NCBI RefSeq assembly: GCF_014207185.1
Contig: NZ_JACHCP010000001.1
Coordinates: 124,001-188,000, forward strand
DNA from: Rhodanobacter sp. A1T4
GTDB taxonomy: Bacteria; Pseudomonadota; Gammaproteobacteria; Xanthomonadales; Rhodanobacteraceae
DNA length: 64,000 nucleotides
Reading direction: 5' to 3'
Shown here piece by piece: positions 1 through 64,000 of this stretch. A program made the translations under genes and the position numbers. The first letter of the stretch is position 1. Each line of letters starts with the position of its first letter. Under the pieces are notes generated by a model that saw only the letters and a list, made by a program, of their open reading frames with translations, was not told the origin of the DNA and made no database searches.

Positions 1-53
1 GCGCAGGCGCTGGATACCATCAATAGAAGCAGCAGGGAAAAGCGCAGACGCAT
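1..53 (-). CDS. Start of a secreted or lipoprotein-like gene, cut by the left edge
   Basis: Only the first 17 or so codons are in the window. They read as a signal peptide: two arginines, a run of leucines, then VSSAC. The cysteine could be a lipidation site, but the residues before it are not a textbook lipobox. The gene lies 87 bases behind the cardiolipin synthase gene on the same strand and may be co-transcribed with it. Its function cannot be told from this fragment. No strong ribosome binding site is visible. Confidence 0.4.
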   Translation of the reverse strand, partial: MRLRFSLLLLLMVSSAC

Positions 54-140
54 GGATGATGTCCGTTGAGGTATCAGCCTATTCAAGGCTGTCGCGTGAG
101 CTGGCGCAAGTCACGTTGCAGCATGCTGCTGGTTTCGGCG

Positions 141-1535
141 TTACAACAGCGGATCGAACAGCCGCGCCACATGCATCGCTACCCGGCGCAGGTATGGCGC
201 GTCGAGGTATTCGCTTTTATCGACGATACGCGCCTTGGCGAAATCGTTCTTCAGCATCGCTTCCACTTCGCCGGCAAAGTGCTGATTGACGATGAGCGCG
301 CTCACCTCGAAGTTGAGACGGAACGAACGGCTGTCGAGGTTCATGCTGCCGACCGCGGCGGTGTCGTTGTCGATCAGCAGCACTTTCTGATGGGTGAAGC
401 CGGGCTGGTAGCGGAACATGCGGATGCCGGCGCCGAGTGCCTCATAAGCGTGCAACGTGGAAGCGAGAAACACGGTACGGTGATCGGGTCGCGAGGGAAT
501 CAGCACACGGACATCGACGCCACGCGCCACGGCCAGTCGCAGCGCCGACAGTACCGAGTGATCGGGCACGAAGTATGGCGTGGTGAGCCACAGCCGCTCG
601 CGTGCTGCATGAATGGCTGCGGTGAAAAACAGCGAGCAGGTTTCCTGCGCGTCGGCCGGGCCGCTGGCCACGATCAGCGCACTGGCCTCACCCGCGCAAG
701 GCGGCGAGGGCAGCAGCGGCGGTGGTGTACCGGTGATCCATTGCCAGTCGCGTGCGAACAGCTGCTGCAGATCGGACACCGCCGGTCCGCGCAGCTCCAT
801 ATGGGTATCGCGCCACGGTGCCAGCGGCGGCTTCAGGCCCAGATATTCGTCGCCGACGTTGAGACCACCGACGAACGCGCGCGCGCCATCTACCACGACA
901 ATCTTGCGATGATTGCGGAAGTTGAGCTGGAAGCGGTTGCGCCAGCGGTGGGTGGCAAACGGATGAATTGCCACGCCACCGGCGCGCAGCGTTTCGACGT
1001 AGTGCTTGGGCAGATCGTGGCTGCCGACGCCGTCGAACAGTACGCACACCGCCACGCCGGCTGCCGTGCGCTCAAGCAGGAGCTGCTGCACGCGTCGACC
1101 CAACTGATCGTCATGGAAGATGAAAAACTGAATCAGCAGGCAGTGCTTGGCTTCGGCCATCGCGGTCAGCATGACCTCGAAGGCGGCATCGCCATCGATC
1201 AACAGTTTCAGCTGGTGTCCGCTGCGAAATGGTCGACCTTGAATCGCGCTGATCGCAGCGTAGCGCGCGCAGTCAGGATCGATCGACGGTGTATTGCCGC
1301 TGCCGTCGGGCGCGCGCGACGAGAGCTTGGACTGCTGGCTGGTGAGGTATCCGAGAAACCGATTGGAGCCAAGATAGAGATAGGGCAGCAGCGTCACATA
1401 TGGCAAAAAGATCAGGCCCAGCGCCCAGCCGATCGCGCCCTGCGGCGTGCGTGTGTGCATCACGGCATGCATGGCCGCGAGCACGCCGAGCACGTGGAAC
1501 AGCACAAAGCCTGCGGTGATCATGCTGGCGGTCAT
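141..1535 (-). CDS. cls: Cardiolipin synthase (phospholipase D family)
   Basis: A 464-residue membrane enzyme that joins two phosphatidylglycerol molecules into cardiolipin. Two hydrophobic segments at about residues 6-25 and 38-56 anchor it. Both phospholipase D motifs (HxKxxxxD) are present: HRKIVVVD at about residues 209-216, and HQKVLLID followed by GSMNLD near residue 390. Length and order match bacterial ClsA/ClsB-type synthases. The family assignment is firm; which Cls subtype it is cannot be decided here. Confidence 0.93.
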   Translation of the reverse strand: MTASMITAGFVLFHVLGVLAAMHAVMHTRTPQGAIGWALGLIFLPYVTLLPYLYLGSNRFLGYLTSQQSKLSSRAPDGSGNTPSIDPDCARYAAISAIQGRPFRSGHQLKLLIDGDAAFEVMLTAMAEAKHCLLIQFFIFHDDQLGRRVQQLLLERTAAGVAVCVLFDGVGSHDLPKHYVETLRAGGVAIHPFATHRWRNRFQLNFRNHRKIVVVDGARAFVGGLNVGDEYLGLKPPLAPWRDTHMELRGPAVSDLQQLFARDWQWITGTPPPLLPSPPCAGEASALIVASGPADAQETCSLFFTAAIHAARERLWLTTPYFVPDHSVLSALRLAVARGVDVRVLIPSRPDHRTVFLASTLHAYEALGAGIRMFRYQPGFTHQKVLLIDNDTAAVGSMNLDSRSFRLNFEVSALIVNQHFAGEVEAMLKNDFAKARIVDKSEYLDAPYLRRVAMHVARLFDPLL

Positions 1536-1582
1536 CGGCGCGCGACCATCGAATGCGAAGTCATCGAAGCAGGCAGCGCCGG

Positions 1583-2965
1583 TTATTGGGCGAGCAGTCG
1601 GTCAGCCAGACTGCGCGCCTGCTGGCGGATTTCCGGCATGGCGGTCGATTCCCACAAGGTGCCGCGCAGCATGCTGCCGATGGCGAACAGGTTTGGCCAA
1701 TAGTCGTTGTCATGCGCGAGCCGCCCATCGGGCATGGCCTGCATGCCGAGGCCGAGCGGATCTGGCGTGATGTGCCCGTTGGTGAGCAGTTGACTGACCA
1801 GCGTATGCGGTGTGCGGCGGATGTCGGTATTCATGCCGGTGGTCTGTATCACCAAGTCGGCATGCAGAGTCTGGGCCGGTCGAGCCTGACCTGGGCTGGC
1901 GTGTGCCGGAGCCAGATGCATTTGCAATGCATCGCCGACGAGCCCCACCGACTGCATGCGTCCGCGCTGGCGATGCAACCGGCCCTCGCTTTCGAGCATT
2001 GCGATCGATTTGCCTGCCTGTGGCGGCATGCGATGTCGCGCTCGCTCCCACGCCCAGCGCGCGTGGCGCAGAAAGCGTGCGCGCTGATCGACGTCAAGTT
2101 CGCGCCACAGACTGGATGTGTGCGGCCGCAGGCTATCGAGAATGGTGCGCCAGTCGCGCTCGTGGGCAGTCGCTTCGCGCAGCAGATGCAGCCAGTGATG
2201 GATGTCCGGGGTGTCGCGCATCGATTCGATCAGCTCGGCGCTGTCGCCAGCCGGCGCGGCGGCTGCATTCAGATGCGCCTCTGGCAGCAGGCCGTGGCGC
2301 GATATCGCGGTGAATTCAGTGTGCGGCCAGCGTGCAGAAAGTTCCAGCAGCACATCGACGGCGGTCAAGCCCAGCCCGATCAACACGACTTTGCGTGGCG
2401 GAGGATGGTTTTCAGTACCGGCTAGCAGGGGCCACGGGTCCACCACATAGCGGCCGCTTGCCAGCGCATCGCTGCTCACGCCACTCAGCGGCTGCGGCGG
2501 CAGGGAACCCAGCGCCAGCACGGCCGCATCTACCCGATGGCTTTCTTCGCCATGGATGACGGTGACGCCATCGCGCTCGGGCACCATGGCCTCGACGGGG
2601 AACGGCACCACGTTCACATCGTGGCCGTTTGCTTTGGCCTGTTTGAGTGCGTGCGCGACTTCGGCTTCGAGGTAATCGCCGTAGCGGCGGCGCGGCAGAA
2701 AGTCGGTGCCGGCAATCGCTGGATCATCACGCTGAACAAAATCCAGAAAGCCGCTGGGCTTGCCGGCGAACATGCTCATCGATGCCGCACGCACGTTCAG
2801 CAGATGGCGATCCGATACGGTGCCATAGGCGACCCCGCGAGCCGGTGAACCGCTGCCTGTGTACCAGTCAAGGTGCAGCGGCTGCGACGGCTTGCGCTCC
2901 AGCAATTCGCTGAGCAACGTAGCGGCCGCGGCACCACCGCCGATGATGGCGACCCGTCGAAACAT
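1583..2965 (-). CDS. FAD/NAD(P)-binding protein (YdhS/HI0933-like)
   Basis: A 460-residue flavoprotein starting with the dinucleotide-binding motif RRVAIIGGGAAAA. The open frame runs further upstream, but the ATG at 2965 is chosen because AAGGAA sits just ahead of it and the Rossmann motif begins at once. A second glycine-rich segment (VVLIGLGLTAVD, about residue 160) fits an NAD(P) site. Such proteins are often annotated 'FAD-dependent oxidoreductase' or 'hydroxyacylglutathione-type FAD/NAD protein'. It follows the cysteine dioxygenase gene by 31 bases on the same strand, so the two probably form an operon; a role in sulfur or thiol metabolism is inference only. Confidence 0.85.
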   Translation of the reverse strand: MFRRVAIIGGGAAAATLLSELLERKPSQPLHLDWYTGSGSPARGVAYGTVSDRHLLNVRAASMSMFAGKPSGFLDFVQRDDPAIAGTDFLPRRRYGDYLEAEVAHALKQAKANGHDVNVVPFPVEAMVPERDGVTVIHGEESHRVDAAVLALGSLPPQPLSGVSSDALASGRYVVDPWPLLAGTENHPPPRKVVLIGLGLTAVDVLLELSARWPHTEFTAISRHGLLPEAHLNAAAAPAGDSAELIESMRDTPDIHHWLHLLREATAHERDWRTILDSLRPHTSSLWRELDVDQRARFLRHARWAWERARHRMPPQAGKSIAMLESEGRLHRQRGRMQSVGLVGDALQMHLAPAHASPGQARPAQTLHADLVIQTTGMNTDIRRTPHTLVSQLLTNGHITPDPLGLGMQAMPDGRLAHDNDYWPNLFAIGSMLRGTLWESTAMPEIRQQARSLADRLLAQ

Positions 2966-2996
2966 GAAATTCCTTGAACAAATGGCGGTGTGGCGA

Positions 2997-3572
2997 TCAG
3001 CTGATATGGCCAGAGACGGCGGCGCGCTGCAGCTTCGCCACCCACCCCGCTTCCGGCTCAGCCTTCTCGTAGGCGAAGTACTGTGCCAGATCACCACCAT
3101 AAACGTGAAGCGTCAGCGCGGTATCGTGTTGCGACAGGTTGCGGCAGCGGTGCGCATGGCTGTCGCCGCCTTCGAACCAGGTGCCATCACCGGGGCCCAG
3201 CCAATCGCGCCCAAGCTCGCGCAGATCCCCCGATATCGGATCGCGCTCGTAGGACTGTACTTCCAATGCACCGAGCAAGGTGACTTCCAGGCCCCACAGG
3301 CCTGCATGGTCGTGCACTGGCGTGATGTGGTTCGGCGGCCAGGCCATCACCAGCACGCTGATCGCTGGCTTGCTTCGTTCGGCCACCAGCCAGCGTTCGA
3401 AGCCATGGTTGCGCGCACGCAAAGGAGCAAAGCGCGTTGTCAACGCTTCCGTATCCTGATGCACCACGCGACCGATTTCTCGCGCCATTGAAGCCAGGTC
3501 GGGCTGTTCGGCTGCGCCATGTTCGAGTGCGATCTCGCGCAGGGTCTTCAAGGTGTGCAGATATTTGCCCAT
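2997..3572 (-). CDS. Cysteine dioxygenase type I (cupin)
   Basis: A 191-residue cupin that would oxidise cysteine to cysteine sulfinic acid using mononuclear iron. The first cupin motif carries the H-x-H ligands (PVHDHAGLWG, about residues 82-91) and the C-terminal part has the third-ligand stretch (LTLHVYGG). GGDSHAHRCRN fits the conserved second-motif region. Length is normal for bacterial CDO. It is first in a likely two-gene operon with the FAD protein downstream. The start is the ATG at 3572; its ribosome binding site is weak. Confidence 0.85.
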   Translation of the reverse strand: MGKYLHTLKTLREIALEHGAAEQPDLASMAREIGRVVHQDTEALTTRFAPLRARNHGFERWLVAERSKPAISVLVMAWPPNHITPVHDHAGLWGLEVTLLGALEVQSYERDPISGDLRELGRDWLGPGDGTWFEGGDSHAHRCRNLSQHDTALTLHVYGGDLAQYFAYEKAEPEAGWVAKLQRAAVSGHIS

Positions 3573-3897
3573 TCAGAAAACTCGGCTGTATTTCAAACGA
3601 ATAACAGTGGAGCATGCGTCTCGTTAAAGACGCGTAAGACGGAAGCGGCATTTTTTTGCGATGCGGTTCGCATGTTCGCAGCGCGTGGCGGAAATGCCGG
3701 TGCGGCCTTGTTTCATGCCGTACGGAGCCTGAGTTTTGAGGCTTGAGAATGCTTGCGCGGTGTCGCGCCGACGTCAAAGGCTGCCGGTCAACAACAATGT
3801 TCCTGGCGTGCGTTGCGCGGACGATCCCAGTCAGCGCCTGGGCGCCGACCGGGATATGTCTTTCATCATTATTCTTACGCCGTCACTGCCCGTTTCA
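3573..3897. other. Intergenic stretch between the TonB-like gene and cysteine dioxygenase
   Basis: No credible gene is seen. The stretch holds the upstream region of the cysteine dioxygenase gene and the tail of the TonB-like transcript. An 18-base inverted repeat (GCGTCT, loop TCGTTA region, AGACGC) lies at about 3616-3633, but no T-run follows on either strand, so it is not a convincing terminator. Confidence 0.5.
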
Positions 3898-4584
3898 TCA
3901 TTGCTGGTGCAGATCGAAACTCACCGGCACGCGTGCCCAGGCGCGCACGGCTTTTCCGTCGACCATCGCAGGCTGAAACTTCCATGATGCAAGCACCTGC
4001 TCACGTGCGCTGCGGTCGAGCAGGGCGTAACCGCTGGTGTGTTCGACTAGCACATCGATCGGTTTGCCGGTCTCATCAACCAGTACACGCAGCAGCACAG
4101 TGCCGTGCAGTTGCTGGCGCATCGCCTGCGCCGGAAACTGCAGCGGTGAGGACCGATAGGCCAGGCTGGCTTCGACAGGATTTGCTGGTGCCGAATTGCC
4201 GGGCGTTGCCGTGCTTGGCGTAATGGTTTGTATCGCTGGAGGCGGTGCAACGCGACCTTCTACGGTCGGCACGAACGGTTGTGCGACGACCGGCGGCACT
4301 TTTGGCTGGCTGTGAGCTACCGTCTTGGGCGGATGCGGCAGTGGTTTCATCACGATCGCGGGCGGTGGCGGTACCACAGCGGGTGGAGTGATGAGCCGAA
4401 TCTGCGGAACCGGCGCTGGCTGCTCCGGCGTGGGTAGCGAAGGCGCGCTCATGGGGCGGGTTGCAATCAGGAGGACGGCAAGATTGAGCGCTATCGCTGC
4501 ACTGAGCGCGGTAATCCGGGTGGCATCAGGATGGTTGGGGTGATGCTGCGTATGACGAGCGTGGGCCAGACTTGCGGAAGACAT
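3898..4584 (-). CDS. TonB-like energy transducer
   Basis: A 228-residue protein with an N-terminal transmembrane segment (about residues 25-43), a proline-rich periplasmic linker, and a C-terminal TonB domain (LQFPAQAMRQQLHGTVLLRV onward to VSFDL). TonB proteins pass energy from the ExbB-ExbD motor to outer-membrane receptors. The ATG at 4584 is chosen over the longer open frame because AGGAGGT stands at ideal distance before it. No exbB or exbD lies alongside, so it is probably one of several TonB paralogues. Confidence 0.87.
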   Translation of the reverse strand: MSSASLAHARHTQHHPNHPDATRITALSAAIALNLAVLLIATRPMSAPSLPTPEQPAPVPQIRLITPPAVVPPPPAIVMKPLPHPPKTVAHSQPKVPPVVAQPFVPTVEGRVAPPPAIQTITPSTATPGNSAPANPVEASLAYRSSPLQFPAQAMRQQLHGTVLLRVLVDETGKPIDVLVEHTSGYALLDRSAREQVLASWKFQPAMVDGKAVRAWARVPVSFDLHQQ

Positions 4585-4913
4585 AAGCGACCTCCTGATG
4601 GCAGTTTGGGATGTGCGATGGCGCCGCGGCCCCACAAGCTGGGTATTGCGCCGCAGCAATTGCAGCGTATGCTCATTCCATGCCGTTGCGCAAGTGAGCT
4701 TGCCGTTGTTTTTCAAGTGGACGGCTGGACGTCCATATCCACGAGCAGACACGTTATCTTGCAAAGGTTGTTTTTGCCGAATCAGTCCAGCGAAGGCAGG
4801 GCGGCCGGTTGATCGGTCGCCTAGCCATGTTTCGATGACCCCGGGTCATCGTAGCCCACCAATAATGTATCCGGGAGCGCCGCTGCATGCCTCCTGATTG
4901 ATCAGGAGTTGCC

Positions 4914-5582
4914 ATGCACGCTACATCTCAGATCGCCGCTCCGCGCTACAGCTTTGGCGATGAACTGGCCAGCAGCGTTATTCACGGTATTGGCATCGTG
5001 CTGAGCATCGCGGGTCTGGCGACCCTGGTAGCGTTCGCCTCGCGCCACGGCGATGCACGCGTGATCGCGGCCAGCGCGGTCTATGGCACCACGCTGATTC
5101 TGCTGTATACCGCCTCCACGCTGTATCACTCGATTCCCCTGGTCAAAGCCAAGCCTACCCTGCGCACGCTGGACCACATCGCGATCTTTCTGCTGATCGC
5201 GGGCACCTATACGCCGTTCACGCTGATTGCCTTGCCGGGGGTGTGGGGTTGGAGTCTGTTTGTCGCGGTGTGGACGCTGGCGCTGCTTGGCAGCGCGCTG
5301 GAAGTTGGGCCGTTGAAGCGCTACCGAAAATTTGCCGTGCTGCTTTATGTCGGCATGGGCTGGATCGGCATGATCGCGTTCAAGCCGCTGAGTGCGTATC
5401 TGCAGAGCGGCGGCACTGCGCTGCTCATTGCGGGTGGTCTGGCATACACCTTGGGCGTGCCGTTCTATCTTTGGCGCAAGTTGCCGTATCACCACTCGCT
5501 GTGGCACCTATGTGTGCTCGGCGGCAGTGTGCTGCATTTCCTGGCCGTGCTGCTTTACGTGATACCCGACGCCCCGGTGTGA
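4914..5582 (+). CDS. Hemolysin III family membrane protein (YqfA/PAQR)
   Basis: A 222-residue protein with seven predicted membrane segments. It has the family marks: SSVIHGIGIVLSIAG near the N-terminus, STLYHS, DHIAIFLLIAGTYTPF in the middle and a late SLWHLCVLGGSVLHF, whose histidines belong to the proposed metal site of the PAQR superfamily. Cellular role in bacteria is not settled. A ribosome binding site (CAGGAG) precedes the ATG. It converges on the DUF456 gene. Confidence 0.9.
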   Translation: MHATSQIAAPRYSFGDELASSVIHGIGIVLSIAGLATLVAFASRHGDARVIAASAVYGTTLILLYTASTLYHSIPLVKAKPTLRTLDHIAIFLLIAGTYTPFTLIALPGVWGWSLFVAVWTLALLGSALEVGPLKRYRKFAVLLYVGMGWIGMIAFKPLSAYLQSGGTALLIAGGLAYTLGVPFYLWRKLPYHHSLWHLCVLGGSVLHFLAVLLYVIPDAPV

Positions 5583-5608
5583 TGGTTGGGGCGGCCGGTC
5601 AAAGTTGA

Positions 5609-6091
5609 TCAGCCAAGCAACAGCGCTAGCCCGAATAGCCCGACCATCATGAGCGAGATCACCAGCTTCAGCAGGGTTCCGAACAACAGACCGATCCAGG
5701 TACCTACGCCTACATGCGCCGAGCGCAGCACGCTGGTACCGGAGGCCAGCTCGCCGAGCAGGGCGCCGATGAAAGGCCCCAGCAGCAAACCCGGGATGCT
5801 GAAGAACATCCCCACCAGCGTACCCAGACTCGCGCCCCACAGCGCCAGACGACTCGCGCCAACACGTTTGGCGCCGAGCGTGCTGGCAATAAATTCGATG
5901 ATCACACCGGCCGTGCCGAGCCCGCCGATGAGCAGCAGCCACCACAGTCCGATATGTCGGTAGTTGTCCACCGCAGCAACGAGCCAGACACCGCCAAAGA
6001 TCATCGGTAGACCTGGCAAGGCGGGGATCACCGAGCCAATCAGGCCACCGATGATCAGCGCCGTGGCCAGCAGATAAAGCGCGATGTCCAT
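5609..6091 (-). CDS. DUF456 family membrane protein
   Basis: A 160-residue protein with about four hydrophobic segments and the glycine-rich pattern of DUF456 (SVIPALPGLPMIFGGVW; LGAKRVGASRLALWGASLG; GPFIGALLGEL). The function of the family is unknown. GAGGAAA lies well placed before the ATG at 6091. It ends 26 bases from the stop of the convergent HlyIII gene. Confidence 0.88.
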   Translation of the reverse strand: MDIALYLLATALIIGGLIGSVIPALPGLPMIFGGVWLVAAVDNYRHIGLWWLLLIGGLGTAGVIIEFIASTLGAKRVGASRLALWGASLGTLVGMFFSIPGLLLGPFIGALLGELASGTSVLRSAHVGVGTWIGLLFGTLLKLVISLMMVGLFGLALLLG

Positions 6092-6140
6092 CCGGGGTTT
6101 CCTCGGCCGACCGAGTCAGCGTAGCTTGATGTGTGGTTGA

Positions 6141-6917
6141 CTACTTTTCCACGAACGCCCGCTCGATTACATAATCGCCCGGTTCGCGCGTGCGTGGCGA
6201 TGCATGAAAACCACGGCCATCGAGCAGTGTGCTCAAATCGTCGAGCATCGCGGGGCTGCCGCAGAGCATGATGCGATCGATGGCGGGATCGAGTGGCGGC
6301 AGGCCAATCGTCTCGCTCATCAAGCCATCGGCGATGGCGTCGGTGATGCGGCCACGATTGTGAAAGGGTTCGCGGGTCACGCTTGGGTAATAGATCAGCT
6401 TTTCGCGTACCAGCGGACCGAGGTATTCGTGCTGCGGCAGCTCGCGCTCCAGCTGGTCGGCGTAGGCAAGGTCACCGATGTTTCGTACGCCGTGAGCCAG
6501 CACGATCTTTTCGAAACGCTCGTAGGTTTCCGGATCACGTACCAGGCTCAAGAACGGCGCGAGGCCAGTGCCCGTGCCGAGCAGATAAAGATGCCGGCCG
6601 GGCTTGAGATCGTTCAGCACCAGCGTACCGGTGGGTTTGCGGCTGACCAGCACCGGGTCACCCGGTTGCAGGTGCTGCAGGCGCGAAGTGAGCGGCCCGT
6701 TGGCGACCTTGATCGAGAAGAATTCCAGGTGTTCCTCGTAGTTCGCACTGGCGATGGAATACGCACGCATCAGCGGACGCCCATCCACTTCCAGCCCCAT
6801 CATCACGAACTGGCCGCTGTCAAAGCGAAAACCGGGATCGCGCGTAGTGCGGAAACTGAAAAGCGAATCGTTCCAGTGATGCACGTCGATCACGTGCTCG
6901 GTCGCCATTGCTGCCAT
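6141..6917 (-). CDS. fpr: Ferredoxin--NADP reductase
   Basis: A 258-residue FAD enzyme moving electrons between NADPH and ferredoxin or flavodoxin. The FAD motif MRAYSIAS is at about residue 50, the NADP-binding GTGTGLAPFLSLV at about 115, and the C-terminal VERAFVEK matches the subclass of Azotobacter/E. coli-type Fpr. Length is typical. Two nearby starts (6917 and 6908) are possible; neither has a strong ribosome binding site. Confidence 0.92.
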   Translation of the reverse strand: MAAMATEHVIDVHHWNDSLFSFRTTRDPGFRFDSGQFVMMGLEVDGRPLMRAYSIASANYEEHLEFFSIKVANGPLTSRLQHLQPGDPVLVSRKPTGTLVLNDLKPGRHLYLLGTGTGLAPFLSLVRDPETYERFEKIVLAHGVRNIGDLAYADQLERELPQHEYLGPLVREKLIYYPSVTREPFHNRGRITDAIADGLMSETIGLPPLDPAIDRIMLCGSPAMLDDLSTLLDGRGFHASPRTREPGDYVIERAFVEK

Positions 6918-7141
6918 GGTGCTATCGTCTCAAGAGAGTGAATTGGGGGCGGAGTCGTCGTGCATCTGACGGCGAGCCGCAGAGTGACGAGGCACTGGCT
7001 GGAGCGTGGCGATGGCTGCGTGTGGCTTGTGCTCGCGACATTTTACGCGATCCGCGATCCGCTCGCCTGTGTGCAGTGATTTGAGAGACCACTGCAGCAT
7101 TCTGAGGCATGATGCGGGCAGCCGACCGTGGGGAGTGTGGT

Positions 7142-7831
7142 ATGGAATCAGGCGCGTCATTGCCCGTGAAAGGGCATCACGTCCATCAGCGTCATTTCGA
7201 CCGGCTGGTGATGCTGTCCGACGGTGTATTCGCGATTGCGATGACGCTGTCGGCGGTGGAGCTGAAGCCAGAGCCTCAGCCCGGTGAAAATTTGCTTCAT
7301 GCATGGGTTGGCCCATTACTGACCTATTTCATCAGCTTCGCCATTATCGGTAGCGTATGGATCAGGCATCGACGCACGCTGGCACATTTGCGTTACGTCG
7401 ATATGCCGATGACGTTGATCAGCCTGCTTTTGCTGAGTCTGGTTGCACTCATGCCGGTCGTAATACGGGTATTGCTCAGCGACGCGATGGGTGCGAATTC
7501 CACCGGTATGCTTATCTACTCGGTCACGCTGATGGCCAACTATGCCTGTCTGGCAGCCGGCTGGGGCTATGCCGCTTTCATCGCTCAGCTCGCGCCGGAT
7601 GTGCCGCGTTCGCGTGCGTGGGGATGGCTGTTGCAGGAGTTGTTCGTGGCGATTGTGTTTGGTGCGGTGGCGCTTTATAGCCTGCATTTGAAGCTGGTGG
7701 CTGCACTGGTCATGCTCGTGGGTGCGGGCTTGCGCATTGCATCGGTGCGGCTGGAGCGCTCGGTCAAAGCCGGTGCGCTCAGTGACGGTAAAGCAAATGC
7801 TCCCCACGAGGACGCCAATCCGGGACAATAG
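7142..7831 (+). CDS. TMEM175 family (DUF1211) channel-like protein
   Basis: A 229-residue membrane protein. The signature of TMEM175, RLVMLSDGVFAIAMTLSAVEL, is at the first membrane helix, followed by about five more hydrophobic segments. Bacterial members form potassium-permeable channels. The open frame starts at 7109, but the ATG at 7142 is preferred because a GGGGAG element precedes it. It lies eight bases before dusA and may be co-transcribed. Confidence 0.85.
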   Translation: MESGASLPVKGHHVHQRHFDRLVMLSDGVFAIAMTLSAVELKPEPQPGENLLHAWVGPLLTYFISFAIIGSVWIRHRRTLAHLRYVDMPMTLISLLLLSLVALMPVVIRVLLSDAMGANSTGMLIYSVTLMANYACLAAGWGYAAFIAQLAPDVPRSRAWGWLLQELFVAIVFGAVALYSLHLKLVAALVMLVGAGLRIASVRLERSVKAGALSDGKANAPHEDANPGQ

Positions 7832-7838
7832 TGGTGAG

Positions 7839-8852
7839 ATGACCGACCCTGTTACCAGTCCCGCCATTGCCAGCACCGAACCCACGATCGCGCCTTGGCG
7901 CGTATGCGTGGCGCCGATGATGGACTGGACCGACCGCCATTGCCGTTACTTCCATCGGTTGCTGTCACCAAGGGCGCGGCTGTATACCGAGATGGTGACG
8001 AGTGCGGCATTGGTGCGCGGGCGGCAGCTGCGCTTGCTCGAACACAGCCAGCAGGAGCATCCGGTGGCGCTGCAGCTTGGCGGCAGTGATCCGCATGAGC
8101 TGGCGCAAGCGGCGCGCGATGGCGCCGAGGCGGGTTACGACGAGATCAATCTCAACGTGGGCTGCCCATCTGACCGGGTACAGTCTGGCCGCTTCGGTGC
8201 CTGCCTGATGCGCGAGCCGGCACTGGTCGGTGAGTGCATGAAGGCGATGCGTAACGCGGTGAGCGTGCCGGTGACCGTAAAGTGCCGCATCGGCGTCGAC
8301 GACCAAGACGACTATGCCGGTCTGCAACATTTCACCGAAACCATGCTGGATGCGGGCGTCGAGATACTGGTGGTGCATGCGCGCAAAGCCTGGCTGCAGG
8401 GGTTGTCGCCGAAGGAAAATCGTGAAATTCCGCCGCTCGATTACGAGCGCGTTTATCGGCTCAAACGCGAATTTCCAGAGCTGGTGGTGGTGATCAACGG
8501 CGGCATCAGCACGGTCGAGCAGGTGCAGGCGCATCTGTGCCAAGTCGACGGGGTGATGCTGGGTCGCGCCGCGTACCACGATCCCTATCTGTTGGCGCAG
8601 ATTGAGGCCGTTCTCTACGGCGAGCCGCTGCCAGGCAGGGACGAGGTATTGCGGCACATGCGCCCATACGTGGAAGCCGAGCTGGCCCGGGGTACCGCGC
8701 TGAAGCACATCGGCCGCCATTTGCTGGGCTTGTATCAGGGCGAGCCGGGAGCGCGTGCGTTCCGCCGCACGATCAGCGAGGGTGCCCATTTGCCCGGGGC
8801 GGGCTGGGAGCTGATTGAGCGGGCGCTGCCGCCCTGTTCGATTGCGGCGTGA
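7839..8852 (+). CDS. dusA: tRNA-dihydrouridine(20/20a) synthase
   Basis: A 337-residue FMN enzyme that reduces uridine 20/20a in the tRNA D-loop. It has the N-terminal VAPMMDWTDRHCRYF, typical of DusA rather than DusB/C, the catalytic-cysteine loop (NLNVGCPSDRVQSGRFGACLM, C in GAC), and the FMN phosphate site (VINGGIS and GVMLGRAAY). The start at 7839 is chosen because a GGTGAG element lies just before it and it gives the family length. Confidence 0.93.
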   Translation: MTDPVTSPAIASTEPTIAPWRVCVAPMMDWTDRHCRYFHRLLSPRARLYTEMVTSAALVRGRQLRLLEHSQQEHPVALQLGGSDPHELAQAARDGAEAGYDEINLNVGCPSDRVQSGRFGACLMREPALVGECMKAMRNAVSVPVTVKCRIGVDDQDDYAGLQHFTETMLDAGVEILVVHARKAWLQGLSPKENREIPPLDYERVYRLKREFPELVVVINGGISTVEQVQAHLCQVDGVMLGRAAYHDPYLLAQIEAVLYGEPLPGRDEVLRHMRPYVEAELARGTALKHIGRHLLGLYQGEPGARAFRRTISEGAHLPGAGWELIERALPPCSIAA

Positions 8853-8934
8853 CAGCGTGCGTTCGTCCGGTCAGTATTCAGCCCTGATTGCCTAATCTGA
8901 ACGCTCTGGCAACTGCCAGTCGGAATGTTGACGT

Positions 8935-9270
8935 ATGGCAACCCACAAATTCTTCACTACAGCTCTGTTTGCATTACTGGGTTTTGGCATGGCACTGACC
9001 GCGTCGGCGCAAACCGACGAACCGGAAGTGACAATGGATCAGGCCGTGCAGAAGGTGCAGCAAGAGACGGGCGGCAAGGTGCTTTCTGCCGAGCCGCATC
9101 ACGTCGGGCGACGGGTGGAGTATCGCATCAAGGTATTGACGCCGCAGGGGCACGTGCGGGTGATGGCGATTCCGTCCGAGGCGAACAAGGTTCCGATGTC
9201 TACACCAGTTTTTACACCATCACTCAAGAATCCGCCTGGCAGAAACCCGGGCAGCAAGGAGAAACACTGA
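8935..9270 (+). CDS. Small secreted PepSY-domain protein
   Basis: A 111-residue protein with a signal peptide ending in ASA at about residue 24 and one PepSY-like repeat (MDQAVQKVQQETGGKVLSAE, then YRIKVLTPQGHVRVMAI). PepSY proteins are periplasmic and often sit beside sensor kinases, where they may modulate signalling. Its stop codon overlaps the ATG of the response regulator (ATGA), so the three genes to 11349 are translationally linked. Confidence 0.85.
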   Translation: MATHKFFTTALFALLGFGMALTASAQTDEPEVTMDQAVQKVQQETGGKVLSAEPHHVGRRVEYRIKVLTPQGHVRVMAIPSEANKVPMSTPVFTPSLKNPPGRNPGSKEKH

Positions 9271-9962
9271 TGCGCATACTGTTGGTGGAAGACGAGGCGC
9301 CACTGCGCGAGACCCTGGCGGCGCGCCTGAAGCGTGACGGGTTCGCTGTCGATGCGGCACAGGACGGCGAGGAGGGTATTTACCTCGGTCGCGAAGTACC
9401 GTTCGATCTGGCAATCATCGATCTGGGTCTGCCGAAGATGTCCGGCATGGATCTGGTCAAGGCGTTGCGCGAGGACGGTCAGCGTTACCCTATTCTGATT
9501 TTGACCGCACGCGGCAGCTGGCAGGACAAAGTCGAGGGTCTGAAATACGGCGCCGACGATTACCTGGTCAAGCCCTTTCACGTCGAGGAGCTGCTGGCGC
9601 GCATCAATGCGCTGGTGCGCCGCGCCAGCGGCTGGTCCAAGCCGATCCTGGCCTGTGGCATGATCAAGCTCGACACCACCGCGCAGACGGTTACGGTGGA
9701 AGGCAAGCTGGTCGATCTCACCAGCTACGAATACAAGGTGCTGGAATACCTGATGCTGCATGCCGGCGAGCTGGTCTCCAAGGCCGACCTCACCGAACAT
9801 ATCTATCAGCAGGATTTTGACCGCGACTCCAACGTACTCGAAGTGTTCATCGGTCGGTTACGGCGCAAGCTCGATCCGGAAGGCACCCTCAAACCTATCG
9901 AGACGGTACGTGGACGCGGATACCGCTTTGCCATCCCGCGCACCGACGGCGACGACGAGTAA
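9270..9962 (+). CDS. PhoP-like OmpR-family response regulator
   Basis: A 230-residue DNA-binding regulator. The receiver has the acid pair (VEDE, residues 7-8), phospho-acceptor D51 (IIDLGLP) and K101 (LVKPF). The C-terminal winged helix ends with VRGRGYRFA. It starts with an ATGA overlap on the PepSY gene and is followed after four bases by its kinase. The nearest match by memory is PhoP; signals and targets are not known here. Confidence 0.92.
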   Translation: MRILLVEDEAPLRETLAARLKRDGFAVDAAQDGEEGIYLGREVPFDLAIIDLGLPKMSGMDLVKALREDGQRYPILILTARGSWQDKVEGLKYGADDYLVKPFHVEELLARINALVRRASGWSKPILACGMIKLDTTAQTVTVEGKLVDLTSYEYKVLEYLMLHAGELVSKADLTEHIYQQDFDRDSNVLEVFIGRLRRKLDPEGTLKPIETVRGRGYRFAIPRTDGDDE

Positions 9963-9966
9963 CCCC

Positions 9967-11349
9967 GTGCCGTCGCGCCAGCCGCTGTCACTGGCGGCTC
10001 GCGCGGCGATTGCCACCGGATTCGTTCTTGCCGGCTTTCTCGGCCTGGTTGGCCTGACACTGTCGAAGGCCAACCAAAGCCGTGCATTGAGCACGCTGCG
10101 TGAGCGGCTGCAGAATGATGCTATTGCGTTGATCACCAACTTCGACGTCAACCGCTACGGCAAACTGTTGCCACCGGACACGATGCCGGATCCCAGTTTT
10201 TCGCAGCCCGGCTCGGGCCTATATGCCATAGCGTTGGGCGATGGCGGGTATCGCTGGGAGTCGTCGTCGGCAATCGGTCGTGACTTCACTTTTTTGAAAT
10301 CATTGGAGCCTGGCGAAAGCAGCCAGTTGATTGGCCCGATCGATACGCGTATGGGCCGGCTCTACTACTACAGTTACGGCGTTGCGCTGGACACGGTGGA
10401 AAAGAAGTCGGTGCGGCTCACTGTGACGGTGGCACAGACCGAAGATCAACTCGAAGGCGATAACGCGGTGTACCGCCGTTCGCTGGTGGTATGGCTGTCG
10501 ATCCTCGGGCTGATGCTGATCGTGCTGCAGTTTCTGCTGCTGCGCTGGAGCCTCACGCCGCTGCGTAAGGTAGCCAGTGACATGACACGCGTGGAGCGCG
10601 GCGACAGCGAGCATCTGGACAGTCAGTATCCGCTCGAGCTCACTGGCCTGACTGAGCGCATCAACGTATTCATCGATAACGAGCGCGAACAGCGCACGCG
10701 CTATCGGCATACTCTGGCCGACCTTGCGCACAGCCTGAAAACACCGCTGGCGGTAATCCGTTCACAGCTGGAATCGGCAGCCGCCGACGATCCCCTTCGT
10801 CGCAGCGGCGTGCTCGATCAGGTGCGCCGCATGGACGAGCTGGTGGCGTATCAGTTGTCTCGCGCTGCGACGTCGGGTCGACAGACCTTCGCCATCGCTG
10901 TGCCGATCGCCGGTCATGCCGAGGATCTGGTACAGAGTCTGGAAAAGGTCTACGCGGCCAAGAACGTACTGTGCGAGTTCGATATTGACGAGAGCGCGGT
11001 GTTTTACGGAGAGCAGGGCGATCTGCTGGAGCTGATGGGCAACCTGCTGGAGAACGCGTTCAAGTGGGCCGATCACCGCGTCTTGTTGGTAGTGAAGGCA
11101 CAGGCAACAACCGCCCGGCAGCGGCCGGGCCTGTGGTTGAGCGTGGAAGATGACGGCCCCGGTATTGCCGCAGACAAGATCGAAAAAGTGCTGCAGCGTG
11201 GCGTCCGTGGTGACGAGCGCGTGCAAGGTCATGGTATCGGGCTGTCGATCGTGCAGGACATCGTGCACGCCTACCAGGGCGAACTGCTGGTCGATCGCTC
11301 ACCCGAGCTAGGCGGCGCGCGCTTCAGCGTGACGTTGACGCCGGCCTGA
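9967..11349 (+). CDS. PhoQ-like sensor histidine kinase
   Basis: A 460-residue kinase with a membrane segment near residues 10-32, a periplasmic part, a second segment at about 170-193, a HAMP-like linker, the histidine box LADLAHSLKTPL, the N box NLLENAFKWA, and G boxes (VEDDGPGIA, GHGIGLSIV). No ATG fits the start. A GTG at 9967, four bases after the regulator stop, gives a clean membrane-anchored N-terminus, and translation is probably coupled to the regulator gene. Confidence 0.9.
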   Translation: MPSRQPLSLAARAAIATGFVLAGFLGLVGLTLSKANQSRALSTLRERLQNDAIALITNFDVNRYGKLLPPDTMPDPSFSQPGSGLYAIALGDGGYRWESSSAIGRDFTFLKSLEPGESSQLIGPIDTRMGRLYYYSYGVALDTVEKKSVRLTVTVAQTEDQLEGDNAVYRRSLVVWLSILGLMLIVLQFLLLRWSLTPLRKVASDMTRVERGDSEHLDSQYPLELTGLTERINVFIDNEREQRTRYRHTLADLAHSLKTPLAVIRSQLESAAADDPLRRSGVLDQVRRMDELVAYQLSRAATSGRQTFAIAVPIAGHAEDLVQSLEKVYAAKNVLCEFDIDESAVFYGEQGDLLELMGNLLENAFKWADHRVLLVVKAQATTARQRPGLWLSVEDDGPGIAADKIEKVLQRGVRGDERVQGHGIGLSIVQDIVHAYQGELLVDRSPELGGARFSVTLTPA

Positions 11350-11355
11350 CCCGAA

Positions 11356-12165
11356 TTAACGCGCAGCAGGCTTTCCACGCAAGTAAACGACGTTGGATAG
11401 TTCGCTCGCCATCGCTGGCGACGGACCGTAAAACGCTTCCAGCAGGTCGGCGATCGCCGGTTCGGCCTCTCGCAGCAGCGTCGGTTGCGAATAATGCAGC
11501 TCGGTCACGACCGCGAAATACTCGCTGGGATTCTCAGCGGCGTAGTGATCGATTGGATTGCCACAGTCCTGAGCTGGCGTGTTGGCGAGGCTGTGATATG
11601 CGTGCTCGAACTGTTCGACCCAGCGACGCCGTGGAATGTCCGTTAGCGGTGGAATACCGTCGGCTGGGCCATCAAGTATGTCCAGCTTGTGCGCCATCTG
11701 ATGCAGCACCACGTTGTAGCCGTCCCACGGCTGCTCCAGATCCAGCTGCACGTCAGCCAGCGAAAGCACCAGAGGGCCGCGTTCCCACGTGTCGATGCTT
11801 CGGTCATCACCGGCTCGGACCACGCTGCTGTGGCAGGCGTGATGGCTGCCGCGCACCTTGAATTCACCGGGATAAATCAGCACCTCGCGCCAGCCGCGCA
11901 GGCTGCCAGCTCCCTGCTGCAACGCTGGCAGACACGCCTGCATGGCAATCAACAGTCGCCAGTAGTCGTCCAGCACGGCGCCGGCAAGAGCGAGGAATCG
12001 TTTGCGTGCGAGGAACAGTGCGGCCAGCCGGCGCAGGCGTTGCTGCCGCTCCGAATCCAAGCCGCGCGCCAAAGGACATCCCGCGAGTGCACGCTTCCAT
12101 AGCGGATCAGCGATCGGCGGAGGTTCGAGACGAGCTCGCAGCGATTGCCACCAACGCCCGGACAT
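11356..12165 (-). CDS. MtfA family zinc-peptidase homologue with altered HExxH
   Basis: A 269-residue protein of the MtfA/DUF980 family. E. coli MtfA is an aminopeptidase that also binds the glucose regulator Mlc. The family core is present: LIYPGEFKV, then the zinc motif and KLDILDG, and later NPSEYFAVVTE with the expected third ligand region. The zinc motif reads HQMAH (residues 155-159), where the family has HExxH. The codon for residue 156 is CAG at 11698-11700 read in reverse. With Gln for the catalytic Glu, peptidase activity would be expected to be lost or strongly reduced, while metal and partner binding could remain. Confidence 0.85.
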   Translation of the reverse strand: MSGRWWQSLRARLEPPPIADPLWKRALAGCPLARGLDSERQQRLRRLAALFLARKRFLALAGAVLDDYWRLLIAMQACLPALQQGAGSLRGWREVLIYPGEFKVRGSHHACHSSVVRAGDDRSIDTWERGPLVLSLADVQLDLEQPWDGYNVVLHQMAHKLDILDGPADGIPPLTDIPRRRWVEQFEHAYHSLANTPAQDCGNPIDHYAAENPSEYFAVVTELHYSQPTLLREAEPAIADLLEAFYGPSPAMASELSNVVYLRGKPAAR

Positions 12166-12177
12166 GGCCTAGAACGC

Positions 12178-12492
12178 TTACTGGATGGATCCAGGCAGCA
12201 GTGATTGCCAGCCAAGATGGGTCTGCTGGGTATGCGCCGGTGGTGTCATGTCGCCACTGGCATGGTCGGTACCGTTGTATGAGCCCTTGCGCGAATCGCT
12301 GCCTGTGTTGCGCGGCGTGTTGTCGCGAACCACGCCCGGTTCAATGCCGCTGCTGCCGTCGTGTGCGCTGCTCGTGTCACCCGCGCCGTGCTGGGCATTA
12401 TCCAGATCACGACTATCCGCCGTCGTTGCCGCCGCACCGCCGATGCCAGCAAAACAGATGGCACAACCGATGAGCCAATGTTTGACGCGCAT
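12178..12492 (-). CDS. Small secreted protein of unknown function
   Basis: A 104-residue protein with a signal peptide (MRVKHWLIGCAICFAGIGGAAA) and a polar mature part rich in Asp, Ser, Gly and Thr, with no recognised domain. A GGGAG ribosome binding site precedes the ATG at 12492. It ends 12 bases before the MtfA-like gene on the same strand, so the two are probably co-transcribed. I do not recognise the family. Confidence 0.65.
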   Translation of the reverse strand: MRVKHWLIGCAICFAGIGGAAATTADSRDLDNAQHGAGDTSSAHDGSSGIEPGVVRDNTPRNTGSDSRKGSYNGTDHASGDMTPPAHTQQTHLGWQSLLPGSIQ

Positions 12493-12697
12493 GGCAATCG
12501 AACTCCCTGACCCGCAAGCGAAGATCCCGATCGTCTCAGAAACACCCGTGCGATGCCAGTGCTATGGCACGTCAGGTATTCGTGGTGATCGGCGTGGGTC
12601 TCAAGCCGGGCTAAACTGCGGGAATGCCAATACAGTCATGCCGATCACTTATCCGATGCGCAACAGCCAAGATGATTCTTGTCGTCGGTGGCCGCTG

Positions 12698-13672
12698 ATG
12701 CAGCCAGCCCAATTATTGTCGGCACTGGCCGCGGGTGAACCTGTCTCCGGCGCAGGTCTGGCGGCACAGACCGGTATCACCCGTGCAGCGATCTGGAAGC
12801 AGATCGAAGTTTTGCGCGCACGGGGCGTTCCCATTGAGGCACAGGGCGCCGCCGGTTATCGCCTGCCATGGCCGCTACAGATGTTGGATGCCGAAAAAAT
12901 ACGTGCCGCGATGCCTGCACCGCTTGCACAACAGCTGGGTGCGTTTGAAGTGCATTGGGAGCTGGATTCCACCTCCAGCGAGCTGCAGCGTCGCGGCGCC
13001 ACTGCCGCGGATTTCAGCATGCTGCTGGCCGAAACCCAGACCGCCGGCCGTGGCCGCCGCGGTCGCCCGTGGTTGTCGCCGCCAGGGCTGAATCTTTATC
13101 TTTCCTGTCTCAAACGTTTCGATCACGGTTTTGCCGCCTTGGGCGGTTTGTCGCTGGCCATCGGCGTGATCGTGATGCGCACCCTGAAAACCCTTGGGGT
13201 TGCCGGCGCCGGCCTGAAATGGCCGAACGACCTGCTGGCTGCCGACGGCAAACTTGGCGGCATCCTGGTCGAACTCAGCGGCGAATATCAGGGGCCGTGC
13301 GCAGCCATCATCGGCATCGGCCTCAATCTGCGGCTTACCCCCGCATTGCGCGAACAGGCCGGACAGCCGGCTAGCGACATGGCCGCGTTGACGAATGACT
13401 CGCCGCCGGATCGCAATCGCGTCGCCGCCACGCTGATCTCAGCGCTCATCGAAGGCCTGCATCAGTTCGAGCGTGACGGCTTTGCGGGCTTCGCCAACGA
13501 ATATGCTTTGCACGATCTTCTGAAAGATCAGCCGCTGCAGCTGAGCGGTGCGCTCGGTCTGTTCGATGGCATCGGCGCGGGTGTGGACGATCGCGGTGCG
13601 CTGCAAGTGCGCATGAGCGATGGCAGCGTGCGCCAGGTCGACAGTGCTGAAGTCACGGTACGTCGCGCATGA
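12698..13672 (+). CDS. birA: Biotin--protein ligase and biotin operon repressor
   Basis: A 324-residue bifunctional protein. An N-terminal winged helix (residues 1-60, with GITRAAIWKQIEVLRARG) would bind the bio operator. The ligase core has TQTAGRGRRGRPW and KWPNDLLAADGKLGGILVE, followed by a small C-terminal SH3-like domain. It attaches biotin to acetyl-CoA carboxylase. The ATG at 12698 gives the full HTH. Its stop overlaps the ATG of coaX (ATGA). Confidence 0.95.
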   Translation: MQPAQLLSALAAGEPVSGAGLAAQTGITRAAIWKQIEVLRARGVPIEAQGAAGYRLPWPLQMLDAEKIRAAMPAPLAQQLGAFEVHWELDSTSSELQRRGATAADFSMLLAETQTAGRGRRGRPWLSPPGLNLYLSCLKRFDHGFAALGGLSLAIGVIVMRTLKTLGVAGAGLKWPNDLLAADGKLGGILVELSGEYQGPCAAIIGIGLNLRLTPALREQAGQPASDMAALTNDSPPDRNRVAATLISALIEGLHQFERDGFAGFANEYALHDLLKDQPLQLSGALGLFDGIGAGVDDRGALQVRMSDGSVRQVDSAEVTVRRA

Positions 13673-14430
13673 GGCTGCTGCTCGATCTTGGCAACACCCG
13701 GCTGAAGTGGGCGTTGATGCTGCAACCGGATGGATGGCTGGCGCAGGGCGCGCTGGACTGGCAGGACAGTTTCGAGCCAGCGCTGGCATCAGCGCTGGCT
13801 GGGTTGCCGATGCCCGAGATGATCGTTGCGGCCTCGGTGGTCGACGCCGTGCGTGAGGCGCAGGTTGCGGATGTGATGATTCGCCTGTTTGCCAACAACC
13901 CCATCTGGCTGCGCACCCCGGCCAGCGCATGCGGTGTGCGCAATGCCTACGCCGAGCCGCAGCGGCTCGGCGTAGACCGTTTTCTGGCGATGGTCGCCGC
14001 GTACGCGGATGGCTATGCGCCATGTGTCGTTGCCGGTGCGGGCACGGCACTCACGCTCGATGCGCTGACAGCGGATGGACAGCATCTCGGTGGGCTGATC
14101 GCGCCGGGTCCGCAGCTGATGCAACGCTCCCTGCTGGATGCCACCGCGCGCGTTAGGCCAGAGCGACCCGGCGCGGTGCTGGAGCTGGCCGACAACACAG
14201 CCGACGCGGTTGCTTCGGGTTGCTGGCAGGCAGCTGCGGCCTTGATCGAACGCTTTGCCACACGTATGGCGCCGACCCTGGGCGGTCTGCCGACGTTGAT
14301 CCTTGGCGGTGGCGACGCCGCCGAGTTGCAGCCGCTGCTGACGCTGCCGGTTCAGATGACCCGCGATGGCGTGCTACGCGGTCTGGCGGTGTGGGCCAAT
14401 ACGCAGACCGTGACGCCTTCACCGATCTAG
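13669..14430 (+). CDS. coaX: Type III pantothenate kinase
   Basis: A 253-residue ASKHA-fold kinase making 4'-phosphopantothenate, the first step of coenzyme A synthesis. Motifs are DLGNTRLKWA at the N-terminus, GVDRFLAMVAA (about residue 101) and AGTALTLDAL (about 121). It overlaps birA by four bases and is followed after 28 bases by the SPOR gene. The birA-coaX-SPOR order is a familiar Xanthomonadales arrangement, from memory. Confidence 0.94.
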   Translation: MRLLLDLGNTRLKWALMLQPDGWLAQGALDWQDSFEPALASALAGLPMPEMIVAASVVDAVREAQVADVMIRLFANNPIWLRTPASACGVRNAYAEPQRLGVDRFLAMVAAYADGYAPCVVAGAGTALTLDALTADGQHLGGLIAPGPQLMQRSLLDATARVRPERPGAVLELADNTADAVASGCWQAAAALIERFATRMAPTLGGLPTLILGGGDAAELQPLLTLPVQMTRDGVLRGLAVWANTQTVTPSPI

Positions 14431-14458
14431 AATGTCGCTGCTTGGCGATGGGGGTCCG

Positions 14459-15187
14459 ATGTTTCTGCGTCTGCTGTTTGTCCTCTTGAGTGCGCTCAAT
14501 ATCGCGGTAGGCGCGTGGTTGCTGCTCGGTCAGCCTTATGCGCACAACGGTAGTGCCGCTGATCCGGGTGTGCGCGAATTGCGTTTGCTCTCGGAAATGC
14601 CGCAACCAGTTGTCACTGCCGCTGCGCCCAGTGCGGCATCGTCTGTCGCTGAATCACAGACTGCGCCGGTTCCCTCTCCCGTGCCTGTAGCTCAAGTGAA
14701 TGCTGCAGCAAGCCGGTCTTCGGCGCCTGTCCCGCAAATCTGCCTTGCGTTAGGGCCGTTTGCGACCCCGCAGGATTTACGCAACGCCCGCCAGACGCTA
14801 GACGCTCAGGTCATGCGGATGCGTTCGCGGCAGGAGCAGACCACCCAATCCAACGGTTGGTGGGTCTATTTGCCGGCCACCAGCAATCACGCGCAGGCGC
14901 TTGAGTTGGCGCGCCAGCTTGGTGCGCGCAACATCAAGGATTATTTTGTCGTCAGTGGCGGCGATCAGCCCAATACCGTCTCGCTGGGTTTGTTCAAGGA
15001 CCCAACCAATGCGCGCAAGCGTCGCGATGAGGTGGTGGCTGCGGGGTTTTCCGCCCGCATGAGTGAGCGCAGCGAGAATGTGCCCGAGTACTGGCTCGAT
15101 CTGGTTGCCAGCAACAGCCCCCGGTTTGAATGGCGCAGCCGCGTTCGTGCCAGTGGCGTCAACTCGCACAGCACCAGCTGTTTTTGA
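14459..15187 (+). CDS. SPOR-domain membrane protein
   Basis: A 242-residue protein with one N-terminal membrane helix (FLRLLFVLLSALNIAVGAWLLL), an Ala/Pro/Ser-rich linker, and a C-terminal SPOR-like domain (about residues 90-190: ICLALGPFATPQDLRNAR, then YFVVSGGDQPNTVSLGLF and ARKRRDEV). SPOR domains bind denuded peptidoglycan at division sites. The ATG at 14459 is chosen because GGGG precedes it and the membrane helix starts at once; 14432 is an alternative. Confidence 0.82.
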   Translation: MFLRLLFVLLSALNIAVGAWLLLGQPYAHNGSAADPGVRELRLLSEMPQPVVTAAAPSAASSVAESQTAPVPSPVPVAQVNAAASRSSAPVPQICLALGPFATPQDLRNARQTLDAQVMRMRSRQEQTTQSNGWWVYLPATSNHAQALELARQLGARNIKDYFVVSGGDQPNTVSLGLFKDPTNARKRRDEVVAAGFSARMSERSENVPEYWLDLVASNSPRFEWRSRVRASGVNSHSTSCF

Positions 15188-15218
15188 TTCGCTCGCCAGA
15201 GTTTGCACACATCCCGCT

Positions 15219-15247
15219 TTGAGCATGCGCCACGCGACTGCTAGAAT
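15219..15247 (+). promoter_or_regulatory. Sigma-70-type promoter of tRNA-Thr
   Basis: TTGAGC at 15219-15224 and TAGAAT at 15242-15247 are separated by exactly 17 bases. The tRNA begins 10 bases after the -10 box, which fits a very short 5' leader. Confidence 0.7.
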
Positions 15248-15257
15248 TCCACCCCTT

Positions 15258-15333
15258 GCCGGCATAGCTCAGTTGGTAGAGCAACTGATTTGTAATCAGT
15301 AGGTCCCCAGTTCGAATCCGGGTGCCGGCACCA
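15258..15333 (+). tRNA. tRNA-Thr (anticodon TGT)
   Basis: A complete cloverleaf of 76 bases including an encoded CCA. The acceptor stem pairs GCCGGCA with TGCCGGC, the D-arm has AGCTCAGTTGGTAGAGC, the anticodon stem CTGAT/ATCAG closes the loop with TGT at 15291-15293, and the T-arm is CCCAGTTCGAATCCGGG. A promoter lies in front and a terminator behind. The region downstream is accessory in character, as is common next to tRNA genes. Confidence 0.97.
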
Positions 15334-15377
15334 AATGACCATCCCAAGCCATCCCATATCGGCCCAAGAATCCATCG

Positions 15378-15404
15378 AAACCCGCATAACAGCGGGTTTT
15401 TTTG
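15378..15404 (+). terminator. Rho-independent terminator behind tRNA-Thr
   Basis: AAACCCGC and GCGGGTTT pair around the loop ATAACA, and a run of T residues follows. It lies 45 bases behind the CCA end. Confidence 0.85.
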
Positions 15405-15502
15405 TGCCATGTCGTCCAAGGTTGTCCCATTGCAGCGCGCTCAAAGTGTGAGTACGTGCGGGCGAATATAGTCCCAAGGGCACAACACTGCGTCAGCCTT
15501 CA

Positions 15503-15580
15503 CCTACACGAGGCCGATCTTGTCGCTGATAGCCACCGGAGTCGCTGCGGCGCATCTTGGACACCCCTACACGAGGCCGA
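15503..15580. repeat. 15-bp direct repeat, two copies
   Basis: CCTACACGAGGCCGA occurs at 15503-15517 and again at 15566-15580, 63 bases apart, in a gene-poor stretch 170 bases behind tRNA-Thr. No protein-coding reason for the repeat is seen. The rest of 15405-15680 holds no convincing gene. Confidence 0.7.
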
Positions 15581-15680
15581 ACAAGTCTTGCCCAAGCCGA
15601 CAGGTGTCAGGCAGTACGCGACGCCACAACGTCAGGTGGAACCGACGAACGGGGTACTTCTTCTTGATGTGAGACACACC

Positions 15681-15854
15681 ATGCTTGAGATCAGAGCAGC
15701 ACACCCAGGCTTCGTCGTTTTCGACACGACAGAGCAAGAGCCGATCATGCGGTTTGATAGCAAGGACGAGGCTACGGAGCTTGTTGCCGAGTTGGTGATT
15801 GCCGAGTCGTGCGCGCAGCTCCAAGCGTGGAAACCTCCGACAACACAACGCTAG
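15681..15854 (+). CDS. Possible small protein of unknown function
   Basis: A 57-residue frame with a protein-like composition (MLEIRAAHPGFVVFDTTEQ at the start, then alternating charged and hydrophobic residues). The open frame continues upstream to 15402, but that part reads like noncoding sequence. The ribosome binding site is poor (GTGAGA, rather far). I do not recognise it. It may be a remnant of a larger gene. Confidence 0.3.
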   Translation: MLEIRAAHPGFVVFDTTEQEPIMRFDSKDEATELVAELVIAESCAQLQAWKPPTTQR

Positions 15855-15985
15855 TTCTATCTGGCGCGGCAACGCCTGTGACTTCAGTGAGCCGATGACC
15901 GGATGCTTTCCGGTGCTTTACGTTGACTCGGATCGTGCTGTATAGATGATTGCGCCGGTCGCGACACGCATTATCGGGAGCAAGC

Positions 15986-16402
15986 ATGCGGCGTGAAAGT
16001 GAGTTGGAAATTCGTTTGAGAAAATGGGCCGCGGAATACCATCTGCTGGGCGATGGAGATTCGGCACCCGCTTCGTCAGCTTGTTCCGTGATCCTTGGAG
16101 TGCAGGAAGCCGTGCTTGCCTTGGAGATGCAACCTCATGGAACCCTCCCTGGGATGGTTCTTCGGTGTCAATACACACTCCGTAATCAACCGGTCAGTAT
16201 CAAATTGCGCAAGCTTCGCGCAGCAGGTTTTCAGGTAAGTAACGCTTCCCGATATTCGCAGTTACTGCGCGATGCCCGTATCCATGTTGCGGCGTGGCTT
16301 CATATTCCGATGCATGGTGATGCTGAAGAGATGCTGGGCGCCCTGGCTAAGGGCCCGCGTCTTGCGTCGAGTTGTCAGACGGCCGAGCTTGTCGATGCAT
16401 GA
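15986..16402 (+). CDS. Hypothetical protein, unknown family
   Basis: A 138-residue soluble protein. A clear GGGAG ribosome binding site is seven bases before the ATG at 15986. The sequence has alternating helix-like and strand-like stretches (ESELEIRLRKWAAEYHLLG; LRCQYTLRNQPVSIKLRKL) and no membrane segment or known motif. It stands alone in the accessory block behind tRNA-Thr. Function cannot be inferred. Confidence 0.6.
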   Translation: MRRESELEIRLRKWAAEYHLLGDGDSAPASSACSVILGVQEAVLALEMQPHGTLPGMVLRCQYTLRNQPVSIKLRKLRAAGFQVSNASRYSQLLRDARIHVAAWLHIPMHGDAEEMLGALAKGPRLASSCQTAELVDA

Positions 16403-16441
16403 TGCTCAGATAGAAGCTCGCCGCTGTATCGGGTGGAGCCG

Positions 16442-16606
16442 ATGACCAGACACTTCCATCGCCTAATTGTGGCGAGGTATCAGTGGCAACAAAAAAACGC
16501 ACAGTGCGAGCTTGATGCAGAGTGGGAAGTGGTTCGCCCTAGAAGTAGCAGGCTTCAGCTCCCTAGGGGAGGATGGGAGCTCCGGGGAGGACACCGATGC
16601 GTCTAG
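16442..16606 (+). CDS. Possible 54-residue small protein
   Basis: An ATG directly behind a good GGTGGAG ribosome binding site opens a frame of 54 codons (MTRHFHRLIVARYQWQQ at the start, basic and Gln-rich; Arg/Gly-rich at the end). Its stop shares a CTAG with the stop of an opposite 54-codon frame. No family is recognised; it may be chance. Confidence 0.22.
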   Translation: MTRHFHRLIVARYQWQQKNAQCELDAEWEVVRPRSSRLQLPRGGWELRGGHRCV

Positions 16607-16767
16607 GGCGATGGGTGCAGGATCATGGATGTACCGCATGCCCGCAAAGGATAGTTCTTCATAACAATATGCAAGGGCGTCATGTCGAGGTAACGCCCGG
16701 CGAAGGCTGACCAGTCGGCAAGCGGATCGAACGAGAAGGATTTGGCGTGCTTGGGCAGTCGGGACAT
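16603..16767 (-). CDS. Possible 54-residue protein or gene fragment
   Basis: The frame reads convincingly like the beginning of a protein (MSRLPKHAKSFSFDPLADW, then SAFAGRYLDMTPLHIVMKNYP), but it stops after 54 codons, without a good ribosome binding site. It could be the 5' remnant of a larger gene. I do not recognise it. Confidence 0.3.
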   Translation of the reverse strand: MSRLPKHAKSFSFDPLADWSAFAGRYLDMTPLHIVMKNYPLRACGTSMILHPSP

Positions 16768-16829
16768 GACTGCAGCATATGTGGCTGCAGTCTAAGGAGC
16801 TGATCGAGCGAAGGCCATGTGCTGCTGGC

Positions 16830-17240
16830 TCAATGCAGGCGGTCCCATGAGCGAACCGATGCCTGTTCACGAGCCTGGTCCACAGCGGATTTTAACTGGG
16901 AAAAGCCGAACGGCTTTTGCAAGTACGGGGCGTGTCCCGGAAGCGGATTGCACCCATCGGACGAAGCAACGATGTGGGCAATATCCTTTGAGTCCAGCGC
17001 GTCCAGCACGGGCTCGGTAGAATGACCCCTGACGTCGGTCTCAAGCACGGCAAGGTCGACGTCTTGGTCGTTAACAGCATTCAATGCCGACTTCACTGAG
17101 CTGACGGATTCAACCGGTGCATAGCCAATTGCACTCAGACCGTCGGCGATCGTTTCGGCAACGAGAGGGTTGTCTTCCACGACCAAGGCCTTCAGCGGTG
17201 CGTTTGCCCCAGGATCGGGTTGCTGGTTTGTGGTGGTCAC
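16830..17240 (-). CDS. Single-domain response-regulator receiver with Glu at the phospho-acceptor site
   Basis: A 136-residue CheY-like receiver with no output domain. The acid pair is present (VVEDN, E22/D23), as is the conserved Lys (YLQKPFG, K109), but the position that should be the phospho-acceptor Asp is Glu 67 (LAVLETDVRG). It starts at a GTG behind AGGAAAGG. Glu often mimics the phosphorylated state, so the protein may be locked in one state. No histidine kinase is nearby. Confidence 0.8.
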   Translation of the reverse strand: MTTTNQQPDPGANAPLKALVVEDNPLVAETIADGLSAIGYAPVESVSSVKSALNAVNDQDVDLAVLETDVRGHSTEPVLDALDSKDIAHIVASSDGCNPLPGHAPYLQKPFGFSQLKSAVDQAREQASVRSWDRLH

Positions 17241-17316
17241 CGGCCTTTCCTGCTCGTGGAGCTTTGTGAGTGAGATATGACTTCACCCACCATACGCGCT
17301 TGGCCAGTCGCGGGTG

Positions 17317-17454
17317 TTACGGTTCTGCGCCAGCCGGTTCATTGTCAGCTGGCCGTGCTTCCTGGTGCGTTATGCCCAGATAGAAGCCTGTGACCAGTAT
17401 CGCGATCGTTGCCGCGACGAGAGCGAGGAACGCCCAGTTGCGTTTGCGTTTCAT
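17317..17454 (-). CDS. Small single-span membrane protein (45 residues)
   Basis: The frame encodes a positively charged N-terminus (MKRKRNW), one hydrophobic helix (AFLALVAATIAILVTGFYLG) and a short polar, Pro/Glu-rich tail. This is a textbook inside-positive membrane anchor. The ribosome binding site is weak. It lies 76 bases upstream of the lone receiver gene on the same strand and could be co-transcribed. The function is unknown. Confidence 0.5.
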   Translation of the reverse strand: MKRKRNWAFLALVAATIAILVTGFYLGITHQEARPADNEPAGAEP

Positions 17455-17541
17455 AGGCTCAGTTTACGCGCCGTCGATGTGGTCGCGTGACGTGCGATAT
17501 CAGGGGGAACGTCCAGAAAGCTGCAGCGCCCATATTGGCGC

Positions 17542-17679
17542 GGTTGTGAGTAACTTCGTGAGTATCTTCGCGAAGTCTCATGGTAAATTCCAATTTAAGT
17601 CAGCTACTTAGATTGACTATTCTGTGCCGGGTGCCCACCAGAAATATCAAAGGCTTGCAGAGATGCAGGCCTTTTCTTT
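17542..17679. repeat. Diverged repeat block, copy A
   Basis: The block opens with GGTTGTGAGTAACTTCG, contains a ...TGCCCACCA-like element, the exact string GAAATATCAAAGGCTTGC, and ends in a terminator hairpin. A diverged second copy lies at 20011-20135 in the same orientation. The flanking sequence (17455-17541 and 17680-17822) holds nothing else recognisable. Confidence 0.65.
17649..17679 (+). terminator. Terminator hairpin in repeat copy A
   Basis: AAAGGC-T-TGCA pairs with TGCA-G-GCCTTT around the loop GAGA, followed by a short T-rich run (TTCTTT). It also ends copy A of the 130-bp repeat. Confidence 0.65.
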
Positions 17680-17822
17680 GGTGCGGTGTCCAACCCAGGT
17701 CCAGATCATCCTTGAGAAAACTCCTTCGACAGGAAGGCTACGAGTGTCATGTAGCTACCAAAAATCGAAGAGCAACGGGAGGCCGGCAAAATGTAGACGC
17801 GGCCTGTCCTGTTTCGGACGAG

Positions 17823-18473
17823 CTAATTTTCCTGACTTATCGGAAGCGTAGATGGGAGCGACTTCATCGCATATTCGAAAGCGCCGGTTGTCGTTATTGA
17901 AAGCGACCCCTCGTCGGGGTTTGCTCCTATGCCTTCGAAGGTAACCCGGAGGTTTGAAAAGAGCCAGTCGGCGCTAATGCCATCGACCTGTGCTCCCATT
18001 CTGTTCGGTACATGTTTCTTGGTAAGCGTCGTGGGAACGCCGTACTTTTTCCTGAGCATGGCGTAGATGCTTTTCTGGCTATCCACTCCGCTTGTACGCA
18101 CACGAATGCCCTGTACGGTCCCGTCAAGTATTTGCAGCTCGAAGCTGCCCGCGCGGTTGCTCGAAACCACCCAGGGCTCATCTGAGTGGTTGAAATGGAC
18201 AGGGGTAGTTTTAGAGCGACCGTCAGCGGTTGCCTCGCCACGGGTCGGTGGCTCCAGGCAAGTGGCGTCTAAGGTTGCTGACCAGGTCTTGCCATCGAAA
18301 AGCCCTTCTCTGGTGGTCGGACAGATGAGCAGGGTCGGTCGCTGTCCGAGAGTGAAACCAAACGCCTCAAGACTGGGTGCGGGCTTTGGGGTCGATCCCC
18401 TGGTGTGCTTGGCTGCTTGTACGGAACCGCTCGCAACAGTGAGTGCGAGCATCAAAAAAAGCCTTCCCTTCAT
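17823..18473 (-). CDS. Secreted protein of unknown function
   Basis: A 216-residue protein with a clear signal peptide (MKGRLFLMLALTVASGSVQA). The mature part has a strand-rich feel (FELQILDGTVQGIRVRTSG; YAMLRKKYGVPTTLTKK; LRVTFEGIGANPDEGSLSI). The 'KYG.P' segment resembles many periplasmic proteins that compare predicted gene dose of unknown DUFs, but I cannot assign a family. It lies between the two copies of the diverged repeat. Confidence 0.7.
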   Translation of the reverse strand: MKGRLFLMLALTVASGSVQAAKHTRGSTPKPAPSLEAFGFTLGQRPTLLICPTTREGLFDGKTWSATLDATCLEPPTRGEATADGRSKTTPVHFNHSDEPWVVSSNRAGSFELQILDGTVQGIRVRTSGVDSQKSIYAMLRKKYGVPTTLTKKHVPNRMGAQVDGISADWLFSNLRVTFEGIGANPDEGSLSITTTGAFEYAMKSLPSTLPISQEN

Positions 18474-18655
18474 CTTGCTTCTAGTCCCCTGGAATATCTA
18501 CAGCCTATCAAATCTCTACCTGCCTCGAAGACTTCCTGATCAAAGTCGAGGGCGAGCGGCTTGTCGCTGCTCCGTGAGTCCGGTCCGATTCCAGAGGGGC
18601 GGGCAATAGCCGACGCTGCAACGTCCGGTAGAGCCGATGATGGGGGCTACCTGTC

Positions 18656-18775
18656 TTATTTTCTGGCCGACTCCGCCACAAAGTTGCCTGCCGAAAAAAT
18701 GGCAAGAACGACGAGAATCAGCGCGCTGACGATCAGCGAAAAAGAAATCGCAACTAACCTCACTACCCAGCGCAT
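18656..18775 (-). CDS. Small single-span membrane protein (39 residues)
   Basis: The ATG is preceded by AAGGGG at good distance. The peptide has a basic N-terminus (MRWVVR) and one hydrophobic helix (LVAISFSLIVSALILVVLAIF), then a short polar end. It is the second such mini membrane protein in this accessory block. The function is unknown. Confidence 0.5.
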   Translation of the reverse strand: MRWVVRLVAISFSLIVSALILVVLAIFSAGNFVAESARK

Positions 18776-19017
18776 AAGTACCCCTTGTCGATCTCAGCCG
18801 GCGAGTATGGCGGGTGCTGATGACGCTATAGCGACGGTAGCCGCATGTGTTTGGTGTTGGTCATCGGCTCCACCGGAGGAAACCTCGGAGCGGTCTCACA
18901 TCACGGCGAGGTCTTGAACTTGATCCCGTGGCTGACATCGTGCGCTCCGGAGACTGACAGCGCATCAGCGAATGCCTACATAGTCATAAGTCATTCCCTG
19001 CTAGGAGTTCTGTCGCC

Positions 19018-19086
19018 ATGGCAGCAATCTGTACTTGCCCGGGAAGTCTGGTTCCTCACCGATGCACCGAGCACCACGAACCGTAA
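19018..19086 (+). CDS. Possible 22-residue Cys/His-rich peptide
   Basis: TAGGAG lies 11 bases before an ATG that opens a frame of 22 codons containing CTC, RC and HH, a pattern that could bind metal. A strong terminator follows within 25 bases, so a very short transcript unit is possible. This may also be a relic. Confidence 0.25.
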   Translation: MAAICTCPGSLVPHRCTEHHEP

Positions 19087-19109
19087 GCAATCCCCTTGCG
19101 CGGTTCACT

Positions 19110-19136
19110 GGCCCCCGAAAGGGGGCCTTTCTCTTT
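19110..19136 (+). terminator. Rho-independent terminator
   Basis: GGCCCCC and GGGGGCC pair perfectly around a GAAA tetraloop, followed by TTTCTCTTTT. This is one of the strongest hairpins in the window, although only a 22-codon frame precedes it. Confidence 0.8.
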
Positions 19137-19160
19137 TGAGAGCTGGCGCCAGCGACTGGC

Positions 19161-19200
19161 CCCGTATGCAGCACATCTACCCCGTATGCAGCACATCTAT
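19161..19200. repeat. 20-bp tandem duplication
   Basis: CCCGTATGCAGCACATCTAC is followed directly by the same 20 bases with one change at the end. The second copy contains the stop codon (19197-19199) of the small membrane protein gene, so the duplication lies exactly at the gene end. Confidence 0.85.
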
Positions 19201-19481
19201 TGTTGGGGGCTGGCGTTTTCCGCGCATGGACCGGATCTATTCGAATGCGCCTGGTTCTGCATGGATTGAGTCTTCGCACTGATAGGAGCCGCCCATATCG
19301 CGAGGGTGACCGTCAGTACGGCCACGATGACAGCCGCCAGCTTCGACCACAGCGGCATCGATGCGGAAAGGAACGATGTGGTCAGAGCGATCACCAACGC
19401 GACCCCGGGGACCAGGCTTTTCATGGTTTCATTCTGGACGATTCGGACAAGAAGTTCTTTGAATTTGACGTTCACAGCCAT
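19197..19481 (-). CDS. Small two-span membrane protein
   Basis: A 94-residue protein with two hydrophobic helices (about residues 20-37 and 44-64) and a polar C-terminal tail. The ATG at 19481 is chosen over the longer frame because GGAGTG precedes it. That ribosome binding site lies inside the end of the DUF3761 gene, and the two reading frames overlap by 10 bases, so translation is probably coupled. I do not recognise the family. Confidence 0.6.
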   Translation of the reverse strand: MAVNVKFKELLVRIVQNETMKSLVPGVALVIALTTSFLSASMPLWSKLAAVIVAVLTVTLAIWAAPISAKTQSMQNQAHSNRSGPCAENASPQQ

Positions 19482-19774
19482 TTCGACACTCCGCCATGGT
19501 GTGGACACGTCCCGCGGTGTTTCATGCTGAAGCTGTGGCTGGCGTCGTGGCATTGGGCGGTAGCACTGGCGACCACTGCAACCCATGCGTTATGGACCGA
19601 ATGTCCCTCACGATTGACGTAGCTCCCTTGCTCGATGGGCGTGGTCGAGCCATTTGTGACACTTTGTGCGCTTTGCTGAGGTTGCTGCTGCGCGTCACTT
19701 GGCGTGACCAGAAGGCTATTTAGCCCCATCGCCAGCAGGCAAAGGCATAAAGACAAGCTGATGTGCTTGAACAT
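19472..19774 (-). CDS. Secreted DUF3761 protein
   Basis: A 100-residue protein with a signal peptide (MFKHISLSLCLCLLAMGLN) and a C-terminal DUF3761-type core: ATAQCHDASHSFSMKHRGTC then HHGGVSKWL. The two cysteines of that core are present. The family is found in small secreted proteins and has no settled function. GGGGAT precedes the ATG. It overlaps the small membrane protein gene behind it. A truncated paralogue lies at 20848-21024. Confidence 0.75.
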   Translation of the reverse strand: MFKHISLSLCLCLLAMGLNSLLVTPSDAQQQPQQSAQSVTNGSTTPIEQGSYVNREGHSVHNAWVAVVASATAQCHDASHSFSMKHRGTCPHHGGVSKWL

Positions 19775-20010
19775 CTGGATCCCCGTTTTGTTCGAACGCA
19801 GGGATCAAAGCAAGAGCGCTGCCAAGTTACTTCGACCGCCGGAAGTGCCGTGGGAGGCGTCTTATGGGCCAGTGGAGATTTTTAGTCACGAATGACAGGC
19901 GTTTATCTCAAATTGGCGTCCCTTCGCATGCATCCCCGGGAGCTAGGTTGCTTGCCTGATTGGCTCACATCGGGCCTGCTATGCAGAATCTTGCCGGGGC
20001 GCTGTGGGTA

Positions 20011-20135
20011 GGTTCTGTGAGTAACTTCGGCAGCGTGATAAAAATTTTTCAAAATCACTCAATTACTTGATATAACTATTCAGTGCAGGATGCCACCCGA
20101 AATATCAAAGGCTTGCGGAGGTGCAGGCCTTTTTG
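20011..20135. repeat. Diverged repeat block, copy B
   Basis: It starts with TGTGAGTAACTTCG, carries CAGTGCAGGATGCCACCCGA and GAAATATCAAAGGCTTGC, and ends with a terminator hairpin, matching copy A at 17542-17679 in order and orientation. The centre is diverged and shorter. Confidence 0.65.
20107..20134 (+). terminator. Terminator hairpin in repeat copy B
   Basis: AAAGGC-T-TGC pairs with GCA-G-GCCTTT, followed by a T-run. It is the counterpart of the hairpin at 17649-17679. Confidence 0.65.
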
Positions 20136-20397
20136 TTGCTCTAAATTCAGAATTTCGGACAAGATTTTGGGCAGCAAAACATTCGCGAGTGTGATGGCGT
20201 GCGGATCTTGGGGCGAGTTGGTACGGCATTTGCAGTAACAAATAACATTGGATTTCACCTAGAGCAGCAAACTGCCATGCGTGCGGCTGAAACGCAGCAA
20301 AGGTGATGTGCGTTCGTGAATCCGTTAGTTAGATTGCTACGTATCTGAACGTAGGGAAATGGCTGACGATTTCTGATCACTTGCTTGGAGTTTTTCC

Positions 20398-20655
20398 ATG
20401 TCCGTTCTAAACCCTATTGAGCTTTTTGCCCAAACGGCTGGCATGCTTGCCCACGCGGACTGTCCGCAGTGTGGCAAAAAAGATACATCGGCCCTTGCGC
20501 CCGGGCGGAAAGCCTCCGGACCCTGCGAATGGTGCCTTGAGCGGCAGCTGCTGCTCGATCATGTGCGGCATTGGTTGCAGCGCAGTGGGGTTACGCCTGC
20601 GACGGATCGTGCGCATGAGCGAACCAGTGCACGGCATGAGGCGGTCGAGAGCTAG
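20398..20655 (+). CDS. Small protein with two CxxC pairs (zinc-ribbon-like)
   Basis: An 85-residue protein. CPQC (about residues 22-25) and CEWC (about 43-46) would form one zinc knuckle, followed by a helix with basic residues. TTGGAG precedes the ATG. It has no recognised family and stands alone in the accessory block. A nucleic-acid or protein-binding role is possible, by analogy to other zinc ribbons. Confidence 0.6.
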   Translation: MSVLNPIELFAQTAGMLAHADCPQCGKKDTSALAPGRKASGPCEWCLERQLLLDHVRHWLQRSGVTPATDRAHERTSARHEAVES

Positions 20656-20847
20656 CCGTACAACAATATCGCCCTTGGGTCATGGCATCAGTTGCTGCTG
20701 GTTTTTCGGCGTTGGACTTGCGCGACTATTGATCAGCTCGCCATCGCTGCTGGAGATCATTCATTCAGACGGAATCACGAGGTGATACGGGCTTTTTGTT
20801 GTTGCTCGATTAAGCGAGGAAGTATTCAGCCGCTCGATGAAAGAAAT

Positions 20848-21024
20848 CTAAAATTTCCACCAGTCGGCTTTTTTCGGTTTCCCGGCGGCCGCATTCGAGC
20901 CATATGTGACGCTGCGCGCGCTTTTCTGGATGTGTTGCTGTGCAGTGGTCTGATTTGCAAAGACCTGGTTCAGCCCCATCGCCATTAGGCAAAGGCATAT
21001 CGACAGGCCGGCATACTTCAACAT
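20848..21024 (-). CDS. Short secreted peptide, truncated paralogue of the DUF3761 protein
   Basis: The 58-residue product begins MLKYAGLSICLCLMAMGLN, identical at 13 of 19 positions to the start of the protein at 19472-19774, and likeness continues to SVTYGSN (against SVTNGST). The cysteine/histidine core of DUF3761 is missing; instead the protein ends KKADWWKF. It may be a decayed copy or a peptide in its own right. Its ATG overlaps the end of the frame upstream. Confidence 0.5.
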   Translation of the reverse strand: MLKYAGLSICLCLMAMGLNQVFANQTTAQQHIQKSARSVTYGSNAAAGKPKKADWWKF

Positions 21025-21242
21025 TCCGCGTGCTCATCAGTTTCTGAATGAGGATTCGAAGCAAGATTTTTGCCAAGAAGTCGGTCTGCGCCCATGAGTG
21101 AGGCGAGCCGGGCATTCAAGACGGTCGCAAGATCCTTGATTCCACAGTCGCCACGCATTTCCGACACGACCGTCATGCGCAGAGTTTGACCATGACAACA
21201 GACAAATTCATGATGTTTCCGGTGACCTTGACTGTACGTCAT
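21018..21242 (-). CDS. Possible 74-residue protein between DUF4031 and the short secreted peptide
   Basis: The frame overlaps the end of the DUF4031 gene by 35 bases and its stop overlaps the start of the 58-residue peptide gene. The second half reads like a helix (IKDLATVLNARLASLMGAD). There is no good ribosome binding site, and no family is recognised. The close packing on one strand is the main reason to list it. Confidence 0.28.
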   Translation of the reverse strand: MTYSQGHRKHHEFVCCHGQTLRMTVVSEMRGDCGIKDLATVLNARLASLMGADRLLGKNLASNPHSETDEHAEC

Positions 21243-21528
21243 CAGCTGTTTTCACCAGCGCACGCCGTGCTCGCCAGATAAGTGCGGCGGTTCTCCTGTC
21301 AACGACTATCGCTCCCGCCTTGATTGCCGCTTCGCGGAGATCCGGCTTCAGGTCATAGTGCGGTGCGCTGACCTTGTTCTGAAACCATTCGATGCGCATG
21401 CCTATCTGCGAGGCGATCGCATGCAGCTCGGTCAGATCAAGCATGTCAGTGAACATATGGCAGCTTGGCGTTACCTGTCCATGCACCACCCAGCCATAGT
21501 TGTAGAGGCTATCGACGTAGACGGTCAT
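21208..21528 (-). CDS. DUF4031 domain protein
   Basis: A 106-residue protein with the DUF4031 pattern: MTVYVDSLYNYGW at the start, CHMFTDMLDLTELHAIASQ, WFQNKVSAPHYDLKPDLREAA and GAIVVDRR. The family is small, common in phages and accessory regions, and has no proven function. A ribosome binding site is not obvious. It heads a closely packed set of minus-strand frames down to 20848. Confidence 0.75.
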   Translation of the reverse strand: MTVYVDSLYNYGWVVHGQVTPSCHMFTDMLDLTELHAIASQIGMRIEWFQNKVSAPHYDLKPDLREAAIKAGAIVVDRRTAALIWRARRALVKTADDVQSRSPETS

Positions 21529-21552
21529 AACTGGTGTCCGGCTCGACCAAGG

Positions 21553-22782
21553 TCAGCAGCAGTGATCATGATGGTGTGCGTGGCTCGCATCCGCATGGTC
21601 ATGACCACCGCCGCTCATCATGCACATCATTCGAGGGCCGCCGCTGCGGAAGAACGTGATGGCCAAAATGCTGGCGACAATAAAAAATGCGATGTCCAGC
21701 ATCGTTGTGTAGTTGAAGCTGATCGTTGCCATGGATACGTTTTTCCCATGTTGCGATGGTATCCATCCAAGCAGAAAAAATATTCCTTCGACGCAAAGTG
21801 CCGCCAGCACCATCACGAGGTAGAACGTGATGAAAAGAAATAGCGTCGGCTTGCTTCCGTAGTACTTGCGATAAATATTCAGGATGGGCGGAATGATCAG
21901 GTCGCCGAAGATAAAGGCAACTACACCGCCGAAGCTGATACCTCCGTTCCACAACACGGCTGCCAGCGGCACATTCCCGACCGAGCAGGTGAATGCGGCA
22001 ATCGCGATCAAGGGGCCGATCGCCGCACCCCACAGGGCGATCAGCCACATGCTCCGGCCTTGCAGAAAAAAGACCTGCCAGTAGTGATCCGGCACCCAGG
22101 CACCTAATACACCTGCAACCAATAGTCCCACTAGCACATCTTTCCAAACCATCGTCCAGTTCATCACGTAGTAGTGGCTGATCGCGATCCAGCCTTTGCG
22201 CGAAGCAAGGCGATCGCGCCAGGTACCGGTACGTTTACCCATCGCCATGGCGGCATGGCCATCCATCGAACTGGTCGCATCGCCCCTGGCGTGTTCAATC
22301 GCAGCGTGCTCCAGCTTTTTCGGCAACAGCAGCGCATAACCGGCGCTCAGCAGGATCAGCATGATAGTGCCTCCCACAAATTCAGCGGCCGCGAACTGCC
22401 ACGCCATCAATACCCACAGCAGCACGCCCAGTTCCAGCACCAGATTGGTGGCGGCGAACTGAAACGCCATGGCGGCGGTGAAATCACCACCCTTGCGCAC
22501 GATCGAACGCGCCATCGCCACTGCTGCGTAGGAACACGATGAGGTCGCCGCACCGAGCAGCCCCGCGATCACGATCGAGCGTGGCCTGCGATCAGGCAGC
22601 AGGGTCGACATTGTGTCCTTGGACACCACCACTTCAATGATCGCGGAAAAGGTGAAGCCCAGGCTCAGACCCCAGAAAATCTGCCAGAACATCGTGAGCG
22701 AGAGCCACAGGGCGTGGCCAATGGCGCTGAGAATCTGCATGGCGAATCGTGATTTCTCCAATGCCTGGTGGGTAGTCTGCAT
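21553..22782 (-). CDS. DUF318/ArsP-type permease with His-rich C-terminus
   Basis: A 409-residue membrane protein with about eight to nine helices in the two-half layout of the predicted permease family PF03773. Conserved segments include LLGAATSSCSYAAVAMARS and its mirror AAFTCSVGNVPLAAVLW, each with a pore-region cysteine as in ArsP. The last 20 residues are Gly/His/Asp/Cys-rich (GGGHDHAD, HAHHHDHCC), typical of metal handling. A metal or organoarsenical efflux role is inference. The start could also be the Met at 22740. Confidence 0.82.
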   Translation of the reverse strand: MQTTHQALEKSRFAMQILSAIGHALWLSLTMFWQIFWGLSLGFTFSAIIEVVVSKDTMSTLLPDRRPRSIVIAGLLGAATSSCSYAAVAMARSIVRKGGDFTAAMAFQFAATNLVLELGVLLWVLMAWQFAAAEFVGGTIMLILLSAGYALLLPKKLEHAAIEHARGDATSSMDGHAAMAMGKRTGTWRDRLASRKGWIAISHYYVMNWTMVWKDVLVGLLVAGVLGAWVPDHYWQVFFLQGRSMWLIALWGAAIGPLIAIAAFTCSVGNVPLAAVLWNGGISFGGVVAFIFGDLIIPPILNIYRKYYGSKPTLFLFITFYLVMVLAALCVEGIFFLLGWIPSQHGKNVSMATISFNYTTMLDIAFFIVASILAITFFRSGGPRMMCMMSGGGHDHADASHAHHHDHCC

Positions 22783-22858
22783 GGCGCCGGCCTGTCAGTT
22801 TGTCAGGGTATCCAGCCGGCGCTCATGGGTTTTGTTGATGACTTCCTTCAGGCAGGCA

Positions 22859-23500
22859 TCAGTGCTTGGCGCCTACTGCGGCAGGGGCAGGGGCTGTCGC
22901 TGGTGTGCTGTCCATGGCAGCGCCCATCGATTTCATCGTCTGATCCATCGCCTTGTCGCGCGCATCTGGCACGGCGGCGAGCTTCTGTGCTGACTCAAGA
23001 TGCGACTTCAGCGTGGGAAGCGTCGTCTTCACGAACTGCTGAATGTCGGTGTCCTTGGTTTGTTTGCCTTCATCGGTAAACATCTTTATTGCGTCCTGGT
23101 GATCTTTGACCATGGCCTTTGACCAGGCTTGGTCAAAACTGGTGCCTTTCATGGCTTTCAGGCTGTCGCTCTGCTTCTGGGCGTCATTGGCAGTATTTGA
23201 AGGAAAGCTCACTTTTTTGCTTTCGGCCAATGTCTTGAGTGCGACATTGGCCTTGGTGTGGTCGTCGACGATGCGCTGCGCCAGCTGCTTCACCTGGTCG
23301 TCGGAAGATTTGCTGATGGCCATCTGACCCATCTGCACCTCGGCCATGCCGTCTTTGGCAGCGTTCTCGATGAATACGGTGTCGGCTGCACTGAGGCCGC
23401 CTTTTCCGCCGCCGGTGTTGTCTGACTGCGCAGCGGCAGTCCAGGCAAAGCCCAGGAACAACGTTGAAACGAGTGCCCGTTGGGAATATCGCATCGTCAT
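22859..23500 (-). CDS. Secreted DUF4142 protein
   Basis: A 213-residue protein with a signal peptide (MTMRYSQRALVSTLFLGFAWTAAAQ) and the helical DUF4142 (ferritin-like) domain: FIENAAKDGMAEVQMGQMAI, QLAQRIVDDHTKANVALK, KAMVKDHQDAIKMF. It ends in an Ala/Pro-rich tail. The ATG at 23500 follows AAGGAA; the longer open frame upstream is not coding-like. The gene lies 76 bases upstream of the permease gene on the same strand. Confidence 0.85.
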   Translation of the reverse strand: MTMRYSQRALVSTLFLGFAWTAAAQSDNTGGGKGGLSAADTVFIENAAKDGMAEVQMGQMAISKSSDDQVKQLAQRIVDDHTKANVALKTLAESKKVSFPSNTANDAQKQSDSLKAMKGTSFDQAWSKAMVKDHQDAIKMFTDEGKQTKDTDIQQFVKTTLPTLKSHLESAQKLAAVPDARDKAMDQTMKSMGAAMDSTPATAPAPAAVGAKH

Positions 23501-23828
23501 GGTGATTCCTTTTATGTCCTTGGACCGACAGATCAAATCCCATCGGCTGGAAAGAGTGTGTGATGACTGGCGCTGGGGGCCTGGCGGCAGCCAGTGTGGA
23601 TGATCGGCCTTCGTCGACGCGCAGAGCGGTTCTTGCCCCAATCCGCTAAACTTCAGCGGCTTACGGGCAGGTTCTGCCGTAACTTTCTACCGCTTAGAAG
23701 CGGTAGTTGATCGCTTCGACGTATTGGCGTGTTACCGGCGTTGCCGGCCACTCGACACCGATATCCTTGGTTTGCGCGCGGACTTCGTTCGGTGCCTGTC
23801 GGGATAAGGTACTCAGGTATATCAAGTT
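23501..23828. other. Intergenic region before arginase with three inverted repeats
   Basis: No gene is seen. Between 23641 and 23706 three short hairpins follow one another: CCGCT/AGCGG (23643-23659), ACGGGCAG/CTGCCGT (about 23663-23680), and the perfect palindrome CTACCGCTT-AG-AAGCGGTAG (23687-23706). None carries a T-run. They may be a regulatory leader or binding sites for the arginase promoter, or stop the opposite transcript. Confidence 0.5.
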
Positions 23829-24743
23829 ATGAGCATGAAGACCGTTTCATTGATAGGGGTACCGACCGATATCGGTGCCGGACATCGCGGTGCGTCGATG
23901 GGGCCGGAAGCGCTGCGCGTCGCCAACCTGTTCGCCCGGCTGGAGCGTTGTGGTCTGAAGGTGATCGACCGCGGCAATCTGCAGGGGCCGATCAATCCGT
24001 GGCAGCCGCCGATGGATGGTTATCGGCATCTGGACGAAGTGGTGGCTTGGAATACGGCCGTCTATACGGCTGTTCACCAAGAGCTTCAGGCGGGTCGGCT
24101 GCCGATCATGCTCGGCGGTGATCACTGCCTGGCGATTGGCTCGATTTCAGCGGTTTCCCGTCATTGCGAAGACGAAGGCAAAAAGCTTCGCATCCTGTGG
24201 CTGGATGCGCATACCGACTTCAATACCGCTCTCGCTACACCATCGGGCAATATCCACGGCATGCCGGTGGCGTGTCTGTGCGGCAACGGTCCCGATGTGC
24301 TGACCCAGCTCAGCGGCCACAAGCCGGCGGTCAGGCCGGAGGTATTTCGGCAGATAGGCATCCGCTCGGTCGATGCGGGTGAAAAGAAACTGGTGCGCGA
24401 AGCGAATGTGGGCGTTTACGACATGCGCTATATCGACGAAGTGGGCATGAAGCGCACGATGGAAGACGCGCTGGCTGATATGGACGAGGGCACCCATCTG
24501 CACGTGAGCTTCGACGTTGATTTTCTCGATCCCAGCATCGCGCCGGGTGTCGGCACCACCGTGCGCGGCGGCCCGAATTATCGCGAAGCACAGCTGTGCA
24601 TGGAGATGATTGCCGATACCGGGCGGTTGGCCTCGCTGGATATCGTCGAACTCAACCCGGCGTACGACAAGCGCAACCAGACCGCCAAACTCGCGGTCGA
24701 CCTGGTCGAGTCGCTGTTCGGCAAGTCGACGCTGATCCGCTGA
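23829..24743 (+). CDS. rocF: Arginase
   Basis: A 304-residue manganese enzyme cutting arginine into ornithine and urea. Metal-site motifs are in order: GGDHCLAIGS (about residue 97), DAHTDFNT (about 125) and SFDVDFLDPSIAPG (about 230). Length matches bacterial RocF. The first of two close ATG codons is given; the ribosome binding site is weak. trpS follows after 40 bases. Confidence 0.93.
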   Translation: MSMKTVSLIGVPTDIGAGHRGASMGPEALRVANLFARLERCGLKVIDRGNLQGPINPWQPPMDGYRHLDEVVAWNTAVYTAVHQELQAGRLPIMLGGDHCLAIGSISAVSRHCEDEGKKLRILWLDAHTDFNTALATPSGNIHGMPVACLCGNGPDVLTQLSGHKPAVRPEVFRQIGIRSVDAGEKKLVREANVGVYDMRYIDEVGMKRTMEDALADMDEGTHLHVSFDVDFLDPSIAPGVGTTVRGGPNYREAQLCMEMIADTGRLASLDIVELNPAYDKRNQTAKLAVDLVESLFGKSTLIR

Positions 24744-24783
24744 TAGCCACCGTTCAACCATCGATCACCCAAAAGCGAACACC

Positions 24784-26148
24784 ATGCAGACTCGCGTACT
24801 GACCGGCATCACCACCACCGGTACCCCGCATCTGGGCAACTACGTCGGCGCCATCCGCCCCGCGGTGGAAGCCAGCAGGCGCGACGATGTCGATGCGTTC
24901 TATTTCATGGCGGACTATCACGCGCTGATCAAGAGCGGCGATGCCGATCGCATCGAGCGCTCGCGGCTGGAGATTGCCGCAACCTGGCTGGCGGCCGGGT
25001 TGGATCCGCAGCGGGTTACCTTTTATCGGCAGTCCGACATCCCGGAAATTCCCGAGCTGACCTGGTTCCTCACCTGCATCGCTGCCAAAGGCATGCTCAA
25101 TCGTGCGCATGCGTACAAAGCGGCGGTGGATCGCAATACCGAGACCGGCGAAGACGCCGATGCCGGCATCAACGCCGGCCTGTACATGTATCCGGTATTG
25201 ATGGCGGCGGACATTCTCGCGTTCGACGCGCACAAGGTGCCGGTGGGGCGTGACCAGATCCAGCACATCGAGATGGCGCGCGATCTCGGCCAGCGCTTCA
25301 ACCACATCCACGGTCGCGAGTTCTTCGTGCTGCCCGAGGCGCTGATCGAGGAGCAGGTGGCGACGCTGCCTGGCCTGGATGGCCGCAAGATGTCGAAGAG
25401 CTACGACAACACCATTCCGCTGTTTGCCGGCGGTAAGAAGCAGCTGCGCGAGACCATCATGCGCATCGTCACCGACTCGCGTCTGCCGGGCGAGCCGAAG
25501 GATCCGGACAACTCCGCGCTGTTTACTATCTTCCGCGCGTTTGCGGGCGAGGACGAGGCGAAGTCGTTTCGCCAGTCCCTGCTTGATGGCATGGGCTGGG
25601 GCGACGCCAAACAGGCGCTGTACGAGCGGGTAGAGAAAGACGTGGCGCCGATGCGCGAGCGCTACGAGGCCTTGATCGCCGATCCTGCGGGTATCGAGAG
25701 CATTCTTCAGGAAGGCGCCATCAAGGCGCGTGCGATCGCCACGCCGAAAATAGCGGCCTTGCGCGATGCGCTCGGTCTGCGCTCAGCCAGCGCTCGGCCA
25801 GCAATGGTTGTGCAGTCGAAGGTTTCCACTAAAGCGAACAAGGCGCCACGCTTCGCCAGCTTTCGCGACGCCGATGGCAGTTTCCGCTTCCGCCTGTTTT
25901 CGGCAGAGGGCGACGAGCTGCTGCTGTCGATACCGTTCGCCGATCCCAAGGCGGGCGGCGTGCTGCAGAAACGGATCAAGGCAGCAGGTGTCAGCGGTGT
26001 CGTGCTGCAGATCGATGCGCTGCGCGTTGTGCTTGAGCTGGACGGTGAGCCGGTGGCCAGCTCTGCCGACTATCGCGATGAGCCCACGTGCGAGGCCGCG
26101 CTGTCGCAGCTGCGTCAGGCGCTTGATCAACTGGCCGCCACCGAGTGA
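24784..26148 (+). CDS. trpS: Tryptophan--tRNA ligase with a C-terminal extension
   Basis: A 454-residue class I synthetase. The HIGH-type motif is PHLGNY (about residue 16) and the KMSKS motif is KMSKSYDN (about 200). The usual bacterial enzyme is about 330 residues; this one carries about 115 more, including FRDADGSFRFRLFSAEGDELLLS, which resembles the beta-hairpin repeats of DUF1508/YegP proteins. Longer TrpRS forms exist in several proteobacteria, so this may be a lineage feature. Confidence 0.94.
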   Translation: MQTRVLTGITTTGTPHLGNYVGAIRPAVEASRRDDVDAFYFMADYHALIKSGDADRIERSRLEIAATWLAAGLDPQRVTFYRQSDIPEIPELTWFLTCIAAKGMLNRAHAYKAAVDRNTETGEDADAGINAGLYMYPVLMAADILAFDAHKVPVGRDQIQHIEMARDLGQRFNHIHGREFFVLPEALIEEQVATLPGLDGRKMSKSYDNTIPLFAGGKKQLRETIMRIVTDSRLPGEPKDPDNSALFTIFRAFAGEDEAKSFRQSLLDGMGWGDAKQALYERVEKDVAPMRERYEALIADPAGIESILQEGAIKARAIATPKIAALRDALGLRSASARPAMVVQSKVSTKANKAPRFASFRDADGSFRFRLFSAEGDELLLSIPFADPKAGGVLQKRIKAAGVSGVVLQIDALRVVLELDGEPVASSADYRDEPTCEAALSQLRQALDQLAATE

Positions 26149-26183
26149 AGCGAAAGCCTGCTGGTTTGTGGGGCCGCTGATCG

Positions 26184-26507
26184 ATGCGTTATCTCGCATT
26201 TCTCCTGCTCACGCCATGGTTGCTGATTCTTTGCTGGGCGTACTGGGCTTATCCGAAGAGTTTGCCGAGAACACGAGTTCGGCGCGCGTTTGATGCCGCG
26301 GCCGTGCTGATTGCGCTGGTCGTTGCGGCAGAGGCTGCGGTGCTTGGTTTCGATACCGCCCTGCAGCCGACGATCGGTCCGTTTGGTCGTGCCAGCGGCG
26401 GGATTTGGCAGCAGGTGTTGCCCGCGCTTTACGGTTACGGCGCGCTGCTCGTCGCGCTGGCGGTGGCGATGGGGCTGCGCTGGATGGTGTGGGGGCGCCG
26501 TCGCTGA
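26184..26507 (+). CDS. Small membrane protein of unknown function
   Basis: A 107-residue protein with three hydrophobic segments (about residues 3-22, 37-56 and 78-98) and a basic C-terminus (WGRRR). No family is recognised. It lies 35 bases behind trpS on the same strand and may be read from the same transcript. Confidence 0.6.
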   Translation: MRYLAFLLLTPWLLILCWAYWAYPKSLPRTRVRRAFDAAAVLIALVVAAEAAVLGFDTALQPTIGPFGRASGGIWQQVLPALYGYGALLVALAVAMGLRWMVWGRRR

Positions 26508-26607
26508 ATCAGATGGTCGGCCGGCATGGATACATGCCCATGCGGCGAATCGGGTCAATCAACTCCAGCGTCTGATGCCAGGGTGATGGGATGCGACAAT
26601 ACCTGCC

Positions 26608-27126
26608 ATGACGCCGCTCAAATACCTTCAGGCTTACCCCGCGAACTTGCAGGACAAGGTTCGCGACCTGATTGCGCGTGATCAGCTGGGCGATCATCTC
26701 GCGGCGCGTTACCCACAGCGTCACACCGTGCAAAGCGACAAGGCACTGTACGCGTACACCATGGCGTTGAAACAGCAGCATCTGAAAAACGCGCCGGGCA
26801 TCGACAAAGTGCTGTACGACAGCAAGCTCGATGTGGTGCAGCGCGCGCTGGGTTTGCACACGGCGATCTCGCGCGTGCAGGGCGCCAAGCTCAAGGCAAA
26901 AAAGGAAATTCGTGTAGCGGCACTGTTCAAGGCAGCCGCGCCGGAGTTTCTGCAGATGATCGTAGTGCACGAGCTGGCACACCTGAAGGAACTCGATCAC
27001 AACAAGGCGTTCTATCAGCTGTGCCAATACATGCTGCCTGACTACCACCAGCTCGAATTCGATCTACGCGTGTATCTGACCTGGCGTGACCTACCATCCG
27101 TCGACGAGACCAACGCACACAACTGA
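26608..27126 (+). CDS. YgjP-like metallopeptidase-fold protein
   Basis: A 172-residue protein with a zinc motif HELAHLKELDHNKAFY (about residues 126-141), giving HExxH plus a later His, as in the YgjP/DUF45 family. The fold is close to zincin peptidases; some members have been reported to hydrolyse UTP, and the true role is unsettled. It precedes the next gene by eight bases, so the two are likely co-transcribed. Confidence 0.82.
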   Translation: MTPLKYLQAYPANLQDKVRDLIARDQLGDHLAARYPQRHTVQSDKALYAYTMALKQQHLKNAPGIDKVLYDSKLDVVQRALGLHTAISRVQGAKLKAKKEIRVAALFKAAAPEFLQMIVVHELAHLKELDHNKAFYQLCQYMLPDYHQLEFDLRVYLTWRDLPSVDETNAHN

Positions 27127-27134
27127 GGATCATC

Positions 27135-27785
27135 ATGGATAGTGCAGCACTACAAAAGTATCTGTTGCGATTGTTCGAGCGTCACGACGTTGAGCTCGAG
27201 GAAGACGAGGAAGACTGGCTGGTGACGGATGGTGATTTCCCGGCGATCCGTGCCAGCTGGACGCCTGCGAAAGCCGACACACCCGGCCGTCTCGATATCG
27301 ATATCGTGATCAGCGAAGAGCGCCGCATCGAGGAAAGCTTTGCGGGATTCGGTGAAGGCGATGCCGCCTGCCGCGATGCACTGAAAGCCTTCGAGCAGAA
27401 TACCTTTCATCTCGTGCTGGCGGCCTGCTGGTATGTCACCGACGATCGTCTAATGCAGATCACAGCCTGGGACATCGGCGTGCGCACCTGGGATGTTTTC
27501 ATTGGCCGATTCACCGTGCGTGGTGCTGACGCGGATGCCGTGGTTATCCCACCAGAAGCGATGGCATCGATCGAGACGGTGTTGAAGCGCGAGTCACCGA
27601 CGCCGGAGTTGCACTGGTTGCGAGTCATCCATCGCCACGACGGCCAAGGTGACGCGCGCACCGATGTGTTGCTCGACAACGAGCCGTGGCCGACAGGTCT
27701 GCAGGCGTTGAATGCGATCAAGTGGCCCAACACTCACGATTACACTGCCAGCGCGTTCCTGTTGCTGGACGTGCGGGATTACTGA
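27135..27785 (+). CDS. Hypothetical protein, DUF6348-like
   Basis: A 216-residue acidic soluble protein. It begins with a helical ALQKYLLRLFERHDVELEEDEEDW and continues with strand-rich sequence (RLDIDIVISEERRIEESFAGFG; HWLRVIHRHDGQG). The pattern recalls DUF6348, but I cannot confirm this without a profile search. A GAGGATCATC element precedes the ATG. It lies in tandem with the YgjP-like gene. Confidence 0.7.
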   Translation: MDSAALQKYLLRLFERHDVELEEDEEDWLVTDGDFPAIRASWTPAKADTPGRLDIDIVISEERRIEESFAGFGEGDAACRDALKAFEQNTFHLVLAACWYVTDDRLMQITAWDIGVRTWDVFIGRFTVRGADADAVVIPPEAMASIETVLKRESPTPELHWLRVIHRHDGQGDARTDVLLDNEPWPTGLQALNAIKWPNTHDYTASAFLLLDVRDY

Positions 27786-27821
27786 GGTTCGTACAGAGTC
27801 GGACAAACCAAATCTCCCCAG

Positions 27822-27937
27822 CCGTTCGCCCTGAGTGTAGCCACGAAGCAGCGAAGTCAAAGGGTTGGTGCGAAAGCGGTTCGACTTGAGCGAGGCTTCG
27901 ACTCCGCGCCTACGTCGCTACGCTTAGCTCGACGGTG
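27822..27937. repeat. Intergenic REP-like element
   Basis: The stretch between two genes contains two units of the widespread type: CGTTCGCCCTGAG then GCGAAGTCAAAGGG, and further on GGTTCGACTTGAGCGAGGC then CTTAGCTCGACGG. Such 'CGTTCG...GAGC...TCGAAG' elements are scattered through many proteobacterial chromosomes. Only one site is visible here, so repetition elsewhere in the genome is assumed. Confidence 0.45.
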
Positions 27938-28061
27938 TCCAGTGGGTCAGTTTGTGGATTTCCACAGGATTTTTATTAGACACGTTCCCAGTGGCCGCAA
28001 CCGGTGCCCGGACTTATCTGGCGCTTGCCAGTCATGGCGGTCAGCGCTTTCCAGGCAACAT

Positions 28062-28886
28062 TCACGCGGTGGCATCGGTGTGAGGGCTTCCAAAGCGAAA
28101 GCTCGATGCCGTGATCATTTGCAAGAAAGCCTTCTCGTGATACACGCAAGCGCCTGGCTCTTCCTCCGCTGCTCCAACGGCCACCATGAGAGGGATCAAA
28201 TGATCTTCGCGTGCATGCGCGTCGCGGGCATAAGGTGCGTCTTCCCATCGAATCAGTTGTTTGGTGCGTTCAGCGGGTTTCGCTTGCACGAGCACATGTT
28301 GCAACCATGCATCGAACTGTTGGGATACGACCCCTGGGCGAGCGCCACGAAAGTTGTGATAACTGAATCCGCTACCGATGATCACTACGCCCTCCTGGCG
28401 CAGCGGGGCAAGCAGGCGGCCGACCTGAAGATGCAAAGCCGGATCCATGCCGACGTCGAGCGAGAGCTGGACGATCGGCACATTCTCGCCCGGCGCCAGT
28501 ACCTTCATGAGACTGAAAGTGCCGTGGTCGTAGCCACGCTCACTGTCCAATCGCGCGGGCACACCACCGGCTGCCAGCAGATCGCGTACTCGCTCGGCAA
28601 TTTCAGGTGAGCCCGGCGCCGCGTAGCTGATGTGATAAAGATATTCGGGGAAGCCGGAATAATCGAAAACCATGCCGGGTTTTGCGGAGGAAGAGATAGC
28701 GAAGCCGCGTTCTTCCCAATGCCCGGAGATGATCAGCACCGCCCGAACCGGGCTGCGCAGCTCAGGCCTCAACTCGATCAGAAACCGTTCGAGGTTGACA
28801 TAATTCGCACGTCTGGGCTCTTCGACAAAGGACCATGGGCCGCCGCCATGGCTCAGGAAATAGGTAGGGAGTAGATCGATACTCAT
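28062..28886 (-). CDS. DODA-type extradiol ring-cleavage dioxygenase
   Basis: A 274-residue LigB-fold enzyme of the 4,5-DOPA/YgiD group. It has the N-terminal metal-site segment YFLSHGGGPWSF, ISGHWEERGF, YDHGTFSLMKVLAP, and the later IGSGFSYHNFRG and REDHLIPLMVAVGAA. These enzymes open catechol rings with a non-haem metal. The ATG at 28886 is chosen because GAGAGA precedes it and the motif order begins at once. It lies downstream of the FMN reductase on the same strand. Confidence 0.87.
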   Translation of the reverse strand: MSIDLLPTYFLSHGGGPWSFVEEPRRANYVNLERFLIELRPELRSPVRAVLIISGHWEERGFAISSSAKPGMVFDYSGFPEYLYHISYAAPGSPEIAERVRDLLAAGGVPARLDSERGYDHGTFSLMKVLAPGENVPIVQLSLDVGMDPALHLQVGRLLAPLRQEGVVIIGSGFSYHNFRGARPGVVSQQFDAWLQHVLVQAKPAERTKQLIRWEDAPYARDAHAREDHLIPLMVAVGAAEEEPGACVYHEKAFLQMITASSFRFGSPHTDATA

Positions 28887-28993
28887 TATATTTTCTCTCA
28901 GCGAATTTTTTCTCGGCGCGTTTTCACTCATCGAGCAAGACGACCATCCTGAGATTCGTGGGCTGGCGTAAGCACAGCCCACTTGAGGACGAG

Positions 28994-29584
28994 TTAGGCC
29001 GCCGCTCGCGCAGCCATTGTCGCCTTGGCCCACCAGACAAGGTCGTCAAGCGCAGCCTTGGCTGAAGGCAACAGTCCAGCCTCGATATCCTCGATGGGCT
29101 TGTTGCCGAACATGGGGAATATGGCCATGAAGTCGCTACCACCGATGTTCACGGCGCTGCGCGTCGAGACCATTTGCAGTTCGACGCCGATGCCTCGCAG
29201 ATGCTCGATGGCACGTGCTCCGCCCACACTGCCATAACCGATTGCGGTGAAGGGTTTGCGATTCCACTCTTTGTAGGCCTGATCCAGCGCGTTCTTGAGC
29301 GCGCCGGTAATGGAGTGGTTGTATTCGGCAACGACAAAAATATAACCGTCGTATTGATCGATGGTCTGCTGCCACCGGATAGCTTCAGGGTCTTTGCTGG
29401 GCGCGTGCAAAGTTGAGGCCACCTCGGCGAAATAAGGCAGCGGATGATCGCGCAGATCGACCACCTCGACGTCCATGTCTTGACGCGCCTGGGCTTGTTT
29501 AAGCATCCATTGGGCGGGCTTGTCGGCAAACCTTGTCGGCCGGGTGGATCCAATGATGAGGGCAATGCGGGGCTTAGCAGTCAT
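28994..29584 (-). CDS. NAD(P)H-dependent FMN reductase
   Basis: A 196-residue flavodoxin-fold protein. The FMN phosphate loop is IGSTRPTRFADKPAQW (about residues 11-26), followed by EYNHSITGALKNALDQAYKEW and GYGSVGGARAIEHLR. The start at 29584 follows AGGACG. It is divergent from an HxlR-type regulator across 52 bases and is followed after 107 bases by the DODA dioxygenase gene, suggesting a small redox or aromatic-detoxification unit. Confidence 0.88.
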   Translation of the reverse strand: MTAKPRIALIIGSTRPTRFADKPAQWMLKQAQARQDMDVEVVDLRDHPLPYFAEVASTLHAPSKDPEAIRWQQTIDQYDGYIFVVAEYNHSITGALKNALDQAYKEWNRKPFTAIGYGSVGGARAIEHLRGIGVELQMVSTRSAVNIGGSDFMAIFPMFGNKPIEDIEAGLLPSAKAALDDLVWWAKATMAARAAA

Positions 29585-29601
29585 GGTTTCGTCCTGTATG
29601 G

Positions 29602-29610
29602 TGGTTACCA
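29602..29610. promoter_or_regulatory. Possible operator between FMN reductase and HxlR genes
   Basis: The 52-base divergent gap contains the short palindrome TGGT-T-ACCA, and a wider TGGTT/AACCA pair (29602-29620). HxlR proteins usually bind such inverted repeats in front of the divergent gene. The match is short, so this is only a candidate. Confidence 0.3.
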
Positions 29611-29636
29611 ACAGAAACCAGCCTAGGAGCGTTCCC

Positions 29637-30035
29637 GTGTTGGCACAAGAAGGCACCATTTCGAAACCAGGCGAACAAAAAGATACTGCTACCTGCGAGC
29701 ACATCAGCCGCATGCTCTCGCGGATCTGCGATAAGTGGACAGTGCTCGTCATACGAGCGCTTGGTCGCGGGCCGCGCCGATTCAATGCGCTTCGCAGAGA
29801 CATTGGCGAGATCAGCCAAAAGATGCTGACGCAGACGCTCAAGGAGCTGGAGGAAAATGGTTTGGTGAGCCGAACCGTAACCCCGGTTACCCCACCGCAG
29901 GTCGAGTATGCGCTCACCGAATTGGGCAAGGATTTCCTGCGCCCGGTCCGGGCGCTTGCCACATGGGTCGCGGTTCATTCCGACCAGATTACCGAGGCAC
30001 GATCGGTTTATGCAGAGGCTCGCATCAACGTGTAA
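29637..30035 (+). CDS. HxlR family transcriptional regulator
   Basis: A 132-residue winged-helix protein with the family pattern: ISRMLSRICDKWTVLVIRAL, then RRFNALRRDIGEISQKMLTQTLKELEENGLVSR and VEYALTELGKDFL. A cysteine near the N-terminus (ATCEH) is where HxlR/HypR members sense reactive species. The GTG at 29637 is chosen because TAGGAG stands eight bases before it. It is divergent from the FMN reductase gene, its probable target. Confidence 0.87.
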   Translation: MLAQEGTISKPGEQKDTATCEHISRMLSRICDKWTVLVIRALGRGPRRFNALRRDIGEISQKMLTQTLKELEENGLVSRTVTPVTPPQVEYALTELGKDFLRPVRALATWVAVHSDQITEARSVYAEARINV

Positions 30036-30236
30036 GAGGGTGCAGACATGTGGCTGTCCGCCATCGGCGTGATCGGGCGAAGCGTGCCTTACGGAAGCTC
30101 AGGCTGGCTCGACGGTAGAGAGGGATCGACTGGTCTGCATCATTCACTGATGCCTGATCTGCATCGTTCTTGCGGACCAGTGCAAATGGTTGGGCATTCC
30201 GCGGCTGGACGCTTCATCCGCTGCTCCATCCGAAAC

Positions 30237-30264
30237 AAAACGCCGCCTTGTAGGGCGGCGTTTT
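30237..30264. terminator. Bidirectional terminator
   Basis: AAAACGCCGCC and GGGCGGCGTTTT pair around TTGTA. The A-run and T-run flank both sides, so it can serve the HxlR gene on the plus strand and the dehydrogenase operon on the minus strand. The rest of 30036-30297 shows nothing else. Confidence 0.85.
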
Positions 30265-30297
30265 GCTTTGTGTCAGTCAGTCACCGTAGCCATCGAC

Positions 30298-31695
30298 TCA
30301 GTTTGGCAACCCCAGATCATCCAGCATCGCTTTGAGGAAGCGTGCCGCTTCACCGCCAGTGGCGGCGCGGTGATCGAACGTTACCGATAGCGGCATGCGG
30401 CGATGGACTTCAATGCCACCGATCACGGCGACCACATCGTGGCTGAGCTTGCCGGCGCCGATGATGGCGACGGTGGGTGGCACCACCACGGGTGTGGCGT
30501 AGCGGCCGGCGAACATGCCGAAGTTGGACAGGCTGATGGTGTAACCCGACAGCTCCGAGGCCGGAATGCTGCGATCCTCGACCTGCGTGCGCAGGCGCTT
30601 GATCGCCGAGCGTACGCCTGCTGCGTCGAGCACGTCGGCATTGCGCAGAGCTGGCACGAACAGGCCATCGTCCGTATCCACCGCGATGCCGATATCGACA
30701 TGCGGATGCAGGGTGCGGCTGAGATTTTTGCCATCGAACCAGGCATTCAGCGCCGGCACGCTCTTGCAGGCAAAGACGATGGCGCGAACCAGGCGGGCGG
30801 TGATGTCCTGCTTGCCGATCCAGGCGTGCAGGTCAGCGTCGTCAACGATCGTGGTCGGCACGACCTGCGCGTGCGCATCGGCCATCACACGGGCCATATT
30901 GCGACGCACGCCCTTCAGCTGCTCCGGCTGGCCGCTGGCCTGTGCGCCAGGCGAGGAAGTGCGTACCGGCTTGCCGGCGAGTGACACCGGCGAGCGTGAC
31001 TGCTCTTGTGGGGCACGGCCGGGCTGCGGCAGCTCTGGCGCAAGGTGACGACCAGCCGAAGCGGGAACCGCGCGCGAAGGCGCCGCACCGAGTGCAGCGG
31101 AACCGTTGGCCGCGGCATCCTTCACATCTTTCAACGTCACCACACCCTCGGCGCCGGTAGGCGTGACGCGAGTGAGGTCGATCTTCAACTTTTTCGCCAA
31201 TGCCCGCACGGCCGGCACAGCCTTGACGCCACCGACGCTGGCGGCCTGTTCGACGTGCACATGATTACCGCTGACCATCGCGCCGACCACGGTGCCTTCG
31301 TCTTCACGGACGGCGATGGCTTCGTCGACTTCGCCGCCCTCATCCGAGGCGACGACTTTCTCGTTGTCTTGCGGCGCGGGGCTGCCGACGCTTTTCTTTG
31401 GGCCGTGCTGATGGCCGGTGGATTCGGCCTCGGCGCGCTGCTTGGCATTCGGATCGGGTTCGAACTCGGCCAGCGCGGCGCCGGTTTCGATGATGTCGCC
31501 CGGTGCGCCGTGCAACTTGGTGACCTTGCCGGTGTACGGTGAAGGCACGTCGACGACCGCCTTGGCGGTTTCCATCGAGCACAGTGGCGCGTCGAGCTTG
31601 ATGTTGTCGCCTACTTTCACATGCCACTCGACCACGGTCGCGTCGGGCAGGCCTTCGCCGAGGTCGGGTAGGTAGAACGTTTTGATATCAGCCAT
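30298..31695 (-). CDS. 2-oxo acid dehydrogenase E2 (dihydrolipoyl acyltransferase)
   Basis: A 465-residue E2 core subunit. The lipoyl domain has the lysine in CSMETAKAVVDV (about residue 44), an E3/E1-binding domain lies near residues 160-200 (VRALAKKLKIDLTRVTPTG), and a catalytic acyltransferase domain fills the rest. The active-site stretch reads TFDHRAATGGEAARF: the catalytic His is present, but the Asp usual in HxxxDG is Thr. It is the last gene of an E1alpha-E1beta-E2 operon; no E3 gene is alongside. Whether the complex prefers pyruvate or branched-chain acids is open. Confidence 0.9.
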   Translation of the reverse strand: MADIKTFYLPDLGEGLPDATVVEWHVKVGDNIKLDAPLCSMETAKAVVDVPSPYTGKVTKLHGAPGDIIETGAALAEFEPDPNAKQRAEAESTGHQHGPKKSVGSPAPQDNEKVVASDEGGEVDEAIAVREDEGTVVGAMVSGNHVHVEQAASVGGVKAVPAVRALAKKLKIDLTRVTPTGAEGVVTLKDVKDAAANGSAALGAAPSRAVPASAGRHLAPELPQPGRAPQEQSRSPVSLAGKPVRTSSPGAQASGQPEQLKGVRRNMARVMADAHAQVVPTTIVDDADLHAWIGKQDITARLVRAIVFACKSVPALNAWFDGKNLSRTLHPHVDIGIAVDTDDGLFVPALRNADVLDAAGVRSAIKRLRTQVEDRSIPASELSGYTISLSNFGMFAGRYATPVVVPPTVAIIGAGKLSHDVVAVIGGIEVHRRMPLSVTFDHRAATGGEAARFLKAMLDDLGLPN

Positions 31696-31716
31696 GGAAT
31701 CGGGTCCGTTTAATAA

Positions 31717-32697
31717 TTAGCTGGCGGCCAGGGTGCGCTTGGCGGCATCAACGATGCGCTCCACGCTAGGCAGGTATTTCATCTCGAGGCGGAACAGCGG
31801 AATGTGCGTGTCGAAGCCAGTGACGCGCTCGACCGGCGCAAGCAGGTCGTAGATGCATTCCTCGGCCAGCCGCGCAGCGATTTCGGCGCCGAAACCGGCC
31901 GTCTTCGGGGCTTCGTGCACGATCACACAGCGGCCGGTTTTCTGCACCGACTCGGCGATGGTATCGAAGTCCAGTGGCGTCAGTGTGGCAACGTCGATCA
32001 CTTCTGCGCTGATGCCGGCGGCTTCCAGCTCGTCGGCGGCTTCCAGGCATTCCTTGACTTGTGCGCCCCAGGTCACCAGGGTCACGTCGGTGCCGTCGCG
32101 CAACACGAAGCACACGTCCAGCGGCAGCGCCTCGCCGTCGTCCGGCACCTCTTCCTTGTACTGGCGATAGATGCGCTTGGGCTCGAAGAACATCACCGGA
32201 TCGGGGTCGCGGATCGCCGCCAGCAGCAGGCCGTAGGCGCGCGCAGGCGACGACGGCAATACCACGCGCAGGCCGGGGATGTTGGTGAACAGGTGTTCGT
32301 TCGCCTCGGAGTGATGTTCCGGCGCGCGGATGCCGCCGCCCCACGGGGCGCGGAACACGGCCGGCACGGTGATACGGCCGCGCGTGCGATTGCGCAGGCG
32401 CGCGGCGTGGCACGCGATCTGCTCCATCATCGGGTAGATGAAGCCTTCGAACTGCGCCTCGGCGACGGGCTTCATGCCGGCCGCGGCGAGGCCGACGGTA
32501 ACGCCGGCAATGGTGGTTTCATCCAGCGGTGTGTCGAGCACGCGCAGCTCGCCGAATTTTTCCTGCAGGCCCTGGGTGGCGCGGAACACGCCACCGTTGA
32601 GGCCGACGTCTTCACCCAGCACCACGACGTTGTCGTCGTGGGTCATTTCGTAGGCAAGTGCCTGGGTGACGGCTTCGATAAGAGTGATTTGTGCCAT
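31717..32697 (-). CDS. 2-oxo acid dehydrogenase E1 beta subunit
   Basis: A 326-residue transketolase-like subunit that pairs with E1alpha to decarboxylate 2-oxo acids. Typical segments are VVVLGEDVGLNGGVFRATQGL, DTPLDETTIAGVTVGLA, MEQIACHAARLRNRTRGR and FFEPKRIYR. The start ATG lies three bases behind the E1alpha stop, so the two are coupled. It is read with the E1alpha and E2 genes. Confidence 0.93.
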   Translation of the reverse strand: MAQITLIEAVTQALAYEMTHDDNVVVLGEDVGLNGGVFRATQGLQEKFGELRVLDTPLDETTIAGVTVGLAAAGMKPVAEAQFEGFIYPMMEQIACHAARLRNRTRGRITVPAVFRAPWGGGIRAPEHHSEANEHLFTNIPGLRVVLPSSPARAYGLLLAAIRDPDPVMFFEPKRIYRQYKEEVPDDGEALPLDVCFVLRDGTDVTLVTWGAQVKECLEAADELEAAGISAEVIDVATLTPLDFDTIAESVQKTGRCVIVHEAPKTAGFGAEIAARLAEECIYDLLAPVERVTGFDTHIPLFRLEMKYLPSVERIVDAAKRTLAAS

Positions 32698-32700
32698 GAC

Positions 32701-33786
32701 TCAGTGACCTTTGTTTTCAAGCGAGAGGACGTAATCGCGCTGTTTGGCGAGATCGGCAGGGACTTCGGCGAAGATGTAGTCGAACATCGCCGATACCGGC
32801 TGCGTCTTGGTCTCGAGGTAAGCATTCACCTCATTGTCCATCCACTCGTCGCACTCGGCCTTCCAGGCCTCTTCCTTCGCGTCGTCCCACACGCCCTTGG
32901 CCACAAGCCAGTTGCGCAGGCGTTTCATCGGCTCGCGTTCCCAGCCGTCCTTCACTTCCTGCTCGCCGCGGTAGCGACGGGCGTCATCGGCCGTCGTGTG
33001 ATCGCCCAGACGATAGGTCACCGCCTCGATCACGCTGCCGCCGTTGCCGCTGCGCGCGCGCTCGAGCGCGTCCTCCATCGCCTTGCGCACGGCGATGATG
33101 TCGTTGCCGTCCACTTGAATGCAGAACAGGCCGGCGGCGATGCCCTTCTGCGCCAGTGTCGGTGCACCGGACTGGATCTTGCGCGGCACCGAGATCGCCC
33201 ACTGGTTGTTGACGATCACGGCCACGAGCGGCAGGTTCTGCGCGCCGGCGATGTTGATGGCGCCGTAGAAGTCGCCCTTGGACGAACCACCGTCGCCGAT
33301 GGTGCACACCGCGACGCGCTTTTCGCCGCGGATCTTGAATGCCAGCGCGGTGCCGGCCGCATGCAGGCATTGCGTCGCAATCGGCACCGACCAGGCGAAG
33401 TCATGCCGCGCCGGCTCTTTCTGGTAGTCGTTGCCGCGCTCGTCGCCGCCCCAGTACATATACACCTCGCGCGGCTGCACACCGCGGTAGAGCTGGGCAC
33501 CGTATTCGCGGTAGCTCACCGCCAGCACATCTTCCGGGCGCATCGCGCTGCCGATGCCGACATGCGAGGCTTCGTGGCCCAGGCAGCTGGCATAGGTGCC
33601 CAGCTTGCCTGTGCGCTGCAGGGCAATCGACTTGGCGTCGAATACGCGGGTCGACAGCATCAGCTTGTACAGCTCGACCATGTGCGGCAGGTCTTTCGCA
33701 AATTCGGGTAGATCATCACGAACCTCTTTGCCTTCGGCATCAAGGTATTGCAGGTATTCGATTTCAAACTTGGCGGCGATGGTCAC
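32701..33786 (-). CDS. 2-oxo acid dehydrogenase E1 alpha subunit
   Basis: A 361-residue thiamine-diphosphate subunit. The cofactor motif is GDGGSSKGDFYGAINIAGA ending with VNNQWAIS; the phosphorylation-loop region YRLGDHTTADDARRYR follows. It starts at a GTG with CCGGAG at good distance. It is the first gene of the operon. Xanthomonads carry this type under the names pdhA or bkdA; the substrate cannot be fixed from sequence alone. Confidence 0.92.
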   Translation of the reverse strand: MTIAAKFEIEYLQYLDAEGKEVRDDLPEFAKDLPHMVELYKLMLSTRVFDAKSIALQRTGKLGTYASCLGHEASHVGIGSAMRPEDVLAVSYREYGAQLYRGVQPREVYMYWGGDERGNDYQKEPARHDFAWSVPIATQCLHAAGTALAFKIRGEKRVAVCTIGDGGSSKGDFYGAINIAGAQNLPLVAVIVNNQWAISVPRKIQSGAPTLAQKGIAAGLFCIQVDGNDIIAVRKAMEDALERARSGNGGSVIEAVTYRLGDHTTADDARRYRGEQEVKDGWEREPMKRLRNWLVAKGVWDDAKEEAWKAECDEWMDNEVNAYLETKTQPVSAMFDYIFAEVPADLAKQRDYVLSLENKGH

Positions 33787-34096
33787 GACTCGCTCCGGAG
33801 TGGGGAATGCGGGGAAAGCGGTTAAAGATCACGCGCACCGTCGGTCGCCGATGCACGCAAACGATCAAACAAGACCGCGCTTGATAACAGGCTCTCATGT
33901 TGCACTGCAAGGTACGGCGCAGCAATGCGTGGGCGTATTGGAGCCGTTCGAGAGACTGCTGATGGCGCCGCCAAGTTCAGTGGGCTGGAGAAATCATCAA
34001 GCCGCATCAGGCCGCACGGGGCTTCCGGAGGGTGATCAAGGCCTGCTTCTCGCTTAACCGTTAACATGACTGCTTTCTGAAGTGCATCCGATCTCC
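33787..34096. other. Divergent intergenic region, E1alpha operon and kynA
   Basis: About 310 bases separate the start of the dehydrogenase operon from kynA. The only clear element is the palindrome TTAAC-C-GTTAA at 34054-34064, 33 bases before the kynA ATG, a candidate operator. No gene is seen. Confidence 0.5.
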
Positions 34097-34954
34097 ATGA
34101 CTGAAAACCAGCGCGATCTCGAAGCCGGCATCCAGACCGATCTCGATGGCAAGATGACTTACGGCGGCTATCTGCGATTGGACATGCTGCTCGCCGCTCA
34201 GCAGCCACGCAGCCAGCCGCCGCAGCACGACGAATTGCTCTTCATCGTGCAGCATCAGGTCAGCGAGCTGTGGATGAAGCTGATGATCCATGAACTCGGT
34301 TCGGCGATTGCTTTTCTGCGGCGTGATCAAGTCTGGCAGACGCGCAAGGTGATCGCCCGCTGCAAGTCCGTACTGCGCCAGCTAACCGAACAGTGGGCCG
34401 TGCTGGAGACTCTGACGCCATCGGAGTATCTCGAGTTTCGCGAGACGCTCGGCCCCTCGTCGGGCTTCCAGTCACTGCAGTACCGGGTGATGGAGTTCAT
34501 GCTCGGCAACAAGAACGCAGCGATGCTCAAGGTGTTCGACCATGACCTGCAGGGCCAGGCGGCCCTGCGCGACGCGCTCGAGGCGCCGAGCCTTTACGAC
34601 GAGTTCCTGTGCTATCTCGCCCGCTTCGATCACGCGATCCCGGCCAGACATTTGGCGCGCGACTGGACTGAGCCACACGTGGCCGATCCCGTGCTGCTGC
34701 CGGTGTTTGAGCGCGTCTACGGAGATACCGACCGCTACTGGCGCGAGTACGCGTTATGCGAAGACTTCGTGGACCTGGAAACGCAGTTCCAACTGTGGCG
34801 TTTCCGACACTTGCGTACGGTGCAAAGGATCATCGGCTTCCGCCGCGGCACCGGCGGTTCGTCCGGTGTGTCATTCCTGAAGAAGGCGCTGGATCTGGAG
34901 TTCTTCCCTGAACTCTTCGAGGTGCGCACTACCTTGCAGCCACGGGGCGCCTGA
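34097..34954 (+). CDS. kynA: Tryptophan 2,3-dioxygenase
   Basis: A 285-residue haem enzyme opening the indole ring of tryptophan to N-formylkynurenine. Family marks are [46 protein letters not shown] and [13 protein letters not shown] near the end, with haem-ligand histidine [11 protein letters not shown]. The ATG at 34097 is chosen; a GTG at 34082 would add five residues. No kynureninase or formamidase gene is alongside. Confidence 0.94.
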
Positions 34955-35061
34955 TTTGAGGCGTGTCACGTTTCCGGTGAAAGCATGGGTCTTTTGCCGG
35001 TAGCCAGCTCCTCCCGGTTGGCCGGCCGAGCAGCGGTCCGTTTCCTGCCAGTTTTAGTGCG

Positions 35062-35565
35062 TCAGCCCTGCAGCTTGTCCAGAATGCGGTTCAGCCAGAT
35101 GCGCTCCTGCTCATCGAGCTTGTTCAGCACCTCGCGCTCGCGTTGCCGGGCCATCGGGGCGACTACCTCGTGGATGGCCCAGCCTTCTTCGGTGAGGTCG
35201 AGTACGGAGCGGCGTTTGTCGCTGTGGTGCATGTGCCTGCTGACCCGCCCGGCGCCGACCAATCGCGCCAGTGCGCGACTGACCGCCACTTTGTCCATCG
35301 CCGTGCGCTCGGCGACCTCGCGTGCGGACAAGCCATCGAAGCGCGCGAGCACCGCCATCACCCGCCATTCGGTCACACCGAGATCGTAACGTTGCTGGTA
35401 GTCGTCTGCGATGGCCTGACTGACCGTGTTTGAGAGGATCGAGAGCCTGTAAGGAAGGAAGTTCTCCAGCTCGATCGGTGCGTGCTCGCGGGTTGTCGCG
35501 GTTGCTGCTGGCTCGGCCACTGTCGGTTTGTCGGACGCAAATTTTGGTTTGGTCGAGGCGGACAT
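35062..35565 (-). CDS. MarR family transcriptional regulator
   Basis: A 167-residue winged-helix regulator: LPYRLSILSNTVSQAIADDY, then GVTEWRVMAVLARFDGLSAREVAERTAMDKVAVSRALARL and the wing HHSDKRRSVLDLTEEG. AAGGAA precedes the ATG at 35565. It is divergent from hpd, so a role in controlling homogentisate-pathway genes is likely; this matches HmgR/HpdR-like arrangements but is not proven here. Confidence 0.88.
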   Translation of the reverse strand: MSASTKPKFASDKPTVAEPAATATTREHAPIELENFLPYRLSILSNTVSQAIADDYQQRYDLGVTEWRVMAVLARFDGLSAREVAERTAMDKVAVSRALARLVGAGRVSRHMHHSDKRRSVLDLTEEGWAIHEVVAPMARQREREVLNKLDEQERIWLNRILDKLQG

Positions 35566-35578
35566 GCTGCAATTTTCC

Positions 35579-35607
35579 TTGCAAATGGTTTCATGTGTAA
35601 CTATAAC
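35579..35607 (+). promoter_or_regulatory. Promoter of hpd with an operator-like palindrome in its spacer
   Basis: TTGCAA (35579-35584) and TATAAC (35602-35607) are 17 bases apart. The spacer contains GTTTCATGTGTAAC at 35588-35601, and the symmetry extends outward to a 20-bp palindrome of the form AT-GTT-CA-TG-AAC-AT (35585-35604). A MarR dimer bound there would block RNA polymerase. Confidence 0.6.
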
Positions 35608-35690
35608 GTGTTCTACGCAGATTCTTTGCGGAAGGCCGCGCATGCTTGTGCAGGTTTCCGCCATCATCCAACGGATAGCAGGAGAGCGCC

Positions 35691-35726
35691 ATGAATGGCG
35701 TAATCCACATTAGGAGATTGCCATGA
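35691..35726 (+). CDS. Leader mini-ORF 1 (11 codons) before hpd
   Basis: MNGVIHIRRLP is encoded behind AGGAGAGCGCC, a good ribosome binding site. The stop TGA overlaps the ATG of the second mini-ORF (ATGA). It may be a translated leader peptide or the result of repeat expansion. Confidence 0.4.
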   Translation: MNGVIHIRRLP

Positions 35727-35754
35727 ATGGCGTAATCGATATGAGGAGCTTGCC
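35691..35754. repeat. 32-bp tandem repeat carrying SD and start codon
   Basis: Two 32-bp units (35691-35722 and 35723-35754) share ATGAATGGCGTAATC, then a GAGGAG/TAGGAG Shine-Dalgarno sequence and TTGCC. The true hpd start ATG follows the second unit at the same spacing. Because 32 is not a multiple of three, each unit shifts frame and makes an ATGA overlap. Confidence 0.9.
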
Positions 35755-35758
35755 ATGA
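35723..35758 (+). CDS. Leader mini-ORF 2 (11 codons) before hpd
   Basis: MNGVIDMRSLP follows TAGGAGATTGCC. Its TGA overlaps the hpd ATG. With mini-ORF 1 it forms a chain of two coupled short frames leading into hpd. Confidence 0.4.
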   Translation: MNGVIDMRSLP

Positions 35759-36849
35759 ACGCACAGCCCAATCTCGGCATGCAGGTCACCACTTTCGAAA
35801 ATCCAATGGGTATCGATGGTTTCGAATTCGTGGAATTCGCTGCGCCTGCCGGTCGTGCCGGCGAGTTGCACGCGCTGTTCCGCAAGATGGGTTTCAGTGC
35901 AGCGCTCAAGCATAAGTCGCGACCGATCACGGTGTATCGCCAGAATGGCGTCAACTTTCTGCTCAACGAAGATCCCGATTCCTTCGCCGCGGATTTCGCC
36001 AATGCCCACGGCCCTTGCGCCTGCGGCTTTGCGATCCGTTTCAAGCACCCCGCCACGGACGTGCTGAAGACGGTGCTTGGCAACGGCGGTGAGCAGATCG
36101 AACACAAGGCGGCCAGCAAGGCAGTCGATGCGCCGGTGGTGAAGGGCATAGGCGATTGCATGCTGTATCTGATCGATCGCTACGGCAGCGCAGGCAGCAC
36201 CTACGATGGGGATTACGAGCCTATCGCTGGCGCCGATCAGAACCCCGGTGGCTTCGGTCTCACCTTCATCGATCACCTCACGCATAACCTCTACTTCGGC
36301 AACATGCAGAAGTGGTCGGACTATTACGAGCGGCTGTTCAACTTCCGCGAGATCCGCTACTTCGACATCAAGGGCGTCAAGACGGGGCTGGTGTCCAAGG
36401 CGATGACCGCCCCCGACGGGGTGGTGCGTATTCCGCTCAACGAGTCGAACGATCCGAAGTCGCAAATCAACGAATACCTCGATACCTACAAGGGCGAAGG
36501 CATCCAGCACATCGCCTGCTTCACCGACGACATCTACAGCACAGTCGAGAAAATGCGCGAGCAGGGCGTAGAGTTTCTCGACACGCCGGATACTTATTTC
36601 GACGTGATCGACTTGCGCGTGCCAAACCATGGCGAAGACGTACCGCGTCTTCGCAAAAACAAGATCCTCATCGATGCTGACAAGGAAACCAAGCAGCGCA
36701 AGCTGCTGCAGATCTTCACCCAGAACAACATCGGACCGATCTTTTTCGAGATCATTCAGCGCAAGGGCAACGAGGGTTTTGGTGAGGGCAACTTCCAGGC
36801 GCTGTTCGAGAGTATCGAGCGCGATCAGGAGCGGCGCGGCGTCCTGTAA
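35755..36849 (+). CDS. hpd: 4-Hydroxyphenylpyruvate dioxygenase
   Basis: A 364-residue two-domain vicinal-oxygen-chelate enzyme that makes homogentisate from 4-hydroxyphenylpyruvate. Segments include GFGLTFIDHLTHNLYFG (iron-ligand His), GIQHIACFTDDIYSTV (second His) and FFEIIQRKGNEGFGEGNF near the end, with the third ligand Glu. GAGGAGCTTGCC precedes the ATG. It is the first gene of the tyrosine pathway here and lies behind two leader mini-ORFs. Confidence 0.95.
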   Translation: MNAQPNLGMQVTTFENPMGIDGFEFVEFAAPAGRAGELHALFRKMGFSAALKHKSRPITVYRQNGVNFLLNEDPDSFAADFANAHGPCACGFAIRFKHPATDVLKTVLGNGGEQIEHKAASKAVDAPVVKGIGDCMLYLIDRYGSAGSTYDGDYEPIAGADQNPGGFGLTFIDHLTHNLYFGNMQKWSDYYERLFNFREIRYFDIKGVKTGLVSKAMTAPDGVVRIPLNESNDPKSQINEYLDTYKGEGIQHIACFTDDIYSTVEKMREQGVEFLDTPDTYFDVIDLRVPNHGEDVPRLRKNKILIDADKETKQRKLLQIFTQNNIGPIFFEIIQRKGNEGFGEGNFQALFESIERDQERRGVL

Positions 36850-36858
36850 GGCGCGAGA

Positions 36859-36885
36859 AAGCAGAGCGGCAGCGCCGCGCTGCTT
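36859..36885 (+). terminator. Likely terminator of hpd
   Basis: AAGCAG-A-GCGGC and GCCGC-G-CTGCTT pair around AGC, ten bases behind the hpd stop, followed by CTTCC. The T-run is weak, but the stem is long. Confidence 0.5.
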
Positions 36886-36894
36886 CTTCCCGAA

Positions 36895-37290
36895 TCAGTG
36901 CGGGAACGTACCGTTCTTGAACATCGCGAACATCATGGCGCCGAAGAACAGGACGTACAGCACCATGATCACGATGCCGACCAGATACAGCACGCCTTGA
37001 ATCACGAAATAGGTCTTGAGTTTGCCGAGCGCTTCTTTCAGTGCACCCGCGTCACCCGAAAGCTGGGCTCGCTCGATGGCATCAGCGGCTTGCATGATCA
37101 GGATGCCAAGCCAGATCGGCAGCCAGGCGATCAAGATGCCGATGATGCTGAGGGCGATAAAGGCACCCTGGATAATGCTCATGATGCCGACGAACTTCAT
37201 CCAGCCCTTGCCCATCGACAGGGGCAGTGCGAGATCGGAGACATCCGTGGTATTGCCGCCATACGGCGGCGGAGTGAACTGAGACGACAT
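36895..37290 (-). CDS. DUF5362-like membrane protein
   Basis: A 131-residue protein with a proline/Ser-rich start (FTPPPYGG), three hydrophobic segments and an amphipathic stretch between them (DAIERAQLSGDAGALKEALGKLKTYF). The layout fits DUF5362, a family of unknown function. It sits on the opposite strand between hpd and hmgA and is probably unrelated to the pathway. Confidence 0.75.
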   Translation of the reverse strand: MSSQFTPPPYGGNTTDVSDLALPLSMGKGWMKFVGIMSIIQGAFIALSIIGILIAWLPIWLGILIMQAADAIERAQLSGDAGALKEALGKLKTYFVIQGVLYLVGIVIMVLYVLFFGAMMFAMFKNGTFPH

Positions 37291-37418
37291 GACTTCCCCT
37301 CATGTGATGTGATGCCGTTCGCTACCTCACGGCAGGCTTAAGTTAGCAGCAGTTGGATGTGTAAAAACAAATCGTCGGCACGGCATGTTCCAACATGCTT
37401 ACTTTTGCGGAGTACTCC

Positions 37419-38726
37419 ATGGATACCGGCAAGCCTTCTTCCTACCAATCCGGCTTCGGCAATGAGTTCGCTACCGAGGCACTCATCGGCACCTTGCCGG
37501 TTGAGCAGAACTCGCCGCAACGAGTAGCGCATGGCCTTTATGCCGAGCAACTGTCCGGCACGGCATTCACGGCGCCGCGTCAAACCAATCGCCGCAGCTG
37601 GCTGTACCGCATTCGCCCGGCTGCCGTGCACGAGCCGTTTCAGCCGTTGCCGCACACCACATTCCACAATCGCTTCGACGAAGCGCCGGCCACGCCGAAC
37701 CAGTTGCGCTGGGACCCGCTGCCGTTGCCGAAGGCACCCACCGATTTCATTGATGGTTTGGTGACGCTGGCCGGCAATGGCGGAGCCGGTGAACAGGCGG
37801 GCGTGGGCATCCACGTCTATACAGCCAACCGCTCGATGCAGGGTCGCTTTTTCTACAGCGCCGATGGCGAGTTGCTGATCGTGCCGCAGCTGGGTAGGTT
37901 GCGGCTGGCGACCGAATTGGGCGTGTTGGAGATCGAGCCGCAGGAGATCGCGGTGATTCCGCGAGGTGTGCGTTTTCGGGTCGAGCTGCTTGATGCCGAG
38001 GCGCGCGGTTACGTTTGCGAGAACTTCGGCGCACTGCTGCGCCTGCCGGATCTCGGCCCGATCGGTTCGAACGGCCTGGCCAACGCACGCGACTTCCTGA
38101 CGCCCCATGCGGCGTACGAGGATGTTGAGGGTGCATTCGAGCTCGTTGCCAAATTCCAGGGCGCGCTGTGGTCGGCGAAGATCGATCATTCGCCGCTGGA
38201 CGTGGTGGCTTGGCACGGCAACTACGCGCCGTACAAATACGACCTGCGCCGTTTCAATACGATCGGCTCGATCAGCTTCGATCATCCGGATCCGTCGATC
38301 TTTACCGTACTCACGTCGCCCAGCGATACCGTCGGTACCGCGAACGTGGATTTCGCGATCTTCCCGCCACGCTGGCTGGTGGCGCAGCATACGTTCCGAC
38401 CGCCGTGGTTCCATCGCAACGTAGCCAGCGAATTCATGGGCCTGATCGCCGGCGTTTACGATGCCAAGGCCGAGGGCTTTGTGCCCGGCGGCGCGTCGCT
38501 GCACAACTGCATGAGCGGCCATGGCCCGGATGCGGCCACATTCGAGAAAGCTTCGTCGGCTGATTTGTCCAAACCGAACGTGATCGAAGGCACGATGGCC
38601 TTCATGTTCGAGACGCGCAAGGTCATTCGGCCCGTACAGCAGGCGCTGGATTCGCCGCAGCGGCAAAGCAACTATTACGAATGCTGGCAAGGCATCGCCA
38701 AGCATTTCGATCCATTGCAGGCGTAA
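37419..38726 (+). CDS. hmgA: Homogentisate 1,2-dioxygenase
   Basis: A 435-residue iron enzyme cleaving homogentisate to maleylacetoacetate. Typical are [13 protein letters not shown] at the start, RPAAVHEPF, and the metal-site region [27 protein letters not shown] with [16 protein letters not shown]. Length matches the family. GCGGAG precedes the ATG at 37419. fahA follows after 29 bases. Confidence 0.96.
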
Positions 38727-38755
38727 GCCGCCATCCACTCTGTCGAGAGAAAACT

Positions 38756-39742
38756 ATGAAGCTGGGAAGTCTCAAGGAAGGCGGTCGCGACGGCACGCTC
38801 ATCGTGGTGAGCCGCGACCTGACCAAGGCCGTCAAAGCGGGCGGCATCGCGACTACGCTACAGGTCGCGCTGGACGACTGGTCGAACAGCGCTCCACGGC
38901 TCAACGCGTTATACGAGCAACTCAACGACGGCGAGGCCGGCGGCAGTTTTGCACTCGACATGAGTCTGCTCGCATCGCCATTGCCGCGCGCGTACGAGTT
39001 TGTCGATGGCAGCGCCTACCTGCCGCACGTCGAGCGCGTGCGCAAGGCGCGCGGTGCCGAGGTGCCGGCCAGCTTCTACACCGATCCACTGATGTATCAG
39101 GCGACCAGCGCAGGCTTTCTCGGACCGCGCGATCCGGTGATCGTGCCCAGCGAGGATTGCGGCATCGATCTGGAAGCCGAGGTTGTGGTGGTCACCGATG
39201 ACGTGCCGATGGCAGCCACCGCTGCGCAAGCCTCCGATCATATCCAGCTGATCGGCCTGATCAACGACGTCAGTCTGCGGGGTCTTATTCCTGGCGAACT
39301 GGCCAAGGGTTTCGGTTTTCTGCAGAGCAAGCCGCGCTCGGCGCTGTCCCCGGTGCTGGTCACTCCCGATGAACTTGGCGATGCGTGGCAGGGCGACAAG
39401 TTACATTTGCCGATGCGTACCTGGTTGAACGGTGCATGGTTCGGCGAGGCCGAGTGCGGCGTCGACATGCAGTTCAATTTTGCCGAGCTGGTGGCACACG
39501 CGGCGAAAACGCGGCCGCTGACCGCCGGCACCATCGTCGGCTCGGGCACCATCGCCAATCAGGACACCAGCAAGGGTGCCTCGTGCCTGGCCGAGCAGCG
39601 CACGGTGGAAACGCTGCGCGACGGGCAGCCGAAGACGCCGTTCCTCTCGTTTGGAGACAGCTTGCGTATCGATGTCACGGACGCGGACGGCCATAGTATC
39701 TTCGGCGCGATTGAGCAGCGAATTGCCCCGCTGAAATCTTGA
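38756..39742 (+). CDS. fahA: Fumarylacetoacetate hydrolase
   Basis: A 328-residue enzyme of the FAH family, taking the last step of tyrosine breakdown to fumarate and acetoacetate. Metal-site segments are DCGIDLEAEVVVVTDD, LIGLINDVSLRGLIP, KGFGFLQSKPRSALSP and TIVGSGTIANQDTSKGASCL. The shorter bacterial type (about 330 residues) fits. It lies directly behind hmgA, probably in one transcript. Confidence 0.93.
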   Translation: MKLGSLKEGGRDGTLIVVSRDLTKAVKAGGIATTLQVALDDWSNSAPRLNALYEQLNDGEAGGSFALDMSLLASPLPRAYEFVDGSAYLPHVERVRKARGAEVPASFYTDPLMYQATSAGFLGPRDPVIVPSEDCGIDLEAEVVVVTDDVPMAATAAQASDHIQLIGLINDVSLRGLIPGELAKGFGFLQSKPRSALSPVLVTPDELGDAWQGDKLHLPMRTWLNGAWFGEAECGVDMQFNFAELVAHAAKTRPLTAGTIVGSGTIANQDTSKGASCLAEQRTVETLRDGQPKTPFLSFGDSLRIDVTDADGHSIFGAIEQRIAPLKS

Positions 39743-39862
39743 TAGCGGTGAACTGATGTAACGCGTCACTGTCTAGATGCGCGTATGCCATCTCGACGCG
39801 GTATCGTGGCGTTTCATCCGTTCCCCGTTGTTTCTAATCCTCTCCCTACAAGGAAATCCCCC

Positions 39863-40363
39863 ATGTCTCAGGTCACACTCCGCGGCAATCCGGTCAAGGT
39901 TGATGGCACCTTTCCCGCCGTTGGCGACAAAGCCCCGGCATTCAAGTTGGTGGGAAAAGATCTCGCCGATGTCACGCTGACCCACTTCAGCGGCAAGCGC
40001 AAAGTGTTGAATATTTTCCCCAGCGTGGATACGCCGACGTGTGCGACCTCGGTGCGCCACTTCAACGAGTCCGCCAGCCAGCTCGACAACACCGTGGTGC
40101 TTTGCATCTCCGCTGACCTGCCGTTCGCGCAGGCACGCTTCTGTGGTGCTGAAGGCCTGGACAACGTGGTGACCCTGTCCACGCTGCGTGGGCACGAGTT
40201 CATCAAGAACTACGGCGTTGCGCTGGCCGAAGGCCCGCTGGCTGGTCTTACCGCGCGTGCGGTCGTGGTACTCGATGAGCAAGATAAGGTGATTCACACC
40301 GAGCTGGTCGGCGAGATCGCCAACGAGCCGAATTACGATGCCGCACTGGCTGTGCTGAAGTAA
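39863..40363 (+). CDS. tpx: Thiol peroxidase (Tpx)
   Basis: A 166-residue atypical 2-Cys peroxiredoxin reducing peroxides with thioredoxin. The peroxidatic Cys is in [16 protein letters not shown] and the resolving Cys in [14 protein letters not shown]. Length is normal. AAGGAA precedes the ATG at 39863. It ends in a strong terminator. Confidence 0.95.
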
Positions 40364-40453
40364 TCGGCGTCAATTCATCAGGCTTCTACTTCGAAAGAGA
40401 AAGTCCGGCTCTCCAGGCGCAGGCTTTTACTCAGAGCTGGCGACCATGGACAA

Positions 40454-40486
40454 AAAGAAAAAGCGCCGCAAGGGCGCTTTTTCTTT
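40454..40486. terminator. Bidirectional terminator between tpx and gap
   Basis: AAAGAAAAAGCGCC and GGCGCTTTTTCTTT pair around GCAAG, with A and T tracts on both sides. It ends tpx on the plus strand and gap on the minus strand. Confidence 0.88.
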
Positions 40487-40502
40487 GGCAACTTATGACG
40501 GA

Positions 40503-41624
<1,122 letters not shown>

Positions 41625-41679
41625 TCACAGGGTATGGCAGACTTCCCAACCCTACCTGTTTCTATTGTGGTCGAACTTC

Positions 41680-42552
41680 ATGAATCTGCGTCCGAATCGC
41701 CTTGCGGTCATGGTTTGCGCTGGTCTCCTTGGGCTGGCTGCCCCACTGGCGATGTCCTGGGGGCCGGAAGGGCATGCCATCGTGGCCGATATCGCGCAGG
41801 CGCATCTGGATCCGGCGGCGGCGACCGAAGTCGCCTCACTGCTCAAGCTGGAGGGATTCGATCGGCTGGACCAGATTTCCTCGTGGGCCGACGGTAATCG
41901 CAAGGAGTTTCCCGGCACCGGCAGCTGGCATTACGTCGACATTCCGCTCAAGGCCGATAACTACGACGCGACGCGCGACTGCGTGCAGGGCAACTGCATC
42001 GTGGCCAAGCTGGATGAAAACACGCATGTGCTGGCCGACAAGACGGCCACGCCGCAGGCAAGACTACTCGCGCTGAAATGGGTTGTGCATCTGGTTGGCG
42101 ACATTCATCAGCCCCTGCATGCCGAGGACAATGACGACAAAGGCGGCAACACGGTCCAGGTGCAGTTTTTCGGCAAAGGTACCAATCTGCATTCCATCTG
42201 GGATGGCGGCATTATCCGGCAGGCACTCAGCCTTCAACCCGGGCCGCATTACACGTTCGATCACGCCGCTGTGCAGGCGGATGCGATGACGCTGGATGCG
42301 GCCATCACGCCGACCCAGCGCGCAGCGTGGGCAACGGAAAACCTGCTACCGCAGATCGTCGACGCCTCGATCGTCTGGGCCGACGAATCGCACAAGCTGG
42401 CGCAGGATGTGGCTTATGTCGATATCGACAAGCCCTCAGGCGATGCATGGTCGCAGCGTTACCAGCAGAAGGCGTGGCCGGTGATTCAGACGCGCCTGGA
42501 GCAGGGTGGTGTGCGTCTGGCTGAAGTGTTGAACGAGGCGCTGTCGAACTGA
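41680..42552 (+). CDS. Secreted S1/P1-type nuclease
   Basis: A 290-residue zinc nuclease of the S1/P1 family that degrades single-stranded nucleic acids. After a signal peptide (RLAVMVCAGLLGLAAPLAMS) the mature chain starts WGPEGHAIVADIA, as the family requires for the N-terminal Trp zinc ligand. Further ligands lie in QISSWAD, HYVDIPL, VVHLVGDIHQPLHAEDNDDKGGN and LHSIWDGGI. It probably acts in the periplasm or outside. Confidence 0.93.
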   Translation: MNLRPNRLAVMVCAGLLGLAAPLAMSWGPEGHAIVADIAQAHLDPAAATEVASLLKLEGFDRLDQISSWADGNRKEFPGTGSWHYVDIPLKADNYDATRDCVQGNCIVAKLDENTHVLADKTATPQARLLALKWVVHLVGDIHQPLHAEDNDDKGGNTVQVQFFGKGTNLHSIWDGGIIRQALSLQPGPHYTFDHAAVQADAMTLDAAITPTQRAAWATENLLPQIVDASIVWADESHKLAQDVAYVDIDKPSGDAWSQRYQQKAWPVIQTRLEQGGVRLAEVLNEALSN

Positions 42553-42715
42553 GCCGGTGGACAAGGCCAGCGCCTCGGTGCAGTTGTACTCAAGTGTGTC
42601 GGCGGTGTACGTGCGGTGATATTTTTTATCATCCGGCTTTATGAAAAGGCGTGGAAGTGGCCAGTTGTGGCGTTGCATCGTGGCAACCCTGCGTCGAAAT
42701 TGCTAAGTTGTCCGG

Positions 42716-44191
42716 ATGACAAACGAACTCACGCAGACACGTCGTACCAAAATCGTTGCCACCCTGGGGCCCGCTACCGATGCACCCGGCATGCTGGAGC
42801 GCATCATTAGCGAGGGGGTGGATGTAGTCCGACTCAACCTCTCGCATGGGCAACCCGATGATCATCGGGCTCGCGCTATTGCCGTGCGCGAAGCGGCAGC
42901 GAAAGTGGGACGGGAAGTGGGCATCCTGGCGGATCTTCAGGGCCCGAAAATTCGCATCGAGCGCTTCGCCAATGGCCCGATCGAGCTGCAAACGGGCGCC
43001 ACCTTTGTGTTGGAGTGCCGGCCCGATGCGGCTCCGGGCAATCTCGACCACGTTGGCGTGAGCTACTACGGTCTGCCACATGACGTGCAAGCGGGCGACG
43101 TGCTGTTGCTCGACGATGGCCTGGTCGCGCTGGACGTGATCACCGTGCAGGGTGCGGACATTCATTGCCTCGTGCAGATCGGCGGCAAGCTGTCCGATCG
43201 CAAAGGGCTGAACCGTCAGGGCGGTGGGCTTTCGGTGGAGGCGTTGTCGGACAAGGATCGCAACGACATCAAGCTGGCCGCCGAGATCGGCGCGGACTTT
43301 CTGGCCGTATCGTTCGTACGCTCTGCCGCGGATATGAATCAGGCTCGCCAGCTGCTGCACGATGCCGGTGGAAACGCCGCGCTGGTGGCGAAAATCGAGC
43401 GTGCCGATGCGATTCCGGTGCTGGGCGAGATCATCGACGCGTCCGATGTAGTTATGGTGGCGCGCGGCGATCTGGGTGTTGAAATCGGCGACGCCGAATT
43501 GCCCGGTCTGCAGAAAAAAATTATCCGCGAGTCGGTGCAGCGAAACCGTGCGGTGATCACCGCCACGCAGATGCTGCAGTCGATGGTGCGCTCGCCGATT
43601 CCCACCCGTGCTGAAGTACTCGACGTCGCCAACGCGGTGATCGACGGCACCGACGCCGTCATGCTGTCGGAAGAAACCGCCGCCGGTGCCCATCCCGACA
43701 AGGCGGTGGCGGCCATGCGCCGAATCTGCCTCGGCGCCGAACGTCAGTTCGAACCGAAGGAAGATCTCACTGGGCTTGATCGCAAAATCGACCGTACCGA
43801 CCAGGCGATCGCGCTGGCGGCCATGCTGCTGGCCAGCGAGTTGGGTGTGCGCGCGATCGTCGCACTGACCGAGTCCGGCGCCACGGCGCAGTGGCTGTCG
43901 CGCTACCGCAGCGCGGTGCCGATCTACGCGTTGTCGCCGTTCGACGATGCGCGCCGCCGCATGCTGATGCTGCGCGATGTGCAGCCGGTCAAGTTCAACC
44001 ACGTCGGCCTGACCAGTGCATCGTCCGCACGCGCCGCCGTGCAGCAGTTGTTCGGCGAGGGCAAGTTGAGTGAGGGTGATCGCGTGGTGCTCACCCATGG
44101 TGACCACGTCGGCCAGGGTGGTGGTACCAATACGCTCAAACTGCTTTCGGTCGGCGCAGAAGGGATGGTCGAAAGCCTGCGAGATCTGTGA
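42716..44191 (+). CDS. pyk: Pyruvate kinase
   Basis: A 491-residue enzyme turning phosphoenolpyruvate and ADP into pyruvate and ATP. Motifs: TKIVATLGPATDAP, VVRLNLSHG, DLQGPKIR, the catalytic MVARGDLGVEIGDAELPGLQKKII, and DGTDAVMLSEETAAGAHP. The C-terminal allosteric domain follows. Length matches the PykA type. The ribosome binding site is weak. Confidence 0.95.
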   Translation: MTNELTQTRRTKIVATLGPATDAPGMLERIISEGVDVVRLNLSHGQPDDHRARAIAVREAAAKVGREVGILADLQGPKIRIERFANGPIELQTGATFVLECRPDAAPGNLDHVGVSYYGLPHDVQAGDVLLLDDGLVALDVITVQGADIHCLVQIGGKLSDRKGLNRQGGGLSVEALSDKDRNDIKLAAEIGADFLAVSFVRSAADMNQARQLLHDAGGNAALVAKIERADAIPVLGEIIDASDVVMVARGDLGVEIGDAELPGLQKKIIRESVQRNRAVITATQMLQSMVRSPIPTRAEVLDVANAVIDGTDAVMLSEETAAGAHPDKAVAAMRRICLGAERQFEPKEDLTGLDRKIDRTDQAIALAAMLLASELGVRAIVALTESGATAQWLSRYRSAVPIYALSPFDDARRRMLMLRDVQPVKFNHVGLTSASSARAAVQQLFGEGKLSEGDRVVLTHGDHVGQGGGTNTLKLLSVGAEGMVESLRDL

Positions 44192-44295
44192 TGACTTGAG
44201 GGGTTCCTGATCTTTTCCAGGGTGGTGTGTCGTGCATCGAAGAGACGGCTACACTCTGACCGCACGCTTCCCAGCGCCCCACCGAGGAGATCGCC

Positions 44296-44736
44296 ATGAA
44301 ATCGATATTTCGCCCGCTAGCTCAGGGTTTGTTGCTGGCTTTGGCTCTTGGGTGCGCCGCGCCCGCGATGGCGCAGTCGCACAGAATCGACCCGCAAAAT
44401 CTGTTTCATTACTGGATTTTGCTCAACACCAATGTGCAGATGGACGCACCCAACAGCGGCCTGAATCTGGACAAGCCCGGCTGCGTGGCGGTGACTTACA
44501 CCGTGGGCTCGGGCGGCATTCCGATGAACGTGAAGGTGGCCAAGGTCGTACCGCGCAGCGATCTGGGCCCGGCCGCGGCCAGCGCGGTTTCCAATTTTCG
44601 CTACGGCCCGTCGCTGACCAACCACGATGGTGATCCGGTGGATACCTATTACGTCGTGCCGTTCAATTCGCCCGACGACAAGGCACAGCGCCAGACGCTG
44701 ATGGATGCCTGCAAGCTGCCCGGATACAACCAGTAA
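44296..44736 (+). CDS. Secreted TonB-domain-like protein
   Basis: A 146-residue protein with a signal peptide (LLLALALGCAAPAMAQ) and one domain resembling the TonB C-terminal fold: GCVAVTYTVGSGGIPMNVKVAKVVPRSD, AAASAVSNFRYGP. It lacks the membrane anchor and linker of an energy transducer, so it is not a working TonB itself. GAGGAG precedes the ATG. Role unknown. Confidence 0.7.
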   Translation: MKSIFRPLAQGLLLALALGCAAPAMAQSHRIDPQNLFHYWILLNTNVQMDAPNSGLNLDKPGCVAVTYTVGSGGIPMNVKVAKVVPRSDLGPAAASAVSNFRYGPSLTNHDGDPVDTYYVVPFNSPDDKAQRQTLMDACKLPGYNQ

Positions 44737-44803
44737 GCAAGCCGTCGCCGGGCTAAAAGGCCCGTTGCTGAGCCACCGACACGTCCGTTTCGCCAATCTG
44801 GCC

Positions 44804-44809
44804 TATAAT
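44804..44809 (+). promoter_or_regulatory. Consensus -10 box before the aldolase gene
   Basis: A perfect TATAAT stands 84 bases before the aldolase ATG. A matching -35 box at 17 bases is poor, so an extended or activated promoter is possible. Confidence 0.5.
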
Positions 44810-44892
44810 TCACGTCTTGAACCCTGCCGCTTCCACCCCGAAGCGGCTATCTTTTTTGCGGTCACGCATCGCCTTCGCACTACGGAGTCATC

Positions 44893-45900
44893 ATGAGTAT
44901 TGAAGATCTCGAAAGCATCGCATTGGCGATGGTTGCGCCCGGCAAGGGCATCATCGCCATCGACGAGTCGACCAACACCATTGCCAAGCGGTTCGAGTCC
45001 GTAGGCATCGAAAATACCGAAGAAAATCGTCGGGCGTACCGCGAGCTGCTGCTGACTACGCCGGGCCTGTCCGAGCATATTTCCGGCGCGATCCTGTATG
45101 ACGAGACGATTCGTCAGTCGACCAAGGACGGCGTGCCGTTCACCCAGATCATGAAGAAGGCCGGCATCATTCCGGGTATCAAGGTCGACAAGGGGCCGCA
45201 GCCTTTGGCCGGCTTCCCCGGTGATGTGGTCACCGAAGGTCTCGATGGTCTGCGCGAGCGCCTGCAGGAATACGCCAAGCTCGGCGCACAGTTCGCCAAG
45301 TGGCGCGCGGTGATCAACATCAGCGAAGACAACCCCAGCTCCACCGCCATCGAAGCCAACTGCCACGTGCTGGCCCGCTACGCTGCGCTGTGCCAGGAAG
45401 CGGGCATCGTGCCGATGGTTGAGCCGGAAGTGATCATGGACGGCGACCACAGCATCGAAGTCAGCTACGAGGTGCACGAAGCCGTGCTGCGCAGCCTGTT
45501 CAATGCGCTGTACGAGCAGAACGTGATGCTGGAAGGCACCATTCTGAAAGTCAGCATGGTCATTCCAGGCAAGGATTCCGACGAGCAGGTCGACGTCGAG
45601 GAAGTGGCCGAGGCTACCGTGCGCGTGCTCAAGACCACCGTGCCGGCCTCGCTGCCGGGCATCGTGTTCCTCTCCGGTGGCCAGACCGACGAGCAGTCCA
45701 CGGCACACCTCAACGCGATGAACCGCATCGGGCCGCACCCGTGGCCGCTGTCGTTCTCCTACGGTCGTGCCATGCAGCAGGCGGCACTGAAGCTGTGGGC
45801 GAAAGACATGAAGGCGAACTACGCCGAAGCCCAGAAGACCGTGCATGCGCGCGCGCGCGACAATGGCCTAGCGGCGCTGGGTCAGTGGAACGCCAAGTAA
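44893..45900 (+). CDS. Class I fructose-bisphosphate aldolase
   Basis: A 335-residue Schiff-base aldolase of the eukaryote-like class I type. Segments: GKGIIAIDESTNTIAKRF, GAILYDETIRQ, KWRAVINI, and the Schiff-base lysine region LEGTILKVSMVIPG. No metal-site motif of class II is present. A good terminator follows. The gene sits between pyk and tkt and covers fructose-bisphosphate cleavage. Confidence 0.94.
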   Translation: MSIEDLESIALAMVAPGKGIIAIDESTNTIAKRFESVGIENTEENRRAYRELLLTTPGLSEHISGAILYDETIRQSTKDGVPFTQIMKKAGIIPGIKVDKGPQPLAGFPGDVVTEGLDGLRERLQEYAKLGAQFAKWRAVINISEDNPSSTAIEANCHVLARYAALCQEAGIVPMVEPEVIMDGDHSIEVSYEVHEAVLRSLFNALYEQNVMLEGTILKVSMVIPGKDSDEQVDVEEVAEATVRVLKTTVPASLPGIVFLSGGQTDEQSTAHLNAMNRIGPHPWPLSFSYGRAMQQAALKLWAKDMKANYAEAQKTVHARARDNGLAALGQWNAK

Positions 45901-45936
45901 TTCGGTCGTTTATCCTGCTGGTTTCGTAAGCGAGAT

Positions 45937-45969
45937 AAAAAACGGGCGCCTCAGGCGCCCGTTTTTTTT
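45937..45969. terminator. Bidirectional terminator behind aldolase
   Basis: AAAAAACGGGCGCC and GGCGCCCGTTTTTT pair around TCA. It can end both the aldolase gene and the convergent outer-membrane protein gene. Nearly the same hairpin recurs at 46981-47010. Confidence 0.9.
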
Positions 45970-46025
45970 GCTCTTTAGATATCAGGGCGTCATCGAAATC
46001 CCTGACGCCCTTTTGCGGGTACTTC

Positions 46026-46709
46026 TTAGAAACGGTACTCGGCGCTGGCAGTCAGCGTGTTGGTGTCAAGACCGACGCGGGTGCCGGCGAACTGGCCGTT
46101 GGTCAGGCTCTGGTCGCGGTTGACGCCGTAGTAGGTGTAGTTGACGCCGACCGACCAATTCCGGTTGATATCCCAGCCCGTACCCACGCCGGCGTAGTAG
46201 CCGATGTTGTTGGAGAAGCTGCGACGCACAGGGAACTCGGTATCTTCAGACAGCGTCGAACCATGCGCATCGAACACACCACCGCGCAGGTTGATATACC
46301 AGGCTTGGGTGAAGTTCAGACGCATCGCGCCACCGAGGGTTGGGCCTCGCAGGCTCGAGCGCGAGTCACCGATAGTGCCGCCGTTCGCCAGATAGGCGTC
46401 ATTCGCGCTGGATTTTGCGTCGAACTTGCCAAGGTAGACGTAACCCAGCTCGGCGCCGACCGACATGTCCGGGCTTACGGCCCAGCGGTAGCCACCGGTT
46501 AGTGAACCGGCATAGTTGGCCTTGCGATAGGTCTGATTGTCATTGGCGCGGCTGGCGCCAAGGTCGCCATCAACATACCAACCGGAATGCGACTTCCAGC
46601 CCGACTGTGTGGTGCTGCTGTCAGTGGTGCTGGCGTCTTGCGCAAAGACTGCAGGGATGGCGAGAACGCCGGCTGTGGCGAGTGCGATAGCAAACAATGT
46701 CTTTTTCAT
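46026..46709 (-). CDS. Outer-membrane beta-barrel protein, copy 1
   Basis: A 227-residue protein with a signal peptide (KKTLFAIALATAGVLAIPAVFAQ) and an eight-stranded-type barrel (alternating aromatic/small residues, e.g. GWYVDGDLGASRAND, SVGAELGYVYLGKF, WSVGVNYTYYGVN). It ends in SAEYRF with the terminal Phe used in barrel assembly. It resembles OmpA/OmpW-type 'outer membrane protein beta-barrel' domains. It is a paralogue of the next gene. Confidence 0.85.
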   Translation of the reverse strand: MKKTLFAIALATAGVLAIPAVFAQDASTTDSSTTQSGWKSHSGWYVDGDLGASRANDNQTYRKANYAGSLTGGYRWAVSPDMSVGAELGYVYLGKFDAKSSANDAYLANGGTIGDSRSSLRGPTLGGAMRLNFTQAWYINLRGGVFDAHGSTLSEDTEFPVRRSFSNNIGYYAGVGTGWDINRNWSVGVNYTYYGVNRDQSLTNGQFAGTRVGLDTNTLTASAEYRF

Positions 46710-47039
46710 CGGGGTGTACTCCTAATTTTTTGGGTCCGTCTGCGATTCCGGGGGTTCGGTTGAACGCAAACGGCGCACCTGCTCTAGGCGGTGCTGGTGC
46801 ATTAGATGGGAATGCACCTGAAGAGTTTCAATACCGTTAAGTGCAGAATTAAGCCATCGTTAATGTCAAGCTTTTTTAAGGACTTGCAGATGCTTGTCTG
46901 GAGGCGCGACAACAGTCTGGAGGCGCTGGATCAGGGAGAACATCAAGTAACGATGTCGCTCTTCGTACAAAACGAGGGATAAAAAACGGGCGCCTGAGGC
47001 GCCCGTTTTTCGTTTTGCTGGTGCTGTGAAGAGCGTTGC
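46710..47039. other. Intergenic region between the two barrel genes
   Basis: It holds the upstream region of the first barrel gene and the terminator of the second (46981-47010). A TTGACA-like -35 box for the minus strand is at 46864-46869, but no good -10 box is spaced to it. No gene is seen. Confidence 0.5.
46981..47010 (-). terminator. Terminator of the second barrel gene
   Basis: AAAAAACGGGCGCC and GGCGCCCGTTTTT pair around TGA. The hairpin differs from that at 45937-45969 only in the loop and flanks, suggesting the barrel genes were duplicated together with their terminators. Confidence 0.88.
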
Positions 47040-47759
47040 TTAGAAACGATACTCGGCATCCACCGACACGATACCGGTCGAGCGACGCACTGCGAAGTTC
47101 GAGTTTGTCGGGGTGTCATAAATGTTGCCGGCCGACACATGGTAGTAGTCGTACTTCACGCCTACGCCGAAGTGCTGGTTGATATCCCAGCCGGTACCGA
47201 GACCACCGTAGAAGCCGCCGCGATCGCCACCATGGAAGAGATCCTGGCTAACGGTGTCGTTATAGGCACCGCCATCGTTATTGGCATGAAAGTAGCCGCC
47301 GTGTGCACTGATATACCACTGCGGCAACAAGTTGATGCGACCGTTCGCGCCCAGCTGCCAACCGCGCAACGCGTTTTCCCTGCTGCTCTGGTTGACGGAT
47401 CCACTGCTGGTCAGATTGCTGAGCTTGTAATTACCCAGATCGGTGTAACCGGCTTCTAGACCCAGACCAAGATCCGGTCCAACTTTCCAGCGGTAACCGC
47501 CAAGCACGTTGTAACCAGTGCGGCGACCGTTCTTGTTGCTGAAGAGGCTGCCAGAGCCATTGCTGAAGCCGCTGCCGAAGTCGCTGTTCTTGCTGTAGCC
47601 GTCGGTGCGGCCAGCGCTGAGGTCCACAAACCAGTTACCGCTACCGACTGGTTGGCTGGACTGATAGTTGCCGCTGGCAGGGGCCGCATCTTGTGCAAAG
47701 ACAGGAGCGGCTACTAGACCCGTGGTGACGAGGGCGAGGGCGAGTAATGTCTTTTTCAT
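47040..47759 (-). CDS. Outer-membrane beta-barrel protein, copy 2
   Basis: A 239-residue paralogue of copy 1. It has a signal peptide (MKKTLLALALVTTGLVAAPVFAQ), a similar strand pattern (GYRWKVGPDLGLGLEAGYTDLG; GTGWDINQHFGVGVKYDYYHV, against GTGWDINRNWSVGVNYTYYGV in copy 1), and the ending DAEYRF. The loop regions are Gly/Ser/Asn-rich. The ATG at 47759 is chosen over 47768 because AGAGGTG lies at better distance. Confidence 0.85.
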   Translation of the reverse strand: MKKTLLALALVTTGLVAAPVFAQDAAPASGNYQSSQPVGSGNWFVDLSAGRTDGYSKNSDFGSGFSNGSGSLFSNKNGRRTGYNVLGGYRWKVGPDLGLGLEAGYTDLGNYKLSNLTSSGSVNQSSRENALRGWQLGANGRINLLPQWYISAHGGYFHANNDGGAYNDTVSQDLFHGGDRGGFYGGLGTGWDINQHFGVGVKYDYYHVSAGNIYDTPTNSNFAVRRSTGIVSVDAEYRF

Positions 47760-48098
47760 GGGGAACACCTCTTCTTAAATTCTTATGCTTGGTTTTAGGC
47801 AACAACCCGTAGAGCGCCTGGGGATGCGTTCAACGGTCGTGCGCGGGGATCGCACAACATGCATTTAACACTTGGAAGCCTGAAGCCAAGCGATATCCGA
47901 TTTGGAGAAATTAAGGATGAGTTAATTCGCTGATTTTTTGTTGTCCCGCAGCAATGCCCGTGTGCAGTGAGCGTGATGGCGCCCGTTTGCACCGCTGCTA
48001 CGACAACGAGGCAGTGCACCGGATCGGATCGGATTGGCGACAGCGATTAGCTGATCGGCGACAATTCATTTTTTGCCGAGCCTTCTGGAGATCTGCTG
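47760..48098. other. Divergent intergenic region, barrel copy 2 and tkt
   Basis: No gene is seen. The part next to the barrel gene is AT-rich and should hold its promoter; the part before tkt carries its ribosome binding site (CTGGAG). No clear operator was found. Confidence 0.5.
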
Positions 48099-50093
48099 AT
48101 GACTACCCGCCGCGAACTTGCCAACGCCGTGCGTGCCCTCGCTATGGACGCCGTCGAGGCTGCCAAGTCCGGCCATCCGGGCATGCCGATGGGTATGGCC
48201 GACATCGCCGAGGTGCTGTGGAACGACTTCCTGCAGTTCAATCCGGGTAACCCGAAGTGGGTCAATCGCGATCGCTTCGTGTTGTCCAACGGCCATGGCT
48301 CGATGCTGCAGTACGCGCTGCTGCATCTCACAGGTTTCGATTTGCCGATCGAGCAGCTCAAGCGTTTCCGCCAGCTGCACTCCAAGACCGCCGGCCATCC
48401 CGAAGCCAACGAAACGCCGGGCGTGGAAACCACTACTGGCCCGCTCGGTCAGGGTCTGGCCAACGCGGTGGGTTTCGCGCTGGCAGAGAAGACGCTCGCA
48501 GCACACTTCAACCGCCCCGGCCATGCGGTGGTCGATCATCACACCTACGTTTTCCTCGGCGATGGTTGCCTGATGGAAGGCATCTCACACGAAGCTGCCT
48601 CGCTGGCCGGTACCTGGAAGCTCGGCAAGCTGGTGGCGGTCTATGACGACAACGGCATCTCGATCGACGGCGAAGTGCACGGCTGGTTCACTGACGATAC
48701 GCCGGCCCGCTTCGAATCCTATGGCTGGAACGTGATCCGTCATGTCGACGGCCACGACGCTGCGGCGATCAAGCAGGCGCTGATCCAGGCTACCTCACAG
48801 GGCGACAAGCCGACGCTGATCTGCTGCAAGACCATCATCGGTTTCGGCGCGCCGCACAAGCAGGGCAAGGAAGAAAGCCACGGCGCCCCGCTGGGCAAGG
48901 ACGAGATTGCCGCCGCTCGCGATCAGCTCGACTGGCATCACGCACCGTTTGAAATTCCTGCGGACATTTATGCGGCGTGGAATGCGAAAGAGGTCGGGGC
49001 CAAGCGTGAGCAGGACTGGAACAAGATTTTTGACGCTTATGCCACAGATCACCCTGAACTGGCGGTAGAACTGAAGCGCCGCCTCGCAGGGAAATTACCG
49101 TCTGACTGGGCCGAAAAATCCCATGCCTATGTGGCGAAGATGCAGAGCGAAGGCCCAGAAGTGGCCTCGCGCAAGGCATCGCAGATGGCGCTGGATGCGT
49201 TCGGCCCGCTGCTGCCGGAATTGCTCGGTGGCTCGGCTGACTTGGCTGGCTCCAATCTCACCAAGTGGAAAGGCAGCATCGACATCAGCGAGAAAGACGG
49301 CAATTACGTGCATTACGGCGTGCGCGAGTTCGGCATGACGGCGATCGCCAATGGTGTCGCCCTGCATGGCGGCTTCATTCCGTACGATGCCACCTTCCTG
49401 GTGTTTTCCGACTACGCGCGCAATGCGGTGCGCATGAGCGCGCTGATTCCGGCGCACAACATCCATGTCTATACGCACGACTCGATCGGCCTTGGCGAGG
49501 ACGGCCCGACCCATCAGCCAGTCGAGCACATGGCGACCTTGCGCTATATCCCCAACAACCACCTGTGGCGTCCGTGCGACGCGGTGGAGTCGGCGATGTG
49601 CTGGAAGCTGGCGATCGAGCGCGCTGGCGCACCGAGTTGCCTGATCTTTTCGCGGCAGACGCTCAAGCACCAGCAGCGCAGCGAGCAGCAGGTCGCCGAC
49701 ATCGCACGGGGCGGTTACGTGTTGTCCGATCCGCTGGATACGAAGTTCAAGGCGATCATCATTGCGACCGGCTCCGAAGTGGAGCTGGCAATGGAGGCGA
49801 TGCGCACGCTGGCGCAGCAGGGCGTGCCTGTGCGCGTGGTGTCGATGCCATGTGCCGAGGTATTCGACGCACAGCCGCTGGAATACCGCGAGGGCGTGCT
49901 GCCCGGGTGGTGCCGTGCGCGTGTCGCGGTGGAGGCCGCCATCGCCGACTACTGGCGCAAATACGTGGGCCTGGATGGCGAAGTGATCGGCATGACCACC
50001 TTCGGTGCATCTGCGCCAGCACCGCAGCTGTATGAGTACTTTGGTATCACTACGCCTAACGTGGTTGATGCGGTGAAGCGGGTCGCTGGCTGA
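48099..50093 (+). CDS. tkt: Transketolase
   Basis: A 664-residue thiamine-diphosphate enzyme of the non-oxidative pentose phosphate pathway. Motifs include [45 protein letters not shown], the cofactor site [18 protein letters not shown], and the pyrimidine-domain [17 protein letters not shown]. Length matches bacterial TktA. CTGGAG precedes the ATG. A DegT aminotransferase gene follows after 48 bases. Confidence 0.96.
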
Positions 50094-50141
50094 GTGAGTG
50101 TGTAAAACTAGTCACTCATTGAAATTCGGTTTCTGGTTCGC

Positions 50142-51311
50142 ATGAGCGATTCAACAGAGGAACCTTTCCTGGTCTTCGGCGCGCCGAAGATCGGCGAGGA
50201 AGAAATCGCCGAGGTCGAAGCCTGCCTGCGCTCGGGCTGGCTCGGTACCGGTCCGCGCGTTGCGCAGTTGGAGAAGGATTTCGCCGCCTATCGACGCGTG
50301 CAAGCCAGCCAGGTCGCTGCGGTCAATTCCTGCACCGCAGCGCTGCACGTGAGCATGGTGGCCGCGTCGCTGGAACCGGGCGCCGAAGTCATCACCACGC
50401 CGCTGACGTTCTGCGCCACGGTCAATGCGATCCTGCATGCCGGATTGTCTCCAGTGATGGCCGATGTCGACCCGCGCACGCAGAACATCGATCCGGCGGC
50501 GATCGAGGCGGCGATCACGCCGCGTACGCGGGCCATCGTGCCGGTGCATTTCGCCGGGCGGCCGTGCGACATGGACGCGATCATGGCCATTGCCGAGAAG
50601 CACAGCCTGGTCGTGATCGAGGATTGTGCGCATGCCATCGAAACCGAATACCACGGCCGGCCGGCCGGCACGTTCGGTGACTTCGGCTGCTTCAGCTTCT
50701 ACGTCACCAAGAATGTGACCACCGGCGAGGGCGGCATGATTCTGGGGCGCGACGAGGATCGTATTGCACGCGCACGCATTCTCGCCCTGCACGGCATGAG
50801 CAAGGATGCGTGGCATCGTTTTGGTGATGCTGGCTACAAGCATTACCAAGTGGTCGAGTGCGGTTTCAAATACAACATGATGGATTTGCAGGCGGCCATC
50901 GGCCTGCATCAGCTGGCCAAGGTAGAAACACACTGGCAGCGCCGCCGCGCGATCTGGGCGTTCTATCAGCAGGCGCTGGCCGATCTGCCGCTGGAATTGC
51001 CGGCCGAACCCGAGACCGATACGCACCATGGTTTCCACCTGTACACCGTGATGGTCGATGCCGCGCGATGCCGCATCACGCGCGATGGCTTTCTCGATGC
51101 GATGAACGCGGCGCGCATCGGCACCGGCGTGCACTATCTGTCGGTACCCGAACACCCGTATTACCAGCAGCGTTTTGGCTGGCGCCCAGAGCAGTGGCCG
51201 CATGCGATGCGATTGGGAAGGCAGACAGTAAGCCTGCCGCTGTCACCGGCACTGACCGATGCGGATGTTGAGCGGGTGATCGCAACGGTGCGTCGGATCA
51301 TTTCGGGCTAA
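50142..51311 (+). CDS. DegT/DnrJ/EryC1 family sugar aminotransferase
   Basis: A 389-residue PLP enzyme of the type that aminates nucleotide-linked keto sugars for surface polysaccharides. The PLP lysine is in FSFYVTKNVTTGEGGM; other marks are VNSCTAALHVSM, DVDPRTQNIDPAAIEAAI, VPVHFAGRPCDMDAI, IEDCAHAIETEY and KYNMMDLQAAIGLHQL. No other sugar-nucleotide genes are alongside, so the substrate is unknown. Confidence 0.9.
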   Translation: MSDSTEEPFLVFGAPKIGEEEIAEVEACLRSGWLGTGPRVAQLEKDFAAYRRVQASQVAAVNSCTAALHVSMVAASLEPGAEVITTPLTFCATVNAILHAGLSPVMADVDPRTQNIDPAAIEAAITPRTRAIVPVHFAGRPCDMDAIMAIAEKHSLVVIEDCAHAIETEYHGRPAGTFGDFGCFSFYVTKNVTTGEGGMILGRDEDRIARARILALHGMSKDAWHRFGDAGYKHYQVVECGFKYNMMDLQAAIGLHQLAKVETHWQRRRAIWAFYQQALADLPLELPAEPETDTHHGFHLYTVMVDAARCRITRDGFLDAMNAARIGTGVHYLSVPEHPYYQQRFGWRPEQWPHAMRLGRQTVSLPLSPALTDADVERVIATVRRIISG

Positions 51312-51356
51312 GCCGATAGCAGCGATCTTGGCATGCCCCGTCGTGAGCGCGACGGT

Positions 51357-51990
51357 TCACGGACGCAGCAGCGCATCCAGTTCGGCTGGCGCTGCCGCAA
51401 TCGCCGCGGCGCCGGCCAGTTCCAGTTCCTTGCGATTGCCGAAGCCCCACAGTACGCCGATGCCGCGCACGCCGTTGGTCACGGCGCCTTCGATGTCATA
51501 GCGGCGATCGCCAACCATCACCGTATCGGCGGGATCGGCGTCAAAGTCTGCCAGCGCGGCGGCGATCATCGAGGCCTTTTCGCTGTGCGCGCTGTTCGGA
51601 TGCGGGCCATACATGCGTAGAAACGCATCGCCGAACGGCAGATGCGCGATGATCGGCGCGGCGTGCCGCTGCGGCTTGCTGGTGAGCGAGTCGATGACCC
51701 GCCGTCAGCAAGCGCTGTATCAGCAGCTCGATACCGGGATAGATGTCGTACTCACGCCAGCCGTCGGGATGAAAGCGCTCGTGGTAATGCTCGACCGCCG
51801 CCTCGATACGCATAGGATCGTGATCCAGCAGCGGCGCGAAGCTGGTTCGCAGCGGGGGCCCGATCCACTCGCGCAGTTCCTCCTGCGGTGGCGCCGGCAC
51901 GTCGAGTTTTGCCAGCGCATGCTTCACGCAGGCGACGATGCCGTGCTCGGAATCGATCAAGGTGCCATCGAGGTCAAACAGGCAGAGCAT
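51357..51990 (-). pseudogene. HAD family phosphatase (phosphoglycolate phosphatase-like), frameshifted
   Basis: The first part (from 51990) has the HAD motif FDLDGTLIDSEHG and runs well up to LLIQRLLTAGHRLA. There the reading frame shifts (about 51681-51690), and the C-terminal part continues in another frame with MYGPHPNSAHSEKASM, ADTVMVGDRRYDIEGAVTNGVRG. A few bases seem missing where the family has the Thr/Ser-Lys motif (TSKP). The start overlaps the pgk stop (TAATG), so the gene was part of a pgk operon. It is not a simple homopolymer slip. Confidence 0.75.
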
Positions 51991-53171
51991 TACTTGACTG
52001 CGCGGGTCTTGAGCGCGGTGACAGCCGGCAATTCCTTGCCTTCCAGGAATTCGAGAAACGCACCGCCGCCGGTGGAGATGTACGACACATCATCGGCAAT
52101 GCCGTACTTTTCGACGGCTGCCAGGGTATCGCCGCCGCCAGCGATCGAGAATGCTGGCGATGCAGCGATTGCGCGCGCTAGAGTTTCGGTGCCCTTGCCG
52201 AAGGCGTCGTACTCGAACACGCCGACAGGACCGTTCCACACCACCGTGCCGGCCTTGGCGATCAGCTCGGCGTAGCGCGCCGCAGTCTCCGGCCCGATAT
52301 CCAGAATCATCTCGTCTTCCTTCACCTGATGCACCGGCCTGACCGTCGCGGTGGCATTGGCGGAAAACTCCGTTGCGACAACGACATCGACCGGCATCGG
52401 CAGATCGACCTTGCGGCGTTTGGCATCGGCGATCACTTTCTTGGCGGCGTCGATCAACGCCGGCTCGTACAGCGAATTGCCGATCGAGTGACCCATGGCC
52501 GCGATAAAGGTATTGGCGATGCCGCCGCCGACAATCAACTGGTCAACCTTGCCGATGAGATTTTCGAGCAGGGTCAGCTTGGTCGATACCTTGGAGCCTG
52601 CCACGATCGCCAGCAGTGGATGCGCGGGATGTTCCAGTGCCTCACCCAGGGCATCGAGTTCCGCGCACAGCAGCGGACCAGCGGCAGCAATCGGTGCAAA
52701 CTTGATCACGCCATGCGTGGATGCCTGCGCGCGATGCGCGGTGCCGAACGCGTCCATGACGAAGATGTCGCACAGCGCGGCATAGCGTTTGGCGAGTGTT
52801 TCGTCGTCCTTGCCTTCGCCGATATTCATGCGGCAATTTTCCAGCAGCACCACTTCCCCTGCGGCCACTTCAACGCCGTCGAGATAATCCGCCACCAGCC
52901 GCACCGGTGCGCCGAGCTTTTTGCTCAGCCATTCGGCAACGGGCGCCAGCGAGGATTCGGCATCGAAACGACCTTCTTTCGGCCGTCCCAGATGCGACAG
53001 CACCATCACGCGTGCGCCGGCATCGCGGGCCGCCACGATGGTTGGCAAGGAGCTATCCAGCCGCTGTGTGGAAGTGATGTGGCCGTGGTCGTCGATCGGG
53101 ACATTCAGATCTTCGCGGATCAGCACGCGCTGGTCGCGCAAATCAAGGTCGCTCATGCGGATGACGGACAC
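51990..53171 (-). CDS. pgk: Phosphoglycerate kinase
   Basis: A 393-residue glycolytic kinase. Segments: [66 protein letters not shown], and the nucleotide site [14 protein letters not shown] with [15 protein letters not shown]. The start is a GTG at 53171 with GGAG eight bases before it; an in-frame ATG lies five codons later. The HAD gene follows with a TAATG overlap. Confidence 0.96.
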
Positions 53172-53368
53172 GGCGTAACTCCGGTAGCAGTTCGAGAGTG
53201 AAAATAGGGAGGGCTGTAGACAGCCGTCAGCCGCCTATTGTCGGCCGCCATCGGAGTCGATGCAAACCGCGTGCCAGGGCATGGCGCCGAAAACGACGCG
53301 TGGCAGGCAGGCGTATCCATGCTCCGGCTTGGCTAAACTGCATTTTTGGCATGCAGCAGGTAACGACG

Positions 53369-54034
53369 ATGGGCCTTGTGCTTTACGACTATTGGCGCTC
53401 CAGCGCAGCCTATCGTGTGCGCATCGCCCTGAATCTGAAAGGATTGAGCTACGAGTCACGCCAGGTGCACCTGATCCGCGACGGCGGCGAGCAGCACGCC
53501 GCGGATTACCAGGCCATCAATCCGCAGCAGTTGGTTCCAGCGCTGCTCGACGGCGAGCGGGTGATCACGCAGTCGCTGGCCATCATGGAATACCTCGACG
53601 AAACCCACCCCGAGACGGCGTTGCTACCGGCCGATGCGCGGGGCAGGGCGCGGGTGCGGGCGCTGGCCATGACGGTGGCCAGTGACGCCCATCCGATCGG
53701 CAATCTGCGCGTTTTGCAGTATCTCCAGTCGCAGCTCAATGTCGATGAACTGCAGCGGGTTGAGTGGTCACGGCACTGGATCGCCGTGAGCTTCAGCGCG
53801 CTGGAAACCATGCTGGCCGGTAATGCAGCCACCGGTCGTTACTGTCACGGTGACGTGCCCGGCATGGCCGACGCCTGTCTGGTGCCGCAGTTCTATAACG
53901 CACTGCGCTGGAAGCTGTCGCTGGAAGAGTATCCGACGCTGCAGCGGATCTACGGGGAATGCAACGCGCTGGAAGCGTTTCAGCGGGCGGCGCCGGAAGC
54001 CCAGCCGGATGCGCCGGTTGCATCGCCTGCCTAA
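53369..54034 (+). CDS. maiA: Maleylacetoacetate isomerase (zeta-class GST)
   Basis: A 221-residue glutathione transferase. YWRSSAAYRVRIALNLKGL is the zeta-class signature with the active-site SSA-R, followed by NPQQLVPALLDG and SLAIMEYLDETHP. It isomerises maleylacetoacetate, the step between HmgA and FahA, which lie about 14 kb away. The ATG at 53369 is chosen; an upstream ATG at 53351 would add six residues. Confidence 0.92.
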   Translation: MGLVLYDYWRSSAAYRVRIALNLKGLSYESRQVHLIRDGGEQHAADYQAINPQQLVPALLDGERVITQSLAIMEYLDETHPETALLPADARGRARVRALAMTVASDAHPIGNLRVLQYLQSQLNVDELQRVEWSRHWIAVSFSALETMLAGNAATGRYCHGDVPGMADACLVPQFYNALRWKLSLEEYPTLQRIYGECNALEAFQRAAPEAQPDAPVASPA

Positions 54035-54041
54035 GCGGTTT

Positions 54042-55157
54042 CTAGAACCCCATACCGTAAGGATCGTTACCGGCCAACTCCTGATTGTCGGTACCGCCGC
54101 CCTCGGCTAGACGGATTTTCAACGACAGGCCGTCGCGTGAATCGGACTTATTGAGTGCTTCTTCCAGAGACACGCGGCCGTCCTTGTACAGCCGGTACAG
54201 CGACTGATCGAACGTCTGCATGCCTTCCTGCAGGCTGCGATCCATCGCTTCCTTGATCTCGTGGGTCTGGCCACGGCGGATCATGTCGCGGATCAGTGGT
54301 GTGTTCAGCAGTACCTCGGCGGCGGGAATGCGGCGGCCGTCCTTGCCCACCACCAGACGCTGGCTGATCACCGCGCGCAGATTGAGCGCCAGATTCATCA
54401 ACACGTTCTTGTGTGACGCCTCGGGGAAGAAATTGAGGATGCGCTCCAGCGTCTGATCGGCATTGTTCGAGTGCAGCGTGGCCAGGCACAGGTGACCGGT
54501 TTCGGAAAACGCGATCGCCGCTTCCATCGTCTCGGTGTCGCGGATCTCACCGATCATGATGACGTCCGGCGCCTCGCGCATCGCGTTTTTCAGCGCCTCG
54601 TTATAGCTGTGTGTGTCCAGGCCCACTTCGCGCTGGTTGACGATCGACTTCTTGTGCCGATGCAGATACTCGATCGGGTCCTCGATCGTCAGGATGTGGC
54701 CCGGTGTATTGATGTTGCGGTGATCGATCATCGCCGCCAGCGTGGTGGATTTGCCTGAACCGGTAGCGCCAACCACCAGGATCAGTCCGCGCGGCTCCAT
54801 GATCAGGTCGCGGAAAATATTCGGCAGCTGCAGCTGGTCAATGCTGGGAATCTCGCTCTTGATCGCGCGGATGACCATGCCGACTTCGCCGCGCTGCTTG
54901 AACACGTTGATGCGGAAACGGCCGGCTTCCTTGACCGCCAGTGCCATGTTCAGCTCCAGCGTGCGCTCGAACTGTGGCACCTGGCCTTCGTCCATCAGCG
55001 AATAGGCGATCTTCTTGACCATGCCGGCCGGCAGTCCGGTATTGCCGAGTGGATAAAGCTTGCCTTCGACCTTGATGTTTACCGGCGCGCCGGTCGTCAG
55101 GAACATGTCCGACGCACCTTTGTCTACCATAAGCTTGAGGAAGTAACCGATATCCAC
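54042..55157 (-). CDS. pilU: Type IV pilus retraction ATPase PilU
   Basis: A 371-residue hexameric ATPase that assists PilT in pulling back type IV pili. Walker A is VVGATGSGKSTTLAAM, the Asp box LTIEDPIEYLHRHKKS, the Walker B region DVIMIGEIRDTETMEAA, and the His box GHLCLATLHSNNADQT. The N-terminal KLMVDKGASDMFLTTGAP and the long tail fit PilU rather than PilT. pilT is not in the window. Confidence 0.93.
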   Translation of the reverse strand: MDIGYFLKLMVDKGASDMFLTTGAPVNIKVEGKLYPLGNTGLPAGMVKKIAYSLMDEGQVPQFERTLELNMALAVKEAGRFRINVFKQRGEVGMVIRAIKSEIPSIDQLQLPNIFRDLIMEPRGLILVVGATGSGKSTTLAAMIDHRNINTPGHILTIEDPIEYLHRHKKSIVNQREVGLDTHSYNEALKNAMREAPDVIMIGEIRDTETMEAAIAFSETGHLCLATLHSNNADQTLERILNFFPEASHKNVLMNLALNLRAVISQRLVVGKDGRRIPAAEVLLNTPLIRDMIRRGQTHEIKEAMDRSLQEGMQTFDQSLYRLYKDGRVSLEEALNKSDSRDGLSLKIRLAEGGGTDNQELAGNDPYGMGF

Positions 55158-55326
55158 GTGTAGCCTCTGTTATGAATGCGCCAGTTACGATGGCGTCTGT
55201 TTCCGAGTCATTACGCACGCATTGTGCGTGCAAATGATGCATCAAGGCCATGTGTCGAGAAATTGCGCGTTGCAATAATGGATTATGCCCGCCCACAATA
55301 CGACGCGACACTCTATGAGGAATGTG

Positions 55327-56004
55327 ATGGTGCACATCTTTTCCCGAACGGCCGGCTCCCTGGGCCGCCTTCCGGCAGCAAGCGCCTTGCTGGCGCTGGT
55401 TTTGACGCTGGGCGGCTGCGCCTCGGCGCCGCCGCCCAATGATTCGATGAATGAGGCTCAGTCACGCCTGCAGACGGCACGTGACGCGGGTGCTGCGGAC
55501 TATGCCCCGGTTGATCTCGGTTTTGCGCAGGACAAATTCCAGCAGGCGCAAGCGGCATTCGCCGATCGCAAATATGCCGATGCGACCAATCTGGCGGAAG
55601 AATCGCGTGCCGATGCCGAACTGGCCACTGCCAAGGCGCGATTAGGCGCGGCACGGGCACAGATCCAGAACAAGACGCAGGACAACGCCAGCCTGCGTGC
55701 GGAGGGCCAGCAGGTCGAGGCCGCGGCCGAGCAGCGGGAGCAGCAGGAACAACAGCAGTTGCAGCAGCAACAGCAACAGATGCAGGCCGATCCGGCCAAC
55801 GCGAGTTCCAGCAGCATTCCGACACCTGCCCCGGCAGACATGCCAGCGCCCTCTTCGTCGGCTCTTTCCCAACCGTCGCAGGGCGGTGGCTTCCAGACGA
55901 TGCCCGATCAGACCTTGCCCGATCAGACGCTGCCCCAGCCGTCATCCGGTCAGCCGGTCGACCCCAATAATCCCGATGCTACCAACCAAGGAGGCCACCC
56001 ATGA
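55327..56004 (+). CDS. DUF4398 lipoprotein with Gln-rich tail
   Basis: A 225-residue protein. The signal peptide ends in the lipobox LTLGGCAS. A helical DUF4398 region follows (ARDAGAADYAPVDLGFAQDKFQQAQAAFADRKY, then ESRADAELATAKARL), then a Gln-rich run and a Pro/Ser/Gln tail. Such lipoproteins sit in the envelope, often next to OmpA-type proteins. Its end overlaps the next gene (ATGA). The ATG at 55327 follows GAGGAA. Confidence 0.82.
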   Translation: MVHIFSRTAGSLGRLPAASALLALVLTLGGCASAPPPNDSMNEAQSRLQTARDAGAADYAPVDLGFAQDKFQQAQAAFADRKYADATNLAEESRADAELATAKARLGAARAQIQNKTQDNASLRAEGQQVEAAAEQREQQEQQQLQQQQQQMQADPANASSSSIPTPAPADMPAPSSSALSQPSQGGGFQTMPDQTLPDQTLPQPSSGQPVDPNNPDATNQGGHP

Positions 56005-56669
56005 GGCGATTTACCGTCACTTTCGCCGCTTTGGCGATGGCCTTGGTCGCTACAGGTGCTTACGCCAGCAAGAACGATGACATCGACATCAATCGGCTGA
56101 CCGGCAGCCTTGACCAGCTAGCCAATGACCCGACTCTGGGCAACTATGCCCAGGCGGAGCAGGCGCGCGCCCGCGATGCCATCAATCGGCTCACGCAGGC
56201 CAAATCGCGCGATCGTCCACACGATCTTTATCTCGCCGAGCGTCGCGTCGATCTGGCCAAGGCCGCCGCACAGTTGCAGGATGCCCAGGTCAAGTCGACC
56301 CAACTGGATCGTGAACATGATCAGATTCTGCTCGACAACAGCCGTAATGAGGCTGACATAGCGCGGCGCGAACTGGAGCGTCAGCGCGTGCAATACCAGC
56401 TGGCGCAGGAAGAGTCTGCCCGCCTGCAGCAGCAGGGTGAGGCAGCGTCACAAGCGGCCGATCAGGCGCGCGCCGAAGCTGATCAGGCGAAGAAGCTCGC
56501 CGCGGCACAGAGCAAGGTCGCTGGCGCCGCGCGTCGTGAGGCTGCACTGGCCGCGCAAGCCGCCAAGGCGATGCGCTCGCAGATGCAGGGCGGGGATTCC
56601 AGTTCCTCTGACACGCCAGCGCCCACTACACACAAAAAGCCTAAAAAGCAGCCGGACGATCAGCAGTAA
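56001..56669 (+). CDS. Secreted coiled-coil protein, partner of the DUF4398 lipoprotein
   Basis: A 222-residue protein with a signal peptide (MRRFTVTFAALAMALVATGAYA), a DUF4398-like N-terminal part (LANDPTLGNYAQAEQARARDAINRL, AERRVDLAKAAAQLQDAQ) and a long Ala/Gln/Glu-rich coiled coil, ending in a basic tail (HKKPKKQPDDQQ). Its start overlaps the lipoprotein gene by four bases. In related pairs the second gene often ends in an OmpA domain; here none is present. Confidence 0.78.
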   Translation: MRRFTVTFAALAMALVATGAYASKNDDIDINRLTGSLDQLANDPTLGNYAQAEQARARDAINRLTQAKSRDRPHDLYLAERRVDLAKAAAQLQDAQVKSTQLDREHDQILLDNSRNEADIARRELERQRVQYQLAQEESARLQQQGEAASQAADQARAEADQAKKLAAAQSKVAGAARREAALAAQAAKAMRSQMQGGDSSSSDTPAPTTHKKPKKQPDDQQ

Positions 56670-57042
56670 GACACTTCGTGATGGGACCCCGGTGCCCGTC
56701 ACGAGCAGTTGATCACTTTAGGCGACTAGCCTGCTGCGGTCGACTGGCTAAAACGGCCAATCAAACCGCCAACAAGTCGTCTTTGTGACATCGTACGTAT
56801 CGCGTCTATCAGCGTCTTCCGGGTTCAGTCAGGCGGCTTGCACCGCTCTGATCGGAAGAGTACGGTCAATCTTCCACGCTGCATCTTTCAGTGTGGGTAA
56901 TAGACGCGAGTTATCAGTCTGTTTTGCCCTGCATCGGTGTCTCGGCGCAGACCATGCGAGACGAGCAGGCGCATTGAGTTCAAGCGTCTTCGGATGCCCG
57001 GTTTCAGAGCATCCGCCAATCCACTTTCGAGGAGGTCGGATC
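56670..57042. other. Intergenic region before the YdcH-like gene
   Basis: No gene is seen in 373 bases. A stem CGTGATGGG/CCCGTCACG at 56677-56703, eight bases behind the coiled-coil gene, may stop transcription, although no T-run follows. The rest shows nothing recognisable. Confidence 0.5.
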
Positions 57043-57270
57043 ATGTTTGAAAACCTGCGGCGTGATGATGTCGAAGCATTGATGAAAACGGACGCTGAAT
57101 TTCGCCGGCTCTACCAGCACCACAAGCATCTGGATAGCAAAGTACACGACGCCGATATCGGCGTGTTGCCCCTTGATGACGCAACCTTGAGCAGCATGAA
57201 AAAAGAAAAGCTGCAGGCGAAGGTTCGACTTGAGCGCATGTGGGCAGATCGCGCGCCCATCATCCACTGA
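57043..57270 (+). CDS. YdcH family (DUF465) small protein
   Basis: A 75-residue helical hairpin protein: LMKTDAEFRRLYQHHKHLDSKVHDAD followed by MKKEKLQAKVRLERMW, the usual DUF465 pattern. The role of the family is unknown. A strong GAGGAGG lies before the ATG at 57043. It is a monocistronic gene by appearance. Confidence 0.88.
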   Translation: MFENLRRDDVEALMKTDAEFRRLYQHHKHLDSKVHDADIGVLPLDDATLSSMKKEKLQAKVRLERMWADRAPIIH

Positions 57271-57474
57271 TCCCGCGCGGCTTTTCATAGATAAATTCTC
57301 AGCTAAAACTCATACACATTGCGGCTCTGGTTCTCTGCTTTTCGAAGTTGGAGAACCGGGGCCGCTGTGCTTATGACGCTTCAAAAAGCTTGCAATGGGA
57401 TGGCTCGGTTATCATGGCGGTCTTTTAAGGTCGACGCGCCAAGCGTAGGCCAAGCTTCCAGCCTCGGAGTTTTC

Positions 57475-58845
57475 ATGACCGTCCACCAGAGTGTTCTTGA
57501 ACTGATCGGGCGAACCCCGGTGGTTCGCGCGCAGCGTATGGATACCGGATTGTGCGAGTTGTTCCTCAAGCTCGAGAGTACCAATCCCGGTGGCTCGATC
57601 AAGGATCGTATCGGCTTGTCGATGGTCGAGGGCGCGGAAAAGGCTGGCAAAATCAAGCCGGGCGACACCCTGGTGGAAGGCACGGCAGGCAATACCGGTC
57701 TCGGTCTGGCGCTGGTTGCCCAGCAGAAGGGCTATCGGCTGATCCTCGTGGTGCCGGACAAGATGAGCCGCGAGAAGATCTTCAACCTCAAGGCGATGGG
57801 CGCCGAGGTCGTGCTGACCCGTTCAGACGTAGCCAAAGGTCATCCCGAGTACTACCAGGACATGGCCGAGCGCATCGCGCGCGAAACGCCCGGCGCCTAT
57901 TTCATCAATCAGTTCGGTAACCCGGACAATCCTGCGGCACATGTGCAGACCACCGGCCCGGAAATGCTGGAGCAGATGGATGGCAACATCGATGCGGTCG
58001 TTGTCGGCTGCGGCTCGTCCGGTACGATCACTGGCCTGTCGCGTTACTTTGCCGAACACTCGCCGCACACCGAGCTGATCCTAGCCGACCCGGTTGGATC
58101 GATTCTTACCCAATACATCAACGAGGGCACGCTCTCGACCAAGTCAGCCAGCTGGATGGTCGAAGGCATCGGTGAAGATTTCCTGCCTTCGATCAGCGAT
58201 TTCACACGAGTCACCAAAGCCTTTGCGATCACCGACAAGGAAAGCTTCCTCACCGCGCGCGAGCTGCTGGCGAAGGAAGGTCTGCTGGGTGGTTCGTCTA
58301 CCGGTACGCTGGTAGCTGCGGCGCTGAAGTACTGCCAGGAACAGACGCGGCCCAAGCGTGTGCTGACGCTAGTCTGCGATACCGGCAACAAGTATCTGTC
58401 GAAGATGTACAACGACTACTGGATGCTCGACAACGGCTTTCTCGAACGTGAGCCGCACGGCGATCTACGTGATCTGCTGTTGCGTCCCTTCGCGCAGCGC
58501 GACACCGTGGTCATCGGTCCGCACGAACTGCTGATTACCGCCTATAACCGCATGAAGCTTTACGACGTGTCGCAGCTGCCGGTGATGGATGGTCACAAGC
58601 TGGTCGGGATCGTCGACGAGTCGGACGTGCTCATGCATGTGCATGCCGACGAGACGCGTTTCCGCGATCCGGTGTCCACCGCAATGATGAGCAACTTGCA
58701 GATGTTGTCCGTGAGTGAACCGATCGAATCGCTACTGCCGGTGTTCGAGCGCGGGCATGTGGCGATCGTGGTGGACGGCGAGCAGTTCCTGGGCCTGATC
58801 ACCCGCATCGATCTGTTGAACTATCTGCGGCGCAAGGTGAACTAA
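57475..58845 (+). CDS. cbs: Cystathionine beta-synthase
   Basis: A 456-residue PLP enzyme joining serine and homocysteine to cystathionine. The catalytic core has NPGGSIKDRIG (PLP lysine), GTAGNTGLGLALV, GCGSSGTITGLSRY and GGSSTGTLVAAAL. A pair of CBS domains fills the C-terminus (from about residue 335), unlike plain cysteine synthases. GGAG precedes the ATG at 57475. No cystathionine lyase is alongside. Confidence 0.92.
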   Translation: MTVHQSVLELIGRTPVVRAQRMDTGLCELFLKLESTNPGGSIKDRIGLSMVEGAEKAGKIKPGDTLVEGTAGNTGLGLALVAQQKGYRLILVVPDKMSREKIFNLKAMGAEVVLTRSDVAKGHPEYYQDMAERIARETPGAYFINQFGNPDNPAAHVQTTGPEMLEQMDGNIDAVVVGCGSSGTITGLSRYFAEHSPHTELILADPVGSILTQYINEGTLSTKSASWMVEGIGEDFLPSISDFTRVTKAFAITDKESFLTARELLAKEGLLGGSSTGTLVAAALKYCQEQTRPKRVLTLVCDTGNKYLSKMYNDYWMLDNGFLEREPHGDLRDLLLRPFAQRDTVVIGPHELLITAYNRMKLYDVSQLPVMDGHKLVGIVDESDVLMHVHADETRFRDPVSTAMMSNLQMLSVSEPIESLLPVFERGHVAIVVDGEQFLGLITRIDLLNYLRRKVN

Positions 58846-58975
58846 GCATGGATTTGGCCACATCTCCGGCAGACGGTTTTGCCGGATGATGAAAGCTGGC
58901 AGCAATGCGTCTTTGCCAAAGTCAACGTTTGTGAGGGAGTCTGGAGCCCCACAATAACCTCAAGGTGACTTGCCC

Positions 58976-60808
58976 ATGTGTGGAATTGTTGCAGCCGCCG
59001 CCCAGCGGGATGTTGCGCCGCTGCTGATCGTTGGCCTCAAGGCGCTCGAATACCGCGGCTACGACTCCTCTGGCATCGCGGTGCTTGATCGTGGCACCGT
59101 CCAGCGCGTGCGCGCCAAAGGCAAGGTTCGCGAGATGGAGGCGCTGTATCTCGCCGATCCGTTTCCCGGCGGCACCGGTATAGCGCACACGCGCTGGGCC
59201 ACACACGGCGTACCGAACGAAGCCAACGCGCATCCACACGTCGCCGGTCGCGTGGCCATCGTGCATAACGGCATCATCGAAAATTACGTCAGCCTGCGTA
59301 ATGAGCTACAGGTGAAAGGCCACGTATTCACCTCGGATACCGATACCGAAGTCATGGCGCTGCTGATCGAAGAGCGTATCGCCGTTCAAGGCATGAACTT
59401 GCGCGAGGCCGTGCTCACCACCGTACGCGAGTTGGAAGGCGCGTATGCGATCGCCGTGATCAGCCGCGATGAACCCGGTCACGTGGTGGGTGCACGCCGC
59501 GGCGCGCCGCTGCTGGTGGGCCTGGGCATTGGTGAAAACTTCCTTGGCTCAGATGCGCAGGCACTGATCCAGGTCACCAACAAAATGCTGTATCTCGACG
59601 AAGACGATGTCGTCGAGATCACCCGCGACAGCGTGCAGGTTTACGGTCTCGATGGTGCGCCGGTCGAGCGCGTAGTGCACGAGAGCGAGCTGTCGTCCGA
59701 TGCGGTGGAACGCGGCGAATACCGTCACTACATGCAGAAGGAAATCTTCGAGCAGCCGCGTGCCGTGGCCGACACGCTGGAAGCGCGCATCGGTCCGAAG
59801 GGCGTGCTGCCGAATATCTTCGGCATCGATAGTGATGCGCTGCTGCAGCGCGCGCGCGCGCTGCACATCATCGCCTGCGGCACCAGCTATCACGCCGGTC
59901 TGGTGGCCAAGTACTGGATCGAGGAATACGCGCGGCTGCCGGTCAGCGTCGAAGTAGCCAGCGAATATCGCTACCGTGATGCCGTGGTTCCGCTCGATAC
60001 GCTGTTCGTGGCCATCTCGCAGTCCGGCGAAACGGCCGACACGCTGGCTGCTCTGCGTGAGTCGCGCCGCCGCGGCTATCTCGGTACGTTGGCGATCTGT
60101 AACGTGCCTGAGTCTTCGTTGGTACGCGAGGCAGACCTGAAACTGATGACGCGCGCCGGTCCGGAAATCGGCGTCGCATCGACCAAGGCTTTCACTACTC
60201 AGCTTGCTGGGCTGGCGCTGCTGGCACTCGAGCTGGCACGTCGTAATGGATTGGACCCCGAGCGCTACGCGATGCTATGCGCCGAGCTGCTGCATCTGCC
60301 GCGCGCGATCGAAAACGCGCTGAAACTGGAGCCGGCGATCATCACGCTGGCGGCCGAATTCATCCATCACGAGCATGCGCTGTTTCTCGGCCGCGGCGCG
60401 CATTACCCGGTAGCGCTGGAAGGCTCGCTCAAGCTCAAGGAAATTTCCTATATCCATGCGGAAGCCTACCCGGCCGGCGAACTCAAACATGGGCCGCTGG
60501 CCTTGGTCGACGAAAACATGCCAGTAGTCGCCGTAGCGCCGAATGGCCCGCTACTCGACAAACTCAAATCCAACCTGCAGGAAGTGCGCGCCCGCGGCGG
60601 CCGCTTGATCGTTTTTGCTGACGGTGCTGCCGGCATGGACGATATGGCAGCGTATGGCGCGATGCTCCGTGTCGACTCCGGCGGCAGCTTCATCGCACCG
60701 GCCGTATTCACCGTGCCGCTGCAATTGCTGGCTTATCACGTGGCAGTGCTGCGTGGCACGGATGTCGATCAACCGCGTAATCTGGCTAAATCAGTCACGG
60801 TGGAATAA
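58976..60808 (+). CDS. glmS: Glucosamine-fructose-6-phosphate aminotransferase
   Basis: A 610-residue two-domain enzyme making glucosamine-6-phosphate for cell-wall sugars. The N-terminal Ntn glutaminase starts with Cys after the initiator Met (MCGIVAAAAQRD), and the C-terminal part holds two SIS domains (ACGTSYHAGLVAKYW; SGETADTLAALRESRRRG; GRGAHYPVALEGSLKLKE). The end NLAKSVTVE is canonical. GGTGA precedes the ATG at 58976. No glmS ribozyme is seen. Confidence 0.97.
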   Translation: MCGIVAAAAQRDVAPLLIVGLKALEYRGYDSSGIAVLDRGTVQRVRAKGKVREMEALYLADPFPGGTGIAHTRWATHGVPNEANAHPHVAGRVAIVHNGIIENYVSLRNELQVKGHVFTSDTDTEVMALLIEERIAVQGMNLREAVLTTVRELEGAYAIAVISRDEPGHVVGARRGAPLLVGLGIGENFLGSDAQALIQVTNKMLYLDEDDVVEITRDSVQVYGLDGAPVERVVHESELSSDAVERGEYRHYMQKEIFEQPRAVADTLEARIGPKGVLPNIFGIDSDALLQRARALHIIACGTSYHAGLVAKYWIEEYARLPVSVEVASEYRYRDAVVPLDTLFVAISQSGETADTLAALRESRRRGYLGTLAICNVPESSLVREADLKLMTRAGPEIGVASTKAFTTQLAGLALLALELARRNGLDPERYAMLCAELLHLPRAIENALKLEPAIITLAAEFIHHEHALFLGRGAHYPVALEGSLKLKEISYIHAEAYPAGELKHGPLALVDENMPVVAVAPNGPLLDKLKSNLQEVRARGGRLIVFADGAAGMDDMAAYGAMLRVDSGGSFIAPAVFTVPLQLLAYHVAVLRGTDVDQPRNLAKSVTVE

Positions 60809-61492
60809 GCGGCATATAGATAAAAAGCCGGGTGTAAATCTCGAATTAAAGATCTATCCCGGATGCTTGCTCATTACGGCGAGAGGCTTCGAGCACTGTC
60901 GCGGCGAAGTTTTCTCGGATGCATTGTCGCCGATCCTGCGTGACAAGTTCTTAGAAACCAAACACGCCGAATCGCGTCGTATGCATGGCACCGAAATGCT
61001 GGCGTCCCCCTCGCGTTTCCTAGGCGAAATGCCCGCCAAATTGATCGACGAAGTACGCCCCCCGCGTGCAGGTCAGCCATACGATCTACGCCGCCGCTTT
61101 GCCGGCACCTCAACGGCTGAAGAAGAACCGCTACGACAGTGCCATCAGCCTCCGGCCTCGTGAAGGCTGCGCAGAGGCCCTTCCTGCCCACCCCGGCATC
61201 GATGCTGCGGCGCAACTTGCCGACCTGTCCATGAATAGTATTATCAAATAATAAGACAATACGAAATCGCACGATCGGGATAAGACGCGACAGCGAGGGG
61301 CTGTCGGATCGCTTCGGGATGTGACGGGCGAAGAACTTTGGAGCGGCTGCGTGCTGCCTGAGGAATCGGGCCAACGAAGCAGGTGTGACATCGCATGAAT
61401 TGCCGGCGAAGCGTCGCTTGACGTCGCGCAGCCATCATGCCGGGGGTTGACGGGCATTCCATTCAGGGCATTCCACATTCAAGGGGCAATCC
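60809..61492. other. Intergenic region with a uvrD relic
   Basis: Apart from the UvrD-like remnant (60969-61163), no gene is seen in this 680-base stretch. A short AT-rich patch (about 61230-61262) stands out in otherwise GC-rich sequence and could hold the promoter of the receptor gene. Confidence 0.5.
60969..61163 (+). pseudogene. C-terminal relic of a UvrD/Rep-type helicase
   Basis: The frame reads AESRRMHGTEMLASPSRFLG followed by EMPAKLIDEVRP, matching the segment of UvrD after its last helicase motif (AETRRLYG...PSRFIGELP...EEVR in E. coli, from memory). No helicase motif precedes it, and it ends about 30 residues later without the C-terminal domain. There is no start or ribosome binding site for it. 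It is best read as a leftover of a lost or moved uvrD copy. Confidence 0.6.
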
Positions 61493-64000
61493 ATGCAACG
61501 AACCAAAATGGCGATTTCGGTGCACCAGGCACTGGCGGCAATAGGCGCCGCCTGCCTGATCGGTTACAGCGTGCAGGGGCACGCGCAAACCAGCACAGCC
61601 ACGCCGACAGCGACTGCGACTGCGGCAGCCAGCGCCACGGCATCGACGCCATCGGATCAGGGCAACCCTGGCGGGGATGCCAAGAAAAAAACCGACGACA
61701 AAACCGTGACCACGCTGAATGAGGTCGCGGTGACCGGCCAGCTGGCGGCGATCCGGCGGGCACAGGCCATCAAGCAGGATGCCGTCAATGTGGTGGATTC
61801 GGTTTCCGCGGAAGAGGCAGGGAAATTTCCCGATCCGAATGTCGCCGATGCCCTGCAGCGTGTGCCCGGTGTGTCGGTGAATCGCAGCGGCGGCGAATCC
61901 AGCCAGATTGCCATTCGCGGCTTTGGCCCCGAATTTGTCGCCGTGACGATCAACGACCGCCAGATGGCCACGGCCTCCGGTTCGCGTGCCTTCAATTTCG
62001 ATGTGCTGCCGTCTGAAATCATCAGCGTCGCCCAGGTCAACAAGACCTCGTCGGCGGACATTCCCGAAGTCGACATCGGCGGCGTGGTCAACATCCAGAC
62101 CGCGCGTCCGCTGGACTTCCATGGCTTCCACGGCGCGTGGAGCGGGGCAGGCGTCAACAGCAACCTGACCGGGGACTGGCAGGGCAAGACCACGCCCAAG
62201 GCATCGGGTGTCTTCGGCTGGACGAATTCGGACAATACCTTCGGTTGGCTCGCCTCGGCCACCTATTCCAAGCGCAAGGATACCCAGCTCAATACGCAGG
62301 CCAATTCCTGGTATGCCAACCAGAACATTTCTCAGCTGTCGCCAGGCCCTGGCACTGCCGGCTACACCAATGTTGCGGTGCCCGAGACCCTGGCCAGCAA
62401 CGTCGTCGACGAGACACGTACGCGCAAGGGCTTCAGCGGCGCCATCGATTGGAAGCCGATCGATCGGCTGACCGTTCAGTTCGACACCTTGTATTCGAGC
62501 TACAAGGTCGATCCGCTGGAGCACGAGTTCGGCCAGTACGGCAATACCGCCGATATCCAGTCGTTGACGACCGACGCCAACAACACGGTGACCAGCTTCA
62601 CGCGTAACAGCTCGGGTCCCAACGTCATGGCGAACGACTATGTGATGTCGTACACGCCGAGCTATGAAAAGAGCTATCAGAACGGCTTGAACCTCGGTTT
62701 CGACATCAACGAGTCGACCAAGCTCAGCCTCGATATCTCCAATTCCAAGGCTTGGAACAAGCAAAGCCCCAACGGTTACTTCCTCGTGATCGGCGCAAAG
62801 AACTTCGGCGTCAATCCGACCTGGACCAACAACGGCGACAACGAACCGCCGAGCTACTCCAATATTCTTTCGTCGACGGACGAGGGGGATTTGGATGCGC
62901 ATTGCTGCAATGCGGGCTCCGGCAACAACGTTACCAACAACGTCAACGAATACCAGATCAACTTGACGAAAAGCTTCAAGGACGGCGTGCTTTCCGAGCT
63001 GGATTTTGGCGGGCAGATCACCGATCAGTCGGTCAAGTCGGTCAGTTGGGGAACGCCCGACAGCATCCTTTGCAATGCCTATTGCGGCTACAGCATTGCC
63101 GTTCCACCGGATGCTGTGGGTGCTTATATCTATACGGCACCGCCGAAGATCAGCGGGGTTTCTTCACCGGGTTTGCCATCGCAATGGATCCAATACGATC
63201 CGCGCGCCTACCTCGCTTGGCTCGCCTCGCCCGCGGCCTACAACCAGTTGTCCGCTGCCAAGCGCGCGGCGCTGCTTGCGGGTCTGGCCGCCAACGGGGG
63301 CACCTTGAATGCGGCGCCAAACCCGGGCAGCTACAACAAGGTGACCGAGAACGAGAAGTCATTCTTCGGCAAGGCCGTGTTTGAAGGCACGGTGTGGGAG
63401 AAGCCCTGGGCGCTGGATGTCGGTGTGCGCTATATGGACATTGATTCGACGTCCACGGCGATCAACCAGCCGCCGATCAGCTACTACATCGATCCGAACG
63501 ACACCAGTGATGGCCAGGTCACCTATGGCGCGCTGGCGCCGGAGTCCGCCGACGGTGGGTATCACAAGTGGCTGCCGTCGCTGAACTTCAAGCTGAACCT
63601 GCTCGATAACCTGGTCTATCGCTTTTCGGTATCCAAGACGCTGACCCCGCCGGAACTGAGCAACCTGTACTACAACAGGAGCTTCGGTACGCGTCCGAAC
63701 TCGCTGACCATCTCGCAAGGCAATCCGCAGCTGCAGCCGTATACGTCGCGGAACTTCGACACGGGTTTGGAGTGGTACATCGATGATGCGAGCTACATCG
63801 CGCTGGAAGGCTTCTACAAGAAGGTCAGCAACTTCAGCACGCTGGTCAGCACGCCGGTGGAATTCCTGACGAACCAGGCCAACGGCCAGCCGCTGATCTG
63901 GTCGCTGACCCAGCCAATCAACCTGAACTCATCGAATATCTACGGCGAAGAATTCACCTTCAACTACCAGTTCACCCACATCCTGCCCGATCCGTTCGAT
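61493..64000 (+). CDS. TonB-dependent receptor, cut by the right edge
   Basis: 836 residues are visible. A signal peptide (to about GHAQ, residue 32) is followed by a Thr/Ala-rich spacer, a TonB-box-like VTTLNEVAVTGQ, the plug (VADALQRVPGVSVNRSGGES, AIRGFGPEFVAVTINDRQM, SADIPEVDIGGVVNIQTARPLD) and barrel strands. The pattern fits the Caulobacter/Xanthomonas receptor subfamily used for sugars and other large substrates. GGGG precedes the ATG. The substrate cannot be inferred, and the C-terminal part lies outside the window. Confidence 0.92.
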   Translation, partial: MQRTKMAISVHQALAAIGAACLIGYSVQGHAQTSTATPTATATAAASATASTPSDQGNPGGDAKKKTDDKTVTTLNEVAVTGQLAAIRRAQAIKQDAVNVVDSVSAEEAGKFPDPNVADALQRVPGVSVNRSGGESSQIAIRGFGPEFVAVTINDRQMATASGSRAFNFDVLPSEIISVAQVNKTSSADIPEVDIGGVVNIQTARPLDFHGFHGAWSGAGVNSNLTGDWQGKTTPKASGVFGWTNSDNTFGWLASATYSKRKDTQLNTQANSWYANQNISQLSPGPGTAGYTNVAVPETLASNVVDETRTRKGFSGAIDWKPIDRLTVQFDTLYSSYKVDPLEHEFGQYGNTADIQSLTTDANNTVTSFTRNSSGPNVMANDYVMSYTPSYEKSYQNGLNLGFDINESTKLSLDISNSKAWNKQSPNGYFLVIGAKNFGVNPTWTNNGDNEPPSYSNILSSTDEGDLDAHCCNAGSGNNVTNNVNEYQINLTKSFKDGVLSELDFGGQITDQSVKSVSWGTPDSILCNAYCGYSIAVPPDAVGAYIYTAPPKISGVSSPGLPSQWIQYDPRAYLAWLASPAAYNQLSAAKRAALLAGLAANGGTLNAAPNPGSYNKVTENEKSFFGKAVFEGTVWEKPWALDVGVRYMDIDSTSTAINQPPISYYIDPNDTSDGQVTYGALAPESADGGYHKWLPSLNFKLNLLDNLVYRFSVSKTLTPPELSNLYYNRSFGTRPNSLTISQGNPQLQPYTSRNFDTGLEWYIDDASYIALEGFYKKVSNFSTLVSTPVEFLTNQANGQPLIWSLTQPINLNSSNIYGEEFTFNYQFTHILPDPFD

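Follow-up and report, generated by a model that had tools for sequence, protein, structure and literature searches.

The window, a 64,000-nucleotide stretch of the genome of Rhodanobacter sp. A1T4 (G000), carries the gene hpd for 4-hydroxyphenylpyruvate dioxygenase. Direct reading of the sequence and its translation confirmed the original prediction that two tandem 32-bp units, each with its own Shine-Dalgarno (SD) sequence and an 11-codon open reading frame, lie at 35691-35758 and run into the hpd ATG. The features of the locus were as follows.

35062-35667, minus strand: divergent MarR-family regulator (Pfam), start codon uncertain; context rather than element
35579-35607, plus strand: predicted hpd promoter, TTGCAA - 17 nt - TATAAC, read by eye
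35680-35684, plus strand: AGGAG, SD of mini-ORF 1; counterpart of hpd's own SD in unit-free relatives
35691-35722, plus strand: unit 1 of the 32-bp repeat, ATGAATGGCGTAATCCACATTAGGAGATTGCC
35691-35726, plus strand: mini-ORF 1, MNGVIHIRRLP by translation, TGA at -4 to mini-ORF 2
35712-35716, plus strand: AGGAG within unit 1, SD of mini-ORF 2 (sequence reading)
35723-35754, plus strand: unit 2 of the 32-bp repeat, ATGAATGGCGTAATCGATATGAGGAGCTTGCC
35723-35758, plus strand: mini-ORF 2, MNGVIDMRSLP by translation, TGA at -4 to hpd
35744-35748, plus strand: AGGAG within unit 2, SD of hpd (sequence reading)
35755-36849, plus strand: hpd, 4-hydroxyphenylpyruvate dioxygenase, 364 aa, start ATGAACGCA (Pfam HPPD, PF14696, E 3.7e-55)

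All three ATGs, those of the two mini-ORFs and that of hpd, were preceded by AGGAG at six bases. Each mini-ORF of 11 codons closed with a -4 (ATGA) overlap, the final one on the hpd ATG, and the staircase that had been ascribed to the 32-bp phase, with its coupling architecture, was borne out. The 32-bp unit followed the pattern ATGAATGGCGT-N10-AGGAG-N3-GCC, and GCCATGA flanked nearly all units. The profile model R2, which was built from sequences that included both units, matched unit 1 at 35680-35722 with 48.1 bits and unit 2 with 37.3 bits.

The predicted hpd transcription start lay at approximately 35614, and the units are expected in the 5' UTR because the predicted promoter sits upstream. 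The motif CCTTGC(A/T)A-17-TATAA(C/A) was found in 11 of the 12 hpd leaders scanned, the twelfth (G164) being mis-anchored in the scan. An imperfect GTTTCATGTGTAAC palindrome was observed between the hpd -35 and -10 elements (35588-35601), and several relatives carried a perfect palindrome, GTTTCATATGAAAC, in this spacer; the spacer palindrome is a candidate operator for the MarR regulator encoded divergently from hpd. The divergent MarR-family gene, homogentisate dioxygenase (hmgA) and fumarylacetoacetase were identified near hpd by Pfam, and none of the nearby proteins that were scanned is an integrase (MarR regulator, tryptophan dioxygenase, hmgA, fumarylacetoacetase and DUF5362).

Occurrence of the unit in the genus and beyond

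A 15-mer of the unit, searched with one mismatch allowed, occurred exactly three times in the whole 5.08-Mb genome, twice at hpd and once at a DUF190 gene, compared to 0 for the control. This third copy is single, lies at G000:C1:615564-615610 before a DUF190 gene directly behind crcB, and is unlinked to hpd. Its ORF, MNGVIDMR, stopped 5 nt before the ATG of the gene. In this copy (L002 1498-1544, minus strand) the inner SD was GAGGTGAT, which we take to be complementary to the 16S 3' end over eight bases, and the same change makes the early TGA. Both hpd unit 1 and this DUF190 copy contained CGCCATGAATGGCG, a perfect inverted repeat.

In the same genome, tandem GCCATAAATGGC-like units with a spacing of 29-30 bp were found at G000:C1:275802-275880 on the minus strand (L191, L205), directly downstream of a DUF4097 gene and before an apparent terminator. 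By eye, 22 of 24 bases in one of them agreed with the unit consensus and its left flank; ATA replaces ATG in this array, and there is no start codon there. The array scored 20.3 bits with R2 (E 0.002 per genome in a set of ten that comprised six carriers) and 16.3 bits with R1 (45 genomes searched, E 0.046 per genome, no better than chance), and it was absent from 29 relatives among the matches listed at that gene. It is probably related to the 32-bp unit, and, given this ATG-less array, the repeat family may extend beyond start codons.

The region upstream of hpd was readable in 42 of the 45 genomes of the genus (G178 and G185 gave no match, and G189 met a contig edge), as was that upstream of DUF190 (G171 and G177 gave no match, and G175 a distant one); these regions were read by eye on 110 printed bases. 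Units were found at hpd in five of 42 genomes, namely G000 (2 units), G165 (1), G172 (1), G179 (2) and G173 (4), and at DUF190 in two of 42, G000 (1) and G189 (4). Copy number varied between species, with 1, 2 or 4 units at hpd and 1 or 4 at DUF190. The remaining loci, 37 of 42 at hpd and 40 of 42 at DUF190, were unit-free, with the ribosome-binding site (RBS) leading straight to the ATG; a typical unit-free hpd site, for example that of G174, reads AGGAGAGCGCC and then ATGAACGCC. All seven arrays at the two genes were in sense orientation and abutted the gene ATG, that of G173 with one extra base.

A unit model search over the 45 genomes with stricter filters placed every match of E <= 1e-5 at hpd or DUF190, in six genomes, and no other confident start-codon locus was found in this search or in a model search over 10 genomes. 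In GTDB contigs the exact pattern occurred in 14 stretches, five of which were SD-type units, all matching carriers of this genus; the other nine were rejected as unrelated palindromic repeats or single matches. The pattern with one mismatch, applied to 233 genomes of the family, gave matches in 18 genomes of 5 genera. On reading, those outside the window's genus were not SD-type units, and several of them presumably represent a histidine-kinase coding motif; two pattern matches within the genus (G160:C33 and G189:C147) were not units either. No match to the unit was found in phages, and plasmids gave only two matches of E = 0.9, which covered 26 bases and lay at the boundary of a gene. A viral contig with the exact pattern was rejected as a carrier, having no SD-type unit.

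Frames, history and specificity of the arrangement

A length of 32 bp was found in 12 of the 15 units, and the remaining three (35, 34 and 33 bp) were all in G173. Eleven of the 15 ended at exactly -4, the exceptions being three of the four G173 units and the DUF190 unit of G000, and the overlap of an upstream frame with a gene never exceeded 4 nt. For random decay in relatives, which the original prediction had named as the mark of a neutral duplication, the outcome was mixed: one of four units was at -4 in the close relative G173, and all units were at -4 in G165, G172, G179 and G189. In the G173 hpd array (L034 1350-1500; lengths 35, 32, 34 and 33) one unit has ATC for ATG and the inner SDs are weakened in two, with the last SD, adjoining hpd, intact. 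This array looks like decay in progress.

In a quick hpd tree, with 9 open forks of 40 and two partial rows, carriers appeared with G000 and G173, in G179 and in the G165 and G172 clade, with non-carriers between; G189, whose hpd start was unread, grouped with G173. Unit 2 of G000 at hpd differed from the G165/G172 unit at 1 of 32 bases, and hpd four-fold sites differed by 49% and 45%; unit 1 differed from the G165 unit by 3 bases. Between G000 and its sister G173 the hpd four-fold sites differed by 41% and the hpd units by 5-8 of 32 bases (2 of the 4 G173 units), and the unit nearest to G000 unit 2 therefore sits in a more distant genome than the sister, as far as these two G173 units go. The DUF190 unit of G000 was 1 base from the G165/G172 hpd unit and 2 from hpd unit 2 of its own genome, and the DUF190 units of G000 and G189 were 5 and 6 of 32 bases apart (two G189 units compared). 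Tandem copies were near-identical: units 3 and 4 of G189 are the same, its units 1 and 2 are one base apart, and the G179 pair is two apart. The comparison of G000 unit 2 with the hpd units of G165, G172 and G173 points to exchange or repeated insertion, though the numbers are small and selection on SD and ATG bases, which by itself lowers unit divergence, contributes. The same patchy distribution could result from an ancient insertion and many later exact deletions between the repeats that flank it.

The slip duplication of an SD-ATG module that had been proposed would fit copy-number change inside the arrays but not the origin of the unit. A slip duplication of the hpd start is rejected as the origin because the sequence after ATGAA matches neither the hpd nor the DUF190 start, and the unit does not come from hpd's own start because it is present at both unlinked genes.

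Tandem GGAG-N5-CATGA (gap 4-34) was found in five of 233 family genomes compared to 0 of 233 for the control, and four of the five were this element; the pattern misses the carriers G173 and G179, which have altered SDs or spacing. A looser SD-ATGA tandem pattern was found in 28 of 377 genomes of the class, G000 included, compared to 8 of 377 for the control. Eight class-wide loci were read: gene starts with in-frame duplications or extensions accounted for three, gene-less simple repeats or short frames for four, and the eighth, L290, had one 11-codon ORF in coupling with a gene. None of the eight showed a staircase that led into a gene. The L290 ORF (G246), MIEPASGDCYE, is ATGA-coupled to an ORF read as 83 codons long. 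A separate SD-ATG doublet, GGAGGTCGCCATGAAT, was observed in another genus of the family (G121, L187) amid a cluster of REP-like TGTAGGAGCGCGCCTGCGCGCGA repeats. At two of the eight loci read, L267 (G288) and L284 (G487), both simple repeats, the short frames of 23-bp GGAG...ATGA tandem repeats close at -4, by eye, but the last ATG read does not begin a gene. A period of 3n+2 with one ATGA suffices for a staircase. Since -4 closure occurs in these unrelated gene-less repeats, the geometry alone is no proof of function.

Interpretation and comparison with known systems

The explanation that we favour, with somewhat better than even confidence, is that a dispersed 32-bp repeat of Rhodanobacter was inserted in sense orientation between GCC and ATGA at the start sites of hpd and DUF190, and would be tolerated there because RBS and mini-ORF hand ribosomes on. 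Upon such an insertion the old RBS of the gene would come to precede mini-ORF 1, and the gene would come to lie behind the inner AGGAG of the unit. Each copy would supply the start codon of an ORF of 11 codons that itself contains the SD of the following start, and each frame closes on the next ATGA because 32 is 3n+2. Ribosomes from the old RBS would translate the mini-ORFs and re-initiate, or would load directly on the inner SD; the gene would thus stay translated, and tandem copy number would change after insertion. We infer translation, coupling, near-neutrality and the effect on hpd from the sequence, and mobility is suggested by near-identical units in diverged backgrounds. Two certain loci are few for a mobile repeat, and a target duplication is indistinguishable from the unit's own ATGA. 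The persistence of the G173 array, with one of four units at -4, also speaks against this reading, as do the stop of the G000 DUF190 unit 5 nt ahead of the ATG and the 3-base distance of G000 unit 1 from the G165 unit. Because the 23-bp repeats also close at -4, the insertion reading is held less confidently, and local history more, than would otherwise be the case.

It is unlikely that the chain of mini-ORFs is a selected enhancer that raises or stabilises translation of hpd (and DUF190) by preventing the RBS from folding and supplying ribosomes. The architecture does have the elements of a bicistronic design (PMC6302717) and is similar to the 11-aa integron ORF-11, which is reported to enhance the translation of cassettes (PMC8876359). 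Predicted SD pairing at hpd was -9.4 in G165 and G172 and -8.6 in G000, stronger than the -7.4 of five of the six unit-free leaders giving a value (the sixth, -6.6), but it was weaker, -6.5, in the carriers G173 and G179. No consistent direction of change in SD strength or RNA structure was found in the carriers, and no uniform gain is predicted because their SD pairing is both stronger and weaker than that of unit-free leaders. The lack of a unit in 37 of 42 genomes at hpd and in 40 of 42 at DUF190, and the loss of the -4 overlap in all but one G173 unit, also argue against an enhancer. Because no uniform SD gain is predicted, the mini-ORF is taken as the feature that would make insertion at a start codon tolerable; it would not be a regulatory peptide. 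An attenuator, which the original prediction had offered as one option, is not supported, as no coding signature was seen in the mini-ORF. That the mini-peptide senses something, for example through slow Pro-stop termination, and so controls hpd as a leader-peptide attenuator or stalling uORF is very improbable. A C-terminal proline slows termination, and nine of the 15 units end in L-P-stop and two more in W-P-stop, but this proline is a consequence of the GCCATGA around the start. Residues 5-10 vary, and no coding constraint was seen, the synonymous share of codon differences being 0.24 in the ORF frame, 0.24 in the second frame and 0.06 in the third (11 unit sequences, omitting G189 unit 4 and the G172 unit, which duplicate others, and G173 units 1 and 3). 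We know of no common signal for hpd and DUF190.

A plain local history, in which one old insertion or rearrangement per gene was followed by neutral slippage and the loci became alike by gene conversion, with no mobile element, is rather unlikely. It would fit the near-identical tandem copies of G189 and G179, the GCCATGA around nearly all units, which would permit exact gain or loss, the closeness of the G000 DUF190 unit to the hpd units, and the -4 staircases of unrelated simple repeats. The distance of the G000 DUF190 unit from the two G189 units set against it would, however, be hard to obtain from one transfer, and a probably related array lies away from any start codon in G000. The latter array, with its ATA for ATG (R2 E 0.002, and R1 only E 0.046), would in turn suit a DNA-level operator or palindromic repeat (GCCATNAATGGC) in which the ORFs are incidental, as would the perfect inverted repeat of unit 1 and the DUF190 copy. 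An operator has no need of seven sense arrays out of seven at a start codon or of 11 of 15 units at -4, and we consider this reading highly unlikely. Single CCATNAATGGC sites numbered 16 in G000 compared to 9 for the control, and the palindrome by itself is therefore not a common repeat. Unlike REP and other palindromic repeats, the unit lacks many dispersed intergenic copies, and tandem GCCNTNAATGGC pairs were found in just 4 of the 45 genus genomes, at hpd, at DUF190 and at one further G000 locus.

Going beyond tolerated insertion, it is possible, though doubtful, that the unit is a minimal, transferable 32-bp translation cassette that targets start codons in the context GCC|ATGA, inserts silently by virtue of the SD, start and coupled ORF that it carries, and moves from gene to gene and among Rhodanobacter lineages. 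If so, start-codon-targeting repeats with a coupled mini-ORF would exist outside mycobacteria and in a form as short as 32 bp, and the survival of repeats in start codons would become testable with one reporter series. Natural tandem bicistronic leaders, together with matched unit-free relatives, would be at hand at hpd, an easily assayed enzyme gene.

Several known arrangements resemble the Rhodanobacter leader. ORF-11 of the class 1 integron site attI1 has 11 aa and its own GGAG SD and is reported to raise translation of the following gene, with only a slight effect of amino-acid changes, and lies at a recombination site (PMC8876359). Unlike the unit, ORF-11 as described there is single-copy, is part of attI1, takes its stop from the inserted cassette, lies 2-62 bp before the first cassette and forms no tandem staircase. 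The bicistronic design consists of RBS1, a short ORF, RBS2 within that ORF and a stop overlapping the gene start (PMC6302717), and the Rhodanobacter leader has the same layout of RBS, short ORF and overlap; the design is engineered with one leader ORF, whereas the Rhodanobacter leader is natural and tandem. Integron ORF-11 and bicistronic designs are examples of how short ORFs of this kind can drive the gene behind them. In natural uORF-gene coupling a short ORF delivers ribosomes, with -4 nt among the commonest spacings according to a review (PMC12548453). Unlike such coupling, one same Rhodanobacter repeat serves two unrelated genes.

Literature searches on Rhodanobacter with hpd and on MIRU-like repeats listed no such repeat. 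The original prediction knew of no described leader of this form for hpd; the form itself is known, though not at hpd, from mycobacterial MIRUs, which appear mobile, insert at start codons and have an internal ORF coupled at -4 nt; the review suggests that this coupling probably limits the impact of insertion (PMC12548453). The Rhodanobacter unit is likewise found at start codons with its internal ORF coupled at -4 (11 of 15 units), in the orientation of the gene in seven of seven arrays, interspersed at unrelated genes of one genome (hpd and DUF190 in G000) and in tandem copy numbers that vary between species. MIRUs, or mycobacterial interspersed repetitive units, reportedly go back to Supply et al. 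in 1997. They are roughly 46-101 bp long and occur at tens of loci per genome in variable tandem copies. In contrast, the Rhodanobacter unit has 32 bp and two to three loci and belongs to another phylum; no mycobacterial record was listed in the exact-pattern search of GTDB contigs, which is not a test of MIRU kinship. Likened by architecture, with no claim of MIRU membership, the Rhodanobacter unit would work like a MIRU, and if the cassette reading is true, it would be an independent, smaller MIRU counterpart in Gammaproteobacteria.
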